NCBI GenBank assembly: GCA_002786355.1
Contig: PGCO01000003.1
Coordinates: 372,001-436,000 of the forward strand
Direction: 5' to 3'
Source: Sediminibacterium sp. FEMGT703S
GTDB taxonomy: Bacteria; Bacteroidota; Bacteroidia; Chitinophagales; Chitinophagaceae
DNA length: 64,000 nt
Part shown: piece after piece, positions 1 through 64,000 of the stretch
Position numbering within the stretch: position 1 is the stretch's first letter
How the letters are laid out: each line of letters opens with the position of its first letter
Position numbers and translations under genes: made by a program
The notes under the pieces: generated by a model
Told to the model about the DNA's origin: nothing
The model's input: only the letters and a program-made list of their open reading frames with translations
The model's database searches: none

Positions 1-279
1 TTTAGCAAAAACAGCTTCGGACTTATATAAAGCAAATTGCTCAAAATAACCCGCATTAATATCTGCTTCAACAGAATGATCGGCAATAAAATAATGTTGT
101 ACTGCAGCTATTTCAGCTTCGCTTGGTCTTGCAACACCAATCGACAATTCAGTAAAACATTGTCTTGAATCAGCAGAAATAATTTCAGTATTGAGCGCTT
201 TGGCCAATGCTATAGACACAGCGGTTTTACCTACTGCTGTTGGGCCTGCAAGAATATAAATAGTTGGTTTAGTCTTCAA
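1..279 (-). CDS. miaA: tRNA dimethylallyltransferase MiaA, N-terminal part (cut by window edge)
   Basis: Only the first 93 codons lie in the window. The translation opens with a P-loop, GPTAVGKT, at about residues 10-17, followed by the SADSRQ segment typical of MiaA. MiaA transfers a dimethylallyl group to N6 of A37 in tRNAs that read UNN codons. No ATG is available in frame near the P-loop. The best start is TTG at 277-279, with AAAGAG a few bases upstream. This start overlaps the end of the upstream gene by 11 bp, which suggests translational coupling. A MiaE-like hydroxylase that would act later on the same nucleotide is encoded near 23.6 kb. The family call is firm; the start is inferred. 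Confidence 0.9.
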   Translation of the reverse strand, partial: MKTKPTIYILAGPTAVGKTAVSIALAKALNTEIISADSRQCFTELSIGVARPSEAEIAAVQHYFIADHSVEADINAGYFEQFALYKSEAVFAK

Positions 280-847
280 AATCGTCTCTTTGTTCTTCAC
301 CACCAATGCCATCATCATCGCCATCGGCTTCACTTTCAGCTTCTTCGCCTTCTTCTACAAATCCATCCGCTGTTTCATTTAAATCATATTTCTCTTCAAT
401 GTCGGCAAACTTGTCACCCAACAAACTTTTTGTTCCATACTGCTGTGGGCCAATACCTTCTACTCTTGAAACAGCTGGGTAAGTTAATTTAGGATTGGAC
501 TCTTTATTTACACTAATTAATGCAATCAAAAAAACCCAACCTTTTGCAAAATCGTATTCGTAAATAAATTTTTGATTTACATCCTGTATTTCTGAACCAA
601 TGGTAGTTTCGGCCATTAAAAAGGGTTCTACGCGATAAGGTTTATCGTATTTTTCATAACTAATTTCCCTTCCGCGCAACCAGTTATCATTGCTTCTAAA
701 AAAAGTAGCTTGGTGCTTCGAATCAAATTCAAAGGATTTCAAAATAGCAAAATGCAAGTCCAAAAAGAATTGGTTATGCTTAATAACGATATCACGATAA
801 ACCGCGTCGTCTTCCTCTAAATAAATTCTAAACTTTAAAACAGCCAT
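269..847 (-). CDS. pRiA4b ORF-3-like domain protein
   Basis: A 192-residue protein. The first ~150 residues resemble the plasmid pRiA4b ORF-3-like family (IS1096 TnpR-like fold): an opening beta strand (LKFRIYL), a helix with FFDLH-like spacing (FFLDLHFAI), and a later YDFAKGW segment where this family usually has YDFGD.W. The last ~35 residues are almost all Glu, Asp and Gly, forming an acidic tail that is probably disordered. The biochemical function of the family is unknown. The gene lies between the CCA-adding enzyme gene and miaA on the same strand and overlaps miaA by 11 bp, so co-transcription with tRNA-maturation genes is likely. Confidence 0.7.
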   Translation of the reverse strand: MAVLKFRIYLEEDDAVYRDIVIKHNQFFLDLHFAILKSFEFDSKHQATFFRSNDNWLRGREISYEKYDKPYRVEPFLMAETTIGSEIQDVNQKFIYEYDFAKGWVFLIALISVNKESNPKLTYPAVSRVEGIGPQQYGTKSLLGDKFADIEEKYDLNETADGFVEEGEEAESEADGDDDGIGGEEQRDDFED

Positions 848-884
848 CCCGCCAAGATTTAATGATTGGGCTGCAAAATAGCGA

Positions 885-2303
885 TTATTTAACGGGTTTT
901 AGATTCAATTCTGCTCCTTTTTCTAACATATATTGATAAGCCAATTCAAATTGGTTCGGAATAATCCCATCCAATATAGCTTCTCGTATTGCATCTTTAA
1001 TTACGCCCACATTTCTACCAGGGGTTAATCCAAATACTTCCATAATTAATTCTCCACTAATTGGAGGCTGCCAATTCCTAAGCTGGTCTTGGGTTTCAAC
1101 CTGTTGCATTCGTTCCTTCACCATTTCAAAATTCTGCAAGTATCGGTTTACCTTCTGTTTATTTTTACTGGTAATATCGGCTGCACAAAGTGTCATTAAA
1201 TCGTCTATATCTTCCCCTGCATCAAACAATAATCTTCTTACTGCACTATCCGTTATATTTTCCTTTGTTAAACTGATTGGTCTCAAATGCAAAAGAACCA
1301 GCTTTTGAACATATTTCATGGGGTCATGTAGCGGCAATTTCAACTTAGAAAATATTTTAGGAACCATTCTAGCACCCACTACTTCATGTCCATGAAAAGT
1401 CCATCCATGCCCCTCTTCAAATTTTTTAGTGGCCGGCTTGCCAATATCGTGCAATAATGCAGCCCACCTAAGCCAAAGATTTTGCGTATTCGGTACAATA
1501 TTATCTAATACTTGAAGGGTATGATAAAAATTATCCTTATGCCCTTTTCCTTCTATGTACACCGCCCCATGTAAGTCTACCATTTGAGGGAAAATCAATT
1601 TAAGTAACCCTGATTTATAGAGTAAGTCCCATCCAATGGAAGGCTTGGCACATAGCATGATTTTATTCAATTCATCCGTTATTCTTTCTTGACTCACTAT
1701 TTTCATCCGATGCACATTCTCACCAATTGCTTTAAATGTTTGCTCTTCAATAACAAAATTCAATTGAGTGGCAAATCGAATTGCCCTCAGCATTCTTAAC
1801 GGATCGTCACTAAAAGTTTGTACTGGTTCTAATGGTGTTTGAATTCTTTTATCTGCTATGGCTTGTATCCCATCAAATGGATCTAATAACAGTCCAAAAT
1901 GGGCATCATTTAAGCTAATTGCCAATGCATTAATAGTAAAATCTCTTCTGTTTTGATCGTCGGCTAAAGTGCCTTGTTCAACTTGAGGCTTCCTACTATC
2001 TTGCTGATAACTCTCTTTTCTCGCTCCTACAAATTCAATCTCAAAGTCATCCAACTTAATTTGAGCAGTTCCAAAATTTTTAAAATAAGCTACAATAGGT
2101 TTGGGTGTTAACTCATTGGCAAAGGCATGTGCAAGGGCTATACCGTCTCCTAAACAAACAATATCTGCATCTTTGGTATTTCTGCCAATGACTTTATCTC
2201 GTACAAAGCCTCCAATTAAATAGCATGGCATATTTAATGCATCGGCCACTGCCCCTATTTTTTTAAATATAGCTTCTTCCTTATCACTAAACTGAATGGT
2301 CAT
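885..2303 (-). CDS. CCA tRNA nucleotidyltransferase / poly(A) polymerase family with HD domain
   Basis: About 472 residues from the chosen start. The nucleotidyltransferase head has the GG motif LIGGFVRD (about residues 29-36), the metal-binding DAD pair (about D45 and D47), and the RRDFTINALA motif. These are typical of class II CCA-adding enzymes and bacterial poly(A) polymerases. An HD domain follows with LLHDIGKP and a later HGHE. The enzyme adds or repairs the 3' CCA end of tRNA. An upstream in-frame ATG would give 14 more residues, but that extension overlaps the heptosyltransferase gene. The ATG at 2303 sits 5 nt after a TACATTTG box, so I chose 2303. CCA-adding and A-adding activity cannot be told apart by eye. 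Confidence 0.9.
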   Translation of the reverse strand: MTIQFSDKEEAIFKKIGAVADALNMPCYLIGGFVRDKVIGRNTKDADIVCLGDGIALAHAFANELTPKPIVAYFKNFGTAQIKLDDFEIEFVGARKESYQQDSRKPQVEQGTLADDQNRRDFTINALAISLNDAHFGLLLDPFDGIQAIADKRIQTPLEPVQTFSDDPLRMLRAIRFATQLNFVIEEQTFKAIGENVHRMKIVSQERITDELNKIMLCAKPSIGWDLLYKSGLLKLIFPQMVDLHGAVYIEGKGHKDNFYHTLQVLDNIVPNTQNLWLRWAALLHDIGKPATKKFEEGHGWTFHGHEVVGARMVPKIFSKLKLPLHDPMKYVQKLVLLHLRPISLTKENITDSAVRRLLFDAGEDIDDLMTLCAADITSKNKQKVNRYLQNFEMVKERMQQVETQDQLRNWQPPISGELIMEVFGLTPGRNVGVIKDAIREAILDGIIPNQFELAYQYMLEKGAELNLKPVK

Positions 2304-2308
2304 TGCTG

Positions 2309-2316
2309 CAAATGTA
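2309..2316 (-). promoter_or_regulatory. -7 promoter box TACATTTG for the CCA-adding enzyme gene
   Basis: The box matches the Bacteroidota TAnnTTTG consensus and ends 5 nt before the ATG at 2303. A transcript from here would have almost no 5' untranslated region. It also argues against the upstream ATG. Confidence 0.5.
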
Positions 2317-2326
2317 AGATTGTTTA

Positions 2327-3322
2327 TTATGTAGCGGGCAAGCAACGCATTAATTGCGCAATTTCAATTTTATATCCACAATCAAAATGCCCCTCAGGAC
2401 ATTGATTCTTTCCATGCAATCCACAAGGCCTGCAGGCAAGATCCCGATTGATTTGAACGATATAACTTTTTGTACTCAAAGGCCCATATCCAAAACCAGG
2501 AATGGTAGAGCAATAAATAGCAGTAACTGGCGCATTAACCGAGGAACAAAAATGCATTGGAGCAGAATCGTTTACATAGTTCATTAATGCGTCTTTCATT
2601 AATGCTGCAGATTGTAAAAAATTACACTTACCTGCTAAATTAGTGGAACGTTGATGGCCACTTTGGTCAATAATCTGCTGACACAATGCATAATCACTTG
2701 GCCCACCCATTGCATACACTTGAATAGTGGAAGGCAATTGTTGTAGAAATGCTATCCATTTTTCAGGTGGAAACTGTTTAGTCATCCAAACTGATGAAGG
2801 AGCAAAACAAATGTATTTTCCTTGCTTAAATGGTTCCACAAAATGAAAATCATTTTCTGTTGGATAGAGTTTGGGCATACAAAGTTTGGTTGCTGGCCAG
2901 TGCAGTAACAATTGATTTCGTTCAATCTCATGCAACCCGGTATTGTTGCCCATTTGGTGTTGAATCACTTTAGTGAACAGGGAACTAAGTGGATTTTTAT
3001 CAAACCCAATCCTTTCTTTTGCTCCTGAAAAAGCAGTTAGGAACCCAGTTGCAGCATATCGTTGTAAATTGATGACTGCATCATATCGATGCTTACGAAT
3101 TTGTGTGAGCAATTGCCAAAGGTGCTTGTATTTATCTTTTTGCTTATTCCAAATCAAGGTATTCTTTAAAAAGGGATGCCCGGTAAATAAAGATTCATTC
3201 CCTTTACGAACCAATATATCTAAATCTGCGGTTGGATATGCTTGATGCAAAGATTCTAGCATTGCGCTTGCTAAAACCACATCCCCAATAAAAGCCGTTT
3301 GAATAATCAGCATCCTTTGCAT
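2327..3322 (-). CDS. Glycosyltransferase family 9 (ADP-heptose:LPS heptosyltransferase-like)
   Basis: 331 residues, the usual length for WaaC/WaaF-type enzymes. The N-terminus (MLIIQTAFIGDVVLASAM) has the FIGDV signature that binds acceptor or donor in GT9. The C-terminal half contains PSSVWMTKQFPPEKW, close to the family's PGS.W.TK.WP motif, and an NDSAPMHFCSSVNAPVTAIYC segment matching the usual N.SGPMH.A...P.V.I.G block. The enzyme probably adds heptose or a related sugar to the lipid A core at the inner membrane. The extreme C-terminus is Cys-rich (four cysteines in about 15 residues), as in some WaaF proteins. The start at 3322 lies 4 nt after a TAGTTTTG box; ATG at 3313 is an alternative. 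Confidence 0.88.
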   Translation of the reverse strand: MQRMLIIQTAFIGDVVLASAMLESLHQAYPTADLDILVRKGNESLFTGHPFLKNTLIWNKQKDKYKHLWQLLTQIRKHRYDAVINLQRYAATGFLTAFSGAKERIGFDKNPLSSLFTKVIQHQMGNNTGLHEIERNQLLLHWPATKLCMPKLYPTENDFHFVEPFKQGKYICFAPSSVWMTKQFPPEKWIAFLQQLPSTIQVYAMGGPSDYALCQQIIDQSGHQRSTNLAGKCNFLQSAALMKDALMNYVNDSAPMHFCSSVNAPVTAIYCSTIPGFGYGPLSTKSYIVQINRDLACRPCGLHGKNQCPEGHFDCGYKIEIAQLMRCLPAT

Positions 3323-3326
3323 TCAA

Positions 3327-3334
3327 CAAAACTA
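3327..3334 (-). promoter_or_regulatory. -7 promoter box TAGTTTTG for the heptosyltransferase gene
   Basis: This is a full match to TAnnTTTG ending 4 nt before the chosen ATG, so the message may be leaderless. No clear TTG is seen at the expected -33 distance. Confidence 0.45.
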
Positions 3335-3382
3335 AGGATATGCTTTAAATCATTCTCATACAATTAAAAAAGCTAAATTTTG

Positions 3383-3390
3383 TACTTTTG
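3383..3390 (+). promoter_or_regulatory. -7 promoter box TACTTTTG for dapD
   Basis: A full TAnnTTTG match, 14 nt before the dapD ATG. The -33 element is not obvious. Confidence 0.5.
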
Positions 3391-3404
3391 CTAAAATTTA
3401 AAAT

Positions 3405-4214
3405 ATGCCGCAAGAATTAGTGTTAGAAGCTTGGAACAATAGAGAACTTTTGAAGGATGCTAAGTATAGTGATGCAGTTAAACAAGTAATTGAAGCAGTA
3501 GATAAAGGTCAGCTAAGAGTTGCAAGCCCTGATGCTGATGGATGGGTAGTGAATGAGTGGGTTAAAAAAGCAATCCTTTTATATTTTGGCATTCAACAAA
3601 TGCAAACTTGGGAAATGCCCCCATTTGAGTTTTACGATAAAATGTTACTCAAAACCAATTATAAAGAATTAGGGGTTAGAGCAGTTCCACCTGCTACGGC
3701 TAGGTATGGTGCATATATTGCGAAGAATGTTGTTTTAATGCCTAGTTATGTAAATATTGGTGCTTATGTAGATGAGGGCACTATGGTAGATACTTGGGCT
3801 ACTGTTGGAAGTTGCGCTCAAATAGGCAAAAACGTACACTTAAGCGGAGGTGTTGGAATTGGAGGCGTACTTGAACCTTTACAAGCAAGTCCTGTAATTA
3901 TTGAAGATGGCTGTTTTATTGGAAGCCGTTGTATCGTTGTAGAAGGGGTGATTGTTGAAAAGGAAGCAGTATTAGGAGCAAATGTAGTATTAACCCAATC
4001 TACTAAAATCATCGATGTGAGTGGATCAGAACCGATTGAAATGAAAGGCCGTGTTCCTGCTCGAAGTGTTGTGATTCCGGGTAGCTATACCAAAAAATTT
4101 AATGCAGGTGAATACCAAGTCAGTTGCGCGCTAATCATTGGACAGCGTAAACCAAGCACCGATTTAAAAACCAGCTTAAACGACGCGCTCAGAGACTTTA
4201 ATGTGAGTGTTTAA
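3405..4214 (+). CDS. dapD: 2,3,4,5-tetrahydropyridine-2,6-dicarboxylate N-succinyltransferase
   Basis: 269 residues, the normal length of DapD. It catalyses succinyl transfer from succinyl-CoA to tetrahydrodipicolinate in the lysine/diaminopimelate pathway in the cytoplasm. An N-terminal helical domain contains WVVNEWVKKAILLYF. A left-handed beta-helix of hexapeptide repeats follows from about residue 100 (NVVLMPSYVNIGAYV, DEGTMVDTWATVGSCAQIG, GGVGIGGVLEP), and the acetyl/succinyl-CoA-binding coil is typical of DapD. It is followed at once by an EamA transporter gene whose ATG lies 1 bp after the dapD stop. It is transcribed away from the heptosyltransferase gene. Confidence 0.96.
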   Translation: MPQELVLEAWNNRELLKDAKYSDAVKQVIEAVDKGQLRVASPDADGWVVNEWVKKAILLYFGIQQMQTWEMPPFEFYDKMLLKTNYKELGVRAVPPATARYGAYIAKNVVLMPSYVNIGAYVDEGTMVDTWATVGSCAQIGKNVHLSGGVGIGGVLEPLQASPVIIEDGCFIGSRCIVVEGVIVEKEAVLGANVVLTQSTKIIDVSGSEPIEMKGRVPARSVVIPGSYTKKFNAGEYQVSCALIIGQRKPSTDLKTSLNDALRDFNVSV

Positions 4215-4215
4215 A

Positions 4216-5142
4216 ATGAATGGGGCCAAACGCTCATCATTATTTTTAACCGGCTTTTTACTAAGCATTGGCGGAGCTATATTATTTTCTACCAAAGCCA
4301 TTTGGGTAAAATTGGCGTTTAGTAATACCGGTGTTGATGCTTTAACCTTACTTAGTTTGCGAATGCTTTTAGCGCTCCCTTTCTATTTAGTAGCTGCTTG
4401 GTTTTCAGGCAAAAAAGAGTCTGCACAGCAGTTGAACAAAAAAGATTGGTTTTGGATTATAGCTTTAGGGGTATTGGGCTACTACTTAAGTAGCTTATTC
4501 GATTTTATAGGCTTACAATATATTTCTGCGGGATTAGAACGCTTGATTTTATTTCTGTACCCCACATTTGCTGTATTACTAAATACTATGATTTTTAAGA
4601 GCACCATCACTAAAATCCAATTATTTGCTTTAGCACTTACTTATACAGGAATTGGGATTGCATATTATGCAGAATTGGGTACGATTCATCATAATCCACA
4701 ATTTTACTTTGGATCATTCATGGTTTTTTTGTGTGCAGTAACCTATTCATTTTATTTAGTTGGAACAGGTAAAATGGTGGTTAAAGCAGGTGCCACAAGA
4801 TATACCGCTTACGCAATGCTAGCAGCAACTGCGGGTGTTTTTACGCACTTCATTGTTCAGCAACAATGGAGCAAAGTAAATATGTCTACTCAGCTTTGGT
4901 GGTATGGGGCAGCTCTGGCTGTTATTGCTACTGTTATTCCCTCTTTTATGATGAGTAGTGGAATGAAAAAAATAGGGAGCAATAATGCATCCATCATAAC
5001 GAGCATTGGACCTGTTTCAACAATTATTCAAGCTTCCATTTTTTTGAATGAACCCATTTTACTTGAACAAATATTGGGCACTATATTAGTAATTATTGGG
5101 GTTGTATTAATTGGATGGCAAAACAGTAGACCCATCAATTAA
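4216..5142 (+). CDS. EamA/DMT-family transporter
   Basis: 308 residues from the ATG at 4216; an in-frame GTG at 4207 would overlap dapD by 8 bp. The sequence shows about ten hydrophobic segments arranged as two five-helix EamA halves, each starting with a GAILFSTKAIWVK-like or SFYLVGTGKMV-like segment. This is the drug/metabolite transporter superfamily of the inner membrane. Substrate cannot be told; the close link to dapD allows, but does not show, an amino acid or metabolite exporter. Its end overlaps by 4 bp the end of the convergent PAS-receiver gene. Confidence 0.88.
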   Translation: MNGAKRSSLFLTGFLLSIGGAILFSTKAIWVKLAFSNTGVDALTLLSLRMLLALPFYLVAAWFSGKKESAQQLNKKDWFWIIALGVLGYYLSSLFDFIGLQYISAGLERLILFLYPTFAVLLNTMIFKSTITKIQLFALALTYTGIGIAYYAELGTIHHNPQFYFGSFMVFLCAVTYSFYLVGTGKMVVKAGATRYTAYAMLAATAGVFTHFIVQQQWSKVNMSTQLWWYGAALAVIATVIPSFMMSSGMKKIGSNNASIITSIGPVSTIIQASIFLNEPILLEQILGTILVIIGVVLIGWQNSRPIN

Positions 5143-6986
5143 TGAACGACCATATGTTCCATCTCACTTAGCTTTTCAAATTGTTCAATTGTCAATGGTT
5201 TTGTAATGAAATGAGTCACATTCAAAAATTTCTTTGAGCGCTCATAATCAATATGATCAATAGAAGAAGTCAAAATCACTACAGGCCATACATGACCTAA
5301 TTTTTCATACTCATGTAAAAAATCCCATCCAGATCTACCAGAAAAATTAAGGTCTAAGAATATTTTTCGCTTTGTATTAGGATTGTCTTTCACATATTGC
5401 AATGCATTGTCTACATGATCAAAAGTATGTACCGGCATGCTTGGCATTACGTTTCTTATAATCAGTTCATTCAATTTATTGACTAAATGATCATCATCTA
5501 CTAAGACAATTTCCTCAATAGCCTGATTTAATATATACTTATTTAAAGAGATACTACTTGAAGAAGCAAAATTAATCTGATCATTCAATTTAAAAATTGT
5601 GTCGTTCATCAAATTTGCAGAATGCTCTATATCAGAAAATATTTGCGAATAAGTAGCTACATTATGATCTTGAAACTTAGCTGTTTGCAATAACTGTAAA
5701 ATTTTTGAAAACTCATGGCGCAATTCATGTGAAGTAATAAAAGAAATTTTCTTTAAATAATTCATTTGCTCCAGTACTTCTTTTTCTGAAATTTTCTTTA
5801 GCGTAATATCTTTTTGAATAGTAATATAACCTGCGATAATTCCATCTTGATCAAATAAAGACTCAACCATTAAATCTAACCAAACCTTCGACCCATTTTT
5901 GGTATAGTATAAAATTTCTGTTCTTATTCCTTTTCCGTGTTCAATCACTTTTTTAATTCTGTTCAATGTCTCCTTACTTGTTTCAGGGCCTTTCAAAAAA
6001 CTACCGGGTGTTTTACCGCAAACCTCTTTTAAACTATACCCTGTAGTTTTTACAAATGCATCATTTACCCAAGTGATTCGATTATCGGCATTGCACATGA
6101 TAATAATACTTCCAATTTTTTGTGCAATTTTTGTAAACTTTCCAAATTCAATCTTAGTACTTTCCATCAATTCTTGCTGTCTTCTAATTTGAATTTGAGC
6201 TTCTTTAACAGGCGTTATATCTAAAGACAATCCAGTATATCCCAAAAACTCACCTGTCTCGGAATATAAGGGATTACCTTTCATATTGACCCATCTGAAA
6301 CTCCCATCCATTCTTCTGAAACGGAAAGTAATTGAATATGCCGCTTGGGCAGAAAATGCGGATTTTTGCTCATCAATTACCCTTTCAATATCTTCTGGAT
6401 GAATGCGTTTCAACCACCCATTTCCAAGATCTTCCTCTGCATCAGCACCAGAAAAATTAATCCAAGCTTGGTTTACGCGAATAAGTTGGTGCTGTTTGTC
6501 TGTTAGCCACATTATTTCAGGCATAAAATCGGCCATTGTTTCAAAACAACTGCTAGGATTAACCAAGCTTGATTTGAGCATAGTAACCGGTTTCGTATTA
6601 TGATCAATGATCGGCTTAACACTTGTTAAAGCACCTTTTAATATGACCCCTACCATCTTCCCATTCTTATCTAAATTGGGGCGCATGGCAAAATGAATAT
6701 ATTCATCCTTTAATTCAGTACCAGGCTTTTTAAAAGCCAACTTTTCATTAGCATTTTTATTTTGCCTGCAATGCAGTAGTGCATTTTTATACAATCCAGT
6801 TTCTTTGGCATTTAAAATTGACTCAATTGGTAACCCAGAAACAAACTCACCCAATAATTTATATAACCGTTGAAATGAATCATTACAATAAATTATTTTT
6901 CCTTCTAAATCTGTCGCTAATAAAAATTGATCAATCATTTCTTCACTTTGCGATAAGGCGTTATCGATTACGAGTTTGTATTGCAT
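5139..6986 (-). CDS. PAS-PAS-PAS-(H-box helices)-receiver protein without ATPase domain, paralog A
   Basis: 615 residues. PAS-like regions lie at about 15-120, 145-262 and 285-395; the last two end in typical PAC segments (LGYTGLSLDITPVKEAQ, IAGYITIQKDIT). A helix with SHELRHEFSKI follows (H420), like the phosphoacceptor helix of histidine kinases but with RHE where RTP is usual. A second helix follows to about 470. The protein then goes straight into a receiver domain (DDD 497-499, phosphoacceptor D545, T573, K596). No N, G1 or G2 box of a HATPase domain is present. It may pass phosphate between His and Asp or sense signals through PAS. Its start overlaps the end of the lone receiver gene by 19 bp. 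Confidence 0.85.
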   Translation of the reverse strand: MQYKLVIDNALSQSEEMIDQFLLATDLEGKIIYCNDSFQRLYKLLGEFVSGLPIESILNAKETGLYKNALLHCRQNKNANEKLAFKKPGTELKDEYIHFAMRPNLDKNGKMVGVILKGALTSVKPIIDHNTKPVTMLKSSLVNPSSCFETMADFMPEIMWLTDKQHQLIRVNQAWINFSGADAEEDLGNGWLKRIHPEDIERVIDEQKSAFSAQAAYSITFRFRRMDGSFRWVNMKGNPLYSETGEFLGYTGLSLDITPVKEAQIQIRRQQELMESTKIEFGKFTKIAQKIGSIIIMCNADNRITWVNDAFVKTTGYSLKEVCGKTPGSFLKGPETSKETLNRIKKVIEHGKGIRTEILYYTKNGSKVWLDLMVESLFDQDGIIAGYITIQKDITLKKISEKEVLEQMNYLKKISFITSHELRHEFSKILQLLQTAKFQDHNVATYSQIFSDIEHSANLMNDTIFKLNDQINFASSSSISLNKYILNQAIEEIVLVDDDHLVNKLNELIIRNVMPSMPVHTFDHVDNALQYVKDNPNTKRKIFLDLNFSGRSGWDFLHEYEKLGHVWPVVILTSSIDHIDYERSKKFLNVTHFITKPLTIEQFEKLSEMEHMVVH

Positions 6987-7411
6987 AAGTTTGAAATTAA
7001 TGGGTAAGAAATGACCTTATTAAAATCTCTGTTTATGATAAACTTATCTATAATTTCAGGCAGTAATAAAAAGTCTCTTGATTTATCTAAAAAAAAGTGA
7101 GCTCCTTTATTTAAGCACTCATATCGGTATGTTGAATGAGGCATATTGGTTAAAAAAATGATCAAAGGAGATGATGATGGATACTCGGTTTTTACTTTGT
7201 TCAATAATTCTAACCCACTAATGCCAGGTAGTTTAATGTCTAAAATAAGCACATCAGGAAATTGCTCATTCATTTTTTGCAAGCCCAGCTCAGCGCTTTC
7301 AGCAATTTGAATATTTAAGGTAGTTTGCTTATCTGACAAGAGATGATACAATTGCTTTATAATGATTAAAGCATCTTCAACAATTAAAATATTTAAGGAT
7401 TGGGGTATCAT
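6968..7411 (-). CDS. Single-domain response regulator (receiver only)
   Basis: About 147 residues from the ATG at 7411. It is a CheY-like receiver: acidic pair in IVEDA, phosphoacceptor Asp in DVLILDIKLPGISGLELL, Thr in IFLTN, Lys in FLDKS. No output domain follows. A longer frame starts at 7471, but its first 20 residues cover a terminator hairpin and the TACATTTG promoter box, so I reject that start. Its end overlaps the start of paralog A by 19 bp, so the two are probably co-translated partners. It may serve as a phosphate shuttle or sink in the same relay. Confidence 0.85.
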   Translation of the reverse strand: MIPQSLNILIVEDALIIIKQLYHLLSDKQTTLNIQIAESAELGLQKMNEQFPDVLILDIKLPGISGLELLNKVKTEYPSSSPLIIFLTNMPHSTYRYECLNKGAHFFLDKSRDFLLLPEIIDKFIINRDFNKVISYPLISNLCNTNS

Positions 7412-7426
7412 AAAATATAACTTACT

Positions 7427-7434
7427 CAAATGTA
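7427..7434 (-). promoter_or_regulatory. -7 promoter box TACATTTG for the lone receiver gene
   Basis: A full TAnnTTTG match, 15 nt before the ATG at 7411 and just downstream of the terminator hairpin at 7450-7478. It supports a new transcript starting here. Confidence 0.5.
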
Positions 7435-7449
7435 ATCCACTAAAAAAGA

Positions 7450-7478
7450 AAGCTTTGTAGGGCTGGCCCACAAAGCTT
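7450..7478 (-). terminator. Intrinsic terminator after the LuxR-type regulator gene
   Basis: A 9-bp stem (AAGCTTTGT / ACAAAGCTT) with a GC-rich apex (GGC/GCC). On the minus strand it is followed by TTCTTTTTT. It would end transcripts from the response regulator gene at 7636-8268. Confidence 0.65.
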
Positions 7479-7489
7479 ATGTAGTTTTG

Positions 7490-7641
7490 ATACTACAACT
7501 GGTTTTTCAGGAAAATTGGATTTTAAACTAAGCTTGAAAGCTTAATTTACAAAGCTAATTGAACCAATTTATTCAAGTTGTAGTTGGAAAGCATATAATC
7601 ATCCCATATTTACACGACAGCATGTAGTATAAATACTACAA
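7490..7641. repeat. Direct and inverted copies of an ACTACAA element
   Basis: ATACTACAA occurs at 7490-7498 and again at 7633-7641. An inverted copy, AGTTGTAGT, lies at 7576-7584 and is the exact reverse complement of 7492-7500. The last copy is half of a palindrome, GTAGTAT-AA-ATACTAC, at 7624-7639, which overlaps the stop codon of the LuxR-type gene. These may be regulator binding sites or RNA structure in the 3' region of that gene. Otherwise I see no gene in 7479-7635. Confidence 0.4.
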
Positions 7642-8268
7642 TTCAGAAATCTTGTGTTCGATTGCATAACGAATTAGATCTGCGTTACTTTTCAATCCCA
7701 TCTTGTCGAGAATTCGAGCCCTATAAGTGCTAATTGTATTAATATTCAGAGAAAGCATTTCGCTGATTTCAGATACGGACTTCCCTTCAACCAACTTTTT
7801 TAAAACTTCAAACTCTCTATCAGATAAATTTTCGTGTGGCAATTTATTTGTATCCATTTCAAGTGAACTAGCTAAAACTTCCGCTACTCGGTTGGTAATA
7901 TATTTTCTTCCACTTAAAATTTGTTGAACCGCTGTTACTAGTTCGTAGGGGGCGCTTTCTTTGGTTAAATAACCAGAGGCTCCAGCTTTAATTGCTCTTA
8001 CAGCATACTGTTCTGGAGAGTGCATGCTCAGCATTAAAACAGGCGTGTTAGGTACATGCGTTTTGATTTGCTTAAGAATTTCAATTCCCGAATAACCAGG
8101 CATGCTTATATCAGAAATAATGATATCCCACTTTTCTCTAATTGACTTTTTAAAAAGCTCTGCAGAATCAGATACATCATGAATTTCTGCAAAAGGGAGA
8201 GATTCTAATAAAATCTTTTTTAACCCTTCTCTAATTAAACCATGATCGTCCGCAATGAGTATTCGCAT
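7636..8268 (-). CDS. NarL/FixJ-type response regulator (receiver + LuxR HTH)
   Basis: 210 residues, the usual length. The receiver occupies about residues 1-120 (acidic pair in IADDH, phosphoacceptor in WDIIISDISMPGYSG, LSM with Ser, Lys in YLTKES). A LuxR-type helix-turn-helix follows at about 145-205 (LSDREFEVLKKLVEGKSVSEISEMLSLN, NTISTYRARILDKMGL). It should bind DNA as a phosphorylated dimer. It lies between two PAS-receiver genes on the same strand, so it is a likely output of this signalling island. Nearby ACTACAA repeats are candidate targets. Confidence 0.93.
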   Translation of the reverse strand: MRILIADDHGLIREGLKKILLESLPFAEIHDVSDSAELFKKSIREKWDIIISDISMPGYSGIEILKQIKTHVPNTPVLMLSMHSPEQYAVRAIKAGASGYLTKESAPYELVTAVQQILSGRKYITNRVAEVLASSLEMDTNKLPHENLSDREFEVLKKLVEGKSVSEISEMLSLNINTISTYRARILDKMGLKSNADLIRYAIEHKISEL

Positions 8269-8339
8269 AATTGTTTACTTACCGCTTTGTAAACCAGTAA
8301 TTATACATTAAAGATAAGGAAACAAATTAATACGTAAGC

Positions 8340-9419
8340 TTATCGATTATCCTGTTGATTTGTCTTGAACTCTTCAAAGAAGGTTTTAATAAAATCAAAA
8401 GACAAAGGCTTTGTGATATAATCAATAACTGCTCTGTAGCTCCGGGCTTTTTCCCTATCTCGATTGTCAATGGAAGAAGATAAAACAATTACATTAGACG
8501 CATTAGAAAATTGGTCATACTCATCTAAAAATTCCCATCCTCCCCTACCAGGAAAATTAATATCTAAAAATATCAAAGTTTGTTTCAAATCTGTTTGCAA
8601 ACGAATTTCGTTTAATGCATCATCTATATCAATATAAACAGCAACAGGCATTTCAGGCAAAAATGCTTGGACAATTTTCTTATTCAATACATTCGTTAAT
8701 ACATCGTCATCAATAAAAATGATTTGTGTGTACTTCACTGGCGTTTTATTCATTTCAAAATATTCATCATGCTGATTAAAAGAAAGCTTATGATTCAGCT
8801 TAAAAATTGATGCATTAATTAATTGTATTGATTTTTTGGCTTCTGCAATTAAATCAATTCGTTCTGCATCAGAAATAAATCGATTATCCATCAAATTAAC
8901 AATTGATTGAATTTTAGCATATTCATGTCGCATTTCATGGGAAGTAATAAAAGACAATTCTTGTAATCGATTTTTAAAGAGCAAACTTTGACTCTCTACT
9001 TTTTTCTTCTCGGTAATATTTTGAGAAATACCAATAAGGTATAAAACAATGCCATCCCGTCTCTCAAAAACTGACAATCGAGTTTGAAAAAACTGATATT
9101 GGTGGTTTTGATCAATACACCTACATTCAATTTCTACATTTTCATTTTCGGTTTCACCTACTTTTTGCATTGCAGTTTGAACTAAGCGCCAATCTTCTGG
9201 ATGAATCAAGGATCTTAAAGAAATACAGTTAATCTCTATCTCTTTTAAATGTTCAAATCCTAACATATTGTCTAAAGCGGGATTCCTCATTACAAACTTC
9301 CGATCTCTCACATCAAATAAAAATACCATGTCAGGCAATTTATTATAAATAGCTTCTAACAATGCAGCCTGACTAACAAATTGCGGAAATAAGCTGACAG
9401 GAGGATTGGTTTGATTCAT
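8340..9419 (-). CDS. PAS-(H-box helices)-receiver protein without ATPase domain, paralog B
   Basis: 359 residues, the shortest of three related proteins. One PAS/PAC region spans about 22-140. It is followed by a helix with SHEMRHEYAKI (H161, second His H165) and a partner helix to about 212. A receiver then starts near 232: DDD 237-239, phosphoacceptor D286, S314, K337. As in paralogs A and C, the sequence goes from the two helices directly to the receiver with no HATPase motifs. It may be a His-Asp phosphotransfer protein comparable in logic to Spo0B, or a regulator that binds other kinases. It stands alone, 71 bp upstream of the LuxR-type gene. Confidence 0.83.
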   Translation of the reverse strand: MNQTNPPVSLFPQFVSQAALLEAIYNKLPDMVFLFDVRDRKFVMRNPALDNMLGFEHLKEIEINCISLRSLIHPEDWRLVQTAMQKVGETENENVEIECRCIDQNHQYQFFQTRLSVFERRDGIVLYLIGISQNITEKKKVESQSLLFKNRLQELSFITSHEMRHEYAKIQSIVNLMDNRFISDAERIDLIAEAKKSIQLINASIFKLNHKLSFNQHDEYFEMNKTPVKYTQIIFIDDDVLTNVLNKKIVQAFLPEMPVAVYIDIDDALNEIRLQTDLKQTLIFLDINFPGRGGWEFLDEYDQFSNASNVIVLSSSIDNRDREKARSYRAVIDYITKPLSFDFIKTFFEEFKTNQQDNR

Positions 9420-9600
9420 TCTTATCTTTTTATTAATAATGTAAAAAACATGCCATTTATTAATGAACTAATAATCAAATAATTAGAGGAGAATTAGCTA
9501 ATATAATGGTACAATTTTGAGACAAAAATTCCCTTTTTGGGATTTAAAACTGTTTTTACCTAAAAAATATCATTAAATTGTTATGCATTAACAAGATCCA

Positions 9601-10965
9601 ATGAAGCCTTTAAAACCACTAAAAATCTTCATATTAGAAGACGACCTCTGGTATGGAACCATGCTTGAGCATTATTTATCACTAAACCCTGATTACCAAG
9701 TTGATCGATTTGATACAGAAAAATCTTTTTTCCAAAAATTACCTGAAAAACCAGATGTAGTAACACTTGATTATTCGTTGGCAGTAGGCGATGCAGATGG
9801 AAGTAAAGTATTGAAAAAAATTAAAGACTTATACCCAGAAACTGCAGTTATTATTATATCCGGACAAGAACAAATTAGCACAGCAGTTGAATTACTGAAA
9901 TCTGGCGCCTTTGATTATATTGTAAAGGATGAGGATACAAAAGATAGACTTTGGAATACACTTCAGCATTTACAAGAAATCAAAGGCTTAAAACAAGAAG
10001 TAGAAGATCTAAAAAATGAACTAAAAAAAACCTATGATTTCTCAAAAGTAATCATAGGTCAAAGTGTAGCCATTCAGAAAGTATATGAACTAATAGAAAA
10101 AGCAACAAAGACCAATATTACCGTTTCTATTACCGGAGAAACGGGTACTGGTAAAGAAATGGTTGCGAAAGCAATTCATTATAATTCAACAAGGCAAAAA
10201 TTCCCGTTTGTTGCAATAAATGTTGCAGCTATCCCTTCTGAATTATTGGAAAGCGAATTATTTGGTTATGAAAAAGGCGCTTTTACTGGGGCGAATAATA
10301 AGCGAATAGGAAAATTTGAGGAGGCCCATAAAGGGACCATTTTTTTAGACGAAATAGGTGAAATGAATCTTCACTTACAAACTAAAATTTTAAGAGTATT
10401 ACAAGAAAGAGAAATCACAAGAGTGGGAGGCAATCAAGTGATACCATTAGATATAAGAATTATTGTAGCTACCAATAAAAATTTATTGAACGGAGTTAAA
10501 AACAAACAATTTCGGGAAGATTTATACTATAGATTATTGGGTCTACCTATAGAGCTCCCCCCCTTAAGAGAAAGAGGGAACGACTTTTTAATTTTGTCAA
10601 AATATTTTATCCAAAGTTTTTGCAGTGAAAATAGAATTGCGATTAAAACACTTTCGCCTGAAGCAATAGAAAAGTTAAAACAGTATAATTTCCCCGGCAA
10701 TATTAGAGAATTAAAATCTATCATTGAATTAGCAATTGTGATGGCCGAAAACCATATTATTCAACCAGAAGATATTAGTATTGATAATATTTCTCAATTA
10801 GGTAATTTGTTAAGTACTGAATTGAGTTTGAAAGAATATGAAAATAAAATAATTCAGCATTTCCTGAATAAATACAATCAAGATGTTATTCTAGTTGCAA
10901 AAAAATTAGGAATTGGGAAATCTACCATATATAGAATGATGCAAAATGGGGAAATAATAAAGTAA
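9601..10965 (+). CDS. Sigma-54-dependent NtrC-type response regulator
   Basis: 454 residues in three domains. The receiver spans about 8-120, with acidic pair LEDD and phosphoacceptor D57. The AAA+ domain spans about 150-385, with Walker A GETGTGKE (179-186), an intact GAFTGA sigma-54 contact loop (226-231) and Walker [10 protein letters not shown] Fis-like helix-turn-helix is at the C-terminus ([17 protein letters not shown]). It should activate sigma-54 promoters after phosphorylation. The hybrid kinase gene starts 5 bp downstream, so the kinase is the obvious cognate partner. The ~180 bp upstream hold no gene; they contain an imperfect inverted repeat AATTCCC/GGGATT near 9525-9545. Confidence 0.95.
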
Positions 10966-10970
10966 ATCAA

Positions 10971-13460
10971 ATGCCCATCAAAAGGACCAATCCAGAAGCG
11001 TATTCATTAATTTCCATAGAGCTAGAAATGGAAAAATCGGCAAGATTTGCACTTGAAAAAAAACTACAAGAGAAAGACAACGAGATTGCCTATTTAAAAA
11101 ATATTATAAAAGAAAAGCAACCAAATCCTAAGGATTATTCAAAAGAAATCATATTAGACGCTCTTAATCATTTACCAACTGGAATACTATTTGAAAATGA
11201 AATTGGTCTAGTAATGACACTTAATAATACATTACTCGATTTACTAAAAATTAATATTCCTATTGATCATTTAATTGGTACTGATTTACTAAGCAATCCT
11301 TTTTTTGACCAATCTCAGTTTTTAAACCCTACCGATTTCCACAAAAGAACAAACGAGATTTTAAATAACAAGAAAGAAGTAAGAAATGATATTTTTGAAC
11401 TAATTGATGGCACAATAATAGAAAGGGACTTTTTCCCAATATTTGATGGCGATTTGTACAAAGGACATTTATGGCTTTATAGCAACACAACAAAAATTTA
11501 TAACCTGAGTAAACAAATTGACCATCAAAAAGAAATTTATGAAAAAGTTATAAGCCATCTACCAATAGATATTGCAGTTTTAAACCCTTCGTTTTCAGAT
11601 TTATTTTTAAATCCAAAAGCAATTAAAGACAATGATTTAAGGCAGTGGATAATTGAATGGTTAATTAATAAAAACAACAACAAAGATTTAAATTATGATA
11701 CCATTAAATCTTATAAATCATTATTCAATTATGTAATAACAAAAAAAACCAGTGGACAGATAGAAGAAATGAAGACAGATGAAAATGGGAAAGTGCAATA
11801 TTTGCTGCGCAGTATAAATCCCATTTTAGACGAGTCTGAAAATATTGAAATGCTCATTGGATACAATACAGATATAACCGAGAGAGTAAGAATAGAAAAT
11901 GAATTAAAAAAAGCAAAAAAAATCACAGAAGAATTATCGGTAGCAAAAGATTTATTCTTGGCAAATGTAAGTCATGAAATAAGAACACCAATGAGTGGAA
12001 TTTTGGGTGTAGTTAATTTACTAGCTAAAACAAAGCTTAACCAAAAGCAGCTCAAAATGACTTCAATGATTAATGAAGCAACAACAAATCTATTAACCAT
12101 TGTTAACGATATCTTACACCTTGAAAAAATCAGATCTGGCAAATTAGAGTTAGAAGAAATCCCTTTTTCGCTAGCAGAAAAGATTATAGGGATTGCGGAA
12201 GGTTTTCAATTAAGGGTAAAAGAAAAGAAACTTTATTTAGATTTTGAAAACCAAATGAGTGATAATCCAACAATATTTGGAGATCCATATAGAATAGGTC
12301 AAATTCTTAATAATCTATTAAGCAACGCTATAAAATTTACCGAGAAAGGCGGCATCAAAATTTATTTGAGTACCATAACCGAATCACCAGAACAGATTTG
12401 GTTGAAAATTGAAATAAAAGATACTGGAATTGGTATAGCCCCAGACATGGTTGAACCGCTATTTGAACCATATAAACAAGCAGAATCTGCAACAACAAGA
12501 AAATATGGCGGCACAGGACTAGGGCTCAGCATCTGTAAAAATCTTGTTGAATTTCTTGGAGGAAGAATCGCTGTTGATAGTGAATTAGGCAAAGGATCTA
12601 CATTTAGCTGCATCATTCCATTTAAAAAACAATCTTCTGTTTCGACTACTATTAAAAAGGTTGAAAATTATGAAAAACTAAAAAGATGCAAAGTATTACT
12701 GGCAGAAGATGTTGAAATGAATCAATTTATTGCCAGTTCAATTCTTGAGGAAAGGAATATACAAATTGATATCGCATCAAATGGAAAAGAAGTAATTGAA
12801 ATGGTTCAGCTTAAGACATATGATATTATTTTGATGGACATATCAATGCCTTATATTGACGGAATACAGGCTACTTCAATTATTCGGAGCATGAAAGACC
12901 CAAAAATTAATCGTATTCCAATAATAGCTATTACAGCCAATGCTTTAAATGGAGATGAAAAAAAATACAAAGATGCTGGCATGAATGGATACACCAGCAA
13001 GCCTTTTCAAGAAATACAATTATTGGATGCAATCATCAATGGTTTAAACAAAGAAGCTTTTATCATTGAAAACAATAAAATTGAACATGTTCCAAATAAG
13101 CACCACAAATTATACAACGAAGATTTAATCATGGGAATGGGCAAAAACAATCCAGCATTTATTGAAAAAATGATTGGTCTTTTTTTAAAGACAATGCCTA
13201 CTGATATGGAACTGCTAGACAATTCAGCTAGTAAACAAGACTGGAAAATGGTCGAAAAAACAGCTCATAGAATAAAATCTGCAATTAGAGGAATGGGAAT
13301 TGAAAAAGCTGTCAAACCAATCAAATTGATTGAAGAAATGGCACAATCAGAACCGAACAATATTGATCTATTGAATCAAATAAAATTATTGAATGGCATA
13401 ATAATGATGGTTATTGAACAAATCAATACTGATTACCCCCATTTAAAAGTCCCAAATTAA
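10971..13460 (+). CDS. Hybrid sensor histidine kinase with receiver and Hpt domains
   Basis: 829 residues. The N-terminal coiled coil covers about 15-50. PAS-like regions cover about 60-180 and 185-305. The HisKA helix has SHEIRTPMSGI (H335). HATPase motifs are present: NLLSNAIKFT, DTGIGI, GGTGLGLSI. The receiver spans about 573-690 (phosphoacceptor D623). A C-terminal Hpt domain has AHRIKSAIRGMG (H766). There is no membrane segment, so it is a cytoplasmic kinase. It carries every module of a His-Asp-His-Asp relay and is the only intact kinase in the 5-17 kb island. It could phosphorylate the NtrC-type protein encoded 5 bp upstream and possibly the receivers of the three ATPase-less proteins. 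Confidence 0.95.
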   Translation: MPIKRTNPEAYSLISIELEMEKSARFALEKKLQEKDNEIAYLKNIIKEKQPNPKDYSKEIILDALNHLPTGILFENEIGLVMTLNNTLLDLLKINIPIDHLIGTDLLSNPFFDQSQFLNPTDFHKRTNEILNNKKEVRNDIFELIDGTIIERDFFPIFDGDLYKGHLWLYSNTTKIYNLSKQIDHQKEIYEKVISHLPIDIAVLNPSFSDLFLNPKAIKDNDLRQWIIEWLINKNNNKDLNYDTIKSYKSLFNYVITKKTSGQIEEMKTDENGKVQYLLRSINPILDESENIEMLIGYNTDITERVRIENELKKAKKITEELSVAKDLFLANVSHEIRTPMSGILGVVNLLAKTKLNQKQLKMTSMINEATTNLLTIVNDILHLEKIRSGKLELEEIPFSLAEKIIGIAEGFQLRVKEKKLYLDFENQMSDNPTIFGDPYRIGQILNNLLSNAIKFTEKGGIKIYLSTITESPEQIWLKIEIKDTGIGIAPDMVEPLFEPYKQAESATTRKYGGTGLGLSICKNLVEFLGGRIAVDSELGKGSTFSCIIPFKKQSSVSTTIKKVENYEKLKRCKVLLAEDVEMNQFIASSILEERNIQIDIASNGKEVIEMVQLKTYDIILMDISMPYIDGIQATSIIRSMKDPKINRIPIIAITANALNGDEKKYKDAGMNGYTSKPFQEIQLLDAIINGLNKEAFIIENNKIEHVPNKHHKLYNEDLIMGMGKNNPAFIEKMIGLFLKTMPTDMELLDNSASKQDWKMVEKTAHRIKSAIRGMGIEKAVKPIKLIEEMAQSEPNNIDLLNQIKLLNGIIMMVIEQINTDYPHLKVPN

Positions 13461-13595
13461 TAAGGCATTCCCATTATTGGAATACAAGCGAACCAATTAT
13501 TTTTATAACTTATTGAAAATCAATGCCATATTTTATAAAATGGCAACGGCATGAATTTAGCAACATTTAAAATGATTAAAGCTAAATAATTCCAA

Positions 13596-14195
13596 ATGAC
13601 AAGCGTATATCCAACTACCATCCTACAAAAAAATCGAAACAAAGATGTTCCTGTATTTGCCTATATGGGAGACTTTAATATAAACGTATATGGCTTAGAT
13701 ACCATTTTATGGGCATTTGCCGATTACAAAAATAAATACCTTGAAGCTGGAAGTTTATGGTTAATTGGAGAAGGAAAAGATAAAAATGAATTAGTAGCAT
13801 TAACTAAAGAATTAAACATTGAAGAATATGTTCATTTTAAAAAGCTTCCTGAAGGAAAAGACAAAATACATATTCTCAACCAAATAGATTTATTTCTAAG
13901 ACCATCGAGATCTGAATTTTTCCCAACAACAATCATCGAAGCTGCTGCTGCTTCCGTTCCTTCAATTGTAGCTGCTGAAAACATGCTTAGCGAACATATA
14001 AAAGTATATAATGCTGGATTTGTGATGGAAGAAAATAATTACAAGTATTTAGCCAAACTACTTTTAAAAACACTGAACGAAATCAAGTACAATCAATGGT
14101 CTTCTAAACGCAGAAATTCGTTTAGAATGGCCATTGAAAAATTTCAATGGAACAAGATATTAAAATTGCATGTGAATTTATTTGAAGCGCAATAA
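13596..14195 (+). CDS. Half-length glycosyltransferase (GT-B C-terminal domain only)
   Basis: 199 residues that match only the C-terminal, donor-binding half of a GT4-like enzyme. It has GDFNINVYGLDTILWAF, LWLIGEGKDKNELVAL, a terminal FFPTTIIEAAAASVPSIV (the E-x7-E-like nucleotide-sugar site) and a closing W-containing helix. It resembles the C-terminal half of the full-length enzyme at 16905-18032. Stops in the 135 bp upstream rule out an intact N-terminal domain in this frame. It may be a decayed gene or a stand-alone domain. The next gene begins 5 bp later and is also a C-terminal half. Confidence 0.7.
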   Translation: MTSVYPTTILQKNRNKDVPVFAYMGDFNINVYGLDTILWAFADYKNKYLEAGSLWLIGEGKDKNELVALTKELNIEEYVHFKKLPEGKDKIHILNQIDLFLRPSRSEFFPTTIIEAAAASVPSIVAAENMLSEHIKVYNAGFVMEENNYKYLAKLLLKTLNEIKYNQWSSKRRNSFRMAIEKFQWNKILKLHVNLFEAQ

Positions 14196-14200
14196 ATATA

Positions 14201-14776
14201 ATGATATCAGCAAATATTTTGAAAGAAATTCAAGATCGATGTATATATGAAATGATACAAGCTAGAGATCATTTACAATACCCTTTTTTATATGGGAAAT
14301 ACGCATTAATAAATACCAATCCTGAACCCGAAAATGATATTCATATTGTTTTTGACTGCGTTAAAAAATTAAATGAATTCCCCTTAGTAGCCATTGGAAA
14401 ATGGGACGCTAACCCATATGCAAAAGCATTGTATAAAAAATATGCAGACTGCAATTTAATCCAAATGATCAACTCAAATATAGAATGGAGAACATATAAT
14501 ATGTTTAGAAGCAACTGCTTCATTTACATTGATGCCAATCATAAAAAAAATGATTCAATCAAATTACTAGAGGCAATGTATATGCAATTGCCGATTATAA
14601 CCTATGCCGATTACAATAACCTAAAACTGACTAATCAACAAGGCTGGTATTACACCAACGGCATTGATTTGAAAATAATATTGAAATCCCTACACCAAAC
14701 AAATACGGCACAAAATGGTCTTTTAATGAAACAGTTATTTAGTTGCCAACAGGAGAAGCTTGATCTAATTCACTGA
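14201..14776 (+). CDS. Half-length glycosyltransferase (C-terminal domain, DUF1972-partner type)
   Basis: 191 residues. The middle resembles the C-terminal half of GT4 enzymes that carry an N-terminal DUF1972 domain: a FPLVAIGKWDANPYAK strand-loop, an MFRSNCFIYIDANHKKND segment where active members have a glycine-rich loop, and LLEAMYMQLPIITY. The N-terminal acceptor domain is missing. Its 3' end overlaps by 38 bp the end of the convergent PAS-receiver gene. The two tandem halves are not one frameshifted gene, because both correspond to the same half of the fold. Activity is doubtful. Confidence 0.6.
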   Translation: MISANILKEIQDRCIYEMIQARDHLQYPFLYGKYALINTNPEPENDIHIVFDCVKKLNEFPLVAIGKWDANPYAKALYKKYADCNLIQMINSNIEWRTYNMFRSNCFIYIDANHKKNDSIKLLEAMYMQLPIITYADYNNLKLTNQQGWYYTNGIDLKIILKSLHQTNTAQNGLLMKQLFSCQQEKLDLIH

Positions 14777-16595
14777 GTGCCTCAAACTGAGGCACAGTTA
14801 GTGGCTTGGTTATAAAGTGGGTAACATTAGAATACTTCTTAGACTTTTCATAATCATTGTGATCTATTGAAGAAGTTAAGATGATAATTGGCCAGGGCTG
14901 ATTCATTTTTTCATATTCATCTAAAAAGTCCCACCCATTTCTACCCATAAAATTCAAGTCTAGGAATATTTTCCTTTTTAATGTAGGGTTTGCCTTTAAA
15001 TAATCAATTGATTCTTCAATATTATCAAAAACCGTTACATTCATATTGGGTAGTACTTTCCGGATGATGACTGTATTTAATTTATTGATCATATAGTCAT
15101 CATCCACCAACATTATTTCTTCAATTGCTTGATTCAACAAAAATTTATTAAGTGCAATATTGGTAGTTGATGCAATACTTACTTCATCAAATATTTTAAG
15201 AATTGCTTGATTCATCGTATTTGCTGATGACTCAATATCTAAAAGAATTTGCTGTAACCCTTCCAGCGTATTTTGTTGAAACTTAGCCGTTTGAAGTATT
15301 TGAAGAATTTTAGAAAACTCATGACGAAGTTCAAAAGAAGCGATATCCGAGATTTGCTTTAGATGTGACATTTGTTCTTCAACATCTTTCTCAGTCATCT
15401 TCTTTTTAGTGATATCATTTTGTATGGTTAAATATCCAATCACGTTGCCTTGTTTATCAAACAAGGTTTCCATTTTCAAATCCAACCATATTTTATTTCC
15501 ATTTTTGGCGTAGAAGATAATTTCTGTGCGCAAACTTTTGCCTTGATTAATTGCTTTATTCAGTTTGTCTAAAACCTCAGTGGAAGTATCAGCACCTGAT
15601 AAAAAAGATTGTGGATTCTTTCCATTCACTTCACGCAACGGGTATCCTGTAAGCTTCACAAAGCTATCATTCACCCAAGTAATTCTGTAAGCTGGATCGC
15701 ATAAAACAATAACAACATTAATCCTTTGAGCGATTTTTGTAAATTTTGCAAATTCTACTTTAGATATCTCTAGCATTTCATTTTGCCTATTCAGTTGCAA
15801 TTGCAACTCTTTAACACTCGTAATATCCTGCAATGTTCCAGTATAACCAACAAAATCTCCTAAACTAGTAAACATTGGATCTGCTTGCATTTCAACCCAC
15901 TTAAAATGGCCATCGTATTGCCTATACCTAAATTGAATAGTATATGGCAATTTAGATGAGATTGCAGTTTGTTGAGCCTGCTTTACATTGTATTTATCTT
16001 CGGTATAAATTGCTTCCATCCAGCCATCACCAAGTTCAGTATCTAATGACACTCCCCTAAATTTTAGCCATGATTTATTTACAAAATTTAAATGATGCTG
16101 ATGATCACTCATCCAAACCATTTCTTTCATAAAATCAGCAATGTCTCTAAACCATTCTCTGTTTTGACCAGACAACCCACCTGATGGAGTTGATGACCCA
16201 GACGCACTGGAATTTACTGAAACAGTGGTAGATAATTTTCCTAAAAACAAAAATGCCAATGGATGAGACCTTCTATCATTGATAATACTAAACTCAAATT
16301 GAATGAACGAACCAGACACACCAACACTAGGGTTCTTTAGTTTTAATAGAACAGGGGTACTAGACCTAGTCTGTAATGTTTGGTGTATGGTAGTTTTAAT
16401 TATTCCTGCATCAGCTGAGTTAAATAGCGCATCAATATTTACCCCTTGTACTGATTCGCCCAAAATCTGGTAAAGTTGTTGAAATGCTTCGTTGCAAAAA
16501 GTGATATTACCTTCTAAATCTGTTGTTAAAACAAAATGATTGTTTGACGATATTTGATCTAATAGATTTTTATCTACACTATATGGATATTGCAT
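14739..16595 (-). CDS. PAS-PAS-PAS-(H-box-like helices)-receiver protein, paralog C, phosphoacceptor His replaced by Phe
   Basis: 618 residues, closely similar to paralog A along its whole length. PAS regions lie at about 15-120, 145-262 and 285-395, with a Ser/Gly-rich linker near 125-145. The H-box helix reads SFELRHEFSKI: the usual phosphoacceptor His is F421 (TTT codon), while the second His (H425) stays. The receiver is intact: DDD 498-500, D546, T574, K597. No HATPase motifs are present. This paralog can probably accept phosphate on its receiver but not on the usual His. It could be a phosphate sink or have lost the relay step. Confidence 0.83.
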   Translation of the reverse strand: MQYPYSVDKNLLDQISSNNHFVLTTDLEGNITFCNEAFQQLYQILGESVQGVNIDALFNSADAGIIKTTIHQTLQTRSSTPVLLKLKNPSVGVSGSFIQFEFSIINDRRSHPLAFLFLGKLSTTVSVNSSASGSSTPSGGLSGQNREWFRDIADFMKEMVWMSDHQHHLNFVNKSWLKFRGVSLDTELGDGWMEAIYTEDKYNVKQAQQTAISSKLPYTIQFRYRQYDGHFKWVEMQADPMFTSLGDFVGYTGTLQDITSVKELQLQLNRQNEMLEISKVEFAKFTKIAQRINVVIVLCDPAYRITWVNDSFVKLTGYPLREVNGKNPQSFLSGADTSTEVLDKLNKAINQGKSLRTEIIFYAKNGNKIWLDLKMETLFDKQGNVIGYLTIQNDITKKKMTEKDVEEQMSHLKQISDIASFELRHEFSKILQILQTAKFQQNTLEGLQQILLDIESSANTMNQAILKIFDEVSIASTTNIALNKFLLNQAIEEIMLVDDDYMINKLNTVIIRKVLPNMNVTVFDNIEESIDYLKANPTLKRKIFLDLNFMGRNGWDFLDEYEKMNQPWPIIILTSSIDHNDYEKSKKYSNVTHFITKPLTVPQFEALSELDQASPVGN

Positions 16596-16628
16596 ATTTC
16601 AAGCTACTCTTTATACGATAAATAATAA

Positions 16629-16835
16629 TCAACCAAATTGTTTAAATGTTCCCAACCAAGTTTTAATGTAATTATACAACCATAATATCAGGTAAGCATA
16701 AATGACTAATTTTAAAATAAACCATTTGATATTATGAATAGAAAATATTCTTCCCATCCAATAAAGAAATTGACCAGAAAGTAGCAAGAAGTAAGCTGCA
16801 AATATTGATTTTGAAGTTAACTCTTTCCACTTCAT
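16629..16835 (-). CDS. Small two-helix membrane protein, unknown function
   Basis: 68 residues with a basic N-terminus (MKWKELTSK) and two hydrophobic helices at about 11-30 and 36-58, rich in Phe, Tyr and Trp. No family recognised. It lies just upstream of paralog C on the same strand (33 bp gap), so it could be its membrane partner. A chance ORF is possible, but the hydrophobic pattern and clean start favour a real gene. Confidence 0.5.
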   Translation of the reverse strand: MKWKELTSKSIFAAYFLLLSGQFLYWMGRIFSIHNIKWFILKLVIYAYLILWLYNYIKTWLGTFKQFG

Positions 16836-16904
16836 ACTTAAATGTTTAAATAAAATGAATATACTGTATTTTCATTCTGAATAATTTAAAATGCTGAATT
16901 TCTT

Positions 16905-18032
16905 ATGGAAATAATTCATCTCTTATTTACTAGAAATACTAAGGCAAAAATGAGTCCGTTGGTTGATATAATCCATCAATTGGCAACGGAACAAGTAAAA
17001 ATAGGGTACGATGTAACTGTTTGGCATATTGGTTCAAAACCATTAGATTTATTTAACAACAAAGCATATAAAACAAAAAATTTCAGCACGAATTTGTTTG
17101 TGTGGAATACTGTGCAAAAAATGCTTAAACATATTGATGGACTGAACAAGCAAACAATAGTTCATGTTCATGGTGGCATTATTCCGATTTATTATCCAAT
17201 CCTATTTCACTTAAATAGCAATGGAATTCCTTTTATTCTTTCACCGCATGGAAGGTTTAATTCCTATGCATTAGAACAGGGCAGTTATTTAAAAAGAAAA
17301 CATTTTGGCAATTTTGATACTAACATCATTCAATGGGCAACAGCAATCCATTTTAGAAGTGAGTATGAGCGAAATGAATTAATGCGATATTGCCAATTCG
17401 ACTTACAAAAATCGTATATCATCCCTATTGGTTTAATTAACAACAATATAGACATCGCTCCTAAAATCATGAAACATGATGAAATCATTTATTGCTTTTA
17501 TGGCGAATTAAATATTGCAGAAATGGGACTAGATATTTTGTTATCAGGATTTGCCAAGTTTAAAAAACAACAGGCAAACAATGCCATTTTATGGATAATG
17601 GGTAACGGAAAAGATAGGAATGCAATTTTAAAATTGATTAAAAAATTGGGCCTTCATAAATATGTGTTCCTAAAACCAGCTGTTTTTGGCGCTTTGAAAT
17701 TTGAACAATTGAGTAAAATTGATATCATGGTTAGGTGTTCAAGATTAGACTACGCTCCTAGTGTTGTATTAGAATCCGCTGCTATGTCAATCCCTTCGAT
17801 TGTTTCTGAGAATACTTATCTAGTTGATCTTATTAAAAATGCAAATGCAGGATACACGCTAACAAAAAATACATCTGACGAACTCATGCAAGTGTTTACT
17901 GAAAGCATGAAAGAAATTGAAACAGTTCATTGGAATAGAAAAAAGCTGAATGCACACCAAATGGTCATAAGTGCTTGCTCATGGAATAAAATTGCCAGAG
18001 AGCAGCTAGAAGTATATAAAGGATTGATTTAA
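16905..18032 (+). CDS. Glycosyltransferase family 4, full length
   Basis: 375 residues with both GT-B halves. The N-terminal domain has HVHGGIIPIYYP and an SPHGRFNSYALEQG segment (acceptor side), and a W-rich linker. The C-terminal domain has CFYGELNIAEMGLDILLSGF, LWIMGNGKDR and APSVVLESAAMSIPSIVSE (the ExxAxxxPSI donor-binding block). It likely transfers a sugar to a surface polysaccharide or glycolipid on the inner face of the membrane. The C-terminal half resembles the half-length gene at 13596-14195, so these are probably duplicates from one cluster. It converges with the LuxE-like gene with a 4-bp overlap of ends. Confidence 0.85.
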   Translation: MEIIHLLFTRNTKAKMSPLVDIIHQLATEQVKIGYDVTVWHIGSKPLDLFNNKAYKTKNFSTNLFVWNTVQKMLKHIDGLNKQTIVHVHGGIIPIYYPILFHLNSNGIPFILSPHGRFNSYALEQGSYLKRKHFGNFDTNIIQWATAIHFRSEYERNELMRYCQFDLQKSYIIPIGLINNNIDIAPKIMKHDEIIYCFYGELNIAEMGLDILLSGFAKFKKQQANNAILWIMGNGKDRNAILKLIKKLGLHKYVFLKPAVFGALKFEQLSKIDIMVRCSRLDYAPSVVLESAAMSIPSIVSENTYLVDLIKNANAGYTLTKNTSDELMQVFTESMKEIETVHWNRKKLNAHQMVISACSWNKIAREQLEVYKGLI

Positions 18033-19012
18033 ATTACTAATAAGCTACAGCCTCTCATATCTGCATGATCCATTCTACCCAACACTTCAAAACTGCCATC
18101 TGAATATACTTTACCAATGTCTTGGGTAGCAATAAATGAGCAGCTATAAATATTTGCAAGATCAATAATTTGTATAAGACCAGTACCCTCTGTAAATATT
18201 TCAAAAGGATCATCTTCTTTTCTTACATATATTTTCATCCAAGGAGGACATTGATACCTTCCATTTCCTTTTGAGTAGGCTTGACTTAATAATTCCGTCA
18301 TTCCATATTCTGCATGAATAGTTTTTACTCCCAACCGATTGGTCAAGGTTTCATGAAGTTCTAAACGAGTTAATTCTCGTCCCCTCCCTTTCATCCCACC
18401 TGTTTCCATAACCACTGTATAATTTAATTGCATTGGGAATTGCGCAGAAAAATCTAACAAAGCAAATGTCACCCCTAGCAATAAAGTTTTTTGACCTTTG
18501 GCTTCCAATTCAGCTAAGGTTTTGGCTAAATCGGCATAATTGTACAAATAGAAGCCACTTTGAGCAGATTTACTCATTTGAATCATCTTATTAGCCATAT
18601 AAACCAAGGAGGAGTTTTCTCTCTCTAAATAGGCAGGTAATAATGCAAGCACACACCATTCTTCTAAAGCACCATACTCCAATTGGAACCCACTAATAAA
18701 ACTTTTTTCATAAATGGAAAGTTCTGAAACATAATGCCTACTAGTAATCATACCAGTAGTTCCACTACTTTCAAATATCTTTTGGGCCTGACGACTACCA
18801 GTTACAACGGGCAGATGCTTAAAAAAAGAAATAGGCAACGCGGGTATATTTTGTGGTATCTTAACATTGGTATGAGCAGGACAAATTAAATCGACCCATT
18901 GCCGATAAACTTTATTGTGTTCATATTGTAATCTAAATACGGCATTACAGTATTTATCTAGTGAAAATTCACTTGCTGAAAAAATATTGTTAATATCAAA
19001 GGGTAGTACCAA
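18029..19012 (-). CDS. LuxE-like acyl-protein synthetase / AMP-binding family protein
   Basis: 327 residues. Similar in layout to LuxE and its Bacteroidota relatives: an N-terminal region with ISFFKHLPV, an ATP/AMP-binding ESSGTTGMITSRHYVS motif near residue 85, ETGGMKGRGRELTR, and HAEYGMTELLSQAY, which corresponds to the YG-T-E block of adenylating enzymes. The family activates carboxylic acids as acyl-adenylates and can move them to a Cys. No LuxC-like reductase is encoded in this window, so the role is not bioluminescence-like aldehyde supply. No ATG is available; TTG at 19010-19012 preceded by AAGG is the best start. Confidence 0.78.
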   Translation of the reverse strand: MVLPFDINNIFSASEFSLDKYCNAVFRLQYEHNKVYRQWVDLICPAHTNVKIPQNIPALPISFFKHLPVVTGSRQAQKIFESSGTTGMITSRHYVSELSIYEKSFISGFQLEYGALEEWCVLALLPAYLERENSSLVYMANKMIQMSKSAQSGFYLYNYADLAKTLAELEAKGQKTLLLGVTFALLDFSAQFPMQLNYTVVMETGGMKGRGRELTRLELHETLTNRLGVKTIHAEYGMTELLSQAYSKGNGRYQCPPWMKIYVRKEDDPFEIFTEGTGLIQIIDLANIYSCSFIATQDIGKVYSDGSFEVLGRMDHADMRGCSLLVI

Positions 19013-19033
19013 CCTTGTTTGTATTGTTTTAAC

Positions 19034-19041
19034 TAAATTTG
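19034..19041 (+). promoter_or_regulatory. -7 promoter box TAAATTTG for the lipoprotein gene
   Basis: A full TAnnTTTG match, 16 nt before the ATG at 19058. It lies in the short divergent space with the LuxE-like gene. Confidence 0.45.
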
Positions 19042-19057
19042 AATAGAAAGTATACTG

Positions 19058-19510
19058 ATGAGAACAAAATTATTAATCCTGCTGACAATTGCCGTCTTTT
19101 TTTCTAGTTGCAAAAAAGACGAGTTTAATACTAAACCTACATTAACTTTTGGGGATGTTAATACTACAACGCTCAGACAAGGTAATTTGCTCATTTTTTC
19201 TTTGAATTTTACAGATAAAGAGGGCGATATTCAAGATACACTATGGGTCCAAAAAATTTCTAGAACCTGCCCAACTACACCTGGTGTTCAGTTCATTAGT
19301 CCTAACAAGGTTCCCGATTTTACAGGTACTCCCAATTTGAAAGGGAAACTAGAAATTACATTTGTATATAATGCTAATGTACCAGGAACACCATCAATTG
19401 TAGGTTGCAATAATAGAAACGATACTGCGTATTTTAGGTTTTGGTTAAAAGACAAAGGAAATAATCGCAGCGACACTATCAACTCTCCTGATATTATCTT
19501 AATCAGATAA
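19058..19510 (+). CDS. Small lipoprotein, unknown function
   Basis: 150 residues. A signal peptide with lipobox FFSSC puts the lipidated Cys at residue 18, followed by KKDE. The mature part is predicted to be beta-rich (TLTFGDVNTTTLRQGNLLIFSLNFTDKEGDIQD), resembling small Ig-like or cadherin-like lipoproteins of Bacteroidota, but I recognise no named family. It contains a Cys pair (RTCPTTPG, VGCNN) that could form a disulfide. The stop codon overlaps the start of the UbiA-like gene (TAATG), so they are probably co-translated. Confidence 0.75.
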   Translation: MRTKLLILLTIAVFFSSCKKDEFNTKPTLTFGDVNTTTLRQGNLLIFSLNFTDKEGDIQDTLWVQKISRTCPTTPGVQFISPNKVPDFTGTPNLKGKLEITFVYNANVPGTPSIVGCNNRNDTAYFRFWLKDKGNNRSDTINSPDIILIR

Positions 19511-20421
19511 TGCAGATTGCCCGTTTCATAAAAGGCTTTTTTTACGGAAATTATTTTTACGGCATTTGTGCAGTTGCTTTGGCAATAGAGTGTTCCGTTC
19601 AATTAAGTTTACCGCTGAATAGTATTTTATTTTATTTACTGCTGTTTTCAATTACAGTCCTGTACTATACCCATGCCTATTATATTGAATCTAAGAGATC
19701 CCCTATTCAGTTTAATGACAGGACAAACTGGTATTTAAATAATCAAAAATGGATTGAAAAATCTCAACTTACACTTACTGGCATAATCTTTCTCCTCCTT
19801 ATTTTGATGCTGAATGGATTACAACCGCATTTTACTAAAATCAGTCCGATCAGCTGGATCATATTAGCTGTTTTTCTGTTACTTGGAGCTGGTTATTACA
19901 AAAGTCTTTACCCCAAATGGGGTAATTGGGGCCTAAGAGGGCATGGTTTATTAAAGCCGCTGATAATTGGAGCGACTTGGGCAGGAATGGTTTCCTTTGC
20001 TCCAGTTATTTTTTTTGACTTAAGCTATCCTGGCAGAGATCAAAGCCTAGAAAGTCTCACCTGGCTTTTACTTTTAAAAAACTGGCTCTTCATCAGTATT
20101 TTATGTATGCTTTTTGATTTCAAAGATTATGCTACTGACGCCAATCAAGAATTAAAAACTTGGGTAGTAAAATTTGGAATAAGAAAAACTTTGTATTGGA
20201 TTATTCTACCGATGAGTATAATCAGCATGACTGGATATTGGTTATTTACTTTGCATCAATCTTTTAATGCGCATAGAATTTTATTCAACAGTATCCCTTA
20301 TTTATTGTTAATAACTGTTTCTGCATTAATGTACCAACGTAAAAGCATTCTCTATTATCTTGCAATCATTGATGGATTAATGCTGGCAAAAGCAATTTGT
20401 GGCATTATTGGCATGAACTGA
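19510..20421 (+). CDS. UbiA-like integral membrane protein
   Basis: 303 residues with about eight or nine hydrophobic helices. The overall layout and the cytoplasmic motif CMLFDFKDYATDANQELKTWVVKFG match the second Asp-rich motif of UbiA prenyltransferases (D-x-K-D-x-x-x-D followed by a T-W/T-P-VKFG segment). The first Asp-rich motif (usually NDxxDxxxD) is not clear; the corresponding loop reads IQFNDRTNWYLNNQKW. It may be a divergent member with changed substrate or no prenyltransferase activity. The start overlaps the lipoprotein stop (TAATG). It is followed 16 bp later by the M42 peptidase gene. Confidence 0.65.
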   Translation: MQIARFIKGFFYGNYFYGICAVALAIECSVQLSLPLNSILFYLLLFSITVLYYTHAYYIESKRSPIQFNDRTNWYLNNQKWIEKSQLTLTGIIFLLLILMLNGLQPHFTKISPISWIILAVFLLLGAGYYKSLYPKWGNWGLRGHGLLKPLIIGATWAGMVSFAPVIFFDLSYPGRDQSLESLTWLLLLKNWLFISILCMLFDFKDYATDANQELKTWVVKFGIRKTLYWIILPMSIISMTGYWLFTLHQSFNAHRILFNSIPYLLLITVSALMYQRKSILYYLAIIDGLMLAKAICGIIGMN

Positions 20422-20437
20422 ATATAAACATACAACT

Positions 20438-21550
20438 ATGGCAAAAGCTAAAACAACCAAGACAAAAGCCGTTACCACGGATAAGTCTATGGATTTTCTT
20501 AAAAAATACATCAATACCCCATCTCCTGTTGGATTTGAAAGCGGGGGACAAAAAGTATGGATGGAATATATAAAGCCCTATGTAGACACCATTTTTACCG
20601 ACCCCTATGGAACTGCCGTAGGTGTTATTAATCCTACAGCTCCATTTAAAATTGTAATTGAAGCGCATTGTGACGAAATAAGTTGGTTTGTTAATTACAT
20701 TAATGACCAAGGGCTGATTTATTTAAAAAGGAATGGAGGGGTTGATCATCAAATTGCACCCGCTAAAAGGGTGATTATACACGGTAAGAAAGGACCAGTA
20801 AAAGCAGTTTTTGGATGGCCGGCTATACATACCCGTTTAAGTAATCCAGAGCAAAAAGAGCCATCTCCTAAAATTGAGAACCTCTGTCTAGATAGTGGTG
20901 CCAGAAGTAAAAAAGAAGTAGAAGCACTTGGCATTCGAATAGGTTCAGTTGTAACTTATGAAGAAGGATACGATGAATTAGCCTATGATTTTATTATTGG
21001 TCGTGCCTTTGACAACAGAGTGGGTGGATTCATGATTGCAGAAGTAGCTCGCTTATTAAAAGAAAATAAAAAGCAATTGCCGTATGGTCTTTATGTGGTA
21101 AATGCAGTGCAAGAAGAAATTGGATTAAGGGGAGCAGAAATGATTGCGCGCAGAATCAAACCGAATATTGCTATCATAACAGATGTTACACACGATACAA
21201 GTACGCCTATGATTAGTAAAATTATTGAAGGCGATATACAATGTGGGAAAGGCCCTTCACTTGCATTTGCTCCAGCAATTCACAACAAGTTATTAGAGGT
21301 AGTAGAAACAGTTGCTGAAAAAAATAAAATTCCTGTTCAAATGCGTACGCTAAGCAGGAGCACTGGTACCGATACGGATAGTTTTGCCTATGCTAACGAC
21401 GGCTGTCCATCCGTGTTGATTTCGATCCCACTAAGATATATGCATACTACAGTAGAAATGATCCATAAAAAAGACATTGAAGATACAATTAAGCTTATGT
21501 ATGAGACCTTGCTTACATTAACGCCAAAAACTAATCTTAGCTATTTATAA
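20438..21550 (+). CDS. M42-family metallopeptidase (glutamyl aminopeptidase/endoglucanase-like)
   Basis: 370 residues. It has all M42 landmarks: a first metal ligand in EAHCDEISWF (H77), the bridging Asp in GRAFDNRVGG, the catalytic Glu pair in VQEEIGLRGAE, a TDVTHDT ligand segment and a last ligand in PLRYMHTTVEM. M42 enzymes are cytoplasmic, large dodecameric aminopeptidases with two metal ions. A Lys/Thr/Ala-rich N-terminal tail of ~15 residues is unusual. It begins a tight plus-strand run with a glutamine amidotransferase (2 bp gap), an ATP-grasp-like protein and MiaE. Confidence 0.93.
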   Translation: MAKAKTTKTKAVTTDKSMDFLKKYINTPSPVGFESGGQKVWMEYIKPYVDTIFTDPYGTAVGVINPTAPFKIVIEAHCDEISWFVNYINDQGLIYLKRNGGVDHQIAPAKRVIIHGKKGPVKAVFGWPAIHTRLSNPEQKEPSPKIENLCLDSGARSKKEVEALGIRIGSVVTYEEGYDELAYDFIIGRAFDNRVGGFMIAEVARLLKENKKQLPYGLYVVNAVQEEIGLRGAEMIARRIKPNIAIITDVTHDTSTPMISKIIEGDIQCGKGPSLAFAPAIHNKLLEVVETVAEKNKIPVQMRTLSRSTGTDTDSFAYANDGCPSVLISIPLRYMHTTVEMIHKKDIEDTIKLMYETLLTLTPKTNLSYL

Positions 21551-21552
21551 GC

Positions 21553-22392
21553 ATGGTAACATTGCAAAAGAACAATTTAAGGATAGCTATCTTAGACTTG
21601 TATGAAGGACAAGCCAATGAAGGCATGCGTTGTATTAGGGCTATTTTAGCAGAGTGGAGTAAAGCCCATGAATTTGATATTATTGTAGATGAATTTAATG
21701 TTCGTCAATTCAATGAAGTACCGTCATTAGCTTATGATCTATATATTTCTAGTGGAGGGCCAGGATCTCCACTAGAAACAATTGGATCAGATTGGGAGAA
21801 AGCATATTTTAATTGGCTCGAAAATCTCAGCGAGTGGAATAATAACAATGAAAATTTTCCAAAAAAACATGCTTTCTTTATTTGTCACAGTTTTCAATTA
21901 CTATGCCGATACTATGAAATAGGGAATGTATGTAAAAGAAAATCCACTTCATTTGGGGTATTCCCAGTTCATATGATGGAAGATGGTCATTTTGAAAAAA
22001 CATTTGAAGGACTTAATGACCCCTTTTACTGTGTAGACAGCCGAGACTTTCAAGTGATTGAACCCAATCATGAGAAAATAAGGCAAATGGGAGGAGCTAT
22101 TTTAGCCATTGAAAAAAATAGACCACATGTCCCTTTTGAAAGAGCAATCATGTCGGTTCGCTTTAATGAATACTTTATGGGAACCCAGTTTCATCCGGAA
22201 GCAGACGCAATTGGTATGGCCATGTATTTACAGCGGGAAGACAAAAAGAAAGTAGTTATTGAAGCACATGGTGAAGCAAAATGGCAAAGCATGGTAGAAC
22301 AACTAATGGATCCCGGTAAAATCTTATGGACCTATAGCCATATTCTTCCTAACTTTCTTACACATGCAGCCAATCAATTGGCTCCTTATTAA
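21553..22392 (+). CDS. Class I glutamine amidotransferase-like protein
   Basis: 279 residues. The fold is that of class I (triad) amidotransferases: an early strand with IAILDLYEGQANEG, an oxyanion region YISSGGPGSP, a nucleophile candidate C111 in FFICHSFQLLCRYY, and a His-Glu pair in GTQFHPEAD (H214, E216). The nucleophile elbow reads CHSFQ where the family normally has G-x-C-x-G. An active site is plausible but unusual. No synthase domain is fused. The gene is 18 bp upstream of an ATP-grasp-like gene, a natural partner for an amidotransferase subunit. Confidence 0.8.
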   Translation: MVTLQKNNLRIAILDLYEGQANEGMRCIRAILAEWSKAHEFDIIVDEFNVRQFNEVPSLAYDLYISSGGPGSPLETIGSDWEKAYFNWLENLSEWNNNNENFPKKHAFFICHSFQLLCRYYEIGNVCKRKSTSFGVFPVHMMEDGHFEKTFEGLNDPFYCVDSRDFQVIEPNHEKIRQMGGAILAIEKNRPHVPFERAIMSVRFNEYFMGTQFHPEADAIGMAMYLQREDKKKVVIEAHGEAKWQSMVEQLMDPGKILWTYSHILPNFLTHAANQLAPY

Positions 22393-22410
22393 ATATATAA
22401 AAACGATTGT

Positions 22411-23607
22411 ATGGTTCCTTCTATCAGAAAACAATTCAACGAATCTTTTACTGAACTGAAGTATCAGGAGTACCTCTCATCATTAAATGAAAAATTTAAA
22501 GGAGCAATCGAATTTAGAGTAGCTGAAACACCCGTTTTTATTGATAGAATATTTAAAGAAAAAATTCTTTCCGCTTGCGAATCAATCGTGGATGTAATCG
22601 TAAAACCTGATTTTATTGAATTAACCAATCAAGCAATTCCTGAAAACGTAAAAGTACCTAACGAAAACAGCCATACCCATTTCATTGCATTCGATTTTGG
22701 AATTTGTGAGAATGAAGAAGGAGATTTAGAACCGCAACTAATAGAGATGCAAGGTTTTCCAACGCTTTTTGCTTATCAGATTTGGCACGATCAAATTAAT
22801 CGAAAATGTTTCTCTATTCCAGATAATTACAGCACCTATTTTAGCGACTTAGACGCTACTAGTTATACCCAATTATTAAAAGAAATGATTGTTGGCAATC
22901 ATTTGCCCGAAGAAGTTGTCTTATTAGAAATATTACCTCATCAACAAAAAACAAAAATTGATTTTTATTTTACAAAAGAATATACTGGAATATCAATTGT
23001 TTGTTTAACTGAGCTGATAAAGGAAGGTAGAGATTTATACTACTACAAAGAAGATAAAAAAATACAAATCAAGCGTATCTATAATCGAATCATTTTTGAT
23101 GATCTACAACAACAAGCAGAGTCTATTCAGGAAAAGGGAAAAATTCTTTTCGAAGACTTAAATGTTGAATGGGTTCCTCATCCTAATTGGTTTTATAGAA
23201 TCAGTAAATACACTATACCTTTTATTCATCATCCTTATGTTCCTTCCACTTGGTTTTTAAATGAGTTGAAACAAATTCCATCTGATTTAGAAAATTATGT
23301 TCTTAAACCTCTTTTTTCGTTTGCCGGACAGGGGGTTATTATTGATGTAACTGCTGCTGATATTGAAGCAGTAGCTGATCCTGAGAATTGGATTTTGCAA
23401 AGAAAAGTGAAGTATGCAGCTGTCGTTGAAACACCTAATGAACCTGCTAAAGCAGAACTAAGAATTTTTTATTTTTGGAAAGAAGGCGATGCAAGGCCTA
23501 TTCCTGTTAACAATTTAGCACGTTTAAGCAAAGGAAAAATGATTGGCGTACGATACAATCAAGATAAAGATTGGGTGGGTGGCAGTTTAGCTTATTTTGA
23601 AAAATAA
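22411..23607 (+). CDS. ATP-grasp-like protein, unknown function
   Basis: 398 residues, no signal peptide or membrane segment. The N-terminal half has no motif I can name. The C-terminal third looks like an ATP-grasp core: YVLKPLFSFAGQGVIID (Lys plus glycine-rich loop), WILQRKVKYAAVV (the hinge strand with QxKV), AELRIFYFW, and a last PVNNLARLSKGKMIGVRYN segment where metal-binding Asn/Glu residues would lie. Such enzymes join a carboxylate to an amine via acyl-phosphate. Its neighbours are an amidotransferase and MiaE. Substrate unknown; the ATP-grasp assignment is moderate. Confidence 0.6.
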   Translation: MVPSIRKQFNESFTELKYQEYLSSLNEKFKGAIEFRVAETPVFIDRIFKEKILSACESIVDVIVKPDFIELTNQAIPENVKVPNENSHTHFIAFDFGICENEEGDLEPQLIEMQGFPTLFAYQIWHDQINRKCFSIPDNYSTYFSDLDATSYTQLLKEMIVGNHLPEEVVLLEILPHQQKTKIDFYFTKEYTGISIVCLTELIKEGRDLYYYKEDKKIQIKRIYNRIIFDDLQQQAESIQEKGKILFEDLNVEWVPHPNWFYRISKYTIPFIHHPYVPSTWFLNELKQIPSDLENYVLKPLFSFAGQGVIIDVTAADIEAVADPENWILQRKVKYAAVVETPNEPAKAELRIFYFWKEGDARPIPVNNLARLSKGKMIGVRYNQDKDWVGGSLAYFEK

Positions 23608-23620
23608 TACTCATTCTATT

Positions 23621-24235
23621 ATGATCGATCATTTATCTCAGCATACAAAAAATATTCTTGGATTACAACTTCCTACAGACCCCAGATGGGTCAATTTGGC
23701 CAGTATATCTTTAGAAGCCATTTTAACTGATCACGCTTATTGCGAGCAGAAAGCGGCATTAACTTGTATCTCTTACATTCAACGTTATTCAGATCGAAAA
23801 GAATTGGTAGAAGCACTTGCACCTATTGTTACTGAAGAATGGGGACATTTTAGGGCAGTGCTTGCCGAATTAAATAAACGTGGGCTATCATTAGGAAAAC
23901 AACGCAAAGATGAATATGTAAATCAGCTATTAATTTTTCAGCGTAAAGGCGGACATATAGAAGATAGGTTACTAGACCAACTGCTTACCATGGCCCTAAT
24001 TGAAGCAAGAAGTTGCGAGCGATTCAAGCGTTTAAGTGAAGGTTTAGAAGATGTATATCTTAGAAAATTCTATAGAAAATTTATGGAAAGTGAAGCCGGT
24101 CACTACACTTTATTTATTACCCTGGCCGAACTATATATTCCTAAAACTAAAGTTAGGGCCAGATGGAAAGAATGGCTTTCGCACGAAATAGAAATCATGA
24201 AACACCTCGAAATCAGAGGAGATCGAATTCATTAA
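23621..24235 (+). CDS. miaE: tRNA-(ms2io6A37)-hydroxylase MiaE-like
   Basis: 204 residues from the ATG at 23621; an in-frame TTG at 23597 overlaps the upstream gene and is not preferred. It is a ferritin-like four-helix diiron protein. Iron ligands are visible as LEAILTDHAYCEQKAA, TEEWGHFRAV, IEARSCERF and ESEAGHYTLF, matching MiaE spacing (E...ExxH...E...ExxH). MiaE hydroxylates the isopentenyl group of ms2i6A at tRNA position 37. The MiaA enzyme that starts this modification is encoded at the left edge of the window. It is the last gene of the run that begins with the M42 peptidase and is followed by a strong terminator. Confidence 0.9.
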   Translation: MIDHLSQHTKNILGLQLPTDPRWVNLASISLEAILTDHAYCEQKAALTCISYIQRYSDRKELVEALAPIVTEEWGHFRAVLAELNKRGLSLGKQRKDEYVNQLLIFQRKGGHIEDRLLDQLLTMALIEARSCERFKRLSEGLEDVYLRKFYRKFMESEAGHYTLFITLAELYIPKTKVRARWKEWLSHEIEIMKHLEIRGDRIH

Positions 24236-24280
24236 TAGCAAGTGGTCAACTTTTTCCATTCAAGACAATTGCAACAAAAA

Positions 24281-24302
24281 AGCCCCGAGTAACCTCGGGG
24301 CT
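24281..24302. terminator. Bidirectional intrinsic terminator between miaE and ompA
   Basis: A perfect 9-bp GC-rich stem (AGCCCCGAG / CTCGGGGCT) with loop TAAC, with A-run on the left and T-run on the right. It serves both converging genes. Confidence 0.9.
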
Positions 24303-24325
24303 TTTTACTATAGCTAGTTCACGAA

Positions 24326-25687
24326 TTATTCTTGAACCTTGAAATCAACTCTTCTGTTTAATGCTTTACCTTTTACAGATTTATTATCAGCAATTGGTTG
24401 GCTACTACCAAATCCTTCAGCAGTAAGTCTTGAAGCATCTACTTTCTTAGCTACTAAATAAGATTTAACCGCTTCAGCACGTTTCTTAGAAAGTGGCAAA
24501 TTGATTTTATCACTACCAGAAGCATCAGTATGACCTTCAACAAAAAGTTTTAAGGTAGGGTTATCATTTAACGCCTTAAGCACTTTATTTAACTCAACTT
24601 GAGATACTTTAGTAAGAACTGCAGAACCAGAAATAAACTGTACTTTCTTGTTATCAAAATTGTAAGCTACTTTCAATTCAGGACAACCATTGTTTTCACG
24701 AGTTCCCTTAATGCTAGGACACTTATCTTCTTCGTCATTAACACCATCACCATCTGTATCAGGAATTGGGCAACCTTGGTAACGAGCTAATCCTGGAACT
24801 GAAGGACATTTATCTTCATCATCATTAACACCATCTTTATCTGCGTCAGGTATAGGACATCCATTGTATTTAGCAATACCAGCAACTGTAGGACATTTAT
24901 CATTTTCGTCGTTAATACCATCTTTATCCGTATCTGGTACAGGACAACCATTGTATTTAGCAACACCCGCTACTGAAGGGCATTTATCTTCCTTGTCATT
25001 GATACCATCTTTATCAGTATCAACTGGTGCAGGTGGCGCAACAGGCATTGGTGGTGGTGGCGGAGGTGGAGTAACTAATACTGGAGCTGGCTTGTCTTTT
25101 AAAGGAGAAGCAATACCCAATGTATAAGCAGTATGGTTAACCGCTAAACCAGAAATAGCAGGGCGGAATAAAATTTGGGTATTGACAAATGTTTCACTAC
25201 CTAAATTAAATTGTAAACCTAATCCTGTGTTGGCTTGAGCCGCAAAATAAGTACCATTGTACATAGAAGCTCCCACACCAAAAGTCATGTAAGGAACAAG
25301 AAAATACTTATCAGTCAATAACTTCACATTGATATTAGCATCAGTTTCTAATAAAAATTGGTCTCTAATTGAAGGTGCTTTACCTGACTTCGGGTAGAAT
25401 GGATATTTAGAAAAATTTCCCGAAACAGTAGCCATAAAGTCTACATGCTCAGTTAATCCTTCAAAATACTGCAAAGCCATACCAAAAGACATTTCTTTCA
25501 TTGGAGTCCTTCCCTCTTTGGTTAAGACACGTGATAAGGAAGTTCTACTAATCTTATCAGCAGTATACATATCATTCAAGAAAACAGCTAAACCTAAGCT
25601 TGATCTTTTCTTGTAGCTAGTAGGTGCTTGGGCATATGTAGCAGTTGCCAAACCAATCACTATCAAAGAAAACAGAAATTTCTTCAT
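24326..25687 (-). CDS. OmpA-family outer membrane protein with thrombospondin type 3 repeats
   Basis: 453 residues. A signal peptide (cleavage near TYAQ-AP, residue 20) is followed by a beta-barrel-like N-terminal domain to about 195, then a Pro-rich linker (runs of Pro at 207-220). Four 29-residue Asp-rich repeats at 223-337 (DTDKDGINDKEDKCP type) are Ca-binding thrombospondin type 3 repeats. The C-terminal OmpA domain (about 345-453) contains LFVEGHTDASGSDKINLPLSKKRAEAV-like peptidoglycan-binding residues (TD, LS, RA.AV, NRRV). It anchors the outer membrane to the wall. A TATTTTTG box lies upstream. Confidence 0.95.
   Translation of the reverse strand: MKKFLFSLIVIGLATATYAQAPTSYKKRSSLGLAVFLNDMYTADKISRTSLSRVLTKEGRTPMKEMSFGMALQYFEGLTEHVDFMATVSGNFSKYPFYPKSGKAPSIRDQFLLETDANINVKLLTDKYFLVPYMTFGVGASMYNGTYFAAQANTGLGLQFNLGSETFVNTQILFRPAISGLAVNHTAYTLGIASPLKDKPAPVLVTPPPPPPPMPVAPPAPVDTDKDGINDKEDKCPSVAGVAKYNGCPVPDTDKDGINDENDKCPTVAGIAKYNGCPIPDADKDGVNDDEDKCPSVPGLARYQGCPIPDTDGDGVNDEEDKCPSIKGTRENNGCPELKVAYNFDNKKVQFISGSAVLTKVSQVELNKVLKALNDNPTLKLFVEGHTDASGSDKINLPLSKKRAEAVKSYLVAKKVDASRLTAEGFGSSQPIADNKSVKGKALNRRVDFKVQE
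24677..25021 (-). repeat. Four tandem ~87-bp repeats encoding thrombospondin type 3 units
   Basis: Four in-frame copies encode D(T/A)D.DG.ND..DKCP...G...Y.GCP.P units. The last copy is the most diverged (KGTRENNGCP). Each has two Cys that can form disulfides and Asp ladders for Ca2+. Copy number could vary among strains. Confidence 0.85.
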
Positions 25688-25712
25688 AAACAGTTTTTTG
25701 TTAATTTAAAAA

Positions 25713-25720
25713 CAAAAATA
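25713..25720 (-). promoter_or_regulatory. -7 promoter box TATTTTTG for ompA-like gene
   Basis: A full TAnnTTTG match, 25 nt before the ATG. It gives a conventional short 5' leader. Confidence 0.5.
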
Positions 25721-25762
25721 CAAGTTGAAATTGGTTTTCTAAAATTATGATAAGTTTATCTT

Positions 25763-26245
25763 TTAATTATTTTTACCACCAGGGGGTTCTACTACTTCTA
25801 ATTTAACCTTGGCCAACCCTTTACGCAAATATTGTAATTTTTCGGCAGCGGATCGTGATAAATCGATAACCCTGCCCTTTCTCTTCATCTTCGGATGCAT
25901 TTTATCATTGATTCTTACCACCACAGATTTACCGTTTTTTACATTCGTCACTTTAACCCAAGTTCCCAATGGCAAACTGTTACTTGCTCCTGTAAATAAC
26001 TTATTAGAAAACCGATCACCCGATGCTGTTTTGATACCCTCAAAACGGGCGCTGTAAAAGCTAGCTGTACCCAAAACCACTTTGCCTGTATAAATAAGAT
26101 TCGCATCTGCCTTTAGGGCACTATCTGTAGACCATAATAGGCTGTCCGGGAAACCCGGATTGTAAAGAATTGTGTCTGTTTGGGTTTGTGCTTTTATAGA
26201 GACAGTTATAATCAACCCCAGTATTAAAATAAATGAATGACGCAT
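25763..26245 (-). CDS. RlpA-like double-psi beta-barrel protein
   Basis: 160 residues with a signal peptide (cleavage near KAQTQT). The mature domain has the RlpA hallmarks: GTASFYSARFEGIKTASGDRF, LPLGTWVKVTNVKNGKSV, VRINDKMHP, and RVIDLSRSAAEKL, including the Asp used for glycan cleavage in RlpA lytic transglycosylases. There is no SPOR domain. It is likely a periplasmic or outer-membrane-associated wall-active protein. It has its own start after a 167-bp space in which I see only the palindrome at 26385-26401. Confidence 0.88.
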   Translation of the reverse strand: MRHSFILILGLIITVSIKAQTQTDTILYNPGFPDSLLWSTDSALKADANLIYTGKVVLGTASFYSARFEGIKTASGDRFSNKLFTGASNSLPLGTWVKVTNVKNGKSVVVRINDKMHPKMKRKGRVIDLSRSAAEKLQYLRKGLAKVKLEVVEPPGGKNN

Positions 26246-26384
26246 CCAGCATTTTTAGTTGAATAATGGAAGTTACCATAATATACAAAATACTGCAATT
26301 AGGTTTCTTCGTTTAGACGCATTAAGCCAAATTATATGCCGAAAATCAATTCAAATTAAAGATTTTATCATTCGATTAATATAA

Positions 26385-26401
26385 TTGCTGATTATCAGCA
26401 A
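26385..26401. repeat. Palindrome TTGCTGAT-T-ATCAGCAA after the aromatic operon
   Basis: A perfect 8-bp inverted repeat with 1-nt centre, 12 bp past the stop of the last operon gene. As RNA it would give a 6-bp stem with a 5-nt loop. There is no U-run, so it is a weak terminator candidate at best. Confidence 0.35.
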
Positions 26402-26412
26402 GTTATAGCAGA

Positions 26413-26718
26413 CTATAAATTTGTCACTTCGACCACAGCATCCAAATTGAGGGTTCCATGTATATGCGGAAAAACTTCATTAATTGAACCCGCCAATTCA
26501 AATACAAGGGGTCTCTCTACCTTATCCTTTTGAATAGTCAACTTGATTAATCCTGTTTGACCCTTATAATACCTGTCTAATACTCCATCTACTTGATCGG
26601 CTGTGCTACAATGCATAAAACCTTCTGAAGCCAAGGTATCTGCTTCATAAAAACCCTTTTGTAAAGCTTCTTCCCACTTAGCTTGCGTGGTGATATGATA
26701 AATTAATGCTCCGTCCAT
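26413..26718 (-). CDS. DUF952 family protein
   Basis: 101 residues, the typical DUF952 length. Motifs include IYHITTQAKWEEALQKGFY at the N-terminus, EGFMHCSTADQV in the middle, and FPHIHGTLNLDAVVEV near the end. The family has a small ART-like fold but no established activity. It is the last gene of the aromatic operon, with its ATG only 1 bp after the aroC stop. Its link to the pathway is by position only. Confidence 0.85.
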   Translation of the reverse strand: MDGALIYHITTQAKWEEALQKGFYEADTLASEGFMHCSTADQVDGVLDRYYKGQTGLIKLTIQKDKVERPLVFELAGSINEVFPHIHGTLNLDAVVEVTNL

Positions 26719-26719
26719 A

Positions 26720-27718
26720 TTAAAATACTCTTTTAAGTTGTTGTTCCAATAACATTAAATCGGTTATGACCATCGCTGTTACTGCTTCTAAAATTACTGG
26801 CACTCTTAATGCAATGCACAAATCGTGCCGCCCTTTAATTGAAAAATTTTCTTGTTGCTGGGTTTCCCAGTTATAAGAAAACTGCTCTTTAGGGGTAGAG
26901 GATGTAGGTTTTATAGCCACTCTAAAGAGCAATTCATTCCCATTGGTTATTCCCCCAACAATCCCACCAGCATGATTGGTTGTTGTAGTGCCCGCTGCAT
27001 TTATAATCGAATCATTATGTTCAGACCCAAACATATTTGCAGCTGCAAAACCTGCCCCGAATTCAATCCCTTTTACGGCCGGTATGGCAAAAACAGCATG
27101 ACTGATAAGCGATTCTACTGAATCAAAAAAATGTTCCCCTAAACCTATTGGCAACCCAGTTGCTGAACAAGCCACAATTCCCCCAACACTATCTTTTGCA
27201 TCAATTGCTTTTTGCAATCCTTTATCTAGATCTGATTCTCCAGCAATAGAATCAATGGTTGATTGAATCTGTATCTGTGATTTGGCTAATAATTTTTTAG
27301 CGACGACCCCTGCTGCAACTAAACAAACAGTTAGTCTACCACTAAAATGACCTCCTCCCCTAAAATCTTCAAAGCCCCCATATTTTTGGTGCGCAGTAAA
27401 ATCTGCATGACCCGGTCTAGGTATAGCCCTATGCTTTTCGTAATCTTGACTTCTGGTATTATTATTTTCGAATAAGATGGTGATTGGAGCACCTGTTGTA
27501 TTTCCATTGAATAACCCACTTTTAAAAATGGGCAAATCGTCTTCTTTTCGGGGTGTCGTTCCTTTTTGTACTCCCCCTTTTCTTCTTTCTGTATCAATAA
27601 TGAAATCTTCAACACATAAAGGAAGACCAGCCGGACAACCATCAATGATTAATCCAACGGAAGGGCCATGAGACTCGCCGAAAATTTGTACACGAAATAG
27701 TTTTCCAAATGCGTTCAC
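26720..27718 (-). CDS. aroC: Chorismate synthase
   Basis: 332 residues. It converts 5-enolpyruvylshikimate-3-phosphate to chorismate with reduced FMN. Signatures: GESHGPSVGLIIDGCPAG at the N-terminus, RRKGG..KGT..KEDD (flavin/substrate site), RPGHAD and FRGGGHFSGR in the middle, and a C-terminal GRHDLCIALRVPVILEAV. It is slightly shorter than the ~360-residue norm, but all blocks are present. Gaps are 23 bp to aroA upstream and 1 bp to the DUF952 gene downstream. Confidence 0.97.
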   Translation of the reverse strand: MNAFGKLFRVQIFGESHGPSVGLIIDGCPAGLPLCVEDFIIDTERRKGGVQKGTTPRKEDDLPIFKSGLFNGNTTGAPITILFENNNTRSQDYEKHRAIPRPGHADFTAHQKYGGFEDFRGGGHFSGRLTVCLVAAGVVAKKLLAKSQIQIQSTIDSIAGESDLDKGLQKAIDAKDSVGGIVACSATGLPIGLGEHFFDSVESLISHAVFAIPAVKGIEFGAGFAAANMFGSEHNDSIINAAGTTTTNHAGGIVGGITNGNELLFRVAIKPTSSTPKEQFSYNWETQQQENFSIKGRHDLCIALRVPVILEAVTAMVITDLMLLEQQLKRVF

Positions 27719-27741
27719 GATACTATTAAATTTAAATGAAA

Positions 27742-29037
27742 CTACGATTCAGTCATAACGATTACACCCAATTGTTGCAAATGGTTGTAAAAAGCAGGAT
27801 AAGACTTATTGATTGCCTCCGCTGCTTCAATAGTTACAGCACCGTCAGCATTTAATGCCGCAATAGCTGTAGCCATTGCAATTCTATGATCATGATGAGA
27901 ATGGACTGTTGCTTGTTTAATTGAACCCATTATCAATCCATTCCTTAATCCTGAAATTAGCATCAAATTGTCTTGCAACTTTATTTCAACACCTAATTTA
28001 CTAAATTCTTTTTGTAAACTATCACTTCGATTACTCTCTTTATATGCTAGTCTATGAACTCCTTCAATGACCGTGGTACCTTCGCAAAATGAAGCCAAAG
28101 CAACCAATGGAGGAAATAAATCGGGGCAATCAGTTGCGTTAAAATGAAATGCTTTCAAAGGCAATGACCGCACGTCAATTTGATGTTCTTGAACGGAGAG
28201 TCCTGCTCCAGCATCAGATAATGCTTGTAATATAGCTTTATCTGCTTGGGTCGAAAACACATCCAACCCTTTCACTGTAATACCGCCTGCAATTGCTCCT
28301 GCTACTAATAAAAATGCAGCTCCACTCCAATCCCCCTCTACTTGGTATTCAACAGTTGCTTTTTTTTCTTTTTGATCAGATTTTAAAAAACTGAAGGAAG
28401 CATAATTATTATTGCGAACAACTGTCCCAAATGCTTCCATTACTTGCAAAGTGAGGTCTATATATGGCTTACTTTTTAAATCGTTCACTGTAATGGTAAC
28501 AGCATCAGCTTCAGCAGCACCAAAAGCCATTAATAGTCCAGTTAAAAATTGAGAGCTCAAAGAGCCATCAATTGTAATATTATTTGGTTTAAGTGGCCCT
28601 TGAATAGTGATTGGCAAAAACCCATTGGTTGAGTTAACTTGAACACTCAACTGCGGGAGTACTTCATCAAAAAAATGCATGGGGCGTTTTAATAAACTTC
28701 CGGTACCACTAATTTGTAAGCTTGTATTGCTTAACGCAGCAATTGGCGTAAACATTCTAATTCCCAATCCACTTTCACCACAATTTAGTTGATGATCAAT
28801 AGGCCTAACGCCCTTAGATTGAATGGTTAAACTTCCATCTTCATTGCTGATTACAATTGCGCCCAGTTTTGTAATCATTTCTAATGCGGCCAAATCATCA
28901 AAGCTATTCCCTGGATTTAAAATATGTGACTCCCCGTGATGCAACAATGCAGCTGCGCATGCTCTTTGCATGCAACTTTTACTGGCATTGGCATGTAAAG
29001 TACCTTGTATATTGGATGGTTGAATAATAGCAATCAT
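27742..29037 (-). CDS. aroA: 3-phosphoshikimate 1-carboxyvinyltransferase (EPSP synthase)
   Basis: 431 residues, normal length. It condenses shikimate-3-phosphate with phosphoenolpyruvate. Motifs: SKSCMQRACAAALLHHGES near the N-terminus (the K-S/QR substrate block), LNCGESGLGIRMFTPIAAL (normally NxGTxxR), DGSLSSQFLTGLL (SSQ), and a C-terminal DHRIAMATAIAAL. The NCGESGLGIRM form, in place of NAGT, is of the divergent type seen in Bacteroidota. It follows aroB with a 17-bp gap. Confidence 0.95.
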   Translation of the reverse strand: MIAIIQPSNIQGTLHANASKSCMQRACAAALLHHGESHILNPGNSFDDLAALEMITKLGAIVISNEDGSLTIQSKGVRPIDHQLNCGESGLGIRMFTPIAALSNTSLQISGTGSLLKRPMHFFDEVLPQLSVQVNSTNGFLPITIQGPLKPNNITIDGSLSSQFLTGLLMAFGAAEADAVTITVNDLKSKPYIDLTLQVMEAFGTVVRNNNYASFSFLKSDQKEKKATVEYQVEGDWSGAAFLLVAGAIAGGITVKGLDVFSTQADKAILQALSDAGAGLSVQEHQIDVRSLPLKAFHFNATDCPDLFPPLVALASFCEGTTVIEGVHRLAYKESNRSDSLQKEFSKLGVEIKLQDNLMLISGLRNGLIMGSIKQATVHSHHDHRIAMATAIAALNADGAVTIEAAEAINKSYPAFYNHLQQLGVIVMTES

Positions 29038-29054
29038 CAGCAGAAATTGAAAAA

Positions 29055-30074
29055 TTAAAACTGTTTAAAAATTTCTTGTAGTTGAACCAATAATAAAGGT
29101 TGCACAACTGCTTTTCCTGTTTTTTGCAAAAGAATATAGTTAATTGAATCTGCTTGTCTTTTCTTGTCTTTCAATAAAATATTGAACGCTTTTTTAGCAT
29201 CAAAATCAGCTACAGTTGGCAAACCATAATGATGCAACAATTTGATAACCCTTTCTGCTTCTTTATAAAATTTTAATTGCTGAGACATTAATGCAGCATA
29301 TGTCATTCCTATACTAATAGCTTCTCCATGACTTAATTGATACATATTTTCAATTGCATGGCCCAAAGTATGTCCAAAGTTCAGAAGCTTTCTGTCTCCC
29401 TTTTCAAATTCGTCTTGTTGAACAACTTTTATTTTTATTAAAGCATTGCGTGTAATCAAGTTTGCAAGTAATTCGGGATTTCTTTTGTACTTAGGGATGC
29501 TATTTTGCTCTAATTCAATAAACATTTTTGAATCCTTAATGCAAGCATGCTTTATGATTTCTGCAAAACCATTTTTCCACTCTGCTAAAGGCAATGTTTT
29601 TAATAAACTATAATCATAAAGTAGAAAAGAGGGCTGTCTAATTAATCCAACCATATTTTTATACACGCCTACATCAATACCGTTTTTACCGCCAATTGCA
29701 GCATCCACCATCGCAAGTAAAGAAGTAGGAATATAACCTACTTCTATCCCTCGCATATAAATTCCTGCAACATATCCTGTAATATCTGTGATGACTCCTC
29801 CGCCAAAACCAATTAAAGTAGTTTGCCTATCAGCACCCAATAAAATTAGTTGGTCAATAATTACATCAACCGTTTGTTGAACTTTGAATTGCTCACCAGG
29901 CTTTAAAACAATGGTATTAAATCCCTTTAATTTTCTTTTATATGCTTGAAATAAGTTTTCGTCTGTGATAATAATTGCTTTCTCTTTTGAAACAATTTTT
30001 TCTAACAGGCTAAATGCTGCATCAAAATAAAAAAGGGTCTCTTTTCCAGAGAATAAAAAACGCTTCTTTTGCAT
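29055..30074 (-). CDS. aroB: 3-dehydroquinate synthase
   Basis: 339 residues. It turns DAHP into 3-dehydroquinate using NAD and a divalent metal. Visible features are GGGVITDITGYVAGIYMRGI (NAD site and glycine loop), PTSLLAMVDAAIGGKNGID (the conserved D-x-x-x-GGK-x-G), an EIIKHACI metal ligand block, and NFGHTLGHAIE. It lies between the DAHP synthase-mutase gene (1 bp gap) and aroA, in pathway order. Confidence 0.96.
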   Translation of the reverse strand: MQKKRFLFSGKETLFYFDAAFSLLEKIVSKEKAIIITDENLFQAYKRKLKGFNTIVLKPGEQFKVQQTVDVIIDQLILLGADRQTTLIGFGGGVITDITGYVAGIYMRGIEVGYIPTSLLAMVDAAIGGKNGIDVGVYKNMVGLIRQPSFLLYDYSLLKTLPLAEWKNGFAEIIKHACIKDSKMFIELEQNSIPKYKRNPELLANLITRNALIKIKVVQQDEFEKGDRKLLNFGHTLGHAIENMYQLSHGEAISIGMTYAALMSQQLKFYKEAERVIKLLHHYGLPTVADFDAKKAFNILLKDKKRQADSINYILLQKTGKAVVQPLLLVQLQEIFKQF

Positions 30075-30075
30075 A

Positions 30076-31161
30076 CTATGAATTCATAATCTTATTCTGA
30101 TGATTGATACTTTCCATATGTACCGCATCAAAATACTTAGTGATAAATTCTTGACTAAGACCAAGCTGTCCTCCTTTTACGAAAGCACGCTCTAAGATGG
30201 CATTCCAACGATTGGTTTGCAATATGGTAATATTATTGTCCTTTTTATACTGTCCAATCTTATCGGCCACTTTCATACGTTGGCCTAGTAGCTGCAACAA
30301 TTCATCATCTAACTGGTTAATTTGCGCGCGCATTTTATCCATTTGAATATGCAACTCTTCAGAAATAATATCTTCTTTACGCCAAATCATCGTGTCAATC
30401 ATAGACCCTAATACTGCAGGAGTGATTTGTTGTTTAGCATCACTCCATGCATTATCGGGATCTATATGACTTTCTATAATTAATCCATCAAAATCTAAGT
30501 CAATTGCTTTTTGTGCAACTTCTTGTAGAATATCTCTTCTTCCACAAATATGGGAAGGGTCGTTAATCATCAGCATTTCAGGAAACCTGCGCTTCATTTC
30601 AATGGCTAAGTGCCACATTGGTGCGTTGCGATATTCTGTATTTCCATAAGAGCTAAAGCCTCTATGGATTAATCCAATATGCTTAATACCTGCTTTCGCA
30701 ACACGTTCTGCAGCCCCAATCCATAACTCTAAATCAGGATTAATTGGGTTTTTTATCAAAACAGGAACATCAACTCCTTTTAAAGCATCTGCAACATCCT
30801 GAACACTAAATGGATTCACCGTTGTTCTGGCTCCTATCCATAAAACATCTACACCAAAATGCAAAGCATCTTCCACTTGCTTACCCGTTGCTACTTCTAC
30901 CGCTACTGGCAATCCAGTCAACTCTTTTGCTTTTTGTAACCAAGGCAAACCCTTTGTGCCAACTCCTTCAAAACTACCAGGTCTTGTTCTAGGCTTCCAT
31001 ATACCTGCACGGAGGATATCTACTTTTCCTGTTGCGGCAAGTTGACTGGCCGTTGATAACACTTGCTCTTCTGTTTCTGCACTGCAAGGCCCAGAAATAA
31101 TCAATGGCCTTTTTGCAAGAATGGTATTAATATTAGCTTCTTGCTGTAAAGTATGTTCCAT
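30076..31161 (-). CDS. Bifunctional DAHP synthase / chorismate mutase
   Basis: 361 residues in two parts. Residues about 1-260 form an AroA-beta/KDO8PS-type DAHP synthase: ISGPCSAETEEQ, LRAGIWKPRTRPGSFEG, LWIGARTTVNPFSVQ, IKNPINPD, LIHRGF, INDPSHICGRRD, IESHIDPD. Residues about 275-355 are a type II (AroQ) chorismate mutase with DKMRAQINQLDDELLQLLGQRMKVADKIGQYK. It joins the first reaction of the shikimate pathway with the branch reaction to prephenate, so the mutase domain may also give feedback control. It sits between the helicase gene and aroB. Confidence 0.95.
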   Translation of the reverse strand: MEHTLQQEANINTILAKRPLIISGPCSAETEEQVLSTASQLAATGKVDILRAGIWKPRTRPGSFEGVGTKGLPWLQKAKELTGLPVAVEVATGKQVEDALHFGVDVLWIGARTTVNPFSVQDVADALKGVDVPVLIKNPINPDLELWIGAAERVAKAGIKHIGLIHRGFSSYGNTEYRNAPMWHLAIEMKRRFPEMLMINDPSHICGRRDILQEVAQKAIDLDFDGLIIESHIDPDNAWSDAKQQITPAVLGSMIDTMIWRKEDIISEELHIQMDKMRAQINQLDDELLQLLGQRMKVADKIGQYKKDNNITILQTNRWNAILERAFVKGGQLGLSQEFITKYFDAVHMESINHQNKIMNS

Positions 31162-31187
31162 ATATGTTTCAATTGCTTATAAAAAAA

Positions 31188-32897
31188 TTATCTACGCCCT
31201 CCTCCACTATCTGCATCATTCATACGAATGCTTCTTCCTTTGTATTTCTTACCATCCAAAGAACGAATCATTTGCTGTGCTGCAGACTTTTCAATTTCAA
31301 TCCAACTATTCATGTCTTTCATATCAATTCGCCCTAACACGTCCTTCTTTAAATCGCTCATGTCTAAAACAAATTGTAAAAAACTCGCTTTATAAAAACC
31401 ATCTTTGGTTCCAAGGTTAACAAATAACCTACTGTACCCTCCGCCTGATTTATACTCTTTTCTACTATCGCCGCGACCCGCATCTCTTCCAGCGTCTCTT
31501 CCGCTTTCTCTGCGTGCAGATCTATTGTCTCCTCGATCATTAGGATCTCTCTTTGCACTTCTATCGCGCTCTCTAATATTTAAATCTTCAGAGTTTTCAT
31601 AGTACTTTAAGAATCGGTCAAATTCCATCGCAGCTACTCGCTTTAACACATCTTCTTTACTTACCTCAGCAAATTTTTCTGCTAACATAGGTACATAGGT
31701 TTCATAATCTCCATGACTAATATCAGCAGACAAAAGCTTGTCCATAAAAGAGAAGAATTGCTTTCTACAAACATCTTTTCCTGAAGGAATATCTAGCTTA
31801 CTAAAATGACAATTATTGATTCTTTCAATTTGCTTCAGCTTATAAGTTTCTTTTGCATGCACGATAGAAATACAAATTCCATGGTTGCCAGCTCTACCTG
31901 TACGACCACTTCTATGCGTATAAATTTCCACGTCATCAGGTAATTCAAAATTGATTACATGGGTTATCCCTTGCACATCAATACCTCTTGCTGCAACATC
32001 CGTTGCAATTAATAATTGGAGGCTTTTATCCCTGAACTGGCCCATCACTTTATCACGCTGACCTTGTGTAAGATCGCCGTGTAATGCATCAATATCATAC
32101 CCTTCTCTGGTTAAACGCTCTGAGATTTCTTGTGCATCTAACTTGGTTCTCGTGAAAATAATTCCATAAATACCTGGATTAAAATCGATGATCCGCTTTA
32201 ATGTTTCATAACGATGATGAGCAGTTGTAACATAGTACTGATGATCAATACTTTTATTTGCAGTATTTACCTTACCCACTGTTACTTCTTTGGGGTCTTT
32301 CATGTAACGCTTGCTCACTTTTCTAATTTCAGGTGGCATGGTTGCACTAAATAACCAAGTACTATTTCGTTGAGGAGTGTTTTTTAAGATAAACTCAATA
32401 TCATCTTGAAAACCCATGTTCAACATTTCATCGGCTTCATCTAATACTACATAACTGATTTGTTCTAGATTGATCGCTTTACGCTCAATCAAATCAATTA
32501 GTCTACCTGGAGTAGCTACAACAATTTGTACGCCTCTTTTTAGATCACGGATTTGTAACCCGATAGAAGCTCCTCCATAAACTGCAACAACCGAAATACC
32601 GGTCATATATTTCTTAAACAGCTCAATCTCTTTCACAATCTGCAAACACAATTCGCGTGTTGGACAAACCACTAATGCTTGTGGGTACTTAGCTGCTGCG
32701 TCTATAATGTGTAACAAGGGTAATCCAAATGCTGCTGTTTTTCCCGTGCCGGTTTGCGCCAAACCGATAAAATCAGTCGTTCCGCTCAATAAGACCGGTA
32801 TCGCCTGTTCCTGAATTGCCGTTGGGTTCACATACCCCAACTCTGTGGTTGCTTGAATTAAACGCTCGTCAATTCCCAACCCTTCAAATGTAATCAT
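31188..32897 (-). CDS. DEAD-box RNA helicase with DbpA/CsdA-like RNA-binding tail
   Basis: 569 residues. The two RecA domains carry AQTGTGKTA, DEADEMLNMG, SAT, RGIDVQG and HRSGRTGRAG. A low-complexity Arg/Asp/Gly linker (about 435-485, with RDAGRDAGRGDSRK) leads to a C-terminal RRM-like domain with GGGYSRLFVNLGTKDGF and IEIEKSAAQQMIRSLDGKKYKGRSI, as in DbpA/CsdA. Such helicases remodel rRNA or unfold mRNA in the cold. It lies inside the aromatic operon on the same strand but has its own TACCTTTG box, so it may be expressed separately and read through into the aro genes. Confidence 0.94.
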   Translation of the reverse strand: MITFEGLGIDERLIQATTELGYVNPTAIQEQAIPVLLSGTTDFIGLAQTGTGKTAAFGLPLLHIIDAAAKYPQALVVCPTRELCLQIVKEIELFKKYMTGISVVAVYGGASIGLQIRDLKRGVQIVVATPGRLIDLIERKAINLEQISYVVLDEADEMLNMGFQDDIEFILKNTPQRNSTWLFSATMPPEIRKVSKRYMKDPKEVTVGKVNTANKSIDHQYYVTTAHHRYETLKRIIDFNPGIYGIIFTRTKLDAQEISERLTREGYDIDALHGDLTQGQRDKVMGQFRDKSLQLLIATDVAARGIDVQGITHVINFELPDDVEIYTHRSGRTGRAGNHGICISIVHAKETYKLKQIERINNCHFSKLDIPSGKDVCRKQFFSFMDKLLSADISHGDYETYVPMLAEKFAEVSKEDVLKRVAAMEFDRFLKYYENSEDLNIRERDRSAKRDPNDRGDNRSARRESGRDAGRDAGRGDSRKEYKSGGGYSRLFVNLGTKDGFYKASFLQFVLDMSDLKKDVLGRIDMKDMNSWIEIEKSAAQQMIRSLDGKKYKGRSIRMNDADSGGGRR

Positions 32898-32914
32898 GAA
32901 TTCTAAAATTTGTG

Positions 32915-32922
32915 CAAAGGTA
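32915..32922 (-). promoter_or_regulatory. -7 promoter box TACCTTTG for the DEAD-box helicase gene
   Basis: A full TAnnTTTG match, 17 nt before the helicase ATG, in the 51-bp gap after tyrA. It suggests an internal promoter in the aromatic cluster. No clear -33 TTG. Confidence 0.5.
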
Positions 32923-32948
32923 CTCTATATAGGCTGCTTTGCGTTGTT

Positions 32949-33788
32949 TTACTTAAGTATTCTCCTTATTCCATTGGCATTTTCAATCAATTCTTGTAAA
33001 TATTCATAGTTCTCTTTTTCTAAACAAGACTTGAATTTTCTTAATTGACTAATATGCTCGTTTAACACATCCAACACATTGTCTCTATTCTGCATAAAAA
33101 TGGGCACCCACATTGCTGCATTACTCTTTGCAAGCCTTACCGTACTCTCAAATCCACCACTTGCTAGTTCAAAAATGGCATCTTCTTCGCGTTCTTTCTC
33201 TAAAACAGTATTGGCCAAGGCAAAAGAAGTAATATGTGATATATGACTAATGTAAGCCACATGCATATCATGGGCTGTTGATTCCATATATAAAATATGC
33301 ATTTCTAATAAGCCATATATTTTCTCAACCATTTCTAAAGCGTTTTGATCAGAATGAACTTTATCGCAAATAACGGTCGCCTTTTTACTGAAAGCCCCTT
33401 GAATAGCTGCAGTTGGTCCACTATTTTCAGTTCCCCACATGGGATGGGTTGCAACAAATCTGCCCCTATTAGGATGATTTTTGACTACTTCTACAATTTT
33501 TGATTTTGTAGAACCAACATCAAATACCACTTGATTACCCACTTTATCTAAAATAATGGGCAGCACTTTTTCTGCCGCATTAATGGGTGTTGCAATGATG
33601 ATCAATGAAGATTTTTCAATTGCAACAGCTAATGGCAAGCTTTCATGAATCAATCCTAATTCGATTGCTTTGGCTGCATGCGCAGGATTATTCTCTACTC
33701 CAATTACATGAGTGGCCAAACCTTTTTCTTGTAGTGCAATAGATAGTGAACCTCCTATTAATCCGATCCCAACAATTGTAATAACCAT
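32949..33788 (-). CDS. tyrA: Prephenate dehydrogenase
   Basis: 279 residues. It oxidatively decarboxylates prephenate to 4-hydroxyphenylpyruvate for tyrosine. The NAD-binding motif is GIGLIGGSLS at the N-terminus. Further blocks are IIATPINAAEKVLP, DVGSTKSKIVE, THPMWGTENSGP (with the conserved His and Gly) and a C-terminal helical dimer domain with HDMHVAYISHISHI. There is no ACT domain, so control is likely at expression. It is 9 bp from the aminotransferase gene. Confidence 0.95.
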   Translation of the reverse strand: MVITIVGIGLIGGSLSIALQEKGLATHVIGVENNPAHAAKAIELGLIHESLPLAVAIEKSSLIIIATPINAAEKVLPIILDKVGNQVVFDVGSTKSKIVEVVKNHPNRGRFVATHPMWGTENSGPTAAIQGAFSKKATVICDKVHSDQNALEMVEKIYGLLEMHILYMESTAHDMHVAYISHISHITSFALANTVLEKEREEDAIFELASGGFESTVRLAKSNAAMWVPIFMQNRDNVLDVLNEHISQLRKFKSCLEKENYEYLQELIENANGIRRILK

Positions 33789-33797
33789 ACTCGTTTT

Positions 33798-34964
33798 TTA
33801 ATTTTTCTTTTGCGCATTTATTCGTTGAATGGCTTCTTCAAATTTGGTGACGCTTCCACATAAACTTACTCGTATAAATTGATTTCCGGCTGACCCAAAA
33901 ATTCCACCAGGCGTAATAAAAACATTGCTATTGTACAAAACTTGATCACTCAATTCATATCCATCTTTGACTCCTTCAGGTATTTTTGCCCAAACAAACA
34001 TGCCAACTTGATTGGTACTGTATTTGCACTGAATGGTATCTAATAATTCAAATACTTTTTCTCTTCGCTTGGCATAAATTTCATTAACCGAATCATACCA
34101 ATCATTGCCTAAACCCAATGCAGCAACAGCAGCATGTTGAACTGGCAAGAACATTCCACTATCCATATTGCTTTTAAAAGTAAGTACTTCATTAATCCTA
34201 TCTTCTGCACCGCATAGCATCCCTACTCTCCACCCAGCCATATTTTGGCTCTTACTTAATGAATTCAATTCTATAGCTGTTTCCATAGCACCTGGAATAC
34301 TTAACAAACTCATGGGTGCATCATTTAAAATAAAGCTATATGGATTATCATGACATATTAGAATTTGATGTTGCTTACCAAATGCAATTAACTTTTCAAA
34401 CAGTTCAATACTTGGTTTTTTTCCTGTAGGCATTTGAGGATAATTCACCCACATCAATTTCACTTTACTTAAATCACTTACTTCTAAAGCTGCAAAATCG
34501 GGTTCCCAATTATTTTGTTCTGTTAACTCAAAATAAACAGGGGTTCCACCTGCCAACTTTACTGCACTAGTATAAGTGGGATAACCTGGATTAGGAATCA
34601 ATACCTGATCGCCTTCATTTAAATAAGTCATGCAGATATGCATAATACCTTCTTTACTCCCTAATAAAGGCAAGATTTGGGTATCAGGATTTAAGCCAAC
34701 TTGGTATTGGATTTTATACCATTCCGCAATTGCATTTCTTAATGCAGGAACCCCTTTGTAGGATTGATAGGCATGTGTATTCGCTAAGCCAGCTTGATCT
34801 TGTAACACTTTAATTACAGAGGGATGCGGAGGAAGATCAGGACTGCCAATTCCTAAATTGATAATATTTTTACCAGCTTTTTTAAGTTGTTCTATTTCCC
34901 TTAGTTTCTGCGAAAAATAGTACTCTCCAATCCCTTCTAATCTTGTTGATTTTGCAATTTGCAT
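33798..34964 (-). CDS. Class I PLP aminotransferase, probably for aromatic amino acids or prephenate
   Basis: 388 residues. Fold type I aminotransferase: NLGIGSPDLPP at the N-terminus, YQSYKGVPALRNAIA, LPLLGSKEGI, NPGYPTYTSAV, NYPQMPTGKKP (usually NYPNNPTG), CHDNPYSF (D206 for the ring N), and the Schiff-base Lys K238 in SLSKSQNMAGWRVG. It lies between pheA and tyrA, so the natural role is the last transamination to phenylalanine and tyrosine. Sequence alone cannot exclude LL-diaminopimelate or aspartate specificity, which the family also has. Confidence 0.88.
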   Translation of the reverse strand: MQIAKSTRLEGIGEYYFSQKLREIEQLKKAGKNIINLGIGSPDLPPHPSVIKVLQDQAGLANTHAYQSYKGVPALRNAIAEWYKIQYQVGLNPDTQILPLLGSKEGIMHICMTYLNEGDQVLIPNPGYPTYTSAVKLAGGTPVYFELTEQNNWEPDFAALEVSDLSKVKLMWVNYPQMPTGKKPSIELFEKLIAFGKQHQILICHDNPYSFILNDAPMSLLSIPGAMETAIELNSLSKSQNMAGWRVGMLCGAEDRINEVLTFKSNMDSGMFLPVQHAAVAALGLGNDWYDSVNEIYAKRREKVFELLDTIQCKYSTNQVGMFVWAKIPEGVKDGYELSDQVLYNSNVFITPGGIFGSAGNQFIRVSLCGSVTKFEEAIQRINAQKKN

Positions 34965-34966
34965 AA

Positions 34967-35851
34967 TTATCCTTTTTCCAGTTTTCCTTTTTTATAAATA
35001 CCAAACAACTTTACATTATTTGTGAGTGTTTCAATTTTCCTCATCATATTTTCAAATTGTTTTAGTTGATCAAATTCCATGTCTGCATAAAATCCATATT
35101 TAAAATGACTGCCAGGAATCGGCATACTTTGAAGCTTACTCAAATTCACTCCAGTTTTTGCTACTTCGGTTAGCACTTTTGCTAAAATTCCTTTGGAGTG
35201 ATTGGTTTGAAAATAAATAGATGCTTTATTAGCCCCCACAATAGGTTTTGCTTCTTTTGCTCTTTGCAATACTAAAAACCGCGTGATATTGTTTTTTTGT
35301 GTTTGTATATCTGGTGCTAAAATTTCCAAATCAAATAATTCAGCAGCCAGTTTACTTGCAATAGCAGCAATATGTTTACTCTTATGCTGGTGAACATTTT
35401 TAGCACTTAAAGCAGTATCTTCTGTTTCTATTAATTTATATGAATGCGATTCTAAAAAATCGAGACATTGTAAAATAGCCATGGGATGACTATGCACTTC
35501 TTTAATATCTGTAAGCCCCACTCCTTTATTAGCTAATAAATTTTGGCTAATGGATAAATAAACTTCCCCCACTACTTTCAAATTTGCTTTTTGCAATAAG
35601 TTATAGTTAGGTAAAATGCTGCCGGCAATAGAGTTTTCAATGGCCATTACTGCACCAGCGGAAAGAGTTGAATCTAATGTTTGCTTAATCAACTGCCTAA
35701 AAGAAGCACATGGAATCACTTCCACTTCTTTACCAAAAAAATGTCTGGCAGCAACTTGGTGAAAACTTCCTTCGTATCCTTGAATACAAATACCTGCAGG
35801 TGCAGTTGCGCTATTTTTTTGAATGGATTTCGATTCTTTTAGTTTATTCAT
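34967..35851 (-). CDS. pheA: Prephenate dehydratase with ACT domain
   Basis: 294 residues. It converts prephenate to phenylpyruvate. Catalytic-domain landmarks: GYEGSFHQVAARHFFG, AVMAIENSIAGSI, EVHSHPMAILQC, DTALSAKNV and NNITRFLVL (with the essential Thr). The C-terminal ACT domain (about 205-290) has NHSKGILAKVLTEVAKTGVNLSKLQSMPIPGSHFKYGFYADME, where phenylalanine binds for feedback inhibition. It is the first structural gene after the attenuator leader, and the aminotransferase follows 2 bp later. Confidence 0.95.
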   Translation of the reverse strand: MNKLKESKSIQKNSATAPAGICIQGYEGSFHQVAARHFFGKEVEVIPCASFRQLIKQTLDSTLSAGAVMAIENSIAGSILPNYNLLQKANLKVVGEVYLSISQNLLANKGVGLTDIKEVHSHPMAILQCLDFLESHSYKLIETEDTALSAKNVHQHKSKHIAAIASKLAAELFDLEILAPDIQTQKNNITRFLVLQRAKEAKPIVGANKASIYFQTNHSKGILAKVLTEVAKTGVNLSKLQSMPIPGSHFKYGFYADMEFDQLKQFENMMRKIETLTNNVKLFGIYKKGKLEKG

Positions 35852-35863
35852 TGTGGTATAGAT

Positions 35864-35892
35864 AAAAAAAATCCCGGCTATTTGCCGGGACC
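35864..35892 (-). terminator. Attenuator terminator before pheA
   Basis: On the minus strand, TCCCGGC (35884-35890), loop AAATA and GCCGGGA (35872-35878) form a perfect 7-bp stem followed by a U-run of eight (35864-35871). It lies 20 nt after the stop of the leader ORF and 12 nt before the pheA ATG. Its 5' arm with flanking GG (35884-35892) can instead pair with 35929-35940 inside the leader ORF. Confidence 0.85.
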
Positions 35893-35911
35893 TATATGTT
35901 ATTGAAAACTT

Positions 35912-35998
35912 TTATGCTTTTGCAAACTGGACCCGGCTCCTTTTCATAAAGAAGAAATAATAAAAAGAATAAAACCAGTTGTTAATTGCCGTTTGCAT
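35912..35998 (-). CDS. Aromatic-rich leader peptide of the phe/tyr/aro operon (attenuation)
   Basis: A 28-codon ORF, ATG at 35996-35998, TAA at 35912-35914. Codons 8-17 read WFYSFYYFFF: nine aromatic residues of ten, five Phe, three Tyr and one Trp. This is what a PheL-type leader peptide shows. When charged tRNA-Phe or tRNA-Tyr is scarce, a ribosome stalled here would free the segment GGAGCCGGGTCC (35929-35940) to pair with the terminator's 5' arm, letting transcription enter pheA. A competing hairpin is visible: AACTGG (35975-35980) with CCAGTT (35925-35930), extended by TGCAAAC/GTTTGCA. Basic C-terminal residues follow the aromatic run. The ORF is too short for usual gene callers. Confidence 0.85.
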   Translation of the reverse strand: MQTAINNWFYSFYYFFFMKRSRVQFAKA

Positions 35999-36005
35999 GA
36001 TATTT

Positions 36006-36013
36006 CAAATATA
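36006..36013 (-). promoter_or_regulatory. -7 promoter box TATATTTG for the leader and aromatic operon
   Basis: A full TAnnTTTG match ending 7 nt before the leader ATG. TTTG occurs 16 nt further upstream (36030-36033), somewhat close for a -33 element. The leader message would have almost no 5' untranslated region. The whole stretch 35852-36214 holds this promoter, the leader ORF, the attenuator, and the terminator of the next gene. Confidence 0.6.
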
Positions 36014-36096
36014 AGGATTGATTGGAAAGCAAAAAAATAATTTGATAAATATTAAACTAAGATTAGTTATTTACACAGACTCTTATAAAAAAATAA

Positions 36097-36120
36097 GCCC
36101 CTCCGTGGAAACGGAGCGGC
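36097..36120 (-). terminator. Terminator after the small Ala/Thr-rich lipoprotein gene
   Basis: The stem GCC-C-CTCCGT / ACGGAG-C-GGC has one C-C mismatch and loop GGAA. On the minus strand it is followed by TTATTTTTTT. It separates the lipoprotein transcript from the aromatic operon promoter. An 8-bp inverted repeat (ATCTGTTG 36154-36161 / CAACAGAT 36199-36206) lies in the same 3' region. Confidence 0.75.
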
Positions 36121-36214
36121 TTCTAACGATTGCTTGCCATATGAAACTTTTAAATCTGTTGTTCTTTTTGCAAGCTTAACTTCACCGGTTCTCTACACCA
36201 ACAGATCGTTCTAA

Positions 36215-36397
36215 TTACTTCTTAGTGCTATCAACAGCAGGAGCAGCAGCAGTAGTATCTACAGTTGCAGCAGTAGTGTCAACAGTTGCAGCAGCAGTGT
36301 CAACAGTTGTTGCAGTAGAATCAGCAGCAGCTTCTTTGTTTTCTCCAGCGCAAGATGCGAATACGCCTAATGCTAAAACGAATAACAATTTTTTCAT
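36215..36397 (-). CDS. Small Ala/Thr-rich lipoprotein
   Basis: 60 residues. A signal peptide with lipobox FASC puts the lipidated Cys at about residue 16. The mature part is low complexity: three TVDT(T/A)AA-type repeats and a short KK end, so about 44 residues of Ala, Thr, Asp and Val. Similar short lipoproteins occur in Bacteroidota with no known role. The signal peptide and its own terminator support a real gene despite small size. Confidence 0.7.
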   Translation of the reverse strand: MKKLLFVLALGVFASCAGENKEAAADSTATTVDTAAATVDTTAATVDTTAAAPAVDSTKK

Positions 36398-36541
36398 TTT
36401 TTTTCTTTTTTAGTTTGAATGATTACTGATTAATACGCCAACGAGAAAAAGGTAACCCGGCGTTTCAAATTTTTTTTATAAAAATTTTTAGGGCTATTTT
36501 GGGTTACTTTTAAGCTTACAACTGTATTAAAAGAACAGATA

Positions 36542-37108
36542 GTGAAAGGAGATACGAACGAACAAGCATTATTGAAGGGACTGGCTCACAACGATTCTAA
36601 GTCTGTCGAAATCATATATAAAGATAATTTTAATATGATTCAGACTTTTATTTTGAATAACAATGGGAGCTACGACGAAGCAAGAGATATATTTCAGGAA
36701 GCGATGATTGCTTTATATGAAAAGTCTCAAACGGATTCATTTGTGTTAACGTGTCAAATTAAGACATATCTATATTCTGTTTGCAGAAGGCTTTGGTTAA
36801 AAAGGCTTCAACAAATAGGCAGGTTTACTGGATCAGTTGATGGGTTTGAGGAAACGGTTGCTGTTGAAGAAGATTTAGAAACCCATGAAAAGAGGAACGC
36901 AGAGTTTGTTATAATGGATAGGGCCTTGAATAGTTTGGGTGAGCCTTGCAAAAGTTTACTCCAGGGTTATTATCTAAAAAAAATGGACATGAATGCTTTG
37001 GCGGCCGAATTTGGGTACACCAATGCAGACAATGCGAAAAACCAGAAATACAAGTGTTTGATGCGATTAAAGAAATTATTCTTTTCGCAATATAATATTG
37101 GAGAGTAA
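36542..37108 (+). CDS. ECF-like sigma-70 family RNA polymerase sigma factor
   Basis: 188 residues. Region 2 is visible as FNMIQTFILNNNGSYDEARDIFQEAMIALYEK (DxEDxxQE-like), and region 4 as MDRALNSLGEPCKSLLQGYYLKKMDMNALAAEFGYTNADNAKNQKYKCLMRLKKL. The latter fits ECF sigma factors of Bacteroidota where the helix-turn-helix has NA..AKNQK. No ATG fits; the GTG at 36542 with AAAGGAG overlapping is the best start. The next gene, an anti-sigma-like/protease fusion, starts 4 bp after the stop, so the two are surely co-expressed. Confidence 0.88.
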   Translation: MKGDTNEQALLKGLAHNDSKSVEIIYKDNFNMIQTFILNNNGSYDEARDIFQEAMIALYEKSQTDSFVLTCQIKTYLYSVCRRLWLKRLQQIGRFTGSVDGFEETVAVEEDLETHEKRNAEFVIMDRALNSLGEPCKSLLQGYYLKKMDMNALAAEFGYTNADNAKNQKYKCLMRLKKLFFSQYNIGE

Positions 37109-37112
37109 GTAT

Positions 37113-38219
37113 ATGGATGATATTTTATTATTAGACGCAATTGAAAGATATCTCAGCGGAGAAATGAGCCCTGAAGAGCGTGCCTATTTTGAGAATCTTC
37201 GCAATACTACCCCTGAAATTGATCAGATGGTAGTAGAACACAATATGTTTTTGCATCAAATTGCCGATTATTCTGCCAATATTCAAATTAAACAAACCTT
37301 ACATGAGGTTCATCAAAATCTTTTAGAAAGAGGTGATTTGAACGAAGGTGGCGCTTTAAGTCCTAAAGGAAAAGTGATCCAATTTTGGAATAAGTATAAA
37401 AGAGTTACTGCCATTGCTGCTTCTGTTGGGGGCGTTATCGCTTTATTCATCAGTGGCCTGGCAATGTATTTTTCTACTTCGGTGAACGACCCCAAATTAG
37501 AACAACTAGGTAAAGATTTAGAAGTAGTAAAGAAAAATCAACAATACCAAGGCGATATCATTAATGAAGTAACTTCTAAAATTCCGATGAATGCCCGTTT
37601 ATTAAGTGGTGGTTCAGGTTTTTTAGTAGATGTTAAAGGCTATATTGTTACTAATGCACATATTCTTAAAGGAACTGGAGCAATTGTTGTTAATAGTAAG
37701 GGGAAAGAATTTAAATCTTCCATTGTATTGATTGACCACGTCAAAGACTTGGCCATCTTGAAAATAAACGATGAAGATTACGAAGCCATAAAAAGCATCC
37801 CTTACACAATTCAAAAGACCAATTCCAGTTTAGGAGAAGAAATATTTACACTAGGATATCCAAGAAATGAGATTGTTTATGGAATGGGGTATTTGAGTGC
37901 TAAATCTGGATTTAATGGAGACTCATTATCCTATCAAATTCAAATAAGTGCTAATCCTGGCAACTCCGGCGGACCAGTGTTCAACAAAAATGGTGAAGTA
38001 ATTGGAGTGCTAAGCACCAAGCAGGCTCAAGCTGATGGGGTAGCTTTTGCAGTGAAATCAAAGAATATTCACACGATAATCGAAGATTTAAAGAAAAGCG
38101 ACACTGCCTTCCAAAGAGTTAAACTGCCTAATAAATCCTCTTTAAAGGGTGTTGAAAGAAAAGCACAAATCAATAAATTAGAAGACTGCGTTTACTTTGT
38201 AAAGGCTTACGGGAAATAA
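37113..38219 (+). CDS. Anti-sigma-like domain fused to a membrane-anchored trypsin-like protease
   Basis: 368 residues from ATG 37113; the TTG at 37098 overlaps the sigma gene and is not preferred. Residues ~1-90 look like a cytoplasmic anti-sigma domain (DAIERYLSGEMSPEERAYFENL, no zinc motif visible). A single transmembrane helix spans about 97-119. A periplasmic trypsin-like (HtrA/Do) domain follows with H183 in TNAHIL, D212 in VKDLAIL and S285 in GNSGGPV. There is no PDZ domain. Context suggests a sigma regulator whose own protease domain senses envelope damage or cleaves the anti-sigma part. That is inference. Confidence 0.82.
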   Translation: MDDILLLDAIERYLSGEMSPEERAYFENLRNTTPEIDQMVVEHNMFLHQIADYSANIQIKQTLHEVHQNLLERGDLNEGGALSPKGKVIQFWNKYKRVTAIAASVGGVIALFISGLAMYFSTSVNDPKLEQLGKDLEVVKKNQQYQGDIINEVTSKIPMNARLLSGGSGFLVDVKGYIVTNAHILKGTGAIVVNSKGKEFKSSIVLIDHVKDLAILKINDEDYEAIKSIPYTIQKTNSSLGEEIFTLGYPRNEIVYGMGYLSAKSGFNGDSLSYQIQISANPGNSGGPVFNKNGEVIGVLSTKQAQADGVAFAVKSKNIHTIIEDLKKSDTAFQRVKLPNKSSLKGVERKAQINKLEDCVYFVKAYGK

Positions 38220-38276
38220 GATACGTTCAAGTGTAAAATATTGAATGCATCTCAATTATAATTCCTCAAATAAAAA

Positions 38277-38305
38277 GGTCTCAGTTACATTATGCAGCTG
38301 AGACC
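38277..38305. terminator. Bidirectional intrinsic terminator
   Basis: GGTCTCAG / CTGAGACC with flanking AAAA/TTTT extends the stem to 12 bp, loop 13 nt. It lies between the converging protease fusion and nucleotidyltransferase genes. Confidence 0.85.
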
Positions 38306-38333
38306 TTTTATTATTTAAAAGCTATCTGAATAT

Positions 38334-39233
38334 TTACTTCCATAAAGAAGCAGGATAGATTTTTTCTTCTACTAATTGGCTTATTGCTGCTTGTACACCA
38401 GGAGCATCTTCTTTATAAGTCACCCCAAACCACTGAGCGGATGTTGGCAAAACTTTTAATACGCCTTTCCCAGACTGAATAAACTCATTTGCTGCGTAGG
38501 GAATAAAAAATTCTGACTTTAATTCTTGTCCTTTTGCAGCAAGAAATTCAGTAAACATAGTCTCACACATGTCAATGAATTCAGGTGCAAAGCAAAAATA
38601 GTTCATACTAACTAAGCTGGTTCCAGGCAATGGGGTTTTACCATTTTCATCCTCGTAAACAATCTGGTTGTTTTCGCGATATATTTTTGTTCGCTCATTA
38701 ATTTCTGTCAAATTATTATTGGCATCAGCTGTACATACGCCTCTACTTACACTTCCATTTTCACTTAATGTTTTTTGAAGCTCATAGCCTAACAATGCAA
38801 ATGTAGAAGCGTTACAAGCAGTTGTTAAAAAGTCGAATGCTTTATCAAATGCATCACGTCCATAATAATCATCTGCATTAATTACTGCAAAAGGCTCATT
38901 TACTTTGCCTTTGCAACATAATACTGCGTGTGCAGTTCCCCATGGCTTTGCACGCTCTGCTGGTATTGAATAACCATTGGTATAGGCTTCCAAATGCTGG
39001 TATACATAGTCGATAGCCACTTTACCTGCCAATTTAGGTTCGAAAATACTTTTGAATTGATCGGCAAATTCTTCACGGATGATAAACACTACTTTACCGA
39101 AGCCAGCATTAATAGCATCATAAATTGAATAATCCATAATGGTTTCCCCATCAGGACCAAATGACTGTATTTGTTTCATGCTTCCATAACGGCTAGCCAT
39201 TCCGGCAGCTAAAATTACAAGAGTAGGTTTCAT
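38334..39233 (-). CDS. Sugar-phosphate nucleotidyltransferase family protein
   Basis: 299 residues. The N-terminal motif LAAGMASRYGSMKQ is the nucleotide-binding loop (usually LAAGxGxRxxPLT); here the P-L-T part is replaced, as in a distinct Bacteroidota subgroup. NADDYYGRDAF is the metal/nucleotide Asp motif, and KPWGTAHAVLCCK matches the substrate block. It likely makes an NDP-sugar, but the sugar cannot be named. A TAACTTTG promoter box lies upstream. Confidence 0.85.
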   Translation of the reverse strand: MKPTLVILAAGMASRYGSMKQIQSFGPDGETIMDYSIYDAINAGFGKVVFIIREEFADQFKSIFEPKLAGKVAIDYVYQHLEAYTNGYSIPAERAKPWGTAHAVLCCKGKVNEPFAVINADDYYGRDAFDKAFDFLTTACNASTFALLGYELQKTLSENGSVSRGVCTADANNNLTEINERTKIYRENNQIVYEDENGKTPLPGTSLVSMNYFCFAPEFIDMCETMFTEFLAAKGQELKSEFFIPYAANEFIQSGKGVLKVLPTSAQWFGVTYKEDAPGVQAAISQLVEEKIYPASLWK

Positions 39234-39250
39234 AGCTTAAATTTACAATA

Positions 39251-39258
39251 CAAAGTTA
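39251..39258 (-). promoter_or_regulatory. -7 promoter box TAACTTTG for the nucleotidyltransferase gene
   Basis: A full TAnnTTTG match, 17 nt before the ATG, with a TTG 18 nt further upstream. It is the best-formed -33/-7 pair in the window. Confidence 0.6.
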
Positions 39259-39290
39259 AAACAATTAACATTGCAACAATTGATAATCAT

Positions 39291-40172
39291 ATGTCTTTTG
39301 ACACAAATAAAATTACTTTACAATCGCTACAAAGTCTATCAACACCCTCAATTAGTGTTGCAACGCTTAGAACGGATTTAATTCATCCAATAGTAAGTGG
39401 TAATAAATGGTTTAAATTAAGGTATTATCTGGAGGAAGCGAAACGGCTCAAAAGCAATACCATTGCTAGTTTTGGCGGAGCTTATTCAAATCATATTGTA
39501 GCACTTGCTGCTGCTTGTAAACTATATGGTTTCAATTCAGTTGGTTTTATTAGAGGTGAAGCAGGTAATTCTCCAACACTTATAGAAGCGGCTTCATTGG
39601 GAATGAAACTTTATTATTTATCCAGGGAATCCTATAAAGATAAGTTAGAAATAATGGATCAATATGCTGGAGAAAATTGGTATTGGATTCAAGAGGGAGG
39701 TTATGGAGTACAAGGGGCGCAAGGTGCTGCATCTATGTTAAGTGTTAGAGACTGTTCTGCCTTTACGCATATAGTTTGCGCATGTGGAACTGGAACCATG
39801 ATGGCAGGAATAGTAGCAGGTTCAACATCGATTCAAAGAGTGATAGGCATTAGTGTACTTAAAAACAACTTTGATTTAGAGGAATCTGTCAAAAAGATTC
39901 TTCCTTCAGGAACAACTAACCAATTTGACCTATTTCACAATTATCATTTTGGAGGATACGCGAAACACCCGCCTGCACTAATTGACTATATGAATCATCT
40001 TTTTGAAAGAGAAGCAGTACCAACCGATTTGGTTTATACTGCTAAACTTTTTTATGCAGTAGAAGATTTATTAAAACAGCAATATTTTGGCAATCAAGCA
40101 GCTATTTTAATCATACATAGCGGGGGCCAACAAGGCAATAAAAGTTTGCCAAATAAAAGCTTAGTATTTTGA
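39291..40172 (+). CDS. ACC deaminase / D-cysteine desulfhydrase-like PLP enzyme
   Basis: 293 residues. It is a fold type II PLP enzyme. The Schiff-base Lys is K39 in SGNKWFKLRYYLEEA; SFGGAYSNHIVALAAA binds the cofactor phosphate side, and a glycine-rich CACGTGTMMAGI loop follows. This matches the 1-aminocyclopropane-1-carboxylate deaminase/D-cysteine desulfhydrase group, but substrate-specific residues cannot be told. It is slightly shorter than the ~330-residue typical members. It starts in the divergent space with the nucleotidyltransferase gene. Confidence 0.85.
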   Translation: MSFDTNKITLQSLQSLSTPSISVATLRTDLIHPIVSGNKWFKLRYYLEEAKRLKSNTIASFGGAYSNHIVALAAACKLYGFNSVGFIRGEAGNSPTLIEAASLGMKLYYLSRESYKDKLEIMDQYAGENWYWIQEGGYGVQGAQGAASMLSVRDCSAFTHIVCACGTGTMMAGIVAGSTSIQRVIGISVLKNNFDLEESVKKILPSGTTNQFDLFHNYHFGGYAKHPPALIDYMNHLFEREAVPTDLVYTAKLFYAVEDLLKQQYFGNQAAILIIHSGGQQGNKSLPNKSLVF

Positions 40173-40188
40173 CTAAAATAAAATTTGA

Positions 40189-40196
40189 TATTTTTG
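40189..40196 (+). promoter_or_regulatory. -7 promoter box TATTTTTG for the small exported protein
   Basis: A full TAnnTTTG match with TTTG 17 nt upstream, ending 6 nt before the ATG at 40203. It supports that start rather than the upstream one at 40185. Confidence 0.55.
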
Positions 40197-40202
40197 TATT
40201 CT

Positions 40203-40709
40203 ATGCGTTTATTTATTTTTCTAAGCTTAGTATTTTTATTTTGTAGTGGTATTGCCGCGCAAAAGAACACAAAAAAAAGAGCCCGAAAAAAAACTGATAA
40301 ACAGCAAATATTTATTAAAGACAAACTGTATAAAGAATTAAGTAAGTCTGCATACAATCAATTTAAAGATTCTATTTTTAAAAACACGAAAGACACATTA
40401 ACCAGAAAAGATAAAAATACAGTTATACTTTCTCCAGTCTATAAAATTGAATTGCAGGAAAATTGGATCCCTTCCATTTATGTATTTACAAATTCAAAAG
40501 GTAACCTAGCCATTGAATTACCAAATACACAATCTAAACGGTACAGCCTTTTCATTTATGATGGAAAATTATTATTGCACAATATCACAAACTTAAATGA
40601 AGATAAATGGGTGGTAGAAAAAAGTAATTTTTACCATAGCGGATGGTATCAATTTGAGCTTTATTGTGATGGAGAATTACTGGAAAGAAATAAATTTTAT
40701 CTCCAATAA
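40203..40709 (+). CDS. Exported protein, unknown function
   Basis: 168 residues from the ATG at 40203. It has a signal peptide (FLSLVFLFCSGIAAQ, cleavage after AAQ near residue 19). The mature N-terminus is a dense basic stretch (KNTKKRARKKTDK), followed by a helical segment and a beta-rich C-terminal domain with many aromatics (KIELQENWIPSIYVFTNSKG, HSGWYQFELYCDGELL). No family recognised; likely periplasmic or surface-exposed. It converges with lipB with a 3-bp gap. Confidence 0.7.
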   Translation: MRLFIFLSLVFLFCSGIAAQKNTKKRARKKTDKQQIFIKDKLYKELSKSAYNQFKDSIFKNTKDTLTRKDKNTVILSPVYKIELQENWIPSIYVFTNSKGNLAIELPNTQSKRYSLFIYDGKLLLHNITNLNEDKWVVEKSNFYHSGWYQFELYCDGELLERNKFYLQ

Positions 40710-40712
40710 AAA

Positions 40713-41435
40713 TTAAGCACCCATTAAACGGCAATGAAAAAGTGTTTCGAAATGCTTTTTTACCCTGTATTTTACTTCATCCATATCAACAACCCTACCC
40801 AACTCTTGCGCTAAGGAGGCAACTTTTTTATTCTGTATTCCGCAAGGAACTATATGATCAAAATAACGAAGGTCTGTATTTACATTGAAAGCAAAACCAT
40901 GCATGGTAATCCATCTACTACATTTGATTCCCATCGCGCAAATTTTTCGCTCTTTTCCTTTGATATGAGCATCTAACCATACGCCTGTTTCTCCTGCACT
41001 TCTTTCCCCTTTTAATCCATAATCGGCCATTGTTAAAATAATCACTTCTTCAAGCGTTCTTAAATACCATCCTAAATCGGTTTTGAAGCGTTCTAAATCT
41101 AAAATAGGATACCCAACCAGCTGTCCTGGTCCATGAAATGTAATGTCTCCTCCCCTATTAATATGAAAATATTCAATACCCTTTTTTAGTCGGTCCGCTT
41201 CGCTAATAAGCACATGTTCTTCTTTCCCGTTTTTACCCAATGTATATACAGGTGGATGCTCTACAAACAATAAATGATGCAACGTTGGGATTGTATCGGG
41301 GGCAAATGATTGTTGGTTCCCAAACTTAAAAGCCATTTTTATATCGGCATTTGCCTTAAGCAAAGATTCCTGCTGATCCCATACCGCTTTGTAACTCTTT
41401 TCGCCTAAATCTTTGAAAATGACTTCCTGCTCCAT
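40713..41435 (-). CDS. lipB: Octanoyl-[acyl-carrier-protein] transferase LipB
   Basis: 240 residues. It moves octanoate from acyl carrier protein to lipoyl domains. Motifs: [22 protein letters not shown] (substrate block), the Lys in [11 protein letters not shown] (K171) and the nucleophile C198 in DHIVPCGI. Lipoylated targets include E2 subunits of the pyruvate dehydrogenase complex, whose E1 beta-type gene is at the right end. It diverges from rluD, with 28 bp between the two ATGs. Confidence 0.96.
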
Positions 41436-41439
41436 ACCA

Positions 41440-41447
41440 CAAAAATA
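41440..41447 (-). promoter_or_regulatory. -7 promoter box TATTTTTG for lipB
   Basis: A full TAnnTTTG match ending 4 nt before the lipB ATG. It sits 4 bp from the matching rluD box on the other strand. Confidence 0.5.
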
Positions 41448-41451
41448 AAGC

Positions 41452-41459
41452 TAATTTTG
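41452..41459 (+). promoter_or_regulatory. -7 promoter box TAATTTTG for rluD-like gene
   Basis: A full TAnnTTTG match ending 4 nt before the rluD-like ATG; the message is a leaderless candidate. Confidence 0.5.
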
Positions 41460-41463
41460 CCGC

Positions 41464-42501
41464 ATGCAGATAGATACAGCATTTATTTCAGAAGAGCAGT
41501 CTGATGCCTTATATGAACGAAAGGTTTTTATAGTAGATAAAGGTCAAGAACCCTTCAGAATTGATAAATGGGTTCAAATGCATATGGAAGGGGCAACCAG
41601 AAATAAAGTTCAAAAAGGAATAGACGCAGGCTTTTTAACCGTCAATGGCAAAATGGTAAAAAGCAACTATAAAATAAAACCGGGCGATGAAATTATTTTA
41701 ATGAGCCTGATTAATCCTGAACACACTATTCTGAAGGAAGAAGACATTCCATTAAACATCGTTTATGAAGATGAATATTTAATGGTCATCAATAAACCGC
41801 CCAATATGGTGGTACACCCCGGGGTAGGCAATTTTAGCGGAACCCTTTTAAACGGAGTAGCTTACTATTTAAGACAACAAAATCCACAATTAAACGAAGA
41901 GAGCTTACCTCGGTTTGGATTGGTTCATCGAATTGATAAAAATACAACAGGCTTGATTGTATTAGCCAAAACAGGTGAAGCTGCTGCACATTTAGCTAAA
42001 CAGTTTTTTAATCATACCGTAAACAGACGTTATGTTGCATTGGTTTGGGGAAATATAACTGAAAATGAAGGCACTATTAATGCACATATAGCCCGACATA
42101 AACAACATAGAAAAATGTTTGATGCATATCCTGATGGTGAAATAGGGAAACATGCAATAACACATTATAAAGTTCTAGAACGTTTTAATTATGTAACCCT
42201 TGTTGAATGCAAATTAGAAACAGGTCGTACACACCAAATAAGGGTGCACATGAAATATATTGGGCATACCTTATTTAATGATATGGAATATGGAGGCGAC
42301 AAAATATTAAAAGGCACAGTTTATTCCAGATACAAACAATTTGTAGACAACTGTTTTGAAGCTTGTCCTAGGTGTGCTTTACACGCCAAAACACTTGGTT
42401 TTATTCATCCAGCTACGGGAAAAGAAATCTTTTTTGAATCGCCAATACCCGCTGATATGGAATCAGCGATCGATAAATGGAGAACATATAGCAAGGTTTA
42501 A
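41464..42501 (+). CDS. RluA-family 23S rRNA pseudouridine synthase (RluD-like)
   Basis: 345 residues. The N-terminal S4 RNA-binding domain (about 30-95) has RIDKWVQMHMEGATRNKVQKGIDAGFLTVNGK. The catalytic domain has HRIDKNTTGLIVLAKT with the catalytic D158, plus LVECKLETGRTHQIRVHM. It probably makes pseudouridines of the helix 69 region in 23S rRNA. The HRID form in place of HRLD is a common variant. Whether it is RluD, RluC or RluA cannot be settled by eye, but the S4 domain excludes RluA proper. Confidence 0.93.
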   Translation: MQIDTAFISEEQSDALYERKVFIVDKGQEPFRIDKWVQMHMEGATRNKVQKGIDAGFLTVNGKMVKSNYKIKPGDEIILMSLINPEHTILKEEDIPLNIVYEDEYLMVINKPPNMVVHPGVGNFSGTLLNGVAYYLRQQNPQLNEESLPRFGLVHRIDKNTTGLIVLAKTGEAAAHLAKQFFNHTVNRRYVALVWGNITENEGTINAHIARHKQHRKMFDAYPDGEIGKHAITHYKVLERFNYVTLVECKLETGRTHQIRVHMKYIGHTLFNDMEYGGDKILKGTVYSRYKQFVDNCFEACPRCALHAKTLGFIHPATGKEIFFESPIPADMESAIDKWRTYSKV

Positions 42502-42514
42502 CTTTTCATTAGCA

Positions 42515-42528
42515 AATTTGGCCAAATT
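42515..42528. repeat. 14-bp perfect palindrome AATTTGG-CCAAATT
   Basis: It lies 14 bp past the rluD-like stop, ahead of the subtilase gene. It could be an operator or a chance repeat. The 117-bp gap shows nothing else firm. Confidence 0.3.
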
Positions 42529-42618
42529 GGAGCTATAATCCCACTGAAAATCATAAACTCTAACCTTTATTTATCATTAGTATTCTGCAAATTTGTACCG
42601 AGAGAAAAATTATAATAC

Positions 42619-44289
42619 ATGATTTGTAGGACTGTGCTTGCCATCCTAATTGGATGTGGATTTGGTCATTCTTCATTTGCGCAAACGGAAACTCCTAAAG
42701 GTTGGCATTTATTAGACCCTGAGGCCAATCAGCTTTTTGGTATTAGCCTGAATAAGGCCTATGACTTCTTAGCAGCAAAAAACAAAAAACCACAAACGGT
42801 TATTGTTGCCGTTTTAGATTCAGGTGTAGATACTACACATGAAGACTTAAAAAAAATCTTGTGGAGGAACCCAAAAGAAATACCCAACAATGGAATTGAC
42901 GATGACAATAATGGCTATATAGATGATATTTATGGTTGGAATTTTCTAGGAGGCAAAAATGGGAAAAGCATAAAGAAAGCTGGTGATGAAAGAGCTAGGG
43001 TGTACCATAGATTCAAACATTTGTATTTAAGCAATCCCATAGATACCAATCAACTATCAACAAAAGATAAAACCCAATATCAAATGTGGGTAAAAGCTGC
43101 TAAAGAACTCAACTTTAGTCAGGAAGAAATGATGGATTTAATGTTCATTGAAGTAACTGCAAAAGCGCTTAAAAGACATGATAAAGTCTTAAGGCAAGAA
43201 ATGGGAAGCGAAGAATACACTTGTGAAAAGTTAGAAAAATTTGAGCCGACTACAAAAACTGCCAAAGATGCAAAACTGGGTTTCTTAACAGTTATGAAAA
43301 TGTTACAAATTGATCCTGATGAAAAAAATACCAACGCATTAAAAGAATTAGAAGAATACATTGATGGAAAAAAAATAGCATTTGAATCTAAAGACATTGC
43401 CCCACCCAATTACAGACAAGAAATTGTGGGTGACAACTATTTTGATTTTTCAGATAAATTTTATGGGAACAATGATGTGATGGGTCCTGGTCCAACTCAT
43501 GGTACCCATGTAAGTGGGATTATTGGTGCGCAAAGAAATAATTCAATTGGAGTAGATGGTGTTGCAGATCAAGTAAAGATTATGACACTTCGCATAGTTC
43601 CAGATGGTGATGAATATGATAAAGACGTTGCTCTGGCTATTCGTTATGCGGTAGACCATGGTGCCAAAATAATTAATATGAGTTTTGGCAAGTCGTTCTC
43701 TCCGGAAAAAGCATGGGTAGACAGTGCTGTTAAATATGCTGAATTAAAAGATGTATTAATCGTTCACGCTTCGGGCAATGATGCTGAAAACCTTGACTCT
43801 GTTGAAAATTTTCCCAATCCTTGGTTGATACCATGGAAAAGTTATGCCAAAAATTATATTACCGTAGGTGCAAGTAGCGACCCTTCGATAGGACCTAGTC
43901 TTGCTGCAGATTTTAGTAGCTATGGCAAAAAAAATGTTGACGTATTTGCTCCTGGTGTAAAAATATATTCTACAATTCCTGAAAGAAACAATTATGGGAA
44001 TTTAAAGGGTACAAGTATGGCAACTCCAATTGTTTCGGGTTTAGCAGCTATCTTAAAATCTTATTATCCCCAATTGTCTGCCGTTGATCTTAAAAGCATC
44101 ATTGAGCAGTCCGTTTACGTTCCTGCAAAAGAGATTAAATGCATTAAACCAGGTCTGGAACAAGTGCCTGTATCATTTTCAGAATTGTCTAAAACAGGTG
44201 GAATTGTAAATGCCTATAATGCAGTTAAACTTGCACAGGAGTATAAATCAACTACAACTAGCAAACCTACCGTTCAATCAAAAAAATAA
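42619..44289 (+). CDS. Exported S8-family serine protease (subtilase)
   Basis: 556 residues. A signal peptide (cleavage near FAQT) precedes the catalytic domain. The triad is D67 in VIVAVLDSGVD, H294 in HGTHVSG and S466 in GTSMATP; N387 in ASGNDAE is the oxyanion residue. There is an insertion of about 170 residues (roughly 110-280) between Asp and His. It is mostly helical and charged, and contains an NNGIDDDNNGYIDD Asp-rich, probably Ca-binding, segment just before it. No C-terminal sorting domain is visible. The next gene follows 2 bp later. Confidence 0.93.
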   Translation: MICRTVLAILIGCGFGHSSFAQTETPKGWHLLDPEANQLFGISLNKAYDFLAAKNKKPQTVIVAVLDSGVDTTHEDLKKILWRNPKEIPNNGIDDDNNGYIDDIYGWNFLGGKNGKSIKKAGDERARVYHRFKHLYLSNPIDTNQLSTKDKTQYQMWVKAAKELNFSQEEMMDLMFIEVTAKALKRHDKVLRQEMGSEEYTCEKLEKFEPTTKTAKDAKLGFLTVMKMLQIDPDEKNTNALKELEEYIDGKKIAFESKDIAPPNYRQEIVGDNYFDFSDKFYGNNDVMGPGPTHGTHVSGIIGAQRNNSIGVDGVADQVKIMTLRIVPDGDEYDKDVALAIRYAVDHGAKIINMSFGKSFSPEKAWVDSAVKYAELKDVLIVHASGNDAENLDSVENFPNPWLIPWKSYAKNYITVGASSDPSIGPSLAADFSSYGKKNVDVFAPGVKIYSTIPERNNYGNLKGTSMATPIVSGLAAILKSYYPQLSAVDLKSIIEQSVYVPAKEIKCIKPGLEQVPVSFSELSKTGGIVNAYNAVKLAQEYKSTTTSKPTVQSKK

Positions 44290-44291
44290 AC

Positions 44292-44801
44292 ATGTCTAAA
44301 CCTTTACCCGGAGATTACCCCTCATTTTTTGAAGGGTATATTAATCAAATTGAATTCAGTAATATCAAGGATGCCCTGAATCAAATTTCGCATCCATTAA
44401 CTTATTTCTATCTGAATCTTCCTGAAGAAAAAGGAGACTATGCATATGCTGCAGAAAAATGGACTTTAAAAGACATGTTGCAACATATCATAGACACAGA
44501 AAGAATCATGCAATACCGTTTGCTTAGAATAGCCAGAAATGATACTACCCCCTTGCCAGGATTTGATGAAAATATTTATGCAAAAAATGCCATTGCAAAT
44601 ACTAGAACTTTTATCTCTTTAAAAGAAGAGCTAAAAGCCCTGCGAAAATCTACTGACTTACTAATACTTTCTTTAAGTGACGACCAATTATCGAATGAAG
44701 GAATTACAAGTAATCAAAGAATTACCGCCAATGCAATTGCATATATTTTATTTGGTCATTTAATGCACCATAAAAATATAATTGAAGAACGCTATTTATA
44801 A
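44292..44801 (+). CDS. DinB-like protein
   Basis: 169 residues, a DinB/YfiT-type four-helix bundle. Metal ligands are visible as H in DMLQHIIDTERIMQYR and the HLMHHKNIIEE end (HxxxH-like). EKWTLKDMLQHIIDTERI is the family hallmark. These proteins bind a metal and may be thiol-dependent transferases. Bacillithiol is made in this organism if the bshC call is right, which makes a bacillithiol-S-transferase role plausible but unproven. It is 2 bp downstream of the subtilase gene. Confidence 0.85.
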   Translation: MSKPLPGDYPSFFEGYINQIEFSNIKDALNQISHPLTYFYLNLPEEKGDYAYAAEKWTLKDMLQHIIDTERIMQYRLLRIARNDTTPLPGFDENIYAKNAIANTRTFISLKEELKALRKSTDLLILSLSDDQLSNEGITSNQRITANAIAYILFGHLMHHKNIIEERYL

Positions 44802-44824
44802 ATGAATCATTAACCAAACAAAAA

Positions 44825-44853
44825 GTCTCGGCAACCAAATGGGTAACCGAGAC
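44825..44853. terminator. Bidirectional intrinsic terminator
   Basis: GTCTCGG / CCGAGAC with flanking AAAAA/TTTTT, loop 15 nt. It lies between the converging dinB-like and yceI-like genes. Confidence 0.85.
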
Positions 44854-44889
44854 TTTTTATTTAAGTTTATTCGAGCTTAACTTAATAAA

Positions 44890-45462
44890 TTATTTAGTTG
44901 CATATAAGTGAACAGCAACCTGTACATCTTTAGCAATATTTCCTACTCCGTAGTTAATGCCAAATAAAGTTCTATCCATTGCAAAAAATGCTTCAGCAAA
45001 TAAACCCTTTTCATCAGCACTACGAATAGCTGCTTTAAAACTTACCGGTAAAGTTGCACCTTTCAAGTTTAAATCACCATTAATGGTTGCGTTGGTATCA
45101 TCAGAATAAACAACACTGGTAATCTTATAAGTTGCTTCACCGTATTTAGCTACTTCAAAAAAATCAGCTGCTTTAAGATGACCTTCTAATTTTGCACCAG
45201 CAGCATCTGTAACTTTTAAGTTAGCAAGATCAATTACAAACTCACCGCCTGTTACTTTTCCGCCATTCACTTGTACAGAACCACTTTTAACGTTGAAAAA
45301 ACCAGTATGGAAATCATTCTTTTTAGATCCAACCCAGTCAACGCGGCTTTTTCCAGCTTCAACTTTATAAGTGATTACTTCTTTGGTGCTTGTTACACCA
45401 GTAAAGGAATAAATTCCTGCTAAAAAAGCTGTGCTTAACAGCGCTAATGCCATTTTTTTCAT
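44890..45462 (-). CDS. YceI-family lipid-binding protein
   Basis: 190 residues with a signal peptide (MKKMALALLSTAFLAGIYSF). The mature domain is a YceI lipocalin-like beta barrel: KVEAGKSRVDWVGSKKNDFHTGFFNVKSGSV near the start, KVTGGEFVIDLANLKVTD, LEGHLKAADFFEVAKYGEATYKI, and VHLYATK at the end. YceI proteins bind isoprenoids or other lipids in the periplasm. It has a TATTTTTG promoter box. Confidence 0.92.
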   Translation of the reverse strand: MKKMALALLSTAFLAGIYSFTGVTSTKEVITYKVEAGKSRVDWVGSKKNDFHTGFFNVKSGSVQVNGGKVTGGEFVIDLANLKVTDAAGAKLEGHLKAADFFEVAKYGEATYKITSVVYSDDTNATINGDLNLKGATLPVSFKAAIRSADEKGLFAEAFFAMDRTLFGINYGVGNIAKDVQVAVHLYATK

Positions 45463-45484
45463 GTTGATTTTTATTTAGAGTGAT

Positions 45485-45492
45485 CAAAAATA
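45485..45492 (-). promoter_or_regulatory. -7 promoter box TATTTTTG for yceI-like gene
   Basis: A full TAnnTTTG match, 22 nt before the ATG, with TTG triplets 15, 18 and 21 nt further upstream. Confidence 0.55.
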
Positions 45493-45554
45493 CTAAAATT
45501 AATGTTACAACAACAATTTTAACAAAAGGTTTAAATCTGCATCCACGATTATCT

Positions 45555-45562
45555 TATCTTCG
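45555..45562 (+). promoter_or_regulatory. -7-like promoter box TATCTTCG for sucC
   Basis: One mismatch to TAnnTTTG (C for T at the seventh base), 15 nt before the sucC ATG at 45578. Confidence 0.4.
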
Positions 45563-45577
45563 CAAAAATTGTTCCAT

Positions 45578-46789
45578 ATGAATCTTCATGAGTACCAGGC
45601 TAAAGAATTACTCAAAAAATACCAAGTTCCAGTACAGGAAGGTATTGCAGTTGATACCGTAATGGCAGCTGAAGAGGCTTACCGTCAAATTAAAACCCAA
45701 ACAGGCAATAATTTTGCCGTAGTGAAAGCACAAATCCACGCTGGTGGACGAGGCAAGGGTAAAATAGTGGGAACCGAACAAAGAGGTGTTGCAGTTGCTA
45801 AAAGTGCAGAGGATGTTACCAATATTGCCAAAAATATTCTTGGTGGCACATTGGTTACTATCCAAACTGGTGAAACTGGCAAAAAAGTGAGCAAAATTTT
45901 AGTTGCACAAGACGTTTATTATTCTGGCCCTAATCCAGTTAAAGAATTTTACCTCTCTATTTTATTAGATAGAGCAAAGGGAATGAATGTAATCATGTAC
46001 AGTACCGAGGGTGGAATGGATATTGAGGAAGTAGCCCATAACACACCTGAAAAAATATTCAAAGAGTGGGTTCACCCAGGGGGTGGATTACAAGGATTCC
46101 AAGCAAGAAAAATTGCTTTTAATCTTGGTTTAAGTGGAGAAGCTTTCAAAAACTGTGTGAAGTTTGTAACTAATCTATACAATGCATATGTTGGTTTAGA
46201 TTGTGGCATGTTAGAAATAAATCCACTATTCAAAACCAGTGATGAAAAAATTATTGCAGTTGATTGCAAAATGAATATTGATGATAATGCATTAATGCGT
46301 CATCCCGATGTAGCAGCACTTAGAGATGTTACAGAAGAAGACCCTACTGAAGTAGAAGCTGGTCAATACAACTTAAACTTTGTTAAACTAGATGGCAATG
46401 TGGGTTGTATGGTGAATGGTGCTGGTTTAGCAATGGCTACTATGGATATGATTAAATTAAGCGGCGGAGACCCTGCCAATTTCTTAGACGTTGGTGGTAC
46501 GGCTAATGCGCAAACAGTTGAAGCTGGCTTCCGCATCATTATGAAAGACCCTAACGTTAAAGCGATCCTTATCAATATTTTTGGTGGTATAGTTAGATGC
46601 GATCGTGTTGCAGCGGGAGTAATTGAAGCTTACAACAAATTGGGGAATATTAATATTCCTATTATTGTAAGATTGCAAGGAACCAATGCGGTTGAAGCAA
46701 AAAAATTAATTGACGAAAGTGGACTAAAAGTTCAATCTGCAATTCAATTGAGTGAAGCAGCAGCGCTTGTTAAGCAAGCGGTTGCCTAA
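45578..46789 (+). CDS. sucC: Succinate-CoA ligase, beta subunit
   Basis: 403 residues from the ATG at 45578 (MNLHEYQAKELLKKY is the canonical SucC start; an in-frame TTG nine bases upstream is rejected). The ATP-grasp domain has VKAQIHAGGRGKGK, and the ligase domain has GNVGCMVNGAGLAMATMDM, FLDVGGTANAQTVEAGF and ILINIFGGIVRCDRVA. It makes ATP or GTP from succinyl-CoA in the citric acid cycle. The alpha subunit gene sucD is not next to it in this window; SprT follows on the other strand. Confidence 0.97.
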   Translation: MNLHEYQAKELLKKYQVPVQEGIAVDTVMAAEEAYRQIKTQTGNNFAVVKAQIHAGGRGKGKIVGTEQRGVAVAKSAEDVTNIAKNILGGTLVTIQTGETGKKVSKILVAQDVYYSGPNPVKEFYLSILLDRAKGMNVIMYSTEGGMDIEEVAHNTPEKIFKEWVHPGGGLQGFQARKIAFNLGLSGEAFKNCVKFVTNLYNAYVGLDCGMLEINPLFKTSDEKIIAVDCKMNIDDNALMRHPDVAALRDVTEEDPTEVEAGQYNLNFVKLDGNVGCMVNGAGLAMATMDMIKLSGGDPANFLDVGGTANAQTVEAGFRIIMKDPNVKAILINIFGGIVRCDRVAAGVIEAYNKLGNINIPIIVRLQGTNAVEAKKLIDESGLKVQSAIQLSEAAALVKQAVA

Positions 46790-46807
46790 TAAATAAGCAT
46801 ATTTTTA

Positions 46808-46843
46808 AGCCATTAGAAATTCATCATTGTTTTTCTAATGGCT
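46808..46843 (+). terminator. Intrinsic terminator after sucC
   Basis: A perfect 12-bp stem AGCCATTAGAAA / TTTCTAATGGCT with a 12-nt loop, followed by TTTTT. Confidence 0.8.
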
Positions 46844-46872
46844 TTTTTATTGAAAAGACCTATGGTTAAATT

Positions 46873-47508
46873 TTAGTGCTCCCTTATTTCAACCCGTTTT
46901 ACTTCAGTAATTGCACTCACTGTATAAACCAATCCAGTCTTTAATTCTGTACAGAAATATCTTTTACGACGAAGTTCTCCTTTCTTAAAAATCTTTCCAT
47001 TAGATAAAATAAATAGAGCCCCCAGGGGCAAATCTGCAATAAAACAAACGCCTGGTTTTTGAGTCGTATTAAACTTTCGTAAAACCATCAATAATGCAGT
47101 CTCTCCATTTGCTGTTGCTGATGGAGATATGATGGATTGTTTCAATGCAACAACTATTTCTGGCGGGAAAACACCTAAACCTACAAATTCAACCAATAAT
47201 CTACTGTAGGTTGCTTTCCACTCTTTACCGTGAGCTTCTACCCGATTTTTATATTGTTCAAACGTGAGTAGATGAGCCAACTCATGCAAAAGGGTAATTA
47301 AAAACTCATAAGCATTCAAATTGCCATTTACGCTAATTCGATGGTTATTTCCTTGATATGCATGCCTATAGTCTCCTAAAACAGACTTACGACTTCTTGC
47401 AACTGTTAAATGAACTTTGTACTGGTAAAGATATTTAACAACATAATCAAAGCTACCATCGGGTAAATAACGAGCCAACTCTTTTAATGGATGCTCAACT
47501 GCCGCCAT
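46873..47508 (-). CDS. SprT-like zinc metalloprotease-domain protein
   Basis: 211 residues. The SprT-like domain has the HExxH motif LLHELAHLL (H75, E76, H79) and a third ligand candidate H93 in EAHGKEWKA. HRISVNGNLNAYEFLITLLHELAH matches the SprT pattern. The C-terminal part has a GALFILSNGKIFKKGELRRKRYFC segment, like the RNA/DNA-binding tail of SprT proteins. Substrate unknown. Its ATG overlaps the stop of the upstream membrane gene by 14 bp. Confidence 0.85.
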   Translation of the reverse strand: MAAVEHPLKELARYLPDGSFDYVVKYLYQYKVHLTVARSRKSVLGDYRHAYQGNNHRISVNGNLNAYEFLITLLHELAHLLTFEQYKNRVEAHGKEWKATYSRLLVEFVGLGVFPPEIVVALKQSIISPSATANGETALLMVLRKFNTTQKPGVCFIADLPLGALFILSNGKIFKKGELRRKRYFCTELKTGLVYTVSAITEVKRVEIREH

Positions 47509-47902
47509 CTTTTTTACTGGGGTTTAATTGCATAGCGATCTTTACTTCTAGCCATGTATAAAGAATATATAATCCCATACTTACGAACAACGCATTCACA
47601 CTTTTGGCTTCCCCTGCATTATATAAATAAATAAATGCGGCAGCCCCTAAAACAAATAGTTTCAACACAACAGACCCCATCACTCCTCTCACCATTGCGT
47701 GAGGATTGGTATTATCCATTGATTTCAACTGAGACCTTAAACTATAAAAACATATAATAAAGAGTAATGAATTTGCTCCGGCTACTACCCCAGGATCTAT
47801 CTGTTTTTGCTTAAGCACTGTACCAAAAAAATAGCATATAGCAGTAACTAGAAAAAATAAGATTGCTAAGGGTAAATAAAGTTTTTTGAAATTACTTTTC
47901 AT
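47495..47902 (-). CDS. Small membrane protein, unknown function
   Basis: 135 residues with four hydrophobic helices (about 9-29, 38-55, 72-92, 102-118) and basic termini. No motif or family recognised beyond a general AtpI-like look. It sits between the SprT gene (14-bp overlap) and a one-helix membrane protein gene (9-bp gap), all on the minus strand, so the three probably form an operon. Confidence 0.65.
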   Translation of the reverse strand: MKSNFKKLYLPLAILFFLVTAICYFFGTVLKQKQIDPGVVAGANSLLFIICFYSLRSQLKSMDNTNPHAMVRGVMGSVVLKLFVLGAAAFIYLYNAGEAKSVNALFVSMGLYILYTWLEVKIAMQLNPSKKDGGS

Positions 47903-47911
47903 GGACGGGGT

Positions 47912-48307
47912 TTAATCGTTCGACGATTCTACTTTAGGTAATGAAAGTGGAACAGTATCTAAGGTTGCTGGCTTATCTCCAGTTAATACTTTTTTAATCC
48001 CTTCTAGGTATTGCTCTTTGTACCTGATTTCGTTTTCTAAAGAATCTGTTCTGATTTTTAGTAGTTGTAAAGCAGTTCTGCTTTCTTTGGTCCCATACCC
48101 TGGAATATAATACTTAAGCGGAGAAAATGCAATTAAAGCAATGGTCAATCCAACCAATAAAACGAATACAGTGCTTAACCCAATGTAAACACTCAGTCTA
48201 GATAATCTGAACGCAACCATCTCTTCATAAGTGTCATCGTTCATGATTACCAATCGATAGGTATTCCTGAGCCTTTTAAAGGTATTACCAGTTTTAATTT
48301 TGTCCAT
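47912..48307 (-). CDS. Single-helix membrane protein resembling the N-terminus of M23 peptidases
   Basis: 131 residues. The start (RLVIMNDDTYEEMVAFRLSRLSVYIGLSTVF) closely resembles the N-terminal cytoplasmic-helix-periplasmic part of Bacteroidota M23 (LytM-type) membrane peptidases, with the PLKYYIPGYG motif after the helix (about 41-65). A periplasmic coiled coil (SLENEIRYKEQYLEGIKKVL) follows. The protein then stops with no peptidase domain. It may be a truncated relative or an independent small scaffold. It is the first gene of the minus-strand trio. Confidence 0.6.
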   Translation of the reverse strand: MDKIKTGNTFKRLRNTYRLVIMNDDTYEEMVAFRLSRLSVYIGLSTVFVLLVGLTIALIAFSPLKYYIPGYGTKESRTALQLLKIRTDSLENEIRYKEQYLEGIKKVLTGDKPATLDTVPLSLPKVESSND

Positions 48308-48390
48308 ATTATAAAAACTGGTTAAAGGTAAGGATTGGTTCGGTTTTATATCTGTATGCTACAGAAATAACTGTATTTTTAAGGGATTTT

Positions 48391-51300
48391 ATGCGTTATT
48401 TTCTCAAGAACCCATATCAAAGCCTTTTGGGCATTTTTCTAATCAGTTGCACCATATCAGTGGCGCAACCGAACACGAGTGTAAATATTATCAAACCCGA
48501 AAAATATCAAAACAGGGTTTTACCGGCAGAAAAGTCTGGAAATAAAAAATTTACCACTCCGAAGCGACTTTATAATAATACCGTTAGTCATTTCAATTAC
48601 TTCTATAATGCTTCTGAAAAATTAAAAGATATTATTATTGCTGCTAAAGAACAGCACAAGGAAGATTATACCGAACTACTCCCTTTTTATAACTATTCTT
48701 TAGATGAAACCGCAAAAGGGCAAATTGATAGTATTATTTATAAGTGTACGGCTGGAATTCTATTACACGATTTAAGAAATGATTGGGTAGACCAATTCTA
48801 TTTATTGATGGGTAATGCATATCTGCATCGGAAAGATTTTGACTCTGCTACCCAGGTTTTTAATTATATCAATTATGCCTTTGCCAAAAAAGATGATGGA
48901 TACGATTTACCTATTGGGAGTAACGCAAGTAGTAAATCAGGGGCATTTTCGGTAAGTACTGACGAAAAAAGGTCTATTTGGAAAAAAATGAGTGCTCCTC
49001 CACCAGCTAGAAATGAAAGTTTTTTATTGCAAACCCGCAATTTTATAGAGCAAGGCAAGTATGAAGAAGCCGAATCATTATTACAAATTTTAGCTTCAGA
49101 TATTTATTTCCCAGCTAGATTAAAAACAAGTTGGAATGAGTACAATGCTTATTTATTGTACAATGAAAAGCAATATGATAGTGCAGCATATTATTTGATC
49201 AAAGCCTTACCCAATGCGCTAAACCAATCAGAAACAGCAAGATGGGAATATTTAATAGGCCAACTTTTTGCGATTTCAAGTAAAGACTCTTTATCCACCC
49301 TTTTTTTTGAAAGGGCAATCAAACACACGAATGACCCGCTAATGGATATCTATGCACGCTTAAATATTGTTGCGCTTAATGCAGACAATCAAAAAGATGC
49401 ATTGAACTATCATTTAAGTCAATTGCTTGCAATGGCTAAAAAAGAAAAATTTCAACAATATAGAGACTTAATCTATTACGCTGCTGCAGAATTAGAAATA
49501 AGACAAAAGCAATATAAACAAGCGGAAGAATTACTTAAAAAAAGTATACTATTTAATGATGGAAATAATCTGCAAAAAAGCAAGTCATACTACTTACTTT
49601 CAGAAATACAATACAAACTTAAAAAATACATAGACGCATCCAATTCACAAGACAGCATTACCATTATATTATTAAATAAGACAGCAGCCAATAATATTGA
49701 TTTTAAAAAAGATCCATTAAAAAAAATCGCCCTAGCACTTATTGCAGTTAACAGAGAAGATAGTTTACAAAAAATAGCCTCCTTACCAGAATCTGAAAGG
49801 ATACTATTTTTAAAAACATTATTAAAGCAGCTAAGAAAAGAAAAAGGGATAAAAGAAACAGATAACGAACCCAGTTTTGGATCAGCGATGAATAATGCTG
49901 TTCAAGCAGATTTATTTGGAGTAGACAATTTAAATACTGGGTTTTATTTTACGAATAACAATCTAAAAACTAAAGGGCTATCCGACTTTAAAGCCAAGTG
50001 GGGAAATAGGCCTAATATAGATAATTGGAGAAGGCAATCTGCAGTAGATAAAAACTTCAAGTCAATTAATATCGATAATGAACCCGCTTTAACTAAAACC
50101 AATACTACTATTGCTCCATTGAGTATGGAGTCTCTGATGGATAGTTTACCGCTTACCAATGAAAAACTACAACAATCGAATAAATTAATTAGTACATCTT
50201 TACTCAGCATTGCAATGGGCTTCCAATATCAATTGAATGATTTTAGCGCAGCGATTGATACCTATGAAATGCTTTCAAAACGTTTTTCAGAAAGCAGCAT
50301 TTTAGAAGAAGTATGGTTTCAGTTGAATTATTGCTATAAAAAAAATAATGAGCTCAAGAAAGCCGATTCAGTAAAACAACTGTTAAACGATTTTTATCCA
50401 AAAGGTAAAAAAAATCAATTATTGCAAACCGGTGTTGAAGTTAAATCGGATAATAACAATCAGCTTTATGCTGACATTTATAATCAATTTATTGAAGGAA
50501 AATTTGAAGAAGCCATTGCAAATAAAAATAAAGCCGATGCAAAATTAGGTAACTCGTTTTGGTCACCTCAATTAATTTACATCGAATCGGTCTATTACAT
50601 TAAACAGAAACAAGACAGCATCGCTAAACTAAGATTAGCCTCTATTAGTAGTCTTTTTCCAAATAGTCCTATTGCAGAAAAAGCAAAAACCATGTTGGAT
50701 GTTTTAAATAAAAGGGCTGAAATTGAAGCTTATCTTACTAACTTGACTATAGAACGACCTATCGAAACCGAAGAAAGAAAAATTGATCTAAATACAACCC
50801 AATCACAACAGATTCCAATAATCGCAAAAACACCTACAATAGTAAAAGTTCCTGAAAAAGTCATTCCAACGGCTCCGATTGTTTCAGCAATCATTGAAAA
50901 AAAGACTTTGCCAGATATGTATTCCTTCAATACAGAAGATTCACAGTATGTAGCTATTGCTTTATATAAAGTAGATCCTGTTTTTGTGAATGAAGCAAAA
51001 AATGCATTTAATCGATTTAACCAAGATCGTTATTACGGTCAAAAGCTTCCCATCACAGTCATTCGAATTAATGAGGGGGAACAACTACTCTTGATGGGAC
51101 CTTTTGCGAATGCAGCGGAAGCCAGTACTTATACAGACAAAAACAAAGGGTTAGCTGCTTCTAGAATTATCCCATGGTTAACCCCAGATAAATATAGTTT
51201 CAGCATCATTAGCCCTTCTAACTTAACTATTTTAAGAAAAAAAGGGGAAACGACTGATTATTGGCAAATGTTAAAGAATCTGTTCCCTGATAAATATTAA
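48391..51300 (+). CDS. TPR-repeat lipoprotein, PorW/SprE-like
   Basis: 969 residues with a short hydrophobic N-terminus and a Cys at about residue 20 (LISCTISV), consistent with an exported lipoprotein. The next region (RLYNNTVSHFNYFYNASEKLKDIIIAA, YTELLPFYNYS) is like the start of SprE/PorW proteins of the type IX secretion and gliding system. TPR-like helix pairs follow through about 760. The C-terminus (about 855-940) is a separate domain ending ILRKKGETTDYWQMLKNLF. PorW/SprE interacts with the type IX secretion machine. I saw no other type IX component in this window. PBP1A follows 30 bp later. Confidence 0.72.
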   Translation: MRYFLKNPYQSLLGIFLISCTISVAQPNTSVNIIKPEKYQNRVLPAEKSGNKKFTTPKRLYNNTVSHFNYFYNASEKLKDIIIAAKEQHKEDYTELLPFYNYSLDETAKGQIDSIIYKCTAGILLHDLRNDWVDQFYLLMGNAYLHRKDFDSATQVFNYINYAFAKKDDGYDLPIGSNASSKSGAFSVSTDEKRSIWKKMSAPPPARNESFLLQTRNFIEQGKYEEAESLLQILASDIYFPARLKTSWNEYNAYLLYNEKQYDSAAYYLIKALPNALNQSETARWEYLIGQLFAISSKDSLSTLFFERAIKHTNDPLMDIYARLNIVALNADNQKDALNYHLSQLLAMAKKEKFQQYRDLIYYAAAELEIRQKQYKQAEELLKKSILFNDGNNLQKSKSYYLLSEIQYKLKKYIDASNSQDSITIILLNKTAANNIDFKKDPLKKIALALIAVNREDSLQKIASLPESERILFLKTLLKQLRKEKGIKETDNEPSFGSAMNNAVQADLFGVDNLNTGFYFTNNNLKTKGLSDFKAKWGNRPNIDNWRRQSAVDKNFKSINIDNEPALTKTNTTIAPLSMESLMDSLPLTNEKLQQSNKLISTSLLSIAMGFQYQLNDFSAAIDTYEMLSKRFSESSILEEVWFQLNYCYKKNNELKKADSVKQLLNDFYPKGKKNQLLQTGVEVKSDNNNQLYADIYNQFIEGKFEEAIANKNKADAKLGNSFWSPQLIYIESVYYIKQKQDSIAKLRLASISSLFPNSPIAEKAKTMLDVLNKRAEIEAYLTNLTIERPIETEERKIDLNTTQSQQIPIIAKTPTIVKVPEKVIPTAPIVSAIIEKKTLPDMYSFNTEDSQYVAIALYKVDPVFVNEAKNAFNRFNQDRYYGQKLPITVIRINEGEQLLLMGPFANAAEASTYTDKNKGLAASRIIPWLTPDKYSFSIISPSNLTILRKKGETTDYWQMLKNLFPDKY

Positions 51301-51330
51301 TTTTACTGTTTCAAACTTAGAGCTTCTACC

Positions 51331-53736
51331 ATGAGTAAACCTGTTCGCATATTTTGGCGCATTTTTTTTGGGGGCTTTGCCTTTGTTATTGTTTTATTAG
51401 CAATGCTAAATTTTGGCTGGATTGGTAGCATGCCAGACCTTGATGATATAGAAAACCCTTCTGCTTCATTGGCATCCCAGGTATATGCAGAAGATGGAAC
51501 CCTAATGGGTAAATACTATATTGAAGACCGTATTAATGTACAATATAAAGACATTAGCAAACATATTGTTGAAGCCCTGATTGCAACAGAAGACGAGCGT
51601 TTTTATGATCACAGCGGCATTGATGCAAGGTCTTTGGGTAGAGCCATTTTTTATTTAGGAAGTGAGGGGGGCGCTAGTACCATTACTATGCAAACCGCTA
51701 AAAACTTGTTTACAGAAAATTGGAGTACCAAAAACTTCATTTTAAGAGCCCTTCAGAAAATCAAAGAAGGCATTATTGCGGTAAAACTAGAAAGGAATTT
51801 CACCAAAGAAGAAATCATTACTTTATACCTAAACACTGTTGCCTACAGCGACAATGTATATGGTATCAGAAACGCTTCTAAAACGTTTTTTCAAAAAGAA
51901 CCTGACAGGGTAAATGTTGAAGAAGCTGCTGTTTTAATTGGCATGTTGAAGGGGGCTACTTTATACAACCCAAGAAGAAATCCAAAATTGTCTTTAGACA
52001 GAAGAAATACCGTACTTAACCAAATGGTAAGAAACAATTATTTGGATGCTCAACAGGCAGAACTACTCAAACGCCAACCCATTGAACTCAATTATAAAAA
52101 GCTAGATGAAACAACTGGTTTAGGACCTTATTTTAGAATGATTCTTGGAGAAGAAATGAAGAAGTGGTGCAAGGAAAATACCAAGAATAATGGGGATCAA
52201 TATGATTTATACAGAGATGGATTAAAAATTTATACCACTATTAATCCGATGATGCAATATTATGCAGAAGAATCTGTAGCCAAGCATATGAGCTATATGC
52301 AAAAGCTGTTTAATGCGCAGGCAAATATCAAAACAGGAAGTATTTGGAAAGGATTTGAACCCATTTTAGAACAAGCCATCAAACAAACAGACCGCTGGAA
52401 AAATTTAAAAAGAGAAGGATTATCTGACGAGGAAAATATGCGCACATTTTATCAAAAAGTTCCCATGCGCGTTTTCGCTTGGAATAAAAACAGGGGGATA
52501 GATACTACAATGACCCCCTTTGATTCCATTAAATACCATAAACAAATGTTGCAAGCAGGCTTTATGGTAATGGATCCGCTAAATGGTCAAATCAAAGCTT
52601 GGGTGGGGGGTATTGATTTTAAAACCTTTAAATATGACCATGCGAATATTAATACCAAACGCCAAGTAGGTAGTACCATCAAACCTTTATTGTACAGCTT
52701 GGCTATTGAAGAAGCGGGCTTAAACCCTAACTCACCTGTTCAGGATATTCAACAGAATTTTGGACAATATGGGTTAGTACCAGCAACGTCTAAAACTTGT
52801 ACAGGTGCAACCATTCCAATGGCCATTGCCTTAGCAAAGTCTAGAAACTGTGCTTCAGCGTATATCATGAAACAGTTAGACAATACGGCCAATAATGGTG
52901 CAAAACGTTTTGTAGAGTTTTTAGAAAAATGCGAATTGAAAACAAAAATAGACCCCTATCCTTCTATTGCGTTGGGCGCCTGTGAAATTTCTTTATTCGA
53001 AATGATGCAAGCCTACAGCATGTTCCCCGGCAGAGGTTTCAATGCAAAGCCCATGTATATCACTAGAATTGAAGATAGGAACGGGAATGTACTGGCTACT
53101 TTTACTCCACAACGAAAAGAAGTTATTAATGACGTAACCGCTTATTCAGTGATTAAAATGATGCAAGGTGTATTGACCAATGGCACTGGTGCAGGCATCT
53201 GGCAACATGGTATTCCTGCGGGATTACAAATTGCTGGCAAAACAGGAACTACCAATAATAACAGCGACGCTTGGTTTATGGGGTATACTCCTCAGTATCT
53301 TGCTGGTGGTTGGGTTGGATGTGACGATCGTTTTATTCGATTTGATAGTAAAAATGGAGAGGGCGGCCGAGCGGCCATGCCTATCTGGGCCTATTTCTTC
53401 AATAAAGCAGCTGCTGATCCTAAATGTGGTATAGATTTATCACTTGGATTTGTTAAACCTGAAGTAATGAGCAATGATATCATCATTGACTATATTAATG
53501 GAACCAATCCAATTTTAGGTGGCGAAGGAGAAGATATGGGAACAGGTACTTCTGAAGATTATGAGCTTTCTAAAAATATAAAGCCAGAAGAACTAGGTGC
53601 AGAATCTGATTTAATTATTGACAACAAAAAAACTACCATACCACCTGCTTCCCCTGCAAATAATACGCCTAAACCTGCAGAGAAACCGAAAGCTGTTCTT
53701 CCACCCCCAGTAAAAAAACCAGGAGGTAATAAATAG
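51331..53736 (+). CDS. Penicillin-binding protein 1A (bifunctional transglycosylase/transpeptidase)
   Basis: 801 residues. A membrane anchor is at about 10-30. The GT51 domain has the catalytic Glu (E87) in ATEDERFYDHSGID, plus GGASTITMQTAKNL and a NLYLNTVAYSDNVYGI-type helix (LNTVAYSDNVYGIR). The transpeptidase domain has the SxxK at S448 (STIKP), SRNCAS as SxN, and KTGTTNNNSDAWF as KTG. It polymerises and cross-links peptidoglycan. The C-terminal tail is Pro/Lys rich. Its proximity to the PorW-like lipoprotein gene suggests a shared envelope operon. Confidence 0.95.
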   Translation: MSKPVRIFWRIFFGGFAFVIVLLAMLNFGWIGSMPDLDDIENPSASLASQVYAEDGTLMGKYYIEDRINVQYKDISKHIVEALIATEDERFYDHSGIDARSLGRAIFYLGSEGGASTITMQTAKNLFTENWSTKNFILRALQKIKEGIIAVKLERNFTKEEIITLYLNTVAYSDNVYGIRNASKTFFQKEPDRVNVEEAAVLIGMLKGATLYNPRRNPKLSLDRRNTVLNQMVRNNYLDAQQAELLKRQPIELNYKKLDETTGLGPYFRMILGEEMKKWCKENTKNNGDQYDLYRDGLKIYTTINPMMQYYAEESVAKHMSYMQKLFNAQANIKTGSIWKGFEPILEQAIKQTDRWKNLKREGLSDEENMRTFYQKVPMRVFAWNKNRGIDTTMTPFDSIKYHKQMLQAGFMVMDPLNGQIKAWVGGIDFKTFKYDHANINTKRQVGSTIKPLLYSLAIEEAGLNPNSPVQDIQQNFGQYGLVPATSKTCTGATIPMAIALAKSRNCASAYIMKQLDNTANNGAKRFVEFLEKCELKTKIDPYPSIALGACEISLFEMMQAYSMFPGRGFNAKPMYITRIEDRNGNVLATFTPQRKEVINDVTAYSVIKMMQGVLTNGTGAGIWQHGIPAGLQIAGKTGTTNNNSDAWFMGYTPQYLAGGWVGCDDRFIRFDSKNGEGGRAAMPIWAYFFNKAAADPKCGIDLSLGFVKPEVMSNDIIIDYINGTNPILGGEGEDMGTGTSEDYELSKNIKPEELGAESDLIIDNKKTTIPPASPANNTPKPAEKPKAVLPPPVKKPGGNK

Positions 53737-53739
53737 GAA

Positions 53740-55341
53740 CTATTGATTCAATTTTATCAAAATAAATGCAGGATCAATCCCTTTTGAAGATTCATAAATC
53801 AGATCAAAAATTTGAGGGCCAAATTTGCTATAGAAAATAGAAATATTTTCATGGCGCTCTTGCAAACTATTAGCAGGAAATAAAAATTCTTTTAATTGCG
53901 TGATTTGACTTTCTGCCGTACTGAATTTTCTTTTTTCTGCACGGCGAAATTTTAATTCTAACGCTTTAATATTTTTTATTGCACTATTTTCTAAAGCACG
54001 CACATGATCATTTAGTGTGGCATCTATTTTTTGGGCTTTATCATGAAGCAGTTTATACAATGCTTTTGCATTATCGATATCTTCAGACAAATTCAACTCG
54101 TTGTTTGAATTTCGTTCAACATATTCTTTTATCAACTCATGGGTTGGCAAAAACAAATCTGCATCATTTATTTGCAAAGCAGTTTGTTTAGAAACCATTT
54201 TATTCGTTATCAACGCAAAGGAGTTCCTCAGCATCAAAAGAGGATAAGCCACGCCTGCGGCTTTAAAAACATTTTTGAGTTCTAGCCAATAAGCCAGCTC
54301 TCCTCCTCCCCCAATAAAAATAATATTGGGCAAAATAGATTCTTGAAAAGCACCTCTCAAAATTACATTCGGGCTAAACCGCTCTGGGTAATGACTCAAC
54401 TCTTCTAAAATGGCTTCCTTGGTAAATTGCAAGCCCAATGCCGTTACTTCATAAAGCCCATTATTATACTCTATCCTTTCTCTTTTATTTTCTAATAAAT
54501 AAAATAAATTGATGGGCCTTCCAGCTGCTTGAACTTTATAATGTTCTTGCAAACCAGCTATAGTTTCCGCAACAATTTTTTGAGAGAACTGCTCGGTTAA
54601 CTCTTTTGCTATGATTGGTGTAAAAATTCTTTTTAGTTTTGGATTATCGGGTACTAAAACCAATAACCCGTATCTTCCAAATAATACATTAACGAGCTCC
54701 AAAGTGGATTGTTGGATGGTTTTACCAAGGGTGTAGCAAGACTCAAATAATGCTGTCAATTCATTCCCATAAGGCAATACACCTACTTGGCCAGCAATTC
54801 TTTTTATCAACGCAAGAAAAGCCTTATCTACAATCATCCTACCAACGGCACCCGTTTGAGCTGTATCCCAAACTAATTTTGTCCCGTCTATATTTACAAA
54901 ACCCAATTCATCTAAATCGGCATCTTCGCTCCCCATATAATAAACGGGAATAAATTTTTTCTCTGGAAATTTACTTGTTAGCTCCGATGCTAACTTGATG
55001 GTATGAATGATTTTATAGATGAAATAAAGTGGCCCTGTAAAAATATTAGGTTGGTGTGCTGTTGTTACAGTGTACCCATTGGGTAACAATAATGCCTCAA
55101 TATTCTTTTTTACCAAATCATCTGTTTTAACTCCTTGGTATTGCTCCGTTAGCGCTTCTGCTAAAACAACCCGATCTACGCTGTGCAAATCTCTTTCGGC
55201 CATGGCGCTTTGAACACCAACAAGATTGGCTTCATGCAAATAGTATGGCTTCAAATTTTCGTGTTGTTGCAGGTAATCCTGAACAATCTTAGAAAAATAT
55301 CCGGTGTTTTCGTATGGCAAATACTGTGCGCTACAATCCAT
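53740..55341 (-). CDS. bshC: Bacillithiol biosynthesis cysteine-adding enzyme BshC
   Basis: 533 residues, the typical length. It joins cysteine to glucosaminyl-malate to make bacillithiol. Features: TVTTAHQPNIFTGPLYFIYKIIHTIKLA near residue 95 (the HxxHxFxGP-like ligand block), FIPVYYMGSEDADLDELGF (the GxEDHD-type motif, here GSEDAD), and GGGGELAYWLELKNVF in the middle. The C-terminal half has a long coiled coil (about 420-490). BshA and BshB are not in this window. It lies 60 bp downstream of a D-amino acid dehydrogenase gene on the same strand. Confidence 0.92.
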   Translation of the reverse strand: MDCSAQYLPYENTGYFSKIVQDYLQQHENLKPYYLHEANLVGVQSAMAERDLHSVDRVVLAEALTEQYQGVKTDDLVKKNIEALLLPNGYTVTTAHQPNIFTGPLYFIYKIIHTIKLASELTSKFPEKKFIPVYYMGSEDADLDELGFVNIDGTKLVWDTAQTGAVGRMIVDKAFLALIKRIAGQVGVLPYGNELTALFESCYTLGKTIQQSTLELVNVLFGRYGLLVLVPDNPKLKRIFTPIIAKELTEQFSQKIVAETIAGLQEHYKVQAAGRPINLFYLLENKRERIEYNNGLYEVTALGLQFTKEAILEELSHYPERFSPNVILRGAFQESILPNIIFIGGGGELAYWLELKNVFKAAGVAYPLLMLRNSFALITNKMVSKQTALQINDADLFLPTHELIKEYVERNSNNELNLSEDIDNAKALYKLLHDKAQKIDATLNDHVRALENSAIKNIKALELKFRRAEKRKFSTAESQITQLKEFLFPANSLQERHENISIFYSKFGPQIFDLIYESSKGIDPAFILIKLNQ

Positions 55342-55401
55342 ATAGAATGTAAAAATACAACATCATTAATTTATACAAGTCTTATATTATTCAAGTGTAA
55401 A

Positions 55402-56652
55402 CTAATCGAATCTGTTTGGATTGAAAGGAGATATATCCATGCTCAATGCCTTTCCTTCAACAATTTCTGCAACTAATTTACCTGTACCTGCCCCCAAGCT
55501 TAACCCAATCATTGCATGTCCTGTTGCCATTACCAGATTATCCCATTGCTTGGTTCTGCCTATATAAGGCAAGCCATCTGCAGAACAGGGTCTATAACCG
55601 TACCATATTTTTTCATTAGGCGGCAAAGCAATATCAAATTGTGTATATACTGTTTTCACTGCATCAACTATCCCTTGAACCCGATTCATTCTTGGAGGGG
55701 TTTTTGTAGAAGTGATTTCCATAGTACCCCCAAACCTGATTTTATTCCCATCCATTGGCGTTAATGCTACTCTTCCTTCTACTAAAACACTAGGGTAATT
55801 TATCCGATAAGGTGAATCTTCTAATGTAATGGAATAACCCCTTCCTGGCATTAATAATAAATCGATGTTCAGCTTTGCAGCCAATTCTCTACTCCAAGAT
55901 CCAGAAGATAATACCACTTCATCTGTTGGATAATGCCCTTGATCGGTTTTCACTGCAGTGATTTTTTTTCCTTTTTTCTCAAAACCAATTACCGCTTCTT
56001 CTTTTATTAGCTTCACTCCTTTTTGAGCCAATACTTCCAATAATTGATGCATTAATTTATTTGGATACAAATGGGCATCACATTTAAAATACAAAGCCCC
56101 TAAAGCGTCAATTTCAGTATGTGGTTCTAATGCCTGTAATTGCGCTTGGCTTAACATTGAAGTATCCAATAAACCCAATTGCTGTGCTTTATCGCATAAA
56201 GCTTTACACTTATCTCCGCCTTTATCGGTTTTAAAAATCTCTAATAACCCTTTGTGTTCATAAGAAAAATCAAATGCCGTGGATTGATCCCATTGTTCAT
56301 ACCAATATTGGCTTAACAAAGCAATATCTCTTAGCGGGACAGCTGCTTTTTCTACCTGTTGTTCAGTTGCAACCTGCATAAATTTCCATCCCCATTTGAT
56401 TAAGTTAATGTCTAATCGAGGCTGAACATAAAAGGGACTCTTCGAATTCCACATCCACTTCAATCCCTGCGTAACGATTCCTGGCGTAGCCAATGGCACA
56501 AAATGACTTGGACAAACATAGCCAGCATTGCCATATGAGCAATTGTTTAGCATATCTGTTTTATCAATCACCGTTACTTCATGCCCGGCACTGTTTAAAA
56601 ACCAAGCACTACTTAATCCTATAATTCCCCCTCCGATGATGGTTACTTTCAT
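55402..56652 (-). CDS. FAD-dependent D-amino-acid dehydrogenase (DadA-like)
   Basis: 416 residues. The N-terminus is a Rossmann FAD-binding motif (VTIIGGGIIGLSSAWFL, then a second VTVIDK). SYGNAGYVCPSHFVPLATPG and the middle YKCDAHLYPNKLM-like segment (YFKCDAHLYP) match the DAO/DadA family. The C-terminal YGYRPCSADGLPYIGRT and ATGHAMIGLSLGAGTGKLVAEIV are the usual FAD-binding tail. It probably deaminates a D-amino acid or related amine at the membrane face. The gene diverges from the desaturase gene. Confidence 0.9.
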   Translation of the reverse strand: MKVTIIGGGIIGLSSAWFLNSAGHEVTVIDKTDMLNNCSYGNAGYVCPSHFVPLATPGIVTQGLKWMWNSKSPFYVQPRLDINLIKWGWKFMQVATEQQVEKAAVPLRDIALLSQYWYEQWDQSTAFDFSYEHKGLLEIFKTDKGGDKCKALCDKAQQLGLLDTSMLSQAQLQALEPHTEIDALGALYFKCDAHLYPNKLMHQLLEVLAQKGVKLIKEEAVIGFEKKGKKITAVKTDQGHYPTDEVVLSSGSWSRELAAKLNIDLLLMPGRGYSITLEDSPYRINYPSVLVEGRVALTPMDGNKIRFGGTMEITSTKTPPRMNRVQGIVDAVKTVYTQFDIALPPNEKIWYGYRPCSADGLPYIGRTKQWDNLVMATGHAMIGLSLGAGTGKLVAEIVEGKALSMDISPFNPNRFD

Positions 56653-56703
56653 TTTATTATGCTGTTATTTTGACAATAGCTTATTATCTTTAAGCTAATA
56701 ATT

Positions 56704-57966
56704 ATGGAAACTTACGGAAAAATTCTACTCATTGCGATGCCTGCTTTTTTGGTATTGATTTTACTGGAAAAATGGTGGGGAATTCGAAAAGGAAATGATA
56801 CCATTAGAACCATGGATATGGTATCTAGTTTAACCTCTGGAATAACCAATTCAACCAAAGATGTATTGGGTTTAAGTATAGCTGTTTTAAGTTACAATTG
56901 GATGGTGACCCATTGGGCTATCTTTCAAATTGAAGCTTCAATTTTACTGTACATCATTGCATTTTTTGCATTAGACCTTACTGGTTACTTAGTACATCGA
57001 ATTGATCATGAGTTTAATTTTTTCTGGAATGCGCATATTATTCACCATAGCAGTGAAGATTTTAACCTTGCCTGTGCTTTGCGCCAAAGCATTTCTACTT
57101 TTGTTCGTTTGTTTACCATTTTTCTTTTACCAGCAGCCCTTCTTGGCGTTCCTACTCAGGTAATTGCTGTGGTTGCCCCCTTGCATTTATTTGCACAATT
57201 TTGGTACCATACCCAGCATATTGACAGAATGGGTTGGTTAGAGAAAATCATTGTAACACCTTCTCATCATAGAGTGCATCATGCAATTAATCCAGAATAC
57301 TTAGATAAAAATTATGGGCAGATTTTTATTTTTTGGGATAAATGGTTTGGCACCTACCAAGAAGAATTGCCGAATGTAAAACCTGTTTATGGTATTACAA
57401 GACCTGTAAGAACTTGGAATCCTATTAAAATAAATTTCATGCACTTATGGCTATTGATTCAAGATGCATGGCGAGCTAATAGTTTAAAAGACAAATTGCG
57501 CATATGGTTTATGCCAACCGGCTGGAGACCAGCTGATGTTGCAGCAAAATACCCAGTCTATAAAATTGAAGACCCATACCACTTTGAAAAATACGATACC
57601 AAAGCAGGTGTGTTCTTCACTACCTGGGTTTGGATGCAATTAGGATTACTTTTATTATTTATCAGCTATTTATTTGGCAATATTGCAACCATAGGAAGTC
57701 CGGGGATGTTCTATTATGGATTATTTATTTTCGTATTTGTTTATGCATTTACCGAATTAATGGATGGGAACCCGAATGCTTGGGGCTGGGAATTATTGAA
57801 GTTAAGTATCGGATTTTATTTACTAATAAGTACCAATGGGTGGTTTGGACTTGGCGCAATAGTATCGATAATGCCTTATATAATTGGCGCTTATTTATTG
57901 TTATCCTTTGTATTGACCATTTATTTTAAAGAGGAGAATAACCGATATTCAATGGCAGTAAAATAA
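56704..57966 (+). CDS. Sterol desaturase / fatty-acid hydroxylase family membrane protein
   Basis: 420 residues with about eight hydrophobic helices. The diiron His clusters are HRIDHEFNFFWNAHIIHHSSEDFN and HHRVHHAINPEY, with H in QFWYHTQHID between them; this is the HxxxH...HxxHH...HHxxHH pattern. The C-terminal ~120 residues form an extra set of helices not needed for the hydroxylase. Hopanoid, sterol or fatty-acid modification is possible; the substrate is unknown. It converges with cdd with a 4-bp gap. Confidence 0.88.
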   Translation: METYGKILLIAMPAFLVLILLEKWWGIRKGNDTIRTMDMVSSLTSGITNSTKDVLGLSIAVLSYNWMVTHWAIFQIEASILLYIIAFFALDLTGYLVHRIDHEFNFFWNAHIIHHSSEDFNLACALRQSISTFVRLFTIFLLPAALLGVPTQVIAVVAPLHLFAQFWYHTQHIDRMGWLEKIIVTPSHHRVHHAINPEYLDKNYGQIFIFWDKWFGTYQEELPNVKPVYGITRPVRTWNPIKINFMHLWLLIQDAWRANSLKDKLRIWFMPTGWRPADVAAKYPVYKIEDPYHFEKYDTKAGVFFTTWVWMQLGLLLLFISYLFGNIATIGSPGMFYYGLFIFVFVYAFTELMDGNPNAWGWELLKLSIGFYLLISTNGWFGLGAIVSIMPYIIGAYLLLSFVLTIYFKEENNRYSMAVK

Positions 57967-57970
57967 ACTA

Positions 57971-58450
57971 CTATTTCATATCATTGGCAGTAAAACTGAG
58001 CGGCAATAGTGATGCTGCATCTTCTAACACATAAACTACCCCTTCCATCCCACTCAAAATGAGTTTGATGGGCTGTTGCTGTCTTAAAGTTTGCTCTAAT
58101 AGGCTTTGTCTGCATATACCACAAGGACTCACAGGATTTTTACTTTCGCCTTTTAAATTATGGCAACTAATTGCAAGCGTTTTAATAGCTACGCCGTTAT
58201 ATAAAGAAGATACAGCAGACAATAGCACTCTTTCAGCACAAATACCAACTGGATAACTGGCATTTTCTTGGTTGGTGCCTTCGATGGTTTCTCCATTATT
58301 CAGCATTGCTACTGCTCCTACTTGAAATTGAGAATAAGGAGCGTATGCTTTTGCAGTAGCTTCTCTTGCCATTAATAATAAGTGGGCATCTTCTTTTGAG
58401 AGAGCAGAAGCATTTTCAAGTACTTGATATTGGAATACAATTTCTTTCAT
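57971..58450 (-). CDS. cdd: Cytidine deaminase
   Basis: 159 residues. It deaminates cytidine and deoxycytidine. Zinc ligands are C71 with catalytic E73 in GICAERVLLS, and C110/C113 in PCGICRQSL. FQVGAVAMLNNGETIEGTNQENASYP is the substrate loop. Compared with the ~130-residue tetrameric enzymes, it has a longer N-terminus. It lies 5 bp downstream of lepB on the same strand. Confidence 0.94.
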   Translation of the reverse strand: MKEIVFQYQVLENASALSKEDAHLLLMAREATAKAYAPYSQFQVGAVAMLNNGETIEGTNQENASYPVGICAERVLLSAVSSLYNGVAIKTLAISCHNLKGESKNPVSPCGICRQSLLEQTLRQQQPIKLILSGMEGVVYVLEDAASLLPLSFTANDMK

Positions 58451-58455
58451 TCAGG

Positions 58456-59964
58456 TTATTGAATCACTTTAAATATTCTATCCCATCTAGGTCCTTTATT
58501 CCAACTAAACCAAATTAGTGAGGCTTTACCAACAATATGTGTTTCAGGAACAAAGCCCCAGAAACGGCTATCCTGGCTTCTGTGCCGATTGTCTCCCATC
58601 ATCCAATAATAATTATATTGAGGCGTATAACTGTTTGCTAATTTGCCATTAATAATGAATTGGCCATTTTTTTCTTCTAAGGTATTGTGCTCGTATACAG
58701 TGATTAATCTTCTGTATAAAGAGATATTGTTTTGATTCAAAGCAATTGCTTTTCCTTTTTGAGGGATAGTTAAAGGCCCATAATTATCTAAAGTCCAAGG
58801 AAAATTAGCTTCATCGTTTGGAAAAAACATTCCAACATTAGTATCTACATATTTTACTAATGAAACCACACCAGGATATTTTTTCACTTTCTCTGCAGCT
58901 TCTGCGGTAATATTAAAAACATAGGTTTTACTATCAGGTCCTGGTGAAAAATTACCATTATTGTTTTCAAGGTCTATTCCTAATTCATCCTGCAAAAATT
59001 CATCACTGAATCCAGAGCCAGTTGTTGTTGCTATATAATCTGTTTGTGCACCACCTGGCAATACTGCGGGCTTACCATTGATAAATAAATCCGCATTTTT
59101 TATTTCTAGCACATCCCCAGGAACTGCAACACATCTTTTAATGTAATTGTCTGTTTTGTCCATAGGATGAACCAATATTGGGTATTCTGAAAGTAGCGCT
59201 TGTCGATCCCCTTTAAATTGGCTACTTCTCAACACTTCATAATAAGTGATTTTACTTCCAAAATCTGGTAAATTAATGATGGTATCGCCTGCAGGAAAAT
59301 TAAATACAACTGCATCATTCCTTTTAACCGTTGTAAGCGCTGGAAGTCTTTTATAAGGAACTTGTACTTCCTTAATATAGGATGGTGTGGTTAAGCTAAA
59401 AGGCATTGTATTGTGCACAAAGGGAAAAGAAACTGGCGTTTGCGGTATTCTTGGCCCATAACTCATTTTACTGACGAATAAAAAATCGTTCACCAACAAA
59501 CTCTTCTCCATGCTTTCCGTAGGAATAACATATGCTTCAAAAACAAAAGTTCTGATAATAGTTGCAGCAACAATTGCAAAAACACCGGCATCAATCCATT
59601 CTCTTGAAGCAGGTTTATGATAATGATTTAAAGCGCTTGGACCATACCATTTTTCTTTTTCAGAAAACCCTAAATAGGGGAAATAAATAAATGGAAAAAA
59701 TACCACCGCAGCATGGGCCGGAACTGATACTTTTTTGAAGTTCATTACAAAAATGATGGTAATCCAGATGGTAATAAACTGTCCTGCAATAGGAATCAAT
59801 TGTAACCAAAACCAAAAGCGTTTAATATTGGCAACTTGAACAATTTCCCAAGTATTATAAAAAGGAACAAAAGCCTTCCATTCCGCAATACCTGCCTTTT
59901 TAAACATGCCATACATGCCAATATGCCAACCAATAATTCCTATAATAAATAACGCAAGACCCAT
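58456..59964 (-). CDS. lepB: Signal peptidase I
   Basis: 502 residues, the large Bacteroidota type. Three N-terminal hydrophobic helices (about 3-20, 50-75, 84-98) come before the anchor helix (about 123-146). The catalytic dyad is S151 in VIPTESMEKSL and K276 in DNYIKRCVAVPGD. GDNRHRSQDSRFWGFVPETHIVGKASLIW is the box E region. A large insert between boxes (about 160-260) is typical for this group. It cleaves signal peptides at the outer face of the inner membrane. A TACATTTG promoter box lies upstream. Confidence 0.95.
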   Translation of the reverse strand: MGLALFIIGIIGWHIGMYGMFKKAGIAEWKAFVPFYNTWEIVQVANIKRFWFWLQLIPIAGQFITIWITIIFVMNFKKVSVPAHAAVVFFPFIYFPYLGFSEKEKWYGPSALNHYHKPASREWIDAGVFAIVAATIIRTFVFEAYVIPTESMEKSLLVNDFLFVSKMSYGPRIPQTPVSFPFVHNTMPFSLTTPSYIKEVQVPYKRLPALTTVKRNDAVVFNFPAGDTIINLPDFGSKITYYEVLRSSQFKGDRQALLSEYPILVHPMDKTDNYIKRCVAVPGDVLEIKNADLFINGKPAVLPGGAQTDYIATTTGSGFSDEFLQDELGIDLENNNGNFSPGPDSKTYVFNITAEAAEKVKKYPGVVSLVKYVDTNVGMFFPNDEANFPWTLDNYGPLTIPQKGKAIALNQNNISLYRRLITVYEHNTLEEKNGQFIINGKLANSYTPQYNYYWMMGDNRHRSQDSRFWGFVPETHIVGKASLIWFSWNKGPRWDRIFKVIQ

Positions 59965-59983
59965 AATTCAGATTTAAAGTAAA

Positions 59984-59991
59984 CAAATGTA
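59984..59991 (-). promoter_or_regulatory. -7 promoter box TACATTTG for lepB
   Basis: A full TAnnTTTG match, 19 nt before the ATG. The -33 TTG is not well spaced. Confidence 0.5.
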
Positions 59992-60034
59992 TTTATTTCA
60001 AATACAATGCTGGATTATAAAATATAATGTTTTG

Positions 60035-61186
60035 CTAAATATAATTCTTTACGTCTTCTGCAATGATTTGTTTCCCAGATAAAATGATTAATCTTTCTAC
60101 TACATTTCTTAACTCTCTTATATTACCTGTCCAATTATGGCTTTTTAATAAATCGAGTGCAGCAGGTGCTATTGACTTTTGAGCTTGGCCATACTCTTTG
60201 GCAATTTCTGCTAAAAAATGATTGACTAAAAGGGGTATATCTTCTCTTCTTTGGTTTAGCGATGGCACATGAATTAAAATAACACCTAAACGGTGGTATA
60301 AATCTAATCGGAAATTTTTGTTGGCAACTTCTTCTAATAAATCCTTATTGGTAGCCGCAACAACTCTTACATCAACAGCTATTTCTTTATCTCCTCCTAC
60401 CCTTGTTATTCTTCCTTCTTGTAATGCTCTTAACACTTTAGCCTGTGCGCTCAAACTCATGTCTCCAATTTCATCTAAAAACAATGTGCCGCCACTTGCT
60501 TGCTCAAATTTTCCGATTCTTTGTTTAACAGCCGATGTGAATGAACCTTTTTCATGACCAAATAACTCACTTTCTATTAGCTCGGAAGGGATTGCAGCAC
60601 AGTTTACTTCAATCAATGGACCTGCAGCTCGGTTACTCTTTTCATGGAGCCATCTTGCAACCAATTCTTTTCCACTCCCATTTTCTCCGGTCACCAGAAC
60701 CCTTGCATCGGTAGCTGCAACTTTTTCAATAGTTTCCTTAATTTTTATAATCGGGGTTGTTTGACCTATAATTTCTTGAATACCCGCTACTTTTTTCTTT
60801 AGCACTTTAGTTTCTTTAACTAAAATGTTTTTATCCATGGCATTTCGGATAGTAATTAATAACCGGTTTAAGTCTGGGGGTTTTGAAATATAATCGAATG
60901 CCCCTTTCTTTACAGCATCAACAGCTGTGTCAATATTGCCATGACCACTAATAATAATAATGGGTACATCCCCATTCAATTGTTTTGCTTGCTGTAAGAA
61001 TTCAATGCCGTCAATTTTAGGCATTTTAATATCACAGAGTACTAAATCAAAATTACCTGCTTTAAATTTTTTAAGCCCTTCTTCCCCATCAGGGGCTTCA
61101 TCAGTAATGTATCCCTCATTATTTAAAATGTCTTTTAAAACATTTCGAATTGCCCTTTCGTCGTCTATAATTAAAATTGAAGCCAT
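60035..61186 (-). CDS. NtrC-family response regulator without DNA-binding domain and with altered GAFTGA loop
   Basis: 383 residues. The receiver (about 1-118) has acidic pair IIDDE, phosphoacceptor D52, and Lys in YISKPP. The AAA+ domain (about 137-375) has Walker A GENGSGKE (167-174) and Walker B LFLDEIGD. The sigma-54 contact loop reads GSFTSA (214-219) in place of GAFTGA. The protein ends at DVKNYI, right after the AAA+ domain, with no Fis-type helix-turn-helix. It may act from solution, may have lost sigma-54 contact, or may use its ATPase for another purpose. Contrast the complete NtrC-type protein at 9601-10965. Confidence 0.9.
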   Translation of the reverse strand: MASILIIDDERAIRNVLKDILNNEGYITDEAPDGEEGLKKFKAGNFDLVLCDIKMPKIDGIEFLQQAKQLNGDVPIIIISGHGNIDTAVDAVKKGAFDYISKPPDLNRLLITIRNAMDKNILVKETKVLKKKVAGIQEIIGQTTPIIKIKETIEKVAATDARVLVTGENGSGKELVARWLHEKSNRAAGPLIEVNCAAIPSELIESELFGHEKGSFTSAVKQRIGKFEQASGGTLFLDEIGDMSLSAQAKVLRALQEGRITRVGGDKEIAVDVRVVAATNKDLLEEVANKNFRLDLYHRLGVILIHVPSLNQRREDIPLLVNHFLAEIAKEYGQAQKSIAPAALDLLKSHNWTGNIRELRNVVERLIILSGKQIIAEDVKNYI

Positions 61187-61210
61187 ATCATACTTTGTTT
61201 ACGAAGTTAA

Positions 61211-63286
61211 TCATTGAAAAGATATTCTAAACCCAATATAACCATTGCGTTTGGCTGCTGGATTAAAAAAACGATTTCCAACTGCATTAATATCATTGCC
61301 TAAACTATAAGATTGATTCAATAAGTTATCGCCGCCTATATAAAACTGAAGAATATTTTGTTTCCAGGTAATTTGCTTGGTCAATTTTGCTTGCACTAAT
61401 TGGTAGCCATTAGCATAAACCGTTGCTGCATCATTTAAAGAAATTCTACTAGACATATTAGCAGTAAGATTAAATGACCAGCCATTTTTATGCATTATAT
61501 TCAGGCCAGACACCCAGGTATATCTGGGCACCCCTGTGATGGGATTCCCATTGAATATATTATTACCCTGCTGATAATTGGTAAAGCGGTAAGGCTGAAA
61601 ACTAAATGAATTCGTAAAATCAATATTCAATTTTCTCCCTTTCATGGGATCAACAAACAAATATTTAAGCATCGCTTCAAAACCTGTTTGATTAGTAGCC
61701 CCAGCGTTAATAAAATATTCATTCCCATTCTGATCATTTCTTCTTACAATCGCATTTTTTAATTGGAAAGTATAGAATGATGCATCTAACAATAATTGAT
61801 CTTTTAGGAAACTGCCTTTAATACCTAACTCAATATTCCATCCTTGCTCTGCATTTAGTTTGGGGTAGAAATTCCCATCTGACGGCCTAATTTCTGCTAA
61901 ACTTGGGGCAGAAAATCCCCTTGCAATAATCCCATATACATTGAAACTATTATTTAAAGAATAATTCACCGTAAGTCTTGGACTGAAGGGGGATTGAATC
62001 CTCCGATGATTCATTAATTGATTGGGAGTAATGAACGACTTGTATTGATACAGCTGTTGATTTACGCTGATTCCTGCATTAACTAATAGTTGTTGAATTG
62101 GCCTAAAGCTCAATTGAGAAAATACAAATCCTTGTTGTACAAAAATTAAATCATCGGCAAATAAATTTCCAGCAACACCCTTGTTGTTAGAATAATTTTT
62201 TATGGCAGATCGATTAATCATCCATTCAACACCTGAAATCCATTTCAATGATTTTACATTAGCCAATGGCTGATAAGCTACTTGAACCCCTGCCGAACCA
62301 TTCCACTCATTTCTGACTTCGTAATTGGTAATGAATGGATTGGTAAATTGGGTATGATTGATTGAAACAAAACTCTTTATCATTACTGTTTGACTAGCTT
62401 GAAACTGGTCTTGCACACCAGCCCATACTGTATTGTTTTGAATAGAAGCATTTTGTTCTATTGCGCTAGGTAATGTAGCCGTGGCTTGCCTTGACAAACG
62501 CGGATTTAAGCGCATTTGCATTTCAGTAATTCCCCCTGGAGTTTGATAATTTAAGCGGGTATAGAAAAAACCAGTTTTAACGATATGTTTTGCTCTTTTC
62601 AATTGCGTTTGCCAAAATACTCCAGTTCTATTTAAAGCGGAATGATTTCGGTATCCATCAGATTGTAATCGATGGAATTGCAAACCCGAAGTAAATTGTT
62701 TATTACTATGATTGGTAGTTAATTGTTGTTGATTGTACCCATATGATCCTCCTGTAAATTCAAGTGAAATAGAGCGTTTTTTTTCTGAAGAAAATGAAGC
62801 AGATTGTCCCATTAAAAATACGCCACCCGTACCTGCGCCATACATACTAGATGCAGGGCCTTTTGCGATCTCCATCTGATCAATAGAAGCGGGGTTAATT
62901 AAATTCAAATATGTATTTCCAGTGGCATCAGAAAAAGGGATTTCATTCCAGTAAACTTTTACATTCCTGATACCAAAAGGAGAACGTAATAGGCTACCCC
63001 TAACTGATAAACGATAACTTCCGGGAGACCTTTCTTCCATTCGAACACCTGCAACCATATTAATGGCTGGTAAAATAGAAGCAGGTGAAAACTGCAAAAA
63101 ATCTTTCTTTCGTACAAGTGCTAAAGCTGCAGGTAATTCCTTCCACTTTACATTACTATTAAAAGCTGTAACAACTACATCTTTCAATGGTAATTCACTA
63201 TTAATAGTAGAGTCTTGCCCTTGGGCAAATACACTAAACAGCAAAAAATGGCAAAGTATAAATACTTTAATTGAAGGTTTAGGCAT
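61211..63286 (-). CDS. TonB-dependent outer membrane receptor
   Basis: 691 residues from ATG 63286; a start at 63337 would add 17 residues before the signal peptide and overlap the terminator hairpin, so it is rejected. The signal peptide (KVFILCHFLLFSVFAQG) is followed by a TonB-box-like segment (LPLKDVVVTAF), a plug domain (RLSVRGSLLRSPFGIRNVKVYWNEIPFSDATG, IDQMEIAKGPASSMYGAGTGGV) and a beta barrel ending with an aromatic C-terminus (IGFRISFQ). There is no carboxypeptidase-like extension and no SusD partner, so an iron or vitamin ligand is more likely than a polysaccharide. Confidence 0.92.
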   Translation of the reverse strand: MPKPSIKVFILCHFLLFSVFAQGQDSTINSELPLKDVVVTAFNSNVKWKELPAALALVRKKDFLQFSPASILPAINMVAGVRMEERSPGSYRLSVRGSLLRSPFGIRNVKVYWNEIPFSDATGNTYLNLINPASIDQMEIAKGPASSMYGAGTGGVFLMGQSASFSSEKKRSISLEFTGGSYGYNQQQLTTNHSNKQFTSGLQFHRLQSDGYRNHSALNRTGVFWQTQLKRAKHIVKTGFFYTRLNYQTPGGITEMQMRLNPRLSRQATATLPSAIEQNASIQNNTVWAGVQDQFQASQTVMIKSFVSINHTQFTNPFITNYEVRNEWNGSAGVQVAYQPLANVKSLKWISGVEWMINRSAIKNYSNNKGVAGNLFADDLIFVQQGFVFSQLSFRPIQQLLVNAGISVNQQLYQYKSFITPNQLMNHRRIQSPFSPRLTVNYSLNNSFNVYGIIARGFSAPSLAEIRPSDGNFYPKLNAEQGWNIELGIKGSFLKDQLLLDASFYTFQLKNAIVRRNDQNGNEYFINAGATNQTGFEAMLKYLFVDPMKGRKLNIDFTNSFSFQPYRFTNYQQGNNIFNGNPITGVPRYTWVSGLNIMHKNGWSFNLTANMSSRISLNDAATVYANGYQLVQAKLTKQITWKQNILQFYIGGDNLLNQSYSLGNDINAVGNRFFNPAAKRNGYIGFRISFQ

Positions 63287-63300
63287 CTTGCTATTAAACA

Positions 63301-63328
63301 GCAAAGCCCGAATATCTTCGGGCTTTGC
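63301..63328 (-). terminator. Hairpin between the E1 beta-type gene and the TonB receptor gene
   Basis: A perfect 12-bp stem GCAAAGCCCGAA / TTCGGGCTTTGC with a 4-nt loop. The T-run after it on the minus strand is short, so termination may be partial. Confidence 0.6.
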
Positions 63329-63344
63329 AATGATCAAAATAAAT

Positions 63345-64000
63345 TTATTTTTTCATGTACATCACTTCCTTTACTAACTTAACAGTTCGAGTAATATCAG
63401 GAATGGCTAAAGCCGTTAAGTTTGGTGCATAGTGCATAGGAGCATCAGCACTGGTAATTCTTCTAATTGGAGCATCTAAATAATCGAAACCCTCTTTTTG
63501 AATACGATAACTAATTTCAGAAGAAATAGAAGCAAATGGCCATTGTTCTTCTACAATAACCAAACGATTGGTTTTTTTAACACTTTCAAGTATAGTCATC
63601 CAATCTAATGGTCGTATGGTTCTTAAATCAATTACTTCGGCACTAACACCTTCTTTTGCTAATTCTTCAGCAGCACCTAATGCAACTTTCATCATTTTAT
63701 TGAAAGAAACAATGGTTACATCTGTACCTTGTCTTTTTACATCTGCTTTGCCTAATGGAATATAGTATTCCTCATCTGGAACATCTGATTTGTCTCCATA
63801 CATCACTTCGCTTTCCATAAACATTACTGGATCTTCTTCAAAACGGATTGCTTGCTTAAGAAGACCCTTTGCATCGTATCCATTAGAAGGAGAAACCACT
63901 TTTAAACCAGGAATATTTGCATAATAACTTTCAAAAGCAGTTGAGTGTTGAGCCCCCAATTGTCCTGCACTACCATTAGGCCCTCTAAATACAATTGGAC
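63345..64000 (-). CDS. Pyruvate dehydrogenase E1 component beta subunit-like, C-terminal part (cut by window edge)
   Basis: The frame is open past the right edge, so 218 codons of the C-terminal side are seen. RGPNGSAGQLGAQHST is the usual block of alpha-keto acid dehydrogenase E1 beta (the pyrimidine-binding domain) and PVMFMESEVMYG follows. The C-terminal transketolase domain has VSAEVIDLRTIRPLDWMTILESVKKTNRLVIVEEQWPFASISSEI. It works with an E1 alpha partner and lipoylated E2 to make acetyl-CoA. The pyruvate rather than branched-chain role is likely from sequence but not proven. Confidence 0.9.
   Translation of the reverse strand, partial: PIVFRGPNGSAGQLGAQHSTAFESYYANIPGLKVVSPSNGYDAKGLLKQAIRFEEDPVMFMESEVMYGDKSDVPDEEYYIPLGKADVKRQGTDVTIVSFNKMMKVALGAAEELAKEGVSAEVIDLRTIRPLDWMTILESVKKTNRLVIVEEQWPFASISSEISYRIQKEGFDYLDAPIRRITSADAPMHYAPNLTALAIPDITRTVKLVKEVMYMKK

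Follow-up and report, generated by a model that had tools for sequence, protein, structure and literature searches.

A Candidate Phe/Tyr Leader-Peptide Attenuator Upstream of the pheA Operon in Sediminibacterium and Related Bacteroidota

How might a member of the Chitinophagaceae adjust the synthesis of phenylalanine and tyrosine to their supply? The question is raised by a short ORF rich in Phe and Tyr codons that precedes pheA in Sediminibacterium sp. FEMGT703S, within a stretch of 64,000 nucleotides of contig PGCO01000003.1 which is called the window throughout. Attenuators of the PheL/TrpL type in Proteobacteria consist of a short ORF with cognate codons, an intrinsic terminator, an alternative pairing 3' of the control codons, and a cognate operon downstream. 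The original prediction, made from the letters of this DNA, was that pheA is preceded here by such a device. With high confidence, we interpret the region as a ribosome-mediated (leader-peptide) transcription attenuator whose signal is the charging of tRNA-Phe and tRNA-Tyr and whose target is the pheA-aminotransferase-tyrA-(helicase)-DAHPS/CM-aroBAC operon.

Leader region and operon in the window

All parts of the candidate attenuator are encoded on the reverse strand (-). The leader peptide ORF (35912..35998, -) extends over 28 codons from ATG to TAA, encodes MQTAINNWFYSFYYFFFMKRSRVQFAKA and is kept in relatives. Its codons 8-17 (35948..35977, -) read WFYSFYYFFF and are assigned as control codons from the sequence and from codon constraint. 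Seven nucleotides separate the ATG from TATATTTG (36006..36013, -), a sigma-A -7 box of the form TAnnTTTG, whose position predicts a transcription start at 36001 (-) and a 5' UTR of 3 nt; further upstream, the sequence contains a TTTG (36030..36033, -) which we take to be a possible -33 element of the Bacteroidota promoter type. Segment 2, GCCGGGTCC (35929..35937, -), delimited by duplex energies, folding and partner swaps, is the 5' arm of the antiterminator and lies within the ORF, 10 nt 3' of the last aromatic codon, with the leader stop codon 14 nt past it. Segment 3, GGTCCCGGC (35884..35892, -), is common to terminator and antiterminator, and segment 4, GCCGGGA with the following T8 (35864..35878, -), provides the 3' arm of the terminator and its U-run; both were located by terminator scan and folding. 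The terminator consists of a 7-bp GC stem plus U8 and ends at 35864 (-).

ORF, aromatic run, box, terminator and antiterminator pairing are all found where the original prediction had placed them, the sequence having been checked base for base, and folding in two states, as it had proposed, yields both structures. The stretch 35910-35864 folds as the terminator at -16.5 kcal/mol, whereas 35945-35877, a segment that omits most of the terminator's 3' arm, folds as the antiterminator (six pairs, a mismatch, two pairs) at -17.8 kcal/mol; for either fold, 0 of 200 shuffles were as good. The leader ORF folded alone forms TGCAAAC/GTTTGCA and CTGG/CCGG helices, and here 8 of 200 shuffles were as good. 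Upstream of the leader, positions 36215-36397 (-) hold a small gene, for which no Pfam match was obtained and whose product of 60 residues begins like a lipoprotein and contains a repeat of Ala, Thr, Val and Asp; a terminator-like hairpin (36101..36116, -) is situated 3' of this gene and 5' of the leader promoter.

The leader precedes a run of nine codirectional genes with intergenic gaps of 1-51 nt, consisting of pheA for prephenate dehydratase (34967..35851, -; PF00800), a class I/II aminotransferase gene (33798..34964, -; PF00155), tyrA for prephenate dehydrogenase (32949..33788, -; PF02153, PF20463), the gene of a DEAD-box RNA helicase with a DbpA RNA-binding domain (31188..32897, -; PF00270, PF00271, PF03880), a gene for DAHP synthase fused to chorismate mutase (30076..31161, -; PF00793, PF01817), aroB for 3-dehydroquinate synthase (29055..30074, -; PF01761, PF24621), aroA for EPSP synthase (27742..29037, -; PF00275), aroC for chorismate synthase (26720..27718, -; PF01264) and, as the last gene, one for a DUF952 protein (26413..26718, -; PF06108). 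Nine genes had been announced as an aromatic operon; their number and common direction stand, but by Pfam only seven of them are aromatic, the other two being those for the helicase and the DUF952 protein. Among the named matches of PheA, the best come from Sediminibacterium, with identities of 88 and 80%. Gene order, including the helicase gene, is kept in all five operons read from the genus, one of them lacking a DUF952 match in its stretch. Five more distant families contributed six stretches, of which five retain the order pheA-aminotransferase-tyrA-DAHPS/CM. Within the nine-gene run, the DEAD-box helicase gene is one of the better conserved; elsewhere in the family, other genera have it in one of the three operons read.

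Conservation, codon constraint and covariation

For a comparison with relatives, upstream regions of pheA were collected, the scan of contigs for PheA keeping the best 80 of 589 relatives. Under a lenient test (a short ORF upstream of pheA with at least 5 of 10 residues F, Y or W), a leader is found in 118 of 120 distinct stretches, each 150 nt or longer and drawn for the most part from genomes that carry the label of the window's family or from contigs with a similar PheA; in the two misses the contig before the match is merely 174 and 175 nt long. Under a stricter test (at least 6 of 10, ATG start, within 350 nt) applied to a wider set, 191 of 215 distinct stretches are positive, as compared to 2/215 on the reverse strand and 2.6/215 in dinucleotide shuffles. 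The aromatic-codon run upstream of pheA, named in the original prediction as a test of it, is kept in the family and beyond.

At order level, 136 genomes possess PheA, and 30 loci plus 70 further stretches were read, a sample which left out ten prepared stretches as well as other listed matches, namely additional members of f1, the family of the window, and those that were weak or partial. At phylum level, 257 genomes possess PheA, and 30 loci were read together with 50 stretches hand-picked for family coverage among the matches listed. Some species occur in both the whole-genome and the contig sets, and a few genomes were read twice; in the counts per family, every genome enters once. With families taken as labelled, leaders are present throughout f19 (9/9), f25 (24/24), f23 (7/7), f29 (2/2) and f31 (2/2), in 39 of 40 members of f18 and in five of five further members of f1, and in part of f28 (3/7) and f12 (5/14). 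No leader was found before pheA in f3 (0/5), f2 (0/1) and f14 (0/1). The device, proposed for the lineage of the window, extends beyond it to several further families, and its distribution has gaps: it was not found in 9 of 14 pheA-bearing relatives in f12, 4 of 7 in f28 and 5 of 5 in f3. One of the five positives of f12 (L209) is without a terminator in the terminator scan. Outside the class, 3 of 25 genomes have a leader. Three loci placed there (L146, L149, and L242) combine a high-scoring PheA with an F/Y leader, which suggests that pheA was transferred along with its attenuator or that these contigs are misplaced.

The codons of the run argue for translation. In the aromatic runs of f1, the in-frame ratio of TTY to TTR is 591:1, and shifting the frame brings it to 275:122 and 264:239; if the ten-codon window is set by its distance from segment 2 and not by content, the ratio is 457:1 versus 230:67 and 224:205 (93 leaders). 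To judge from these ratios, the aromatic run is under coding selection and does not reflect mere T-richness. The absence of in-frame stops (TAA/TAG) from the run is given by construction and carries no weight as evidence.

A terminator lies 3' of 201 of the 217 leaders; the same scan returned 51 on the reverse strand, because the hairpin is partly symmetric, and 0 in base shuffles. The antiterminator duplex has a mean of -15.1 kcal/mol, as compared to -7.0 kcal/mol after base shuffling, and in 154 of 191 leaders it was equalled by at most one of 60 shuffles, so that the conservation envisaged for the terminator and its competing antiterminator upstream of pheA is borne out. In 178 of 191 leaders, segment 2 begins 5-14 nt past the last aromatic codon. 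The seg2-seg3-seg4 pattern occurs once in the genome of the window and in 24 of 38 genomes of the genus, with 0 in the reversed control. In one relative, G035, pheA matches were obtained on two contigs (C12 and C29), and a separate copy of the attenuator pattern accompanies each of them.

Sequences of segment 2 vary by group, GCCGGG, AGGATTG, GGGACTT, and CGAGAC being among them, and their partners vary in step. Outside the family, 101 of 102 leaders pair more strongly with their own partner than with swapped partners on average, and in 38 leaders the own partner ranks in the top 5% of swaps, where 5 are expected; within the family, the own partner exceeds the mean swapped partner in 85 of 114 leaders only. 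The GC core of segments 2-4 is near-invariant in the family, and covariation of the core therefore rests on other families. A MAFFT alignment of the family (55 rows) had segment 2 one column apart in two row sets, and rows with five leading gaps were shifted by one column before counting. In this alignment, the terminator is paired in 319 of 328 cells and the antiterminator core in 272 of 328, although the core slid by one column is still paired at 0.67-0.68, and its 6 double-change cells compare with 1-9 for slid partners. For the inner helix GTTRA:TYAAC, which is weak in the window itself, 189 of 271 cells are paired (slid 0.18-0.38) and 20 are double-change cells as compared to 7-11 for slid partners. 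Covariation inside the family thus rests on the inner helix. Of the covarying pairs that the original prediction had called for, those between families are found, and within the family those of the inner helix, whereas the antiterminator core shows no excess there over slid partners.

Leaders of other specificities and tandem loci

Leaders of a similar build precede other biosynthetic genes in the genus. A His-run leader is found before hisG in 12 of 12 loci read (hisG being found in 13 genomes) and a WWW leader before trpE in 13 of 13. Both are present on contig C10 of the window's own genome, the His-run leader MIKSLHIHHHHMHPKG before hisG near 127 kb (L248) and the WWW leader before trpE near 121 kb (L268). 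By eye and unscored, most His and Trp leaders are followed by a GC-rich hairpin and then a T-rich stretch. A clear branched-chain leader precedes ilvD in 3 of 13 loci read (L272, L273, and L274); these leaders are rich in Ile, Val and Thr, each is followed by a GC-rich hairpin and a T-rich stretch, and no exact TAnnTTTG box occurs in the 35 nt before them. Ile/Leu/Val-rich ORFs before ilvD in L277, L278, and L281 were judged unspecific. Just 1 of 13 genomes of the genus has leuA (PF08502), with no leader there at threshold, and no Thr/Ile-rich leader precedes the homoserine dehydrogenase gene in 15 of 16 loci read, the sole match (L288) being discarded as unspecific.

In f18, 18 of 40 loci have two independent F/Y ORFs before pheA; the controls for such an ORF in the distal region gave 0/39 on the reverse strand and 4/390 in shuffled sequence. 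Two complete leader-terminator modules are present in 17 loci, every one of them labelled f18 (L172, L174, L179, L182, L183, L185, L187, L188, L189, L195, L206, L208, L212, L215, L216, L224, and L030). Other two-ORF loci were excluded from these 17, namely L013, with a single terminator for both ORFs, as well as L147, L164, L178, and L235. In L147 and L164, both of the f29 genomes read, two F/Y-rich ORFs precede pheA and one of each pair is without an above-threshold terminator. The first tandem module is preceded by an exact promoter box in 8 of 17 loci and the second in none of 17, a contrast suggesting that transcription reaches the second module by reading through the first. No tandem attenuators with the same signal appeared in the open-access PMC literature, among the matches listed.

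Mode of action, alternatives and significance

Counting second leaders of tandem loci, an exact TAnnTTTG box is found at most 30 nt before the start of 124 of 217 leaders, at 4-8 nt in 101 of these; a box with one mismatch precedes 35 more, and 58 of the 217 have neither kind within 30 nt. In random 30-nt windows of the same regions, the exact box occurs in 3.8%. In Flavobacterium psychrophilum this box is described as spanning positions -12 to -5 of the start site (PMC9723704). If this spacing applies, leaders with the box at 4-8 nt would have 5' UTRs between 0 and 4 nt long, and the window's leader one of 3 nt, so that the distance from box to ATG implies a nearly leaderless leader message. 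Very short 5' UTRs are rare in general: 5.5% are given as leaderless in F. psychrophilum (PMC9723704), and about 3.7% of 5' UTRs are under 10 nt in B. thetaiotaomicron.

The proposed course of events is as follows. Transcription would start about 3 nt before the leader ATG, which would bring the ribosome onto the message right at its 5' terminus. With Phe or Tyr in short supply, it would wait within codons 8-17 and leave segment 2 free to pair with the emerging segment 3; since this pairing would prevent formation of the terminator, RNA polymerase would enter the operon. With Phe and Tyr plentiful, the ribosome would pass segment 2 and reach the stop codon in the would-be antiterminator loop, whereupon segment 3 would pair with segment 4 and transcription would end at the U-run near 35864. 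What the sequences show are the parts and their conservation, the coding constraint, the mutually exclusive pairing and the covariation between families; the start site, loading and stalling of the ribosome, the direction and size of regulation, and its control by the supply of Phe and Tyr we infer.

The position of the stop codon distinguishes two forms of the device. Among 154 well-supported cases, the ORF stop lies 3' of the start of segment 2 in 126 and 0-7 nt before segment 2 in 27, with one outlier. The 27 cases resemble E. coli trpL, whose segment 2 is covered once the ribosome has reached the stop codon. In the family of the window, and in the window itself, the stop lies past segment 2, and a terminating ribosome would therefore, unlike in E. 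coli trpL, cover the core of segment 2 in part only; in this form, the ribosome that has arrived at the stop would occupy the loop of the antiterminator. A pause hairpin between AACTGG (35975..35980, -) and CCAGTT (35925-35930) had also been proposed. Both arms are present in the window, but they are not generally conserved, the close relatives L002 and L060 are without the second arm, and the leader ORF folded alone forms other helices in place of this hairpin. Region 1 offers region 2 a partner beyond chance expectation in 44 of 151 leaders with the level set at 5% and in 20 of 151 with 1%, and a narrower test recognizes a 1:2 hairpin in 32 of 154 leaders. Judged by these counts, the classical 1:2 hairpin would seem to be an optional feature, supported in a minority of leaders.

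Could the terminator simply belong to the upstream gene or act as a constitutive brake, with the F/Y ORF a chance product of T-rich DNA? The region is A+T-rich, runs of T yield Phe codons in whichever frame, and the upstream gene 36215-36397 has the same orientation as the leader; yet this gene has its own terminator-like hairpin (36116-36101), the ratio of 591:1 in frame is unlike that of the other frames, and segment 2 mimics the 3' arm of the terminator and, outside the family, changes together with segment 3. A chance ORF is also contradicted by the stricter leader test and the partner swaps, and we regard this explanation as extremely improbable. Still less credible, and close to inconceivable, is a metabolite riboswitch or T-box in place of a translated leader. 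These elements likewise work by a terminator/antiterminator pair, but no Rfam family (T-box, riboswitch or other) reached the gathering score anywhere in the window, and codon constraint together with runs of cognate codons of three specificities in one genus points to translation. A permissive scan gave 22 weak matches, which are not counted; Phe_leader (RF01859; 22.7 bits, cut-off 55) was among them, and both it and Trp_leader (RF00513; 20.3 bits, cut-off 41) scored below their thresholds. In eight relatives' loci, including the trpE loci L257 and L268, only Flavo-1 and a tRNA reached the gathering score; the Flavo-1 RNA (71.4 bits) lies in the pheA locus of an f25 genome (L151:3714-3791).

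The leader RNA and peptide of the S. meliloti trp operon act in trans (PMC7298713), which raises the prospect that the terminated RNA or the peptide of the present system, like peTrpL/rnTrpL, is mainly trans-acting and cis attenuation secondary. The C-terminus of the peptide, SRVxFxKA, is conserved in the genus; it is, however, encoded by segment 2 and the following stretch, so that RNA pairing accounts for its conservation, and in other genera the residues at the C-terminus differ while the pairing is kept. A mainly trans-acting leader is thus quite unlikely. There is a somewhat larger, still small chance that the signal is narrower or broader than assumed, with either Phe or Tyr sensed alone, or Trp sensed in addition to both. 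A Trp codon occurs in 94 of 234 leaders, the window's among them, and the operon includes common shikimate genes which are needed for Trp too. On the other hand, codons for both Phe and Tyr are present in 233 of 234 leaders, 140 of the 234 are without Trp, and trpE of the same genus has its own Trp-run leader. Attenuation in cis by a leader that reads charged tRNA-Phe and tRNA-Tyr remains the preferred reading.

The mechanism is of a known kind. Like PheL/pheA and TrpL/trp of Proteobacteria, the window combines an ORF of cognate codons, a terminator before the first gene, an alternative pairing and a cognate operon, and the conservation of aromatic run, terminator, antiterminator and operon in relatives speaks for the PheL/TrpL-type reading given originally. 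Unlike the proteobacterial systems, its leader would be nearly leaderless, its mixed Phe/Tyr run precedes an operon uniting pheA, tyrA and the common shikimate genes, segment 2 lies inside the ORF with the stop beyond, and the pause hairpin is not generally conserved. Earlier comparative work of Lopatovskaya et al. (2010), cited in PMC4833913, may cover Bacteroidetes. Among the matches listed, titles and openings of abstracts in the literature mention no Phe/Tyr leader in this group. The study of F. psychrophilum reports strong clues for leader-peptide attenuation at operons of amino acid biosynthesis and describes 5' elements at pheA and hisG which are shared with other Flavobacteriaceae and have no Rfam hits (PMC9723704). 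A 5' element of the same gene has therefore already been flagged in the same phylum; the parts of that paper considered here give neither the sequence of a leader peptide nor a model of the pairing, and they do not go beyond Flavobacteriaceae. The Bacteroid-trp RNA motif is a candidate RNA in Bacteroidetes (PMC2864571) whose name suggests a link to trp genes; it differs from the present case, in which no Rfam family reaches the gathering score. Leader ORFs transcribed without a 5' UTR are reported for trpL of S. meliloti (PMC7298713) and for leader peptides of Streptomyces lividans (PMC8079986), i.e., in other phyla and for amino acids other than Phe and Tyr. Like the tandem loci of f18, mgtCBR of Salmonella has two leader ORFs in one leader RNA, but these read different signals, ATP and proline (PMC3641672), whereas both f18 modules are of the Phe/Tyr type and each has its own terminator.

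What is unusual, then, are the near-leaderless build deduced from the promoter box and the tandem duplication in the related family f18. A model of attenuation describes synchronization by ribosome-dependent melting of a pause hairpin as a strict requirement for hyper-sensitive attenuation (PMC1183508), and a near-leaderless design with an optional pause hairpin, as put forward here, would bear on this theory. As a tentative proposal, about which we are more doubtful than confident, loading of the ribosome at the 5' end of the RNA, and not a pause hairpin, might time translation relative to transcription in part of the Bacteroidota: with the leader ORF at the RNA 5' end, ribosome loading would itself be the timer. 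According to the same proposal, the two attenuators of f18 act in series, read-through would be the product of two independent decisions and, if this is true, the tandem response to starvation would be steeper than that of any single attenuator; the tandem loci represent a natural experiment on gain.

Gene annotation could take up the short leader ORFs, and a library of RNA families the element. For this group of Bacteroidota, in which the parts of the literature considered merely hint at leader-peptide attenuation, codons and pairing now provide evidence for attenuation of Phe/Tyr synthesis and, by leader runs, also of His and Trp synthesis. Sediminibacterium would very probably switch on the aromatic pathway only when Phe or Tyr is scarce.
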